From IMG/VR virus record IMGVR_UViG_3300009181_003195, positions 1 to 22,582 of that record: a DNA stretch of 22,582 nt. One strand, 5' to 3'. Position numbers and translations under genes: made by a program. The notes beneath the pieces are model-generated. The model had not been told where the DNA came from, searched no databases, and worked only from the letters and a program-made list of their open reading frames with translations. Positions within the stretch are counted from its first letter, which is position 1; the number at the start of each line of letters is the position of its first letter. The stretch comes from a virus. This document shows positions 1-22,582 of the stretch, one piece after another.

Positions 1-315
1 ATTTCTATATTGGCTATTGCAATCGGAACTTATATGTCTGGTGCAATATCCAATGAAGAAGCATGGCAGGCCAAAGTAAAAGAGATGGAAGCAAAAGTTG
101 CTGCAGCAGAAGTAAAATCAGCTAAAGAAAATATTAAGATTGTTGAAAAAGTTGTAACAAAGACTGAATATATCACTCGCAGAGGTCAAGATATCATCCA
201 GTATGTTGACAAAGAAGTGGCCAAATATGATGATAGATTTAAACCAGGTGGTCAATGTGAGTTACCTAAAGAGTTTATTAAGGCGATAAATAGTGCATCG
301 GAGGTACCGAAATGA
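1..315 (+). CDS. i-spanin (Rz-like), 5' end cut by window edge
   Basis: The frame is open from base 1, so the true start lies upstream; the TTG at 10 is only an internal codon. The visible part starts in a hydrophobic segment (ISILAIAIGTY), followed by a long charged, Ala/Glu/Lys-rich stretch that should form a coiled coil, and ends in GGQCELPKEFIKAINSASE. This tail resembles the Cys-containing C-terminus of Rz-type inner-membrane spanins. In that family the N-terminal anchor sits in the cytoplasmic membrane and the periplasmic coiled coil meets the o-spanin to fuse the two membranes at lysis. The stop overlaps the start of the lipoprotein gene at 312, the classic Rz/Rz1 arrangement. The family call rests on architecture plus this partner. 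Confidence 0.75.
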   Translation: MSILAIAIGTYMSGAISNEEAWQAKVKEMEAKVAAAEVKSAKENIKIVEKVVTKTEYITRRGQDIIQYVDKEVAKYDDRFKPGGQCELPKEFIKAINSASEVPK

Positions 316-575
316 AATATCTCGTATGTTTCTTTCTTATATTGATGACTGGTTGTTCTACTGTAGTCCCAGTCAAATCTAAATTTCCTGATGTGCCAGA
401 AAGATTAATGGTTAAGTGTCCTCAGTTAGAAAAGGTGTCAGAGACACCAACATTAAGTGATGTTGCTAAAACCATAACAAATAACTATACTACATACTAT
501 GATTGTGCCGTGAAACATGATGCATTTATTGAATGGTATAATATACAAAAAAACATTTTTGAAAGTGTAAAATGA
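312..575 (+). CDS. o-spanin (Rz1-like outer-membrane lipoprotein)
   Basis: The 87-residue product starts with a short lipoprotein signal peptide ending in a lipobox (LMTGC-S), so Cys15 should be lipidated and the mature protein held at the outer membrane. The mature part is small and has a PDVPERLMVKCPQ stretch reminiscent of Rz1/LysC-type o-spanins, with two further Cys. Its ATG overlaps the upstream i-spanin stop (ATGA), which fits paired spanin subunits translated together. It is longer than the shortest Rz1 proteins but within the range of separate-gene o-spanins. The last codon overlaps the start of a 15-codon ORF that leads directly into iscU. Confidence 0.78.
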   Translation: MKYLVCFFLILMTGCSTVVPVKSKFPDVPERLMVKCPQLEKVSETPTLSDVAKTITNNYTTYYDCAVKHDAFIEWYNIQKNIFESVK

Positions 576-619
576 ACAAAGAAGAATGTCCAATCTGCGG
601 CGGAAGCCATAAAAAATAA
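572..619 (+). CDS. 15-codon micro-ORF with CPIC motif
   Basis: The ORF encodes MNKEECPICGGSHKK. Its ATG overlaps the o-spanin stop (ATGA) and its stop overlaps the iscU start (TAATG), so it exactly fills the gap between the two genes in a third frame. CPICGG is the kind of Cys-x2-Cys knuckle found in zinc or metal sites, but a single knuckle cannot fold alone. It may be a coupling leader that carries ribosomes from the spanin gene into iscU, or a tiny metal-binding peptide. Translation is not shown; the double overlap and lack of any gap are the support. Confidence 0.4.
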   Translation: MNKEECPICGGSHKK

Positions 620-1005
620 TGGCTTATTCTCAAAAAGTCCTTGACCATTATGAAAACCCCAGGAATGTCGGTAGTTTTTCTATTATTGATGATACCATTG
701 GTACTGGTATGGTCGGTGCACCTGCTTGCGGTGATGTTATGAAACTTCAAATTAAAGTAGAAGACGGGATAATCAAAGATGCAAAATTTAAAACCTACGG
801 ATGTGGATCAGCAATTGCAAGTTCAAGCCTTGTCACAGAGTGGATTAAAGGAAAAACGATTAACGAAGCGGGAAAAATTACTAATTCAAGAATTGCTGAA
901 GAACTTGCCCTCCCACCGGTTAAAATACATTGTTCAATACTTGCAGAAGATGCTATAAAGGCCGCAGTATCGGACTATAAAAAGAAACATGATATCGTTA
1001 ACTGA
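619..1005 (+). CDS. iscU: Iron-sulfur cluster scaffold protein IscU
   Basis: The 128-residue product matches the full length of bacterial IscU. All known functional residues are visible: Cys37 in GAPACGDVM with Asp39, Cys62 in KTYGCGSA, and His104-Cys105 after LPPVK (98-102), the motif recognised by the HscA chaperone. In the ISC pathway IscU takes sulfur from the desulfurase IscS, builds a [2Fe-2S] cluster and passes it to carriers with help from HscA/HscB. None of these partners is encoded in this window, so the phage protein presumably uses the host's. The sequence is very close to the Escherichia coli protein as I recall it, suggesting acquisition from a proteobacterium. The 3' end overlaps iscA by 17 bases. 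Lying between spanins and endolysin is unusual. Confidence 0.95.
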   Translation: MAYSQKVLDHYENPRNVGSFSIIDDTIGTGMVGAPACGDVMKLQIKVEDGIIKDAKFKTYGCGSAIASSSLVTEWIKGKTINEAGKITNSRIAEELALPPVKIHCSILAEDAIKAAVSDYKKKHDIVN

Positions 1006-1315
1006 AAAAGCATACGAAAAAATTAAATTCCAGTTACAGAAACGTGGTAAGGGAGTTGGTATTAAACTTGGTGTGAAAACTACTGGTTGCAGTGGATTGG
1101 CATATACAGTTGAATATGTTGATAAATATGAAGCGAATGTTGGTATAATTAATTATGCACAGAAAGATTTTATAGTTTTAGTAGATATAAAAAGTGATGT
1201 ATATCTAAAAGGATTGACGATGGATTGGGTTCGAAATGGACTCAATGAAGGATTCGATTTTAGAAACCCCAATGAACGTGACCGTTGTGGTTGCGGAGAA
1301 AGTTTCCGAGTATGA
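989..1315 (+). CDS. iscA: A-type iron-sulfur carrier, IscA-like
   Basis: This 108-residue HesB/IscA-family protein has the three conserved cysteines: Cys34 in TTGCSGLAY, and Cys100 and Cys102 in the C-terminal CGCGESF motif. A-type carriers receive clusters from the scaffold and deliver them to target enzymes. The GLNEGF...NPN segment before the CGCG motif is typical of IscA rather than ErpA. The ATG lies inside the end of iscU (17-base overlap), so translation is probably coupled. Single hesB/iscA-like genes are known from aquatic phages; a complete scaffold plus two different carriers is less expected. Confidence 0.92.
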
Positions 1316-1635
1316 TAACAATAACAGAGTCAGCAAAAACAAAAATTCTAGACCTTCTTGCAGAAGAAGGCAATCCAGATTTATCACTAAGAACATTCGT
1401 TCAAGGCGGTGGTTGTAGCGGTATGAGTTATGGATTCACCTTTGATGAAATAACAAATGAAGATGATTTTGAAGTACCTTTAGAGAAGTTTAAAGTTTTA
1501 GTAGATTCTACAAGTATGCAATATCTACAAGGTTCAAGTATTGATTACAAAGAAGACTTGCAAGGTTCACAGTTTGTTATAACAAATCCAAATGCACAAA
1601 CAACTTGTGGTTGTGGCAGTAGTTTTACAGTTTAG
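1312..1635 (+). CDS. erpA: A-type iron-sulfur carrier, ErpA-like
   Basis: The start is set at the ATG at 1312, which overlaps the iscA stop (ATGA) and has a GGAG ribosome site at 1295; the frame extends further upstream only inside iscA. The 107-residue product has Cys35 in [14 protein letters not shown] and Cys99/Cys101 in [14 protein letters not shown]. The GGGCSG...YGFTFD pattern is the ErpA signature, separating it from the IscA-like protein upstream. In bacteria ErpA delivers [4Fe-4S] or [2Fe-2S] clusters to essential enzymes. The phage therefore encodes both carrier types in tandem, so these are not a recent duplication but two subfamilies. A clean GGAG site and eight bases separate it from the endolysin gene. 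Confidence 0.92.
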
Positions 1636-1643
1636 GAGATATT

Positions 1644-2267
1644 ATGGAACTAACAAAAGACCAACTAAAACAATTATTACCAAAGAACCCATATGTGGAT
1701 CATTGGCATGACGCATTATCAAAATTGTTACCAGATTATGAAATCAATACACCACAACGTATTGCTGCTTTCGTTGCACAATGTGCTCACGAATCTGGTG
1801 GATTCACAGCACTCAAAGAAAATCTGAATTACAAACCACCAACTCTGCGTAAGTTGTTTGCCAAGTATTTTCCAACAGATGCCTTGGCTGAAGAATATTG
1901 TGCCAAACCAAACAAGCAAGAGGCCATTGCCAATAGGATCTACGCCAGTCGTATGGGTAACGGAGATGAAGCATCCGGTGACGGATACAAATATTGTGGC
2001 CGTGGCCTCATCCAGTTAACTGGTAAATCCAATTATCAATCATTTGCAGATTCATTACAGATATCACCAGAAGATGCATCACAATACTTATCAACATTTG
2101 AAGGTGCAGCACAATCTGCTTGTTGGTTTTGGGAAGCAAACAACCTGAATCAATGGGCTGACAAAGGTGATATTCTTACTTTAACAAAACGCATTAATGG
2201 TGGTACTATTGGTCTTGAAGACCGTATCAAACATTATGAACACGCTTTACACGTCCTAGGAGTTTAA
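1644..2267 (+). CDS. Endolysin, glycoside hydrolase family 19 (chitinase-like lysozyme)
   Basis: The 207-residue protein has the GH19 fold signature: AHESGGFTALKENLNY, with Glu50 as likely catalytic acid and Glu59 as likely second carboxylate, then YKYCGRGLIQLTGKSNYQ near residues 116-133 and an INGG segment near the C-terminus. GH19 enzymes in phages cleave the glycan of peptidoglycan. There is no signal peptide or membrane anchor, so export would need a holin, for which candidates lie downstream. A strong GGAG site (1635-1638) precedes the ATG. Together with the spanins it completes the three-layer lysis set: membrane, wall and outer membrane. Confidence 0.9.
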   Translation: MELTKDQLKQLLPKNPYVDHWHDALSKLLPDYEINTPQRIAAFVAQCAHESGGFTALKENLNYKPPTLRKLFAKYFPTDALAEEYCAKPNKQEAIANRIYASRMGNGDEASGDGYKYCGRGLIQLTGKSNYQSFADSLQISPEDASQYLSTFEGAAQSACWFWEANNLNQWADKGDILTLTKRINGGTIGLEDRIKHYEHALHVLGV

Positions 2268-2269
2268 TA

Positions 2270-2704
2270 ATGAAAAAATTATTACTTATTTTATTATTGG
2301 TACCTTGTTTAACATTTGCTCAAAAGCAAAAAGATGGTGTTACATATGATGCAGTAATCACCCGTGTCATTGATGGTGATACGGTAGCATTTCAAGCACC
2401 ATTTTTACCTGCACCACTCAAACAAGAACTTTCAATCAGAGTTTTCGGAGTTGATACACCAGAAAAAGGATTCAGAGCAGGCTGTCCAAGTGAAGATGCA
2501 AGAGGCCAAGCCGCTAGTGCTTTCACCAAAGCTCAAATCAATGCAGCAACCAAAAGACAAATTATCCTCATGGATTGGGATAAGTATGGTGGTCGAGTCT
2601 TAGGTGATGTAATATTGGATGGAAAAAGTCTTCGTATGATGTTAATACAACAAGGTTATGCTCGTGAATATTATGGTGAAGCCAAAACCTCTTGGTGTAA
2701 TTAA
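2270..2704 (+). CDS. Secreted thermonuclease-like (SNase-fold) endonuclease
   Basis: The 144-residue product begins with a clear Sec signal peptide (MKKLLLILLLVPCLTFA, cleavage likely after Ala17). The mature part carries the staphylococcal-nuclease motifs: VIDGDTV (Ca-binding Asp), IRVFGVDTPE (catalytic Arg and Glu, Asp ligand), and WDKYGGRVLGDV (second catalytic Arg). This family hydrolyses DNA and RNA with calcium. The export signal places it in the periplasm or outside the cell, away from phage DNA. It follows the endolysin gene by two bases, so it is probably made late. Two Cys (in the RAGCPSED and TSWCN segments) could form a disulfide after export. Confidence 0.87.
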   Translation: MKKLLLILLLVPCLTFAQKQKDGVTYDAVITRVIDGDTVAFQAPFLPAPLKQELSIRVFGVDTPEKGFRAGCPSEDARGQAASAFTKAQINAATKRQIILMDWDKYGGRVLGDVILDGKSLRMMLIQQGYAREYYGEAKTSWCN

Positions 2705-2713
2705 GGAAAAATT

Positions 2714-2998
2714 ATGACAGATAAGAAATTATTATACGTAGCGATTGGTATGATTATTTTGCCATTATCGTTAGCATTCTTTGGCGGTGATAGATTTCGT
2801 TATCCATGCCAAGATCCCGATAATTGGGATAAAGACTTTTGTAAACCACCAAAGTGTGATGTAACAAGAACTTGTCCAGAACATATCTTTAAAGGTCAAC
2901 GTGACCCAAGATTAGGACCACCTAAACCAGAAGGTTCTGTGGCACCAACACAATCACAATGTACTACACCATCACAAGGAGCGAACTGTGGAAAATAA
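2714..2998 (+). CDS. Small single-pass membrane protein with Cys-rich tail, function unknown
   Basis: I do not recognise a named family. The 94-residue protein has a membrane segment (about residues 6-23), then an external-type region with six Cys and many Pro residues (PCQDPDNWDKDFCKPPKCD, TRTCPEH, and two more near the end). The Cys-rich part would suit an oxidising periplasm. An AAGGA-type ribosome site (2703-2707) precedes the ATG. Its place right after the endolysin and secreted nuclease suggests a role at the envelope in lysis or late infection, but this is inference from position only. Confidence 0.7.
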   Translation: MTDKKLLYVAIGMIILPLSLAFFGGDRFRYPCQDPDNWDKDFCKPPKCDVTRTCPEHIFKGQRDPRLGPPKPEGSVAPTQSQCTTPSQGANCGK

Positions 2999-3434
2999 TA
3001 ATGTAATTTATACTGGCGAACAGTTAATGGATCGCCTGAAATTCTTCATTGGTATTTGTTTAGCATTAACATTGACAGGTATTGTCTTTGTTGTTCTATA
3101 TTCTATCATCTTTGTAACTCAACCATTGAACGCTATCAGTCCTATCGACCAGAAGTTCTTTGAGTTGATTATTCCAATTGCAACATTCTTAACTGGTACC
3201 TTGTCTGGTATTATGTTAGCTGGTAATGATAAAGACCTTAGAGCAAAAGCACTAGATGCAGCAAACAAACCAACACCAGTATCACCAGCACCAACCAGTT
3301 CACCTAGCCTGTCAACAACACCTAGCTTTTCTCCGTCAGTATCAAGTGCAGCCAGTACAAGTTTTGCACCAGCGCCAGTTACCGGTTTCGGTGGCAAGTT
3401 AGCACCACCTGATGCACCACAACCATTACTATGA
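2988..3434 (+). CDS. Two-pass membrane protein with Pro/Ser/Thr-rich tail, possible holin-related
   Basis: Translation starts at GTG 2988, chosen because an AAGGAG site lies at 2977-2982 and no ATG follows early; it overlaps the upstream gene by 11 bases. The 148-residue product has two hydrophobic segments, about residues 17-43 and 57-78, the second rich in Gly/Thr (ATFLTGTLSGIMLAG). The last 60 residues are a low-complexity Pro/Ser/Thr/Ala linker. The two-segment hairpin followed by a soluble tail could be a holin-like or antiholin-like topology. No family is recognised with confidence. Confidence 0.7.
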   Translation: MENNNVIYTGEQLMDRLKFFIGICLALTLTGIVFVVLYSIIFVTQPLNAISPIDQKFFELIIPIATFLTGTLSGIMLAGNDKDLRAKALDAANKPTPVSPAPTSSPSLSTTPSFSPSVSSAASTSFAPAPVTGFGGKLAPPDAPQPLL

Positions 3435-3652
3435 GTTTCATAACAAGTATGTTATCGGATGGTGTCAATGGCACCATCTCCAGTAAAAGAGTTGTCACAC
3501 TATTAGCATTTCTAATGTGTGCAATTGGTTTTGTGGCTATGATATATGGATATCAGATAGATTCAAAAATTTATGATTCAATGATGTATATTGTTCTTGC
3601 GGGTTTAGGTTTTACAGCATCCGAGAAGTTTACAAATAAGGAAACAAAATGA
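3431..3652 (+). CDS. Small two-pass membrane protein, holin candidate
   Basis: The ATG overlaps the previous stop (ATGA). The 73-residue protein has two membrane segments, about 22-41 (VTLLAFLMCAIGFVAMIYGY) and 48-64, joined by a short charged loop, and a charged C-terminus (KFTNKETK). Size, two-segment topology and position after a GH19 endolysin are typical of class II holins, which open the inner membrane for the endolysin. Of the membrane proteins in this block I consider it the best holin candidate; sequence alone cannot prove it. Confidence 0.72.
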   Translation: MSFITSMLSDGVNGTISSKRVVTLLAFLMCAIGFVAMIYGYQIDSKIYDSMMYIVLAGLGFTASEKFTNKETK

Positions 3653-3849
3653 AAAAAATATTAACAGTACTAATAATCGCATTATCTTCAACCGTATTTG
3701 CTGGCGGTGAAGAAAAAAAAGTTTGCCATGATAGAGTGGGTAAAGATGGCAAACCTGTCGTTGGTAAAGATGGCAAACCAACCCAAGATTGTAAAACAAT
3801 TAAAGTTCACAAGAAGTTAGAAGGTACGGAAGTTCCAACTAAAAAATAA
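3649..3849 (+). CDS. Small secreted protein with GKDGKP repeat, unknown function
   Basis: The ATG overlaps the previous stop (ATGA). The 66-residue product has a Sec signal peptide (about residues 1-18, ending in VFAGG), leaving a short, very basic mature peptide. It contains a tandem GKDGKPVV/GKDGKPTQ repeat flanked by two Cys (CHDR and DCKT), so the repeat could sit in a disulfide loop. The function is unknown. Its export signal and position suggest that it acts in the periplasm during lysis. Confidence 0.65.
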   Translation: MKKILTVLIIALSSTVFAGGEEKKVCHDRVGKDGKPVVGKDGKPTQDCKTIKVHKKLEGTEVPTKK

Positions 3850-4269
3850 ATGCCAAACGAAATTTCAGAAATAAAAGTTGATGTTGGTGTTTTAAAGACC
3901 CAAGTATTGACTTTATCAGCATTATGTAATAAAATGGACCAGGTAATAGAAAAACTGGTAGACCAACACGACCGCCATTTAGTTAAAGTGTATGAAAATA
4001 TGGATAACCAAAGAAAAGAAAAAGACACGGACGTATCCGAAATACACGAGCGCATTGATGTTGTGTTGGATAAGGTACAAGAATCTGAATTGCGTATTAT
4101 GAATGAAATAAAAGGATTGAAAAATACCATGGATGAACACGTACAGGCATCCAAATCTCAATATGAGAAGTTAAATCAATGGAAGTGGACTCTTGCCGGT
4201 GGTATTATTGTTATCACATGGTTGATTTCACATTCAAACTTTGATACAATATTGAAAAGCTTACATTAA
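3850..4269 (+). CDS. Coiled-coil protein with C-terminal membrane anchor (XhlA-like architecture)
   Basis: The ATG follows the previous stop directly (TAAATG). The 139-residue protein is mostly heptad-like helix (residues 5-110, rich in Glu, Lys, Val, Leu, Ile) followed by one membrane segment near the C-terminus (about 116-130, TLAGGIIVITWLI). This tail-anchored coiled-coil layout is like hemolysin XhlA-type proteins found with phage holins, which is the reason for suspecting a lysis role. No catalytic motif is visible. A candidate promoter for the next gene lies within its 3' end. Confidence 0.68.
   Translation: MPNEISEIKVDVGVLKTQVLTLSALCNKMDQVIEKLVDQHDRHLVKVYENMDNQRKEKDTDVSEIHERIDVVLDKVQESELRIMNEIKGLKNTMDEHVQASKSQYEKLNQWKWTLAGGIIVITWLISHSNFDTILKSLH
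4222..4250 (+). promoter_or_regulatory. Candidate sigma70-type promoter for the replication block
   Basis: TTGATT (4222-4227) and TACAAT (4245-4250) are separated by 17 bases. The -35 matches 4 of 6 consensus positions and the -10 matches 5 of 6. It lies in the 3' end of the membrane protein gene, about 38 bases before the primase ATG, at the switch from lysis genes to replication genes. In AT-rich DNA such a match can occur by chance. Confidence 0.4.
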
Positions 4270-4287
4270 TTAATTGGTATTTTCATT

Positions 4288-5301
4288 ATGAGTGTTTTCA
4301 TTGACAGGACTTTCCTGTTGCAAGTCTCGCCTAAATTACAGAGGTTCACCAAGAAAAAGGATGACCTCTATAATTTCAGGTGTCCGCTCTGTGGCGACTC
4401 ACAGAAAAATAAATTAAAAGCCCGTGGTTTTGTATTCCGCAAGAAGAATGACTATTTCTATATGTGTCATAACTGTGGTGTCTCTACTACATTCTATAAC
4501 TTCCTAAGACAGGTCGATGAATCTTTGGTGAAAGAATATCAATTAGAGAGATATAAAAATGGAGAAACCGGTAACAATAACTATACAAAACCTGACTTTG
4601 AACAGGCAAAGACAGATGCGCCGAAGTTTAAAAAGGCGCTCAATCTACCTACAATTGAATCGTTACCAACAGGTCACTTTGCTAAGAGTTATGTTGAGAA
4701 AAGACAAATCCCAGACACCTTTTCAACGCAACTTTATTATGCAGAAGATTTTAAAAAGTTCATTGATAGTTTGGGAATCGAGAAAGATGGCCTACATGGG
4801 GATGACCAAAGGTTGGTCATACCGTTCTATGATAAAGAAAAAAACCTCATTGCTGTCCAAGGACGTGCATTAGGTCAATCAAAGTTAAGATATATAACCA
4901 TCAAGTTAAATGATGATGATTATAAAGTGTTTGGCATGGATCGAATCAATGAAGAAGAACTGGTTTATGTCGTGGAAGGACCCATTGATTCCATGTTCCT
5001 AGATAATGCTGTGGCGACAGCAGACTCCAATCTGGAATCAATCACGGAAGTCTTGGATAAGACTAAGGTTGCGTTATTGTTTGATAATGAACCACGGAAC
5101 AAAGAAATCGTGGCCAAGATGGAACACGCAATTGATAATCATTTCAATATTGTCATCTGGCCACCGATGATTGAAGAAAAAGATGTAAATGAAGCAGTTT
5201 TGGGTGGTTTTTCACCGGACGAAATCCAAGATATTATAAGTAAAAATACCTTTGTAAATCTAAGAGCAAAATTAGAGTTTGTGAATTGGAAAAAAATATA
5301 A
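4288..5301 (+). CDS. DNA primase, T4 gp61-type (zinc finger plus TOPRIM)
   Basis: The 337-residue product starts with a zinc-binding domain using Cys32/Cys35 (CPLCGDS) and Cys60/Cys63 (CHNCG). After a linker it has a TOPRIM domain: VVEGPIDSMF with Glu near residue 230, and LLFDNEPRNKE near 263-273 supplying the Asp-x-Asp/Glu-type metal ligands. Primases of this type make short RNA primers for lagging-strand synthesis and act with a replicative helicase, which is not in this window. The length fits the single-function phage primase rather than a primase-helicase fusion. It is the first gene of the replication and nucleotide block, with thyX starting one base after its stop. Confidence 0.9.
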   Translation: MSVFIDRTFLLQVSPKLQRFTKKKDDLYNFRCPLCGDSQKNKLKARGFVFRKKNDYFYMCHNCGVSTTFYNFLRQVDESLVKEYQLERYKNGETGNNNYTKPDFEQAKTDAPKFKKALNLPTIESLPTGHFAKSYVEKRQIPDTFSTQLYYAEDFKKFIDSLGIEKDGLHGDDQRLVIPFYDKEKNLIAVQGRALGQSKLRYITIKLNDDDYKVFGMDRINEEELVYVVEGPIDSMFLDNAVATADSNLESITEVLDKTKVALLFDNEPRNKEIVAKMEHAIDNHFNIVIWPPMIEEKDVNEAVLGGFSPDEIQDIISKNTFVNLRAKLEFVNWKKI

Positions 5302-5302
5302 A

Positions 5303-5953
5303 ATGAAAGTAGAATTATTATCATACACACAACCCGCACAATATTTTGCTGAGAACATGACTGAACTTATTGCCTTCTGTGCAAGAGTTTCAAATCCAAG
5401 TAATCAAGCAAATCATCAAACCAGTGAAAAATTAATTCGTTATCTAATCAAAAATCAACATTGGTCTCCTCTGGAGATGGTTAATATATGTTTAGAAATA
5501 GAAACAACGAGGGATATAGCTAGACAAATATTACGACATAGGTCATTTTCATTCCAAGAATTTTCCCAAAGATATGCCGTGGCAGATTTGGGATTTGAGT
5601 ACAAGGAAGCGAGGTTACAAGACGAAAAGAATAGACAGAACAGTATTGAAACTGATAATCCTGCATTAGGAGCATTTTGGGAAACTCAACAAAAAAGAGT
5701 TGCAGAAACTGCACAAAGTGCGTATGATTGGGCAATACAAAATGGAATTGCTAAAGAGCAAGCCAGAGCAGTATTACCAGAAGGTATGACAGTCAGTAGA
5801 TTATACATGAACGGAACACTTCGGTCTTGGGTACACTATATACAACTCCGAAGCGAAAACGGAACACAAAAGGAACATCGTGAAATTGCTATCGCCTGTG
5901 CTAACGCAATTGAGCCAATTTTTCCGATGATTAAAGAATTTACAACAAAATAA
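5303..5953 (+). CDS. thyX: FAD-dependent thymidylate synthase ThyX
   Basis: The 216-residue protein carries the ThyX motif RHR-x7-S: Arg78-His79-Arg80 and Ser88, within RHRSFSFQEFSQRY. It also has the conserved ARAVLPEGMTVSRLYMNGTLRSW region (broken here into AVLPEGM and NGTLRSW) that forms the substrate site. ThyX makes dTMP from dUMP using methylene-tetrahydrofolate and reduced flavin. It stands alone here without dihydrofolate reductase, as expected since ThyX releases tetrahydrofolate. It lies immediately before nrdA, so the two enzymes together would feed dTTP synthesis. Confidence 0.95.
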   Translation: MKVELLSYTQPAQYFAENMTELIAFCARVSNPSNQANHQTSEKLIRYLIKNQHWSPLEMVNICLEIETTRDIARQILRHRSFSFQEFSQRYAVADLGFEYKEARLQDEKNRQNSIETDNPALGAFWETQQKRVAETAQSAYDWAIQNGIAKEQARAVLPEGMTVSRLYMNGTLRSWVHYIQLRSENGTQKEHREIAIACANAIEPIFPMIKEFTTK

Positions 5954-5968
5954 TAATAAGGCGAATAC

Positions 5969-7771
5969 ATGGAATATCTAGGTATTAATATAGATTTAGA
6001 AAGAGATAAACTTTTCGATGAACTTGGAATTAAAAGACTACAAGAATCGTATATGCGAGAAGATGAAACTTCTCCTCAACACAGGTTCGCATTCGTATCA
6101 AAAACATTTGGAACTAATCAGGAACATTCTCAGCGCCTTTACGATTACGCCTCTAATCATTGGCTCAGTTTTAGTACTCCAATCCTTTCTTTTGGTCGTT
6201 CTAAGCGTGGAATGCCTATTTCATGTTTTCTTAACTTTATTGAAGATACAGCGGAGGGTCTAGTTGACAACCTATCGGAAACTAATTGGCTTTCTATGCT
6301 CGGAGGCGGTGTGGGTATTGGTTTTGGTATTAGGTCTGCTGATGATAAGTCTACTGGGGTTATGCCACATCTTAAAATTTATGATGCGAGTTCTTTGGCT
6401 TATCGCCAAGGTCGTACTCGCCGTGGCTCTTACGCCGCTTATCTTGATATCTCTCATCCTGATATCGTTTCTTTCTTAGAGATGCGTAAACCAACAGGTG
6501 ACCCAAATGTGCGTTGTCTGAATCTACATCATGGTATCAACATTACCGATGACTTCATGGAAATCATTGAGAAGTGTATGTTGGATCAGGAATATAATGA
6601 TGATTGGAAATTAGTGGATCCAAACTCTGGTGAAGTAAGAGAGATAGTATCCGCTAAACATCTGTGGCAACAAATCTTAGAGATTCGTATGCACACTGGT
6701 GAACCATACATTCACTACATTGATACAAGTAATAGAATGATGCCACAGTTTCTAAAAGACAAAGGTTTGAGGATTCATCAATCGAATTTGTGTTCAGAAA
6801 TTATTCTACCAACAAACGAACAAAGAACTGCTGTATGTTGTTTATCTTCTTTGAACTTGGAAACTTATGATGAATGGAAAGATAATGAACTTTTTCTTCA
6901 GGACGTGGCCGAAATGCTCGATAACGTGCTTCAATATTTTATTGATAATGCTCCTGATGTTATCAGTCGTGCAAAGTATAGTGCAGAAAGAGAACGTTCT
7001 ATTGGCATTGGTGCTTTGGGTTTCCATGCTTATCTTCAGCGAAAAGGTATTGCCTTTGAAGGAGTGATGGCAAAAGTCACTAACAATCGTATTTTCAAAC
7101 ATATAAGGGAGAGTTTAAATGTGGCAAATGTTAGATTGGGTACCGAGCGTGGGGAAGCTCCGGATGCTAGTGGCACTGGCCAACGTTTTAGTCATCTTAT
7201 GGCTATCGCTCCAAATGCTTCTTCGTCTATCATCATGGGAAATACTTCTCCTAGTGTCGAACCTTATCGTGCTAACGCATATCGTCAGGACACTTTATCG
7301 GGAGCATTTCTAAACAAGAACAAATGGTTGGATAAAGTTATTCAAGATAAATTATCAAATGAATCTGGTAGTTTGTCACAAGATCGTTACAATGATATCT
7401 GGTCATCTATTATTGCTAATGATGGTTCGGTTCAACACTTGGACATTTTAACTGATGATGAAAAAGCAGTATTCAAAACATCCATGGAAATTGACCAACG
7501 ATGGGTTATTGAATTGGCTGCTGACCGTCAACAATATATTGACCAAGCACAGTCATTGAATTTATTCTTTAGACCAGATGCACATATTAAATATCTTCAC
7601 GCCATTCATTTTATGGCATGGAAAAAAGGACTTAAAACTCTATACTACTGTCGTTCTGAGAAGATTGGTAAAGCAGATAAAGTTTCTAAGAAAATAGAAA
7701 GACAAGTTATCAAAGAGCTTGATATGGTTCAAGTGGCACAAGGTAACGATTGTATTGCTTGCGAGGGTTAA
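5969..7771 (+). CDS. nrdA: Class I ribonucleotide reductase, large subunit
   Basis: The 600-residue protein has the catalytic set of class I reductases: Cys86 in GMPISCFLNF, the Asn-x-Cys-x-Glu triad in NLCSEIILPT, the resolving Cys in CCLSSLNL, the radical-transfer Tyr pair in LKTLYYCRSEK, and a C-terminal CIACEG redox pair. It reduces ribonucleotides to deoxyribonucleotides using the radical from NrdB. It is much shorter than the E. coli enzyme (761): the N-terminal ATP-cone domain is missing, since the conserved core begins within the first 40 residues. Without the cone the enzyme should escape dATP shut-off. An AAGGCG site precedes the ATG. The reducing thioredoxin and NrdB lie downstream in the same operon. 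Confidence 0.95.
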   Translation: MEYLGINIDLERDKLFDELGIKRLQESYMREDETSPQHRFAFVSKTFGTNQEHSQRLYDYASNHWLSFSTPILSFGRSKRGMPISCFLNFIEDTAEGLVDNLSETNWLSMLGGGVGIGFGIRSADDKSTGVMPHLKIYDASSLAYRQGRTRRGSYAAYLDISHPDIVSFLEMRKPTGDPNVRCLNLHHGINITDDFMEIIEKCMLDQEYNDDWKLVDPNSGEVREIVSAKHLWQQILEIRMHTGEPYIHYIDTSNRMMPQFLKDKGLRIHQSNLCSEIILPTNEQRTAVCCLSSLNLETYDEWKDNELFLQDVAEMLDNVLQYFIDNAPDVISRAKYSAERERSIGIGALGFHAYLQRKGIAFEGVMAKVTNNRIFKHIRESLNVANVRLGTERGEAPDASGTGQRFSHLMAIAPNASSSIIMGNTSPSVEPYRANAYRQDTLSGAFLNKNKWLDKVIQDKLSNESGSLSQDRYNDIWSSIIANDGSVQHLDILTDDEKAVFKTSMEIDQRWVIELAADRQQYIDQAQSLNLFFRPDAHIKYLHAIHFMAWKKGLKTLYYCRSEKIGKADKVSKKIERQVIKELDMVQVAQGNDCIACEG

Positions 7772-7888
7772 ATGAATGAACCTAAAAAAGGATGGTTATC
7801 TCATTACGAAAGATTGATTGATAATATACTCAGAGTTCTTTGGGTAATATTATTGGTAACTTGGATTGTAACCGAACATAAATTATGA
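7772..7888 (+). CDS. 38-residue single-pass membrane protein
   Basis: The ATG follows the nrdA stop directly (TAAATG) and the stop overlaps the next start (ATGA), so the ORF fills the space exactly. The product has a polar N-terminus (MNEPKKGWLSHYERL) and one membrane segment (about residues 18-33, ILRVLWVILLVTWIV). The function is unknown. Its full integration in the reductase operon by overlapping signals is the main support. Confidence 0.6.
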   Translation: MNEPKKGWLSHYERLIDNILRVLWVILLVTWIVTEHKL

Positions 7889-8532
7889 AACCCACTATCG
7901 CTTTATTTGTGTGTGACCCAAAATGTTCGGTACAATCGACCAATGGTGTAATGAAAGCACTATCACCACATTTCAACTTCAAACTATTTTCAAAGAATGA
8001 AGTTGAAGAAGGTTTCTTTGATAATATTGATATGGTTGTTTTTCCTGGAGGTTTCGGAGATTCAGATTCTTATGATACAATACTAAAGAAGAATAAAGAT
8101 GTGGTTGTTGATTATGTAAACAATGGCGGCAAGTATCTTGGTATTTGTATGGGTGCTTATTGGGCTGGCAAAGATTACTTCAATATACTTGACAATGTAG
8201 ATGTTGTTCAGTATATTAAACAACCTAACAGCTGTACAAAAAGACCTCATGCTAAGAATATACCCACAAATTGGTTTAATGGCCATTATGAAAAAATGTT
8301 TTTCTATGATGGTCCAACTTTTGTTGGCCATGGAAAATATAAAACAATTGCTGCATATGATACAACTGGTTATCCGATGGCCATCAAACAAGATAATATT
8401 TTATTGATTGGTTGTCATCCAGAGAGTGAACAATTTTGGTATGATAGTTATTCTTGGATGAAAGGTAAGTATCATAATGGAGAACATCACGAAATATTAT
8501 TAAATTTAATTGATGAATTTTTGGAGAAGTGA
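7885..8532 (+). CDS. Class I glutamine amidotransferase-like (BPL_N-type) protein
   Basis: The 215-residue product has the class I amidotransferase layout: VVFPGGFGDSDSY near 51-63, a nucleophile elbow GICMGAYWAG with Cys88, and GCHPESEQ with His178 and Glu180, giving a plausible Cys-His-Glu triad. The PGG...GICMGAYW pattern resembles the BPL_N domain, found fused to or near biotin-protein ligases and as stand-alone phage proteins with no assigned reaction. No synthetase domain is attached and none is near, so either it hydrolyses a small amide by itself or it works with a host partner. It sits between nrdA and nrdB, tightly overlapped, which points to nucleotide or cofactor metabolism. Confidence 0.75.
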   Translation: MKPTIALFVCDPKCSVQSTNGVMKALSPHFNFKLFSKNEVEEGFFDNIDMVVFPGGFGDSDSYDTILKKNKDVVVDYVNNGGKYLGICMGAYWAGKDYFNILDNVDVVQYIKQPNSCTKRPHAKNIPTNWFNGHYEKMFFYDGPTFVGHGKYKTIAAYDTTGYPMAIKQDNILLIGCHPESEQFWYDSYSWMKGKYHNGEHHEILLNLIDEFLEK

Positions 8533-8649
8533 ATGCTACTTGAAGTTATAATATATGGATTTTTTACAGCATTCGGATGGTGGGGAGCAAATCATTATGT
8601 TATTGAGCCGTATTTCCCACCGCCTATAGAAAAGAAGGAGACAAAATAA
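8533..8649 (+). CDS. 38-residue membrane protein, unknown function
   Basis: The ATG follows the previous stop without a gap and the stop overlaps the next start (TAATG). The product MLLEVIIYGFFTAFGWWG... has one hydrophobic segment (1-19) and a Pro-rich, charged tail (YFPPPIEKKETK). The function is unknown. A GGAGAAG site (8523-8529) sits close upstream. Together with the next gene it forms a pair of small membrane proteins within the reductase operon. Confidence 0.6.
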   Translation: MLLEVIIYGFFTAFGWWGANHYVIEPYFPPPIEKKETK

Positions 8650-8873
8650 TGGATATGGACCAAGCAGCAGTCTTTTTGGCTGGAAGCATTTTAACAGCGA
8701 TAGGTTTTATTGTTATAGTTGCAACTGCAGTTGTTATCAATAACATCGTACATAAGTACTGGAAAAGTTTTGGATGGAAATTGTTTCCTCTGTATATTCA
8801 GAGTGAACAACCTCCAGTTCCAGAAGAACCAAAGATAGAACCAAAAATGGAAAAAGTGAGGAAAATAACATGA
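8649..8873 (+). CDS. Small membrane protein with Pro/Glu-rich tail
   Basis: The 74-residue product has one long hydrophobic segment (about 8-32, FLAGSILTAIGFIVIVATAVV), then an aromatic/basic stretch (VHKYWKSFGWKLF) and a PVPEEPKIEPK tail. A GAAGGAG site lies at 8635-8641. I recall similar short proteins near nrd genes in T4-like phages of aquatic bacteria but cannot name a function. The stop overlaps the thioredoxin start (ATGA). Confidence 0.65.
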   Translation: MDMDQAAVFLAGSILTAIGFIVIVATAVVINNIVHKYWKSFGWKLFPLYIQSEQPPVPEEPKIEPKMEKVRKIT

Positions 8874-9115
8874 AAAGAATTTTAAGATTTACAGCATCAT
8901 GGTGTGGTCCATGTAAAACTTTGGCTGAGAATTTGGAAAGAGCACAACTTAAAGTGCCAATTGAAGTAATTGATATTGATGTACATGAAGATATTGCTAA
9001 TGAATATGGAATACGTTCGGTACCGTGTTTGATTATGTTAGATGGAAATAATGAAATCAAAAGAATGGTTGGTTCTAAACCAGCAGGTCAATTAAGAGAG
9101 TGGGCAACTATATAA
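8870..9115 (+). CDS. Thioredoxin-like protein
   Basis: The 81-residue product is a minimal thioredoxin fold: the WCGPC redox motif at 11-15 and the cis-proline loop SVPC (Pro52), with the usual strand-helix order. It is shorter than the typical 105-110 residues, lacking the first strand and helix. The likely role is to reduce the C-terminal Cys pair of the phage NrdA during dNTP synthesis, supported by its place between nrdA and nrdB. A glutaredoxin identity is less likely because of the WCGPC motif. Confidence 0.9.
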   Translation: MKRILRFTASWCGPCKTLAENLERAQLKVPIEVIDIDVHEDIANEYGIRSVPCLIMLDGNNEIKRMVGSKPAGQLREWATI

Positions 9116-9116
9116 A

Positions 9117-9752
9117 ATGGCTCACATAGTTGCAAACTTACCACCAGTAAAATGTTTTGTTCGCAGAGAGTTTCTCTATGACTTTCAAAAGGGTCATGGA
9201 GAACTTGAACCATGTTGGTGGATAAGTATTAAGTCTTTGCGAGGTCAAGCATTTCGTATCGAAGCTTATCTAAACAACTATGGTGCATTGTATGATAAAT
9301 TACCATTACACGCATTTTGTTGGAAAACTATCGATAATGAATTACCATTAGACTATCTACAATTATGGGATTGTTTATCATATGATATTACTGTAATTAA
9401 AAAAGCACAGTTACAATCAATGAGGTGTAAGTTTAAGTTAAAGAATGGAGATTGGCAGTATGGTGTTTATATGTTTACAGTTGATTCTGCTCATCCTGAC
9501 TTTAACATACTTGATACAGGGTTTTCTGAAGATATCGAGGATCACAAGTCTTATAATTTCATTATGTGCGATAACGGCCAGTTTGCTGCTCAGCCAAATA
9601 ATAGATTGATTATAATGGAACCAAGTAGTAATCCAAAAGAATTGAAGATGCCAGACTTCAAAGTGGCAACAAATAAATGGTCTGTGGAAACAGATGCGAA
9701 ATGGGCATTAGGAGAAACAAATACAATAATGTACGAACAGGAAAAAGAATGA
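9117..9752 (+). CDS. Conserved phage protein of unknown function next to nrdB
   Basis: The 211-residue protein has no recognisable catalytic motif. It is rich in aromatic residues and Cys (CFVRREF, PCWWISIKS, HAFCWKT, LWDCLSY, FIMCDNGQF) and looks like a globular cytoplasmic protein without signal or membrane segment. I recall similar proteins from T4-like phages of aquatic bacteria in the same neighbourhood. The start is one base after the thioredoxin stop, and the stop overlaps the nrdB ATG, so it is part of the reductase operon. A nucleotide-related or regulatory role is only inference from position. Confidence 0.78.
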   Translation: MAHIVANLPPVKCFVRREFLYDFQKGHGELEPCWWISIKSLRGQAFRIEAYLNNYGALYDKLPLHAFCWKTIDNELPLDYLQLWDCLSYDITVIKKAQLQSMRCKFKLKNGDWQYGVYMFTVDSAHPDFNILDTGFSEDIEDHKSYNFIMCDNGQFAAQPNNRLIIMEPSSNPKELKMPDFKVATNKWSVETDAKWALGETNTIMYEQEKE

Positions 9753-10735
9753 TAAAAAAAACAAATTCAGATATAACTGAAAGTAGAACATATTTCAAAC
9801 CATTTAATTATGCTTGGGCTTATGATGCGTGGTTAAAACATGAGCAATCACATTGGTTGCATACAGAAGTACCAATGATGGAAGATGTTAAAGATTGGAA
9901 GAAAAAACTAACAAATGAAGAAAAACAATTTCTCACCCATATATTTCGTTTCTTTACTCAAGGAGATATTGATGTTGCGGGTGGCTATGTGGACAATTAT
10001 CTACCTTACTTTCCGCAGCCGGAAATAAGAATGATGTTATTGGGTTTTGCTGCAAGAGAAGCATTACACATTGCCGCATATTCACACCTAATTGAAACTC
10101 TAGGACTACCAGAAACAACTTATAATGAGTTTATGGAATATTCCGAGATGAAAGAGAAACATGACTATGTGATGAACATATCATCCAAGAATACAACTAA
10201 AGAGAATACTGCAACCCATATCGCCGTGTTCAGTGCATTTACTGAAGGTATGCAGTTATTCTCCTCTTTCATTATGTTATTGAATTTCCCACGCCACGGT
10301 AAGATGAAAGGCATGGGACAGATTGTTACTTGGTCTATTGTTGATGAAACTCAACATACCGAAAACATGGTGAAATTGTTCAGGACATATATACAAGAGA
10401 ACAATGAGATATGGAACGATGAATTGAAAAGTCGTTTATATACCATTGCTGAGAAAATGGTTGAATTGGAAGATAAATTTATTGACTTAGCATTCCAAAT
10501 GGGTGCTATGGAAGATTTATCATCCGAGGATGTTAAAAAGTATATTCGTTATATTGCAGACCGTAGACTAATCTCATTGGGATTAAAAGGTGTGTTTAAA
10601 GTGAAAAAGAATCCTTTACCTTGGGTAGAGGAAATGATTAACGCACCAACACATACCAACTTCTTTGAGAATAGAGCAACTGATTATGCTAAGGGAGCTT
10701 TATCTGGAGATTGGGGTGATGTTTGGGCTCATTAA
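9749..10735 (+). CDS. nrdB: Class I ribonucleotide reductase, small (radical-bearing) subunit
   Basis: The start is the ATG at 9749, which overlaps the previous stop (ATGA) and has AGGAAAAAG just upstream; the frame runs further 5' only inside the previous gene. The 328-residue product keeps the dimetal ligands and radical tyrosine: an Asp in TQGDIDVAGGY, Glu104, His107 and Tyr111 in REALHIAAYSH (the E-x2-H-x3-Y spacing of E. coli R2), a Glu in TEGMQLFSSF, and VDETQH with Glu and His. It therefore looks like a tyrosyl-radical enzyme and not one of the radical-lacking subclasses. It pairs with NrdA at 5969. Confidence 0.95.
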   Translation: MIKKTNSDITESRTYFKPFNYAWAYDAWLKHEQSHWLHTEVPMMEDVKDWKKKLTNEEKQFLTHIFRFFTQGDIDVAGGYVDNYLPYFPQPEIRMMLLGFAAREALHIAAYSHLIETLGLPETTYNEFMEYSEMKEKHDYVMNISSKNTTKENTATHIAVFSAFTEGMQLFSSFIMLLNFPRHGKMKGMGQIVTWSIVDETQHTENMVKLFRTYIQENNEIWNDELKSRLYTIAEKMVELEDKFIDLAFQMGAMEDLSSEDVKKYIRYIADRRLISLGLKGVFKVKKNPLPWVEEMINAPTHTNFFENRATDYAKGALSGDWGDVWAH

Positions 10736-10744
10736 GGAAATGTG

Positions 10745-10930
10745 ATGACCGAAAAATCATTAACTGGCGATTGCCAAAGTTGTGAATCAACATATTCAAT
10801 TCAATTTACAGAAGAATTAGTTTCGCAAGAACTACCGGAACATTGTCCATTCTGTGGAGAAATTATCGAAGAATTATCTGAAGACTACATAGAGGATGAA
10901 GATGATTTGGAAGATAAGGAATGGGACTAA
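10745..10930 (+). CDS. Small zinc-ribbon-like protein with acidic tail
   Basis: The ATG at 10745 is preferred over the GTG at 10742 because it lies seven bases after the AAGGA site (10734-10738). The 61-residue product has two Cys-x2-Cys knuckles (CQSCES and CPFCGE, about 22 residues apart), which would bind one zinc ion, followed by a strongly acidic C-terminus (EDYIEDEDDLEDKEWD). Zinc ribbons with acidic tails often contact transcription or replication proteins, but no target can be named. The end overlaps the next gene by ten bases. Confidence 0.75.
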   Translation: MTEKSLTGDCQSCESTYSIQFTEELVSQELPEHCPFCGEIIEELSEDYIEDEDDLEDKEWD

Positions 10931-11355
10931 ACTGGAAATATAATGGTGAAGACTTTACTGAAGATTTGATTGGTGATAATTACGGATTCGTATATGAGAT
11001 TATTAATCTCACGAATAATAAAAAGTACATAGGCAAAAAGTTTTTCTATTCTGCCAAAACCAAACAAATCAAAGGTAAAAAAAAGAAATACAAAGTATCT
11101 AGTAATTGGCAAACTTACTACGGAAGTAGTGCCGAACTATGTAAAGATGTGTTATCATTAGGCCAAGAAAACTTTAGTAGAGAGATTATACACCTTTGCC
11201 ACTCAAAAGGTGAGTGTGGTTATCTTGAAGCGAAAGAACAATTTATTCGTGGTGTAATGGAATCTGATGACTATTACAATACATGGATAATGGTAAGAGT
11301 TAGAAAATCACATATTAAGGACTATAATGATAGGTGCAATGCAAGAATTAACTGA
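10921..11355 (+). CDS. GIY-YIG-like endonuclease domain protein
   Basis: The 144-residue product has a degenerate GIY-YIG core: GFVY at 22-25 for GIY and KYIGKK at 35-40 for YIG, then a basic stretch (KQIKGKKKKYKVSS), an Arg in FSREIIHLC and a candidate catalytic Glu in GYLEAKEQF. This family makes metal-dependent cuts in DNA and includes Seg-type homing endonucleases and structure-specific nucleases. There is no separate DNA-binding domain, and the gene sits inside the operon with overlaps at both ends, which argues against a recently inserted homing element. A resident recombination or repair nuclease is the better guess. Confidence 0.7.
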   Translation: MGLNWKYNGEDFTEDLIGDNYGFVYEIINLTNNKKYIGKKFFYSAKTKQIKGKKKKYKVSSNWQTYYGSSAELCKDVLSLGQENFSREIIHLCHSKGECGYLEAKEQFIRGVMESDDYYNTWIMVRVRKSHIKDYNDRCNARIN

Positions 11356-11671
11356 ATTCGATGCAATATTTTTTATGCCTACAGATAACGATAATATTCA
11401 TATACAATCCAATGTATATAAGAATAAGGGCACTCCAGTAGAGTTTACAGATGTTGGTAACAAGTGGCATATTATCCTGTTTCAAGATGATGGTGAAGAT
11501 GATGAAGAAGTGTTTGTTAAAAATTTTGATACATTTGAGGCAATATTCTCCGACCCAAGAGAGTACATATCGGGTTTAATCGAATCAGGTTGGTACGGTA
11601 TCGTTTCTAGAAAGACTACCACTTCTGAAAAATTCTACCAAGATGCGCTTGCCAAATTTGAAGATATGTGA
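11327..11671 (+). CDS. Hypothetical acidic protein
   Basis: I do not recognise this 114-residue protein. It is acidic (a DDGEDDEEV run near the middle), soluble, and rich in aromatic residues, with no signal or membrane segment. Two starts are possible: ATG 11327, six bases after AAGG and overlapping the previous gene by 29 bases, or ATG 11339, after TAGG, giving MQELTEF. The first is given here. The 3' end contains the promoter proposed for the RNase H gene. Confidence 0.65.
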   Translation: MIGAMQELTEFDAIFFMPTDNDNIHIQSNVYKNKGTPVEFTDVGNKWHIILFQDDGEDDEEVFVKNFDTFEAIFSDPREYISGLIESGWYGIVSRKTTTSEKFYQDALAKFEDM

Positions 11672-11677
11672 TACAAT
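11649..11677 (+). promoter_or_regulatory. Candidate TTGCCA-type promoter for RNase H gene
   Basis: TTGCCA (11649-11654) and TACAAT (11672-11677) are 17 bases apart, so the start point would be near 11684, about 20 bases before the RNase H ATG. The -35 has the same TTGCCA variant as the promoters at 20435, 20550 and 22029, which supports it as a phage-preferred element. It overlaps the last codons of the previous gene. Confidence 0.55.
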
Positions 11678-11703
11678 ATAACTTTGAAACTTGAAAGTTT
11701 ATT

Positions 11704-12546
11704 ATGATTTTAGTTGATTTAAATCAGGTACTATTGGCAGGCCTGATGGCACAAATTGCCAATCAAAAAGGCAAACTAGATGAACACCTTATAAGACATA
11801 TGGTGTTAAACATTATCCGTACACACGTTAAGAACTTTAAAGCTAATTATGGTGAAGTTGTATTATGTTGCGACAACCGTAAATATTGGCGCAAAGAATA
11901 TTTTCCATTCTACAAAGCCAATCGTAAGAAAACCCGTGATAAGTCCAATTTAGATTGGCATTTAATTTTTGATATGTTGGCTAAATTCAAACAAGAACTA
12001 AAAGAAAACTTTCCATATAAAGTCTTGGATGTTGATGGTGCCGAAGCAGACGATATCATTGGTACGCTTGTACCACTTTATGCTGCACATGAAAAGATTT
12101 TAATTCTATCATCCGATGGTGATTTCTTACAATTACAACAGTATGGTAATAATGTCAAACAATATAATCCATCACAGAAGAAATATGTTATATCTGAAAA
12201 CCCACATTTGGAGTTGAAGGAGAAGGTCATCCGTGGTGATAAGGGTGACGGCATACCCAATATGTTCTCTCCATCGGATTGCTTTGTCCGTGACCTAAGG
12301 CAAAAACCAATCACACAAAAAGTATTGGATAAGTACTTGAAGGAAAGTCCAGAAGACTGGAATGATAGTGATAGAATTAACTACACTAGGAATTTAACTC
12401 TTATTGACTTGACTAAAATACCAACTGAGATAAAAGAGAAAATTATAAATACCTATGAAGAAACAAAACCTGTTAAAGGTAAATTGTTGAATTATTTTAT
12501 TGAGCATAAACTGAAAAATTTAATGGAAGTAATAGAGGAATTCTAA
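11704..12546 (+). CDS. RNase H / 5'-3' exonuclease, T4 Rnh-type (FEN family)
   Basis: The 280-residue protein has the acidic metal ligands of the PIN/FEN nuclease fold: Asp5 in ILVDLNQ, Asp57 in LCCDNRKYWRKEYF followed by the basic YKANRKK arch region, DVDGAEADDIIG, SSDGDFLQL, and the helix-hairpin-helix-like RGDKGDGIPNMF. T4 Rnh removes RNA primers and flaps from Okazaki fragments ahead of ligase. Length and motif order fit the T4-like stand-alone enzyme rather than the 5' nuclease domain of a DNA polymerase. The ribosome site is weak (GAAAG). The stop overlaps the following ATG (TAATG). Confidence 0.9.
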   Translation: MILVDLNQVLLAGLMAQIANQKGKLDEHLIRHMVLNIIRTHVKNFKANYGEVVLCCDNRKYWRKEYFPFYKANRKKTRDKSNLDWHLIFDMLAKFKQELKENFPYKVLDVDGAEADDIIGTLVPLYAAHEKILILSSDGDFLQLQQYGNNVKQYNPSQKKYVISENPHLELKEKVIRGDKGDGIPNMFSPSDCFVRDLRQKPITQKVLDKYLKESPEDWNDSDRINYTRNLTLIDLTKIPTEIKEKIINTYEETKPVKGKLLNYFIEHKLKNLMEVIEEF

Positions 12547-12971
12547 TGAGAAATGTATATGAAATTTTTGATGAGTTTGAGTTGGCTGAAAATAAAAAAG
12601 AGAGAATGGCAGTAATCGAAAAGAATCTGTCAAAAACTCTTGTTGATGTTTTGGCCTTAACCTATCATCCAAATTCTCAATGGTTAATTAAAGAAATGCC
12701 AGATAATTATAAGATTCCTACTGATATGATACCAGGACTTTCTGGTACTCAGTTATCTACCGAACTTAGAAAATTATATTTGTTCCAAAAAGGCCATCCA
12801 TCGGCCGAACAATTAACAGAACAAAAACGAACACAATTATTACTACAACTACTAGAAGCACTTGAACCCCGTGAAGCTGAAGTCGTTTTAGGTATTTTCC
12901 AAAAAGACCAAGGCGTCAAAGGATTAGATTATAAATTTGTTAAAGAGGCTTTTCCAGACCTATTACCATAA
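12546..12971 (+). CDS. Conserved T4-like phage protein (DUF6433-like), unknown function
   Basis: The 141-residue protein is soluble and largely helical, starting MRNVYEIFDEFE and ending YKFVKEAFPDLLP. The layout, with a central LSTELRKLYLF segment, an EALEPREAEVVLGIF helix and a final LDYKFVKEAFP motif, matches my recollection of a family of unknown function common in T4-like phages (DUF6433); I cannot check it here. It is sandwiched between RNase H and a nucleotidyltransferase-like gene with no spacing, suggesting a replication-linked job. Confidence 0.75.
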   Translation: MRNVYEIFDEFELAENKKERMAVIEKNLSKTLVDVLALTYHPNSQWLIKEMPDNYKIPTDMIPGLSGTQLSTELRKLYLFQKGHPSAEQLTEQKRTQLLLQLLEALEPREAEVVLGIFQKDQGVKGLDYKFVKEAFPDLLP

Positions 12972-13343
12972 ATGAACCGCAAAGACCGAATCACAGTTAT
13001 AAGTGGCACATTTGATTCTCTAACTATTGAGGATTTAAATTTTATAAAAAGATGCCAGAAAAAAGGTGACCTGTTGGTTGTCGGTATTCATTCCGACTGG
13101 TGGATGGCATATACACAAGGTGGGTATTTACAAGACTTTGAAACAAGAAGCCAAATAGTAAAAAGTTTAAAATATGTTGACGAAATCTTTACATTCAATG
13201 ATACAGATGGCACAGTTTGCCAATTACTCAAACTAATAAAAATATGTTATCCCAATTCCGAAATTACATATGTCTCGCAAGAGGATATGCACAATATGCC
13301 TGAAACTAAAATCAGAGGCATAACATTTGAAACCATGAAATAG
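12972..13343 (+). CDS. Nucleotidyltransferase-fold protein with altered HxGH motif
   Basis: The 123-residue product resembles the cytidylyltransferase-like superfamily: VISGTFDSLTIEDLNFIKRCQ, then GDLLVVGIHSDWW, then KSLKYVDEIFTF, and near the end TKIRGITF in the place of the second nucleotide-binding motif. In active members the first motif reads GxFDxxHxGH; here the HxGH part is Thr18-Ile-Glu-Asp21, so both catalytic histidines are replaced. It may therefore bind a nucleotide without catalysis, or use different chemistry. It follows the previous stop without a gap. Confidence 0.7.
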   Translation: MNRKDRITVISGTFDSLTIEDLNFIKRCQKKGDLLVVGIHSDWWMAYTQGGYLQDFETRSQIVKSLKYVDEIFTFNDTDGTVCQLLKLIKICYPNSEITYVSQEDMHNMPETKIRGITFETMK

Positions 13344-13354
13344 GAGAATAAGAA

Positions 13355-13534
13355 GTGAGTAAATCAGTAGTAAAGTTCCGCACGGAAAAAGACTATAATG
13401 ATGATTATAATTTTGTAGTGAAGAAAAAGAAGCGGCATGACCAAGCCGAGATAAGAAGATTGAAGAATCGAGAATTCAATGAATATTATGAAGACTATAA
13501 AGATAGTGTGCCAAGGAAAGTCAAAAGATTTTAA
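13355..13534 (+). CDS. Small basic/charged protein, unknown function
   Basis: The ORF starts at GTG 13355, eight bases after GGAG (13343-13346), and ends at TAA 13532; no ATG is available early. The 59-residue product is highly charged (KKKKRHDQAEIRRLKNRE, then EYYEDYKD, ending PRKVKRF) with no hydrophobic core, so it is probably helical or disordered and may bind nucleic acid. I recall similar short MSK..VVKFRTE proteins in T4-like phages of aquatic bacteria. The GTG start and size make it easy to miss. Confidence 0.65.
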   Translation: MSKSVVKFRTEKDYNDDYNFVVKKKKRHDQAEIRRLKNREFNEYYEDYKDSVPRKVKRF

Positions 13535-13571
13535 TTGGACGGTGATATCCGTTGGATGGTACCACAAAACA

Positions 13572-13592
13572 CAGCGTTGTTAAAATACAACA
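13572..13592 (+). repeat. Repeat copy 1: CAGCGTTGTT-N3-ATACAACA, imperfect dyad
   Basis: A 21-base element with inner dyad GTTGT...ACAAC. The same sequence with only the three middle bases changed occurs at 20303-20323, also between genes. This copy ends seven bases before the TTGACA -35 box at 13599, an upstream-regulator position. It could be a protein-binding site or a small RNA hairpin. Confidence 0.6.
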
Positions 13593-13598
13593 GACGGC

Positions 13599-13627
13599 TT
13601 GACAAGTGACCTAATTTAATGTATAAT
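13599..13627 (+). promoter_or_regulatory. Consensus sigma70 promoter (TTGACA-N17-TATAAT)
   Basis: Both boxes match the bacterial consensus perfectly with the ideal 17-base spacer. The start point is expected near 13634, about 20 bases before the ATG at 13655, which has a CGGAGA ribosome site. A promoter this strong, read by unmodified host polymerase, suggests early expression of 13655 and the genes after it. Confidence 0.88.
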
Positions 13628-13654
13628 AGAATCTCAATTGTACGGAGAACTATT

Positions 13655-14011
13655 ATGTTAATTTACGGTTATGTTCCAAAATCCAAAAAGCGTAAAACAC
13701 CAAAAGCTCAAAAAGAGCAATATGAACAATGGTTAGAATCAGTGAATAAACCATTGCCAAAATTTACTAGAACTACTGCGTATTTGACAAAAAGCGCAAG
13801 ATCCATCTCTAGCCTCAGTCCTAAGAATTTTGTGCGGGAAACAGTTTATTACCCAAGCAAAAATTCAGACAATATGAGCGCCTGTACAAAACCCCAACAA
13901 AATCGATACACCGGTGACAAGATTATCGGTATCGGCACGATGCACAAGTCGAATGCTGTGCCTATTTTTAACGATTCTGAAGCAAAGGACATTTCTTCTA
14001 TGCGGAGATAA
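13655..14011 (+). CDS. Basic hypothetical protein under a consensus early promoter
   Basis: The ATG at 13655 is chosen because the upstream ATG at 13619 lies inside the promoter spacer, and CGGAGA (13642-13647) precedes 13655 at good distance. The 118-residue product is basic, with KSKKRKTPKAQKEQYEQW near the start, a Ser/Thr-rich middle (TKSARSISSLSP), and a GIGTMHKSNAVPIF...ISSMRR end that I recall from other aquatic phages. There is no membrane segment or catalytic motif. Strong early expression and basic charge suggest a host-interaction or nucleic-acid-binding role; this is inference. Confidence 0.78.
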   Translation: MLIYGYVPKSKKRKTPKAQKEQYEQWLESVNKPLPKFTRTTAYLTKSARSISSLSPKNFVRETVYYPSKNSDNMSACTKPQQNRYTGDKIIGIGTMHKSNAVPIFNDSEAKDISSMRR

Positions 14012-14056
14012 GAAAATTAAACGGAAATATCGCAAAAATGACTTTAGGAGTAAAAA

Positions 14057-14212
14057 ATGTCGCAAAAATTGCAAGAAGATTGGTCAGAAGTGAAAGAATT
14101 GCTCGAAAAAATGTCAATTGAGCAAATTGAAGAATTTATAAGCGCTGTTGAAGTGCTCGGAAAAGCAAAAAAAGCAGGAATGCTCTTTGATAATTATGAA
14201 AATTTACAATAA
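14057..14212 (+). CDS. 51-residue helical hypothetical protein
   Basis: The ATG at 14057 follows a clear TAGGAG site (14045-14050). The product is short, charged and helical (LQEDWSEVKELLEKMSIEQIEEFISAVEVLGKAKKAG), consistent with a coiled-coil or helix-turn-helix-sized unit but without a recognisable motif. It probably shares the transcript from the 13599 promoter. Confidence 0.62.
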   Translation: MSQKLQEDWSEVKELLEKMSIEQIEEFISAVEVLGKAKKAGMLFDNYENLQ

Positions 14213-14226
14213 AATAGGAAATATAT

Positions 14227-14388
14227 ATGAATGAAGATAAACAAAACATTTGGCTTGATGCAAAAGTTGATGATGATGAGATTCCTGCGTGGAAACGCTT
14301 GGATGTTGTCATTCGGAAATGGGCAGCATTGACAGGAATGGAAAATGACTTGTCGGACTATCAACAACGTAAAGAATACTATCAATAA
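14227..14388 (+). CDS. 53-residue hypothetical protein
   Basis: The ATG at 14227 lies seven bases after TAGGAAA (14214-14220). The product is acidic at the start (WLDAKVDDDEIPAW) and has a short helical rest (RLDVVIRKWAALTG, then SDYQQRKEYYQ). No family is recognised. It fills the space between the previous small gene and the CobT-like gene with normal phage spacing. Confidence 0.62.
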   Translation: MNEDKQNIWLDAKVDDDEIPAWKRLDVVIRKWAALTGMENDLSDYQQRKEYYQ

Positions 14389-14401
14389 TTTTGGAAATTA
14401 A

Positions 14402-16561
14402 ATGGAACTTATTCAATCAAAATCACTTTTAGCCAAATTAATGGCAACAGAGAACTTAATCGTAGAGCAACGCAATGTTGCAACGGCAAGCTTTGATGTA
14501 CAAAGTCGAGTACTTACCGTTCCTACGCTAGATAAAAATATTTCTGGATTTCTTTATGACCTTTTTATGGGACATGAAGTCGGTCACGCACTTTACACTC
14601 CTTTGGAAGGAATGAAAAGAGCAAGAGATGAAAAAATTTCTATGTCTATCGCAAATGTGGTAGAAGATTGCCGTATTGAACGTAAGGTCAAGAACAAATA
14701 TCCAGGTATTCGTTCTAGCTTTGTCCGTGCATATCGTGAATTGATTGAAAAAGATTTCTTTGGTACAGCTGGTGTAAACCTCAATGAGTTAAATTTTATT
14801 GACCGTTTGAATCTTTATACAAAAGGCGGTGCTGCACAAGGTATCAAATTTACAGAGTATGAGAAATCTCTTGTTGATATGGTTGAAAAAACAGAATCAT
14901 ATGATAATGTGATTGAGACTACCCGTATTATTGCAAAATATATGAAAGAAGTTGCTGAAGAACAGCGCAAGAAGAACGCCAAAGAATTATCTAAACTACA
15001 AGAAGATGAAGATGGTGAAGATGAATTTGAGGATGTAGAGTTAGACGAAGACGGTGAGTTGACTGGTGATGAAGATATCAATATGGATTTTGATTCTGAT
15101 GAAGATGATTCTTCCGAAGATTCAACGAATGATATACAAACAGGCAATCAAAACGGAATACAAGATGAAGATTTGAAATCATTCACAGATGAAGCATATC
15201 GTCAGAATGAACAAAAATTGTTTTCTAAAGATAGTCAATCATATTACTATGGTAATATTCCAAATGTAAATTTAGATGATATTATTATTGACCATAAAGT
15301 TCTATGGAAAAGATTCTATAGTGAAGCCGCAGTGGATGGATATATTAGTGATTCTGCCAAAAGAGAATTCCAAAAAATAAGAAATGATTCCAAGAAAGTT
15401 GTTGGTTATCTCGCCAAGGAATTTGAACTCCGTAAAAATGCTGACCAGTTGAAACGTGCATCTATTGCTAAAACTGGTGAATTGAATATGAATAGGATTT
15501 ATGCATATCAATTAACTGATGATATCTTCAAAAAAATTACGGTAGTTCCTGGCGCTAAATCACATGGTCTAATTATGTTCCTCGATTGGTCTGGTTCTAT
15601 GGGTTCTCATATTGATAATACAGTTAAACAATTAATCAATTTAGTAATGTTCTGTAAAAAAGTAAATATTCCTTTTGATGTGTATGCTTTCAGTTCAGAA
15701 TATCATGATGAAAATTATGTTGATAACTTTAAGAGACTTGAAAAATCATCTAAAGAAGGTGATATTAAATTAGAACGATTTAATCTATTAAACATATTGT
15801 CTAGTAGAATGTCTGCTATCGAATTCAAAAATGCTGGAAGTGGACTTATACAAGTTTCAAATCGCTTTTGGAGACCAAACTGGTTTGGTCGTGGTGGTAC
15901 ACCTCTGAATGAAACAATTATCTCTGCTATGAAGATTGTTCCGGAATTTCAGAAAAGATACAAATTACAAATTGTAAATACAGTATTCTTAACTGATGGT
16001 GATGGCCATTCTAATAATGAAGTATTTTATAAAACGACTGATGAACCGCTCCGTGACGGCCAACGACCATTGAGAGTTGGTCACAGAAATTCTGGTCCCA
16101 TGATTGATGAAGATGGTTATAAGAAAATTAAGAAATTGATAATCCGTGACCCTATCACAAAACTTGAACATATACCAGATTTTGACCGTAGCCGTGAATT
16201 GACTGCCGCATATATAAAAATGTTGAAGGCAAGAACCAACTGTAACATCCTTGGTTTCTATGTATTGTCTGGTCGTGAACTTGGCCGTGAGTTGTATAGG
16301 TTTTATCCTGGTAAACCAGATTCTTTCTATAATAATTTAAGAATCGAATTCCGTAAAAATAAAGCAACTGTGGTTACTTCATCTGGTTTTGATGAGTATT
16401 ACTTGTTACGCTCTAACGCACTAGATACTAATGATGATGTTGAATTTGAGGTGAAAGAGAATGCAACGACCCGTGGTCTTGTTTCTGCTTTTAGCAAATA
16501 CACAGGGAACCGATTAAGTAATCGGGTAGTTTTAAATCGTTTTATAGGAATGATAGCATGA
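14402..16561 (+). CDS. CobT-like protein: HEVGH metallopeptidase-like region plus VWA domain
   Basis: The 719-residue protein has three parts. Residues 1-190 carry HEVGH (58-62) and VEDCRIE (87-93), a spacing like zinc peptidases and like the N-terminal part of CobT-type proteins. Residues about 200-245 are a strongly acidic linker. Residues about 385-640 form a von Willebrand A domain with a full metal-ion site: LDWSGSMGS, GGTPLNET and LTDGDGHS. In bacteria CobT-type VWA proteins work with an AAA+ ATPase (CobS/MoxR) to insert metal ions or remodel complexes. T4-like phages of aquatic bacteria often carry CobS-type ATPases, but none is in this window. The target and the enzyme activity are unknown. 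Confidence 0.85.
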   Translation: MELIQSKSLLAKLMATENLIVEQRNVATASFDVQSRVLTVPTLDKNISGFLYDLFMGHEVGHALYTPLEGMKRARDEKISMSIANVVEDCRIERKVKNKYPGIRSSFVRAYRELIEKDFFGTAGVNLNELNFIDRLNLYTKGGAAQGIKFTEYEKSLVDMVEKTESYDNVIETTRIIAKYMKEVAEEQRKKNAKELSKLQEDEDGEDEFEDVELDEDGELTGDEDINMDFDSDEDDSSEDSTNDIQTGNQNGIQDEDLKSFTDEAYRQNEQKLFSKDSQSYYYGNIPNVNLDDIIIDHKVLWKRFYSEAAVDGYISDSAKREFQKIRNDSKKVVGYLAKEFELRKNADQLKRASIAKTGELNMNRIYAYQLTDDIFKKITVVPGAKSHGLIMFLDWSGSMGSHIDNTVKQLINLVMFCKKVNIPFDVYAFSSEYHDENYVDNFKRLEKSSKEGDIKLERFNLLNILSSRMSAIEFKNAGSGLIQVSNRFWRPNWFGRGGTPLNETIISAMKIVPEFQKRYKLQIVNTVFLTDGDGHSNNEVFYKTTDEPLRDGQRPLRVGHRNSGPMIDEDGYKKIKKLIIRDPITKLEHIPDFDRSRELTAAYIKMLKARTNCNILGFYVLSGRELGRELYRFYPGKPDSFYNNLRIEFRKNKATVVTSSGFDEYYLLRSNALDTNDDVEFEVKENATTRGLVSAFSKYTGNRLSNRVVLNRFIGMIA

Positions 16562-16770
16562 AAGACTTAACAACATTTATGGGTGCTGGTGGAAAAATTA
16601 CTGCAACGGTAATGGAAGCCGAAGATAAATCATATTATATGGTAAACTACGGTTCACAAGATTATCCAGCCAGTTTTAATAAAGTGTTTATGACTGAAGA
16701 AGAGGCAACTAAGTTTGCTAGTGATTATATTGACAGAGGAAATAAACCAACATTTTTGAGCGAAGCATGA
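16558..16770 (+). CDS. 70-residue hypothetical protein
   Basis: The ATG overlaps the stop of the CobT-like gene (ATGA) and the stop overlaps the next ATG, so the three genes are coupled. The product is a small soluble protein with a likely beta-rich start (GGKITATVMEAEDKSYYMVNYG) and a helix (MTEEEATKFASDYID). No family is recognised. Confidence 0.68.
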   Translation: MKDLTTFMGAGGKITATVMEAEDKSYYMVNYGSQDYPASFNKVFMTEEEATKFASDYIDRGNKPTFLSEA

Positions 16771-17060
16771 TTGAAATAGAAAACAAGATTAAAGAAACAT
16801 TAGTAATTACGCAAGAAGAATGTGCTGAAGTAATTCAGTCAGTTTCAAAGATTCTCCGTTTTGGATTTGACTCAAGTTATCCATTCGAAGATTCTGCAAC
16901 AACAAGAGAATGTTTAGAAATGGAAGTTGGCCAATTACTTTGTATGATTGATATTCTGGTAGAACAGGGTGTTCTTGATGCAACGAATGTTCGCCAAGCT
17001 AGAAGTTACAAAAGAGAAAAACTAAAAGAGTGGTCGAGTATATTCGATGCAACAAATTAA
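16767..17060 (+). CDS. MazG-like nucleotide pyrophosphohydrolase family protein
   Basis: The 97-residue product has the all-alpha MazG-like pattern: Glu17-Glu18-x2-Glu21 in QEECAEVIQSVSKILRFG, then a second helix CLEMEVGQLLCMIDIL. In active enzymes the second motif is E-x2-D; here it is Glu53-x2-Gln56, so one metal ligand is changed. Members hydrolyse NTPs, dNTPs or alarmones to monophosphates; phages use them to alter nucleotide pools or the stringent response. The change may lower activity or mark a subfamily with other ligands. Confidence 0.78.
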   Translation: MIEIENKIKETLVITQEECAEVIQSVSKILRFGFDSSYPFEDSATTRECLEMEVGQLLCMIDILVEQGVLDATNVRQARSYKREKLKEWSSIFDATN

Positions 17061-17187
17061 TATTGATTTAGAACAACTCATTACGTTTTTAAATAAAGTA
17101 TATTGTTGGATTCCACCAAATAATAGCTATATACGGACCGAAATTGAAAATTTTATCAACCAATTGAAACAACATAGGCAACGTTAA
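17047..17187 (+). CDS. 46-residue hypothetical protein
   Basis: The ATG lies within the end of the MazG-like gene (14-base overlap). The product is helical with an amphipathic first half (INIDLEQLITFLNKVYCWIP) and a basic tail (QLKQHRQR). No ribosome site is strong, so translation would depend on coupling. No function is suggested. Confidence 0.5.
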   Translation: MQQINIDLEQLITFLNKVYCWIPPNNSYIRTEIENFINQLKQHRQR

Positions 17188-17188
17188 A

Positions 17189-17308
17189 ATGGAATACATT
17201 AGAACCTTGTTTTTGATTTTGGTAGTAATAACTCTGTATCTATTTTTGGCTGATGATGATTATTACCAAAAAATGGTTGACACCCCTATCTCCATGAGAT
17301 ATAATTAA
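17189..17308 (+). CDS. 39-residue membrane protein
   Basis: The ATG follows the previous stop by one base. The product has a single hydrophobic segment (about 6-20, TLFLILVVITLYLFL) and an acidic tail (ADDDYYQK). The last codons contain a perfect sigma70 promoter (17277-17305), so part of the sequence is constrained by that element. The function is unknown. Confidence 0.5.
   Translation: MEYIRTLFLILVVITLYLFLADDDYYQKMVDTPISMRYN
17277..17305 (+). promoter_or_regulatory. Consensus sigma70 promoter for co-chaperonin gene
   Basis: TTGACA (17277-17282) and TATAAT (17300-17305) are both perfect, with a 17-base spacer. The start point should be near 17312, giving a leader of about 13 bases before the ATG at 17325. 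It is embedded in the end of the small membrane protein gene and gives the GroES-like gene its own host-read transcript. Confidence 0.87.
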
Positions 17309-17324
17309 ATTTTAGAAAGTGAAT

Positions 17325-17585
17325 ATGTTAAAACCAATTAGAAAAAATATTGTCGTTGAACTACTTGAAAAAGAGAAGGTTACCGAAACTGGTATCATTT
17401 TGACTTCCGCTGACTCAGCCGAAGTAAGTAAAGGTATAGTCCTTGCTATTGGTGATGAATGTGAAGATATTAAAGTCGGTGATACAATTCTACCGAACTG
17501 GCAGAAAGCCAGACCTACAAAGTTTGAAGGTACTGATTTCTATATTGTTAATGAAGATGATGTTGTATTAGTTTTTGAGGAGTAA
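17325..17585 (+). CDS. GroES-like co-chaperonin
   Basis: ATG 17325 is preferred over GTG 17319 because of the spacing from GAAAG (17315-17319). The 86-residue product has the GroES order: MLKPIRKNIVVELLEKE, a mobile loop VTETGIILTSADSAEVSKG containing the GIIL element that docks on GroEL, GIVLAIGD, VGDTILPNW and the terminal DVVLVFEE strand. Phage co-chaperonins such as T4 gp31 replace host GroES so that the host GroEL chamber can fold the major capsid protein. No GroEL is encoded here. At 86 residues it is nearer bacterial GroES (97) than gp31 (111). Confidence 0.9.
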   Translation: MLKPIRKNIVVELLEKEKVTETGIILTSADSAEVSKGIVLAIGDECEDIKVGDTILPNWQKARPTKFEGTDFYIVNEDDVVLVFEE

Positions 17586-17587
17586 TT

Positions 17588-17764
17588 ATGAACTTTACAT
17601 ATAATGAAATGTATCTTGCCGTTCTAAGAAAAGAACGTGAGACACTTTTAAAAGAATATTATGATCCACATTCCGAAGGAACTGGACACTTTAATACTGC
17701 TGCAAATGTATTAGAGATGCGTATCAATGAAATTGTAAATATTATGGAGACCGAAAATGCCTAA
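17588..17764 (+). CDS. 58-residue hypothetical protein
   Basis: A strong GAGGAG site (17577-17582) precedes the ATG at 17588. The product is a charged helical protein (YLAVLRKERETLLKEYYDPHSEGTG... broken at DPHSEG, then VLEMRINEIVNIM) that looks like a two-helix hairpin. The stop overlaps the next ATG. No family is recognised. Confidence 0.65.
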   Translation: MNFTYNEMYLAVLRKERETLLKEYYDPHSEGTGHFNTAANVLEMRINEIVNIMETENA

Positions 17765-18554
17765 TTGGTGTACAAACGTGGCTACAATCAACCACGGTGA
17801 TAGTGCTTTGATTGATGCAATTGAGACAGAACTCAAAAAGGAAAAGCCAGAACTTTTCCAGATGTTACGTCCACGGCCACCTGAATTTGAAGAACAGTGG
17901 TATTCTTGGAATGTAGATAACTGGGGAACCAAGTGGGAAGCCAATATCTATAACTATGAACGTGTAGACGATAACAATATTAAAATCAGTTTTGACACCG
18001 CATGGGGTCCTTGTGTTTCTTTGTATGAATATCTATTTGAAAATGGATATGATACGACTGCCTACTATGAAGAAGGCGGTATGGCATTCTGTGGTAAGTA
18101 TGAGTTTGGCGAAGATTACTACTATGATTATTCTGGTATGAATTCTGAAACAATGAAAGAAGAACTTCCTTCAGACCTTGATGAAATGTTTGGTCTATCT
18201 GAACGAATGGCTGACCAAGAAGCCGAAGATGAGGAAGACGAGGATGATGAAGAAGATGAAGAAGATACAGAACCAAATTGGGAACTACAGTATGGTTTTA
18301 CTGATTGGTTTCCTAAGAAAATCAAACCTGTTCGTGATGGCATCTATGAAGTATCGACCGACTCATGGCCGTTTCCACAGAAATGTGAATGGGATGGAAA
18401 GAAATGGAATCACCTAGGTGGTGCTAAGATTACACAATGGCGTGGTCTTGCTGTGGATCCAGTAGCGAAACAATCAGACCTTGAAAAGGCTTTAGAAGAA
18501 CTCAAAGAAGAATTTGATAAACTAATGGCTGAGGAAAACGAAAAGTCTAACTAA
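17757..18554 (+). CDS. Api92/YubB-like protein with ferredoxin-like domain
   Basis: The 265-residue product starts MPNWCTNVATI and has NWGTKWEANIY, ISFDTAWGPCVSLYEYL and YYEEGGMAFCGKYEFG, the pattern of the YubB ferredoxin-like (DUF1281/Api92) family found on plasmids and phages, function unknown. The name refers to a fold; there are too few clustered Cys for an iron-sulfur ferredoxin. After residue 150 comes an extreme acidic stretch of mostly Glu and Asp, then a second segment (WFPKKIKPVRDGIYEVSTDSW in two pieces) and a helical end. A second member begins at 22534. Confidence 0.82.
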   Translation: MPNWCTNVATINHGDSALIDAIETELKKEKPELFQMLRPRPPEFEEQWYSWNVDNWGTKWEANIYNYERVDDNNIKISFDTAWGPCVSLYEYLFENGYDTTAYYEEGGMAFCGKYEFGEDYYYDYSGMNSETMKEELPSDLDEMFGLSERMADQEAEDEEDEDDEEDEEDTEPNWELQYGFTDWFPKKIKPVRDGIYEVSTDSWPFPQKCEWDGKKWNHLGGAKITQWRGLAVDPVAKQSDLEKALEELKEEFDKLMAEENEKSN

Positions 18555-18599
18555 TACCTTTGAGTTTTCACCCAGCGATTTCCGAGAGCTTCCTTCGAA

Positions 18600-18770
18600 T
18601 TACCACATTCTTTGTTCAGAGTGGAAATCCCGAACAATTCTTTCCAAGTCTGAAGCATTCTGAGGTTGTCTCCAGTTAATATACTCCTCAAGGCGAGAGC
18701 CTCTCGGTACATTAACGATGGAAGACAGAGATTGAGCGAAGTTTGCGATAGCGTCAAATAATGGTTGCAT
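18600..18770 (-). CDS. Probable minus-strand small gene, 56 residues
   Basis: On the minus strand an ATG at 18770 follows AAAAGGA by six bases and opens a frame that ends at 18600: MQPLFDAIANFAQSLSSIVN, then RGSRLEEYIN and SDLERIVRDFHSEQRMW. The composition looks like a real protein, and the SRLEEYI...SDLERIVRDF part recalls DUF3563-type small proteins. The gap of about 240 bases between plus-strand genes holds no plus-strand frame. It would be the only minus-strand gene seen in the window. A possible minus promoter is TTGTCA (18863-18868) with TATACC 18 bases on, but it is weak. Confidence 0.62.
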   Translation of the reverse strand: MQPLFDAIANFAQSLSSIVNVPRGSRLEEYINWRQPQNASDLERIVRDFHSEQRMW

Positions 18771-18867
18771 GGTAGTCCTTTTGAGATTGAGATAGATGAC
18801 ACTAGTAGTTGTACTATTAGTGTTTATACTAATATATAGGTATAGAAAATATTACGGGAGTATGACA

Positions 18868-18993
18868 ATGACATTAGAAGAAAAATTAACCGAAGAAGTT
18901 CGAGTACTAGCCGAGATGCTACGTGCTCTTTCTCAAAAAATGAGTGAATTAGAAGCCGCTCTGGCCGAAAAAAATGACGCAACAAGAGATTGA
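18868..18993 (+). CDS. Small coiled-coil protein (41 residues, alternative longer start)
   Basis: The start at ATG 18868 is set by GGGAG (18856-18860) seven bases upstream. The product MTLEEKLTEEVRVLAEMLRAL followed by SQKMSELEAALAEKND is one amphipathic helix with heptads. The same frame is open to ATG 18796, which would add a hydrophobic membrane segment and a RYRKYYG stop-transfer, giving 65 residues; that start has no clear ribosome site. Both forms are possible. Confidence 0.55.
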   Translation: MTLEEKLTEEVRVLAEMLRALSQKMSELEAALAEKNDATRD

Positions 18994-19282
18994 ATTCTTC
19001 TGGCCACTAACAGAACAGATTCGGTTAGACCTGGATTATACTGATTGTTACAAACCACAACACTATTGTAGTAGTGTGAATTCTATTGGTGCTATTCCTG
19101 TTTCTACCTCATATTCATTAGCACCAATTATGACAGGCTTTCAGATTAGACCTACACCAGTTAGTGTTGGATATTGGGGAATTGGTGATGATTCAATGCA
19201 AATTCACAGAGAAAATAGACCGAACTGGTTACGTAGGACATTCAGTAAGATACTCATTGGTTGGGAATGGAAAGACAAATGA
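18974..19282 (+). CDS. Conserved phage protein of unknown function
   Basis: The 102-residue product begins MTQQEIEFFWPLTEQIRLDL, a start I recall from proteins of T4-like phages of aquatic bacteria, and ends in a basic/aromatic NRPNWLRRTFSKILIGWEWKDK (two parts). The middle is Ser/Thr/Pro/Gly-rich and probably beta structure or loop. There is no signal or membrane segment. The ATG overlaps the previous gene by 20 bases, and the stop overlaps the next ATG. Confidence 0.7.
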   Translation: MTQQEIEFFWPLTEQIRLDLDYTDCYKPQHYCSSVNSIGAIPVSTSYSLAPIMTGFQIRPTPVSVGYWGIGDDSMQIHRENRPNWLRRTFSKILIGWEWKDK

Positions 19283-19518
19283 AAAAATGGATGGAAAAAG
19301 AGTTTTTTCAATGGGTGTACTATGATGATGAGGATGGAAAAATCATTGGATCTGTATACAAAGTTGGAAACTCTACAGGCATTTGGGGTGGTAAAATCTA
19401 CCACGACCAACATGAAGGTGTACTAGGTCAGTATATTAATTCTGATTATGCCAGAAAAGCCGTTGAGAAATTTTGGGCTATAATGAGTAGAACATTATTG
19501 GAGAATCATAGTGAATGA
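19279..19518 (+). CDS. Small hypothetical protein
   Basis: The ATG at 19279 overlaps the previous stop (ATGA) with GGAAAG (19268-19273) upstream, so it is preferred over the in-frame TTG 19261 and ATG 19267. The 79-residue product is aromatic-rich with a likely beta-sheet core (FFQWVYYDDEDGKIIGSVYK, GIWGGKIYHD) and a C-terminal helix (ARKAVEKFWAIMSR). It looks like a small globular protein of unknown function. Confidence 0.68.
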   Translation: MKKWMEKEFFQWVYYDDEDGKIIGSVYKVGNSTGIWGGKIYHDQHEGVLGQYINSDYARKAVEKFWAIMSRTLLENHSE

Positions 19519-19723
19519 ACGAATTAAAGAACTTGGTGTACAATCCAAAATACTACAACATATTAACGGAATGAAGCGGTATAACAACCAAGACAAGATA
19601 GAAAAGTTCGCCGAGTTGATTATTATAGAATGTGTTCGTGAGTTTGTTCGTAAGACACCAGTATCCGTAAATGTGTCTAACCGTGCACGCCATGTATTTA
19701 AACATTTTGGAATAAAAGAATGA
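19511..19723 (+). CDS. Conserved small phage protein, GTG start
   Basis: The start is GTG 19511, eight bases after GGAG (19499-19502). The 70-residue product starts MNERIKELGVQSK and has a KFAELIIIECVREFV helix and an HFGIKE end. I recall many T4-like phage proteins with the same NERIKEL...FAELIV.EC layout, none with a known function. It overlaps both neighbours by a few bases. Confidence 0.68.
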   Translation: MNERIKELGVQSKILQHINGMKRYNNQDKIEKFAELIIIECVREFVRKTPVSVNVSNRARHVFKHFGIKE

Positions 19724-19923
19724 ACAACTATGAATTTTGGGCTCTACTGAAAGATGGTACTGAACTACTGGTACAAAACTTGTCCAAAGAAGATGCCACT
19801 CTAAAATACTCAAAATTCATGGCCAGGAATGGTGACCTATCTCATGCCTGTGGTACCTATGAAATGTCAGAGAAGACGAATAGCATACACCAGACAACAA
19901 AGAGAATATTCGGAGTCAAATAA
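19720..19923 (+). CDS. 67-residue hypothetical protein
   Basis: The ATG overlaps the previous stop (ATGA) and the stop overlaps the next start (TAATG). The product (MNNYEFWALLKDGTELLVQN..., with SKEDATLKYSKFMARNGD) looks like a small mixed alpha/beta domain with a short helix. No family is recognised. Confidence 0.62.
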   Translation: MNNYEFWALLKDGTELLVQNLSKEDATLKYSKFMARNGDLSHACGTYEMSEKTNSIHQTTKRIFGVK

Positions 19924-20228
19924 TGTATGAAATGATTGACGATCCTGAAGAAGAAGCCTTCCGTGACCTTGAACGAAAGCTGAGTGCAAACACTAAGACG
20001 CTATCTGACTATGTGAAACCAGTGGGATGGACTAAAGATACGAACCTGACAGGATATCTCAGAGGCACCTATGACGTACTGGCTGTATGGCGAAAAGGAC
20101 CAGAGAAAGAACCTCTGAGTAATATCGGTATCTACACAACGGCACAAGTGGAAGAAATACTGAAAAAATGTGGGGTGAGTCAGGACCTCCTGGAAAAAAA
20201 TTTAGGTCCACAAAAAGTCAAATCCTGA
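19923..20228 (+). CDS. 101-residue hypothetical protein
   Basis: The product starts acidic (MYEMIDDPEEEAFRDLERKL), has a central Gly/Tyr/Thr-rich region (GYLRGTYDVLAVWRKGPEKE), and ends with a helix (QVEEILKKCGVSQDLLEKNL). No motif is recognised. It is the last gene of this overlapped chain; about 380 bases without a plus-strand gene follow. Confidence 0.62.
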   Translation: MYEMIDDPEEEAFRDLERKLSANTKTLSDYVKPVGWTKDTNLTGYLRGTYDVLAVWRKGPEKEPLSNIGIYTTAQVEEILKKCGVSQDLLEKNLGPQKVKS

Positions 20229-20302
20229 AAAAAATTCCTTCGGTAGGAGTTATCAGTTCGTGAGTTTGACCTACCAGTAAAACTTTATTATTACTGCTCA
20301 TC

Positions 20303-20323
20303 CAGCGTTGTTTCCATACAACA
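20303..20323 (+). repeat. Repeat copy 2: CAGCGTTGTT-N3-ATACAACA
   Basis: Identical to 13572-13592 except for the middle three bases (TCC here, AAA there), keeping the GTTGT...ACAAC dyad and its spacing. It is 112 bases before the first TTGCCA promoter. Exact spacing of conserved halves with a free centre is typical of a dimer-binding operator, but an RNA hairpin is also possible. Confidence 0.6.
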
Positions 20324-20434
20324 CTAAGCGCCTCTGAGCCTAATACCAAAGCACTACAAGCGTGCACAGTCTGAAACCAAAAGCACTCACTCTCCAAAAT
20401 ACTCCATTATTCCACTCAAGTATTCCGATAATTC

Positions 20435-20462
20435 TTGCCAATTCGGCGGATCCGTGTATAAT
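20435..20462 (+). promoter_or_regulatory. Tandem promoter P1 (TTGCCA-N16-TATAAT)
   Basis: TTGCCA at 20435-20440 and a perfect TATAAT at 20457-20462, 16 bases apart. The -10 is preceded by GTG and followed by TGACAA. The same layout and flanks recur at 20550. Start point near 20469, giving a leader of about 145 bases to the ATG at 20613. Confidence 0.75.
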
Positions 20463-20513
20463 TGACAAAATCAACACAGCAGAGAGCAGCAGAATATAAC
20501 AATTAAAACAAAA

Positions 20514-20538
20514 GTATTCCAGTAAAAATTGTGAATAC
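20514..20538. repeat. Inverted repeat GTATTC-N13-GAATAC between the tandem promoters
   Basis: A perfect six-base inverted repeat (20514-20519 and 20533-20538) lies just upstream of the second promoter. Centre-to-centre distance is 19 bases, about two helical turns, as for a dimeric regulator. It may be an operator controlling P2 or blocking transcription from P1. Confidence 0.4.
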
Positions 20539-20549
20539 TAATGACGTAA

Positions 20550-20577
20550 TTGCCAAATCTGCCAAAACCTGTATAAT
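20550..20577 (+). promoter_or_regulatory. Tandem promoter P2 (TTGCCA-N16-TATAAT)
   Basis: TTGCCA at 20550-20555 and TATAAT at 20572-20577, again 16 bases apart. Shared flanks with P1 include TGTATAATTGACAA and a following ATCA/CACA pattern, so P1 and P2 appear to be duplicates 115 bases apart. The start point is near 20584, with a leader of about 29 bases to the ATG at 20613. Confidence 0.82.
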
Positions 20578-20612
20578 TGACAACATCACAACACAACATA
20601 CAAAGGAAATAT

Positions 20613-20948
20613 ATGTTTACATTCGCCTGTGCCTCTATCGAAGGTCTCACTCTCAACCAAAAACGTGAAACGCTCAAAGCGCTCCGTGAAAGCATCAAGC
20701 AGGACGTAGCGTCACGCAAATTCGCTCGCTTGGTTAACTCTGAAGCAAAAGCGCAAGCACGTGCTGACAAGGTCACAGCTTCTATCGCTCGTGCTGAAGC
20801 AAGGTTGCAAAAACTGCTCGCCAAGCAGGTAGGTGCTGTAGGTAGCAAAGCACTCAAAGCAAACCGCAAACCCTCTAAGGTTGTCACTTATGGTGCAGAA
20901 GCAAACGCAATTGCTGCTGCTATCATGGCGAAAAAGCAAAGCGCTTAA
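20613..20948 (+). CDS. Basic Ala/Lys-rich protein under tandem promoters, unknown function
   Basis: The ATG at 20613 has a good AAGGAAA site (20603-20609). The 111-residue product is basic and Ala/Lys/Arg-rich, with helical stretches (KRETLKALRESIKQDVASRK; ARADKVTASIARAEARLQKL) and a KANRKPSK segment, suggesting a nucleic-acid-binding or nucleoid-like protein. I recognise no family. The DNA is much richer in G+C than its surroundings: 31 of 60 bases in 20701-20760 against 20 of 60 in 21541-21600. The third codon positions favour CTC, CGC and GCT. This may be codon choice for very high expression or recent acquisition. Two strong promoters support high early expression. Confidence 0.8.
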   Translation: MFTFACASIEGLTLNQKRETLKALRESIKQDVASRKFARLVNSEAKAQARADKVTASIARAEARLQKLLAKQVGAVGSKALKANRKPSKVVTYGAEANAIAAAIMAKKQSA

Positions 20949-20972
20949 ACCGAAAGGATCGCATCCTCTAGG

Positions 20973-20995
20973 TGCCGATTGAAAAATTATCGGCA
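20973..20995 (+). other. Hairpin, 7-bp stem TGCCGAT/ATCGGCA
   Basis: A perfect seven-base stem with a nine-base A-rich loop, 24 bases after the stop of the basic-protein gene. No T-run follows, so it is a poor intrinsic terminator. It might protect the 3' end of the transcript or bind a protein. Confidence 0.45.
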
Positions 20996-21004
20996 ACTAA
21001 TATT

Positions 21005-21045
21005 ATAACGCTTTCAGGACGAATACCCTCCTGTCAGTGCGTTAT
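21005..21045 (+). other. Two-tier hairpin ATAACGC...GCGTTAT with inner CAGGA/TCCTG
   Basis: Outer stem of seven pairs (21005-21011 with 21039-21045) and inner stem of five pairs (21015-21019 with 21029-21033) separated by an asymmetric internal loop, ending in a nine-base loop. This nested pairing is stronger than expected by chance in a short spacer and suggests an RNA element. A further small hairpin, AGACC-gtaaa-GGTCT, follows at 21055-21069. Confidence 0.5.
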
Positions 21046-21071
21046 TGTAGTAGTAGACCGTAAAGGTCTGC

Positions 21072-21115
21072 TATTATATCAAATGCTTGCCTAAATGTAG
21101 GTTTTTGATATAATA
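21072..21115. repeat. Perfect 12-bp inverted repeat enclosing a promoter
   Basis: TATTATATCAAA (21072-21083) is the exact reverse complement of TTTGATATAATA (21104-21115), with 20 bases between. The right arm contains the -10 box of the promoter at 21087, and the left arm places a TATAAT on the opposite strand. Inner CCTA...TAGG (21090-21101 area) can extend the hairpin. It may be a two-sided operator overlapping the promoter or an RNA hairpin on read-through transcripts. Confidence 0.65.
21087..21114 (+). promoter_or_regulatory. Promoter P3 (TTGCCT-N16-TATAAT) for the 38-residue peptide gene
   Basis: TTGCCT at 21087-21092 and TATAAT at 21109-21114 with the same 16-base spacing as P1 and P2. 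The start point is near 21121, about 17 bases before the ATG at 21138, with the AAGGAG site in between. It is fully contained in the 12-bp inverted repeat. Confidence 0.75.
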
Positions 21116-21137
21116 GTAAACAACAAGGAGAGAGAAA

Positions 21138-21254
21138 ATGGCAAAAAGAAAAACGCCAAAAACCTTAGGTGAATTGCTTCGCAAGCGCCTCAAGGTCAAA
21201 CCGACACTAGGTGCACTACTTAGAGTCCGTTTGGGTTTACCGGTAACGGTATAA
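21138..21254 (+). CDS. 38-residue basic peptide made of two repeats
   Basis: The ATG at 21138 has one of the best ribosome sites in the window (AAGGAGAGAG, from 21125) and its own promoter. The product begins MAKRKTPK and then has two copies of a 14-residue unit: TLGELLRKRLKVKP and TLGALLRVRLGLPV. Each copy would form a short amphipathic helix, with Leu on one face and Arg/Lys on the other. It is strongly basic with no acidic residue other than one Glu. The family is unknown. A host-targeting or nucleic-acid-binding peptide, or a membrane-active one, is possible. Strong expression signals support that it is real. Confidence 0.68.
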   Translation: MAKRKTPKTLGELLRKRLKVKPTLGALLRVRLGLPVTV

Positions 21255-21377
21255 CCACAGAAGTGCTTAGAATGGTACTTATTGCGCTTAGATGGTCTCG
21301 GAAAACCTATCAGGATTTACCAGGACGCACTAGGACAATCTGAAATGAAAACTAAGACCATTCAATAGCACCTATGC

Positions 21378-21397
21378 AGCGACAATGGTAGCGACAA
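21378..21397. repeat. Two copies of AGCGACAA, 12-base period
   Basis: AGCGACAA occurs at 21378-21385 and 21390-21397, four bases apart. It lies directly before the TGACACTTT array and shares its GACA core. Together they make five GACA-containing units within about 60 bases ahead of the gene at 21462. Confidence 0.45.
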
Positions 21398-21408
21398 ATC
21401 ACACAAAA

Positions 21409-21438
21409 TGACACTTTTTGACACTTTGTGACACTTTG
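21409..21438. repeat. Three tandem copies of TGACACTTTK, 10-base period
   Basis: TGACACTTTT, TGACACTTTG and TGACACTTTG follow one another without gaps at 21409, 21419 and 21429. A 10-base period puts each unit on the same face of the helix, as in iteron or operator arrays. The array ends 23 bases before the ATG at 21462 and includes a TTGACA at 21418-21423 with a weak TATTAG -10 18 bases on. Confidence 0.7.
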
Positions 21439-21461
21439 AGGTATTAGAGAGGTAAAATATA

Positions 21462-21695
21462 ATGGCAATACATTATAAATTGGTGAAGGTAGAAGATAAT
21501 AAACCGTTGCAATATACGGTTTTATCAGAAGGTGAGTATTATTCATTGTTGGATTCTCTGACAGTATATAATAACCATCTAACTGATTCGGAACCATATG
21601 AGTCGGATGGTGATGATTTTGCTGAATGGGAAGCAAATTATTTTCATTTCGAATCTTTGGATCGTAAGATTGGCATTTTTAATGGAGTTATGTAA
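21462..21695 (+). CDS. 77-residue hypothetical protein
   Basis: AGAGAGG (21446-21452) precedes the ATG. The product is acidic and aromatic-rich, starting MAIHYKLVKVEDNKPLQYTV, likely beta strands, then GEYYSLLDSLTVYNN and a YESDGDDFAEWEANYFHFES stretch. No family is recognised. Downstream of the GACA repeat array, its expression may be controlled by that element. The stop overlaps the next ATG (TAATG). Confidence 0.68.
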   Translation: MAIHYKLVKVEDNKPLQYTVLSEGEYYSLLDSLTVYNNHLTDSEPYESDGDDFAEWEANYFHFESLDRKIGIFNGVM

Positions 21696-21949
21696 TGAGT
21701 AAACGGACATATTATCAATACTGTGAAATGTATGATGAAATTTTGGATGATTGTGAAGGTGAGGTAATGATAGCAGGCATTAGATTCTCTCCTTCTTACA
21801 TATTAAAAGAATTAGATCCAACTGCATATCGTTTAGGTGTGTTAGATTTGATGGATTCTATCGAGGAAGAAGATGATCCAGAATCGTTAAAAGAGATGGA
21901 TGCTTATTTGTTAGATATTATCGAACAAACGAAATTCGATTATTATTAA
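21695..21949 (+). CDS. 84-residue acidic phage protein, unknown function
   Basis: The product has a helical start (TYYQYCEMYDEILDD), a central VMIAGIRFSPSYILKELDPTAYRLG (two parts) and a very acidic helix (SIEEEDDPESLKEMDAYLLDIIEQ). I recall the AG..F..S.ILKELDPTAYR pattern from many small phage proteins but no function. It is coupled to the previous gene and followed by a UUCG hairpin. Confidence 0.72.
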   Translation: MSKRTYYQYCEMYDEILDDCEGEVMIAGIRFSPSYILKELDPTAYRLGVLDLMDSIEEEDDPESLKEMDAYLLDIIEQTKFDYY

Positions 21950-21960
21950 CATTTAGCATA

Positions 21961-21984
21961 TTGAGTTAGTTTCGACTAACTTAA
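21961..21984 (+). terminator. Hairpin with TTCG tetraloop, likely terminator or processing site
   Basis: TTGAGTTAGT (21961-21970) and ACTAACTTAA (21975-21984) form a ten-pair stem with one G-U, closed by a TTCG tetraloop, 11 bases after the preceding stop. The T-run after it is poor (TACTTTAG), so termination may be partial. Its 3' strand, TAATACTTTA (21982-21991), can instead pair with TAAAGTATTA (22017-22026). Confidence 0.5.
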
Positions 21985-22028
21985 TACTTTAGTATTCTAG
22001 CGGTAGTGTGGAGTATTAAAGTATTAGG

Positions 22029-22057
22029 TTGCCAAAATGATGGTAGTTTAGTATAAT
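22029..22057 (+). promoter_or_regulatory. TTGCCA-type promoter (TTGCCA-N17-TATAAT)
   Basis: TTGCCA at 22029-22034 and TATAAT at 22052-22057, spacer 17. The expected start point (about 22064) falls within a run of eight T (22060-22067), which could cause slippage during initiation. The ATG at 22081 follows GAGG (22071-22074). Confidence 0.78.
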
Positions 22058-22080
22058 GGTTTTTTTTAATGAGGTACAAA

Positions 22081-22239
22081 ATGGAAAACAATGAAATGTA
22101 TTTTTCTACCCTTTCCGTAGCAACGGGTTGGGCAATCAATTTGGTTAATTTGGTACAAAATACTAAATTGTCCGATGAAGATAAAGCAGAGATTTTGATG
22201 AATGTTGTTGAGTTAATCAACGAATCACAACCAATATAA
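22081..22239 (+). CDS. 52-residue hypothetical protein
   Basis: The ATG at 22081 follows AATGAGG. The product starts MENNEMYFSTLSVATGWAIN and has two helices (VATGWAINLVNLVQNT; DEDKAEILMNVVELINES). It is small, acidic and soluble, with no named family. It is the first gene read from the promoter at 22029. Confidence 0.68.
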   Translation: MENNEMYFSTLSVATGWAINLVNLVQNTKLSDEDKAEILMNVVELINESQPI

Positions 22240-22240
22240 T

Positions 22241-22456
22241 ATGAAAACAGTATCAATCGGTTTTTTCCGTGATGATGGTGATTTTGCATTATTTGCAACC
22301 CTCAACAATCTAGATGAGCATCTAAGTGATGATGCTTTTGCTAAATTGATTGAGCATATTGCGTCAGAATTGCGTAAATCAACAAATGACGAAGTGCATA
22401 TCCTAGAGCGGGAAGATGCTTTGTGTTATATTACAATGCCTGATAGCATTTATTAA
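22241..22456 (+). CDS. 71-residue hypothetical protein
   Basis: The ATG lies two bases after the previous stop without its own strong ribosome site, so reinitiation is likely. The product has beta strands (TVSIGFFRDDGDFALFATLN), a helix (DDAFAKLIEHIASELRK) and another strand region (VHILEREDALCYITMPD), looking like a compact alpha/beta domain. No family is recognised. Confidence 0.65.
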   Translation: MKTVSIGFFRDDGDFALFATLNNLDEHLSDDAFAKLIEHIASELRKSTNDEVHILEREDALCYITMPDSIY

Positions 22457-22463
22457 TCTAATT

Positions 22464-22494
22464 AGATAGTATTTTCAGTTAGTGAATACTATCT
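22464..22494 (+). terminator. Perfect 10-bp hairpin, possible terminator with following T-run
   Basis: AGATAGTATT (22464-22473) pairs perfectly with AATACTATCT (22485-22494), loop 11. A run of seven T lies about 12 bases after it, inside a second inverted repeat TTGTGA...TCACAA (22494-22516). The distance to the T-run is longer than usual for an intrinsic terminator, so the second, T-loop hairpin may be the regulatory part for the next gene. Confidence 0.45.
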
Positions 22495-22533
22495 TGTGAG
22501 GTTGATTTTTTTCACAACAAACGAAAGGTAATT

Positions 22534-22582
22534 ATGCCAAATTGGTGTAGTAATTATATTGAGTTAGAGCATTCTGACTCTG
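22534..22582 (+). CDS. Second Api92/YubB-like protein, 3' end cut by window edge
   Basis: Only 16 codons are visible: MPNWCSNYIELEHSDS. This matches the start of the protein at 17757 (MPNWCTNVATINHGDS), with the MPNWC signature of the YubB ferredoxin-like family. GAAAGG (22523-22528) precedes the ATG at a proper distance. The two genes are therefore probable paralogues about 4.8 kb apart. Confidence 0.72.
   Translation, partial: MPNWCSNYIELEHSDS

Follow-up and report, generated by a model that had tools for sequence, protein, structure and literature searches.

Gene order at the nrdA–nrdB junction

The DNA analysed, hereafter the window, is a virus fragment of 22.6 kb (22,582 nt) from the IMG/VR record IMGVR_UViG_3300009181_003195. 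Genes are packed on its plus strand in the order nrdA, TM-A, BPL_N, TM-B, TM-C, trx, phrog_3704, and nrdB. NrdA (5969–7771; phrog_84, 2.7e-162) is the upstream edge of a cargo slot and NrdB (9677–10735; phrog_86, 3.8e-88) its downstream edge, with the true start of NrdB probably later than the ORF start at 9677. The ORF of TM-A, a 38-aa single-span membrane protein (7772–7888), begins directly after the nrdA stop and overlaps by 4 bp the start of the gene under study, an intact ORF (7885–8532) coding for a 215-aa protein of the BPL_N family with a class-I GATase fold. TM-B, also a membrane protein of 38 aa (8533–8649), begins directly after the BPL_N stop, and the start of the 74-aa membrane protein TM-C (8649–8873) falls within the TM-B stop codon. 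A thioredoxin-like protein (8870–9115; phrog_22, 3.6e-10) and a phrog_3704 protein annotated as "ferredoxin" (9117–9752; 7.4e-84) are further cargos of the slot. The sequence-only reading had put the BPL_N gene between nrdA and nrdB with tiny membrane proteins on its flanks, and the coordinates agree on both points. At 619–1635 of the window, an IscU-like ORF and two A-type Fe-S carrier-like ORFs were labelled by eye.

The BPL_N protein

The window protein matches the Pfam family BPL_N (PF09825) with 45.8 bits (4.7e-12; cut-off 24.2), and the match spans only residues 18–97. After shorter or truncated sequences and identical copies had been dropped, the window protein and 52 viral relatives found in 78 loci made up an alignment of 53 distinct sequences, each 190 aa or longer. 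The triad Cys88, His178, and Glu180, described as intact from the single sequence, is kept in 53/53 of them, and loss of the triad, looked for in these homologues, occurs in none. Cys88 (codon 8146–8148) is the predicted nucleophile, and the codons of His178-Pro179-Glu180 (8416–8424) include those of the predicted base and acid. Many other residues are invariant as well, in relatives that are 38–91% identical to the window protein.

The AlphaFold model computed with this alignment has a mean pLDDT of 92 and pTM of 0.92, and was recognized by Foldseek and VIA-align as a class-I glutamine-amidotransferase fold. Among the 50 PDB entries listed, PdxT is the top match (Z 20.4, rmsd 2.2 across 176 residues), and all 50, ordered by Z, have GATase-type or related folds, including HisH, PurQ-type domains, gamma-glutamyl peptidase 1 (GGP1), and homoserine succinyltransferase (MetA). 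The modelled fold alone cannot choose between a glutaminase, a peptidase, a hydrolase, and an acyltransferase. A Cys-His-Glu triad in a GATase-1 fold, which characterizes the class-I glutamine amidotransferase superfamily, is present in the window protein according to the alignment and the model. Scores stay below the cut-offs of Pfam GATase (PF00117; 20.8 bits, cut-off 22.8) and DJ-1/PfpI (PF01965; 11.8 bits, cut-off 26.6), and far below that of HisH. No biotin-ligase catalytic domain appeared among the Pfam and NCBIfam matches of the 215-aa protein.

Compared with eight relatives, the BPL_N gene has dN/dS of 0.05–0.12, and it is under strong purifying selection; the values for NrdA against four relatives are 0.11–0.20. 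The ORF is real, far beyond chance, because of this dN/dS range, and the triad, the predicted fold, and the constraint together make the protein very probably an enzyme.

With PdxT as the closest solved fold and the triad present, the protein could be a PdxT-like glutaminase subunit supplying ammonia to a synthase of the host or the phage. The score against the NCBIfam PdxT equivalog is, however, only 23.3 bits with a cut-off of 181, and PF01174 was absent from 19/19 long phage records, while 11/14 control genomes were positive. In line with the earlier reading, which saw no synthetase partner, no conserved synthase was found in phage or bacterial neighbourhoods. The glutaminase subunit is considered unlikely, and the PdxT type was rejected on the PF01174 result.

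The nrdA–nrdB junction as a cargo slot

The 78 viral BPL_N loci of the first pass comprise 45 with NrdA upstream and NrdB downstream, six with NrdB only, one with NrdA only, and 26 with neither. Both scans together gave 151 viral loci, some contigs being fetched twice: both nrd genes lie within 1600 bp in 84, only NrdB in 11, only NrdA in two, and neither in 54. Counted by distinct viral protein, 69/100 are linked to nrd genes, which speaks for an accessory of ribonucleotide reductase or of nucleotide metabolism. However, when the search was started from NrdA, NrdB was found downstream in 79/80 loci, and among these 79 related nrdA–nrdB loci BPL_N lies between the two genes in 29, and in 50 the fetched stretch contains no BPL_N. 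Junctions without BPL_N are empty or carry Trx, a ferredoxin-like gene, iscU/iscA-like genes (labelled by eye), or a nuclease/TNase. In a rapidly built tree with 122 proteins, 20 bacterial rows among them and many inner branches weak, the nrd label changes at least 13 times, with six changes forced by well-supported branches. None of the 77 bacterial BPL_N loci is near nrd genes, and several long phage records have NrdA located away from BPL_N.

The NrdA-search counts and the label changes on the tree mark the nrdA–nrdB junction (window 5969–10735; L307-L382) as a hypervariable slot for cargo genes in these phages, BPL_N being one of them. That genes of unknown type can be interspersed among phage class Ia nrd genes is described in an earlier paper (PMC3653736). 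Position within the nrd operon tells little about the function of BPL_N. The link to ribonucleotide reductase or nucleotides suggested from the window is not supported by this mapping: proximity to nrd genes is common, but the slot is variable and the other contexts are unrelated. As the main reading, an accessory of ribonucleotide reductase was rejected on the variable slot and the label changes, and the accessory role in general is very improbable.

Other genomic contexts in phages

Some BPL_N genes lie in the order queE-folE-[BPL_N]-dexA-GT-TGT (DexA labelled by eye). The TGT-like protein belongs to phrog_10773, a family of unknown function, and its fold is that of tRNA-guanine transglycosylase (Z 20). 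It was observed in the phage queE-folE-dexA-GT cluster at L194:8523-9812 and in L250-L306, and phrog_10773 is likely a DpdA-type DNA transglycosylase. A search from this protein found FolE in 54/57 loci, with BPL_N between folE and dexA in 11/54. An amide-forming step of 7-deazaguanine DNA modification would agree with this placement and with the TGT fold, but 43/54 of the queE-folE-dexA-GT-TGT clusters have no BPL_N between folE and dexA, and the 47 long BPL_N records include FolE in only eight and the TGT-like protein in only two. BPL_N is an optional insert there and the pathway genes were not found in most BPL_N records; amidation of 7-deazaguanine was dropped and is scarcely credible.

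Elsewhere, a PlcP/LpxH-like phosphoesterase accompanied by a family-4 glycosyltransferase neighbours BPL_N; further neighbours are a CHASE2 cyclase, a fatty-acid desaturase, and tail-fibre-like genes. The lipid genes, which have sequence matches to Metallophos/LpxH-like and GT4 families, are presumably PlcP and Agt. The phosphoesterase and the GT4 glycosyltransferase were observed in L015, L063, L065, L195, L200, and L202, in some with the desaturase also, and these genes are possibly a host lipid-remodelling set. The CHASE2 cyclase directly adjoins BPL_N in L015:5639-7693 (PF05226 and PF00211), L059, and L073. Another multi-span membrane protein, of 80–90 aa, is encoded immediately 5' of BPL_N in L061, L063, L172, L211, and L105.

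Membrane microproteins TM-A, TM-B, and TM-C

The TM-A and TM-B profiles were run against 40,398 small ORFs from all collected loci; these loci are related, so the microprotein and slot counts are not independent. TM-B gave 67 matches: 65 are in BPL_N loci, all within 242 bp of BPL_N and with a median gap of 1 bp, and the remaining two are in short loci taken from phages that carry BPL_N. It lies upstream of, downstream of, or convergent to BPL_N. Loci without BPL_N carried no TM-B, whether selected by NrdA (0/51) or by TGT (0/46). TM-A gave 26 matches, 24 directly upstream of BPL_N and two in the nrd slot without BPL_N, and TM-B is present in 23/23 loci that have both TM-A and BPL_N. TM-C is more loosely linked, with 17 of its 22 matches adjoining BPL_N and five distant. 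Pooled pN/pS is 0.11 for TM-B and 0.28 for TM-A, so both are under purifying selection. TM-A was seen in the nrd slot at L327:2451-3060 and in L330; in L327, a different protein of ~130 aa follows in place of BPL_N.

The seeds of all three families had been picked for adjoining BPL_N; hence reciprocal searches were made. TM-A was found in 19 loci, with BPL_N adjoining in 17 and TM-B in all 17. For TM-B (A6 query), the best 80 of 175 loci have BPL_N adjoining in 45, about 1 kb away in one, and absent from the fetched stretch in 34; with the L059 query, BPL_N adjoins in 6/8. By whole record, TM-B occurs in 18/47 BPL_N records, adjoining BPL_N in 16 by arithmetic from contig ranges and ~13 kb from it in two (G022 and G023), and in 2/34 control records, both without BPL_N and one a weak match. 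Where TM-B occurs without BPL_N (L431-L495), its neighbours, labelled by eye, include ClpP-like, DNA-ligase-like, lipoprotein, and SPFH-like genes. At L336:8432-8824, an in-frame fusion joins TM-B to a thioredoxin domain, giving a thioredoxin with a natural membrane anchor.

In 91/137 viral BPL_N loci flanked by 400 bp on each side, neither TM-A nor TM-B was detected. The pairing of BPL_N with TM-A/TM-B is frequent but facultative, not obligatory, since TM-B lacks BPL_N in the 34 loci just mentioned among the best 80 of 175 and most BPL_N genes in the nrd slot have neither microprotein. The description of BPL_N as stand-alone is correct insofar as no ligase or synthase accompanies it, but fails for the many copies packed with TM-A and/or TM-B.

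These numbers bear on a simpler explanation, in which BPL_N would be a soluble metabolite hydrolase, an auxiliary metabolic or repair enzyme, and TM-A/TM-B small cargo that happens to share its slots. It agrees with the 68/86 nrd-linked loci with full flanks that lack both microproteins, with the unrelated cargos of the slots (Trx, Fd, iscU/iscA, and TNase), and with bacterial copies that have no conserved neighbours. The adjacency of TM-A/TM-B to BPL_N nevertheless recurs across contexts, orders, and orientations, and the reciprocal TM-A search found BPL_N adjoining in 17/19 loci. The soluble hydrolase is judged somewhat unlikely.

Distribution in bacteria and isolated phages

Bacterial BPL_N was found in 77 loci, mostly of Burkholderiales and Rhizobiales MAGs, 36–50% identical; the sample names of many refer to a lake or pond. 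Mapping the neighbourhoods of homologues, as the earlier reading had proposed, gave a split result: placement near nrd genes is common in phages, elsewhere the surroundings vary, and bacterial copies have no conserved neighbour among the 104 immediate neighbours scanned of 136 listed. The commonest families in these 104 were Ion_trans (9) and zinc dehydrogenases (8). TM-A and TM-B were found in none of the 77 bacterial loci. Among 250 genomes from the order to which one bacterial carrier belongs, the carrier itself gave the single match at E ≤ 1e-20; the bacterial copies are sporadic. On the tree, one change splits bacterial from viral copies (20 bacterial rows). L105, with its phage-like membrane ORF adjoining BPL_N, may be a phage contig.

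The BPL_N protein had no match at E ≤ 1e-5 in 50,697 records of isolated phages, and only two weak partial matches at E ≤ 10; TM-B and TM-C had no match there. The PADLOC anti-phage models gave 0 families for 4/4 BPL_N proteins at E 0.1. In agreement with the earlier reading, which held the reaction of the family not to be established, the literature search found no assigned reaction, and no amidotransferase turned up when the main text of PMC4360716 was searched by term.

A sporadic, mobile, accessory distribution and adjoining membrane microproteins would also suit a protein that serves host takeover by binding or in another non-catalytic way, for instance in superinfection exclusion or control of the membrane or lysis, and keeps the triad for structural reasons. 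This is doubtful, as the triad and many other residues are invariant even between sequences as divergent as those aligned.

Proposed role

The explanation preferred, with a probability of roughly 45%, is that BPL_N is an active cysteine amidohydrolase of class-I GATase fold which, in many phages together with TM-A/TM-B, forms a mobile accessory module. Cys88, activated by His178 and Glu180, would attack a carboxamide or gamma-glutamyl-type amide held beside the putative oxyanion strand P54-G58, and the thioester would then be hydrolysed or handed to an acceptor. TM-A and TM-B, presumably expressed with BPL_N in many phages, would most likely bring it to the inner membrane or control it there, and for this reason its substrate or its product is probably linked to the membrane or envelope. 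The set would travel as an accessory module of freshwater phages, with the nrdA–nrdB gap as one favoured landing site. The frequent adjoining membrane microproteins suggest that BPL_N acts at the host membrane rather than in the synthesis of DNA building blocks.

A more specific version, to which only a small probability is given, has TM-A/TM-B holding BPL_N at the inner membrane, where it would edit an amide in an envelope molecule, such as a lipid with an amide group or a peptidoglycan precursor, and so remodel the surface of the infected cell or keep other phages out. The frequent PlcP-like and Agt-like lipid-gene neighbours would fit with such a membrane-docked amidohydrolase.

The BPL_N family is widespread; in phages, the gene stays under strong selection, changes its genome site, and often comes with microproteins of ~40 residues. 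Phage BPL_N and its microproteins offer a small system in which the family's reaction can be tested. Caution is needed in reading such loci, as insertion inside an nrd operon is a poor guide to function.

Comparison with known systems

The T4 mobE-type insertion, according to PMC3653736, is likewise a gene inserted at the nrdA–nrdB junction; mobE is a homing endonuclease, whereas the cargo here consists of enzymes and microproteins. PdxT/Pdx2, the class-I glutaminase of PLP synthase, is the nearest relative in fold, but has ~15% identity and a distant equivalog score (23.3 vs 181 bits), and no PdxS-type neighbour of the phage protein was seen. GatD of the GatD/MurT pair, which amidates lipid II, shares the class-I GATase fold, and a further likeness, by analogy only, would be work at the inner membrane if TM-A/TM-B recruit the phage protein; the sequence match to GatD is, however, weak (E 0.2), and general inspection of the BPL_N neighbourhood clusters revealed no MurT-type ligase. 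By sequence family, the phage protein resembles stand-alone bacterial BPL_N proteins and the N-terminal part of biotin-protein ligases (PF09825), where the score is above the cut-off, although it does not have the catalytic domain of these ligases. BPL_N members of Agrobacterium and Rhodococcus have the motifs PGG, GxCxGxY, DG, and HxE in common with the phage protein; identity to the plasmid-borne members is only ~24–30%. From stand-alone bacterial BPL_N, the phage protein differs in having microprotein partners.
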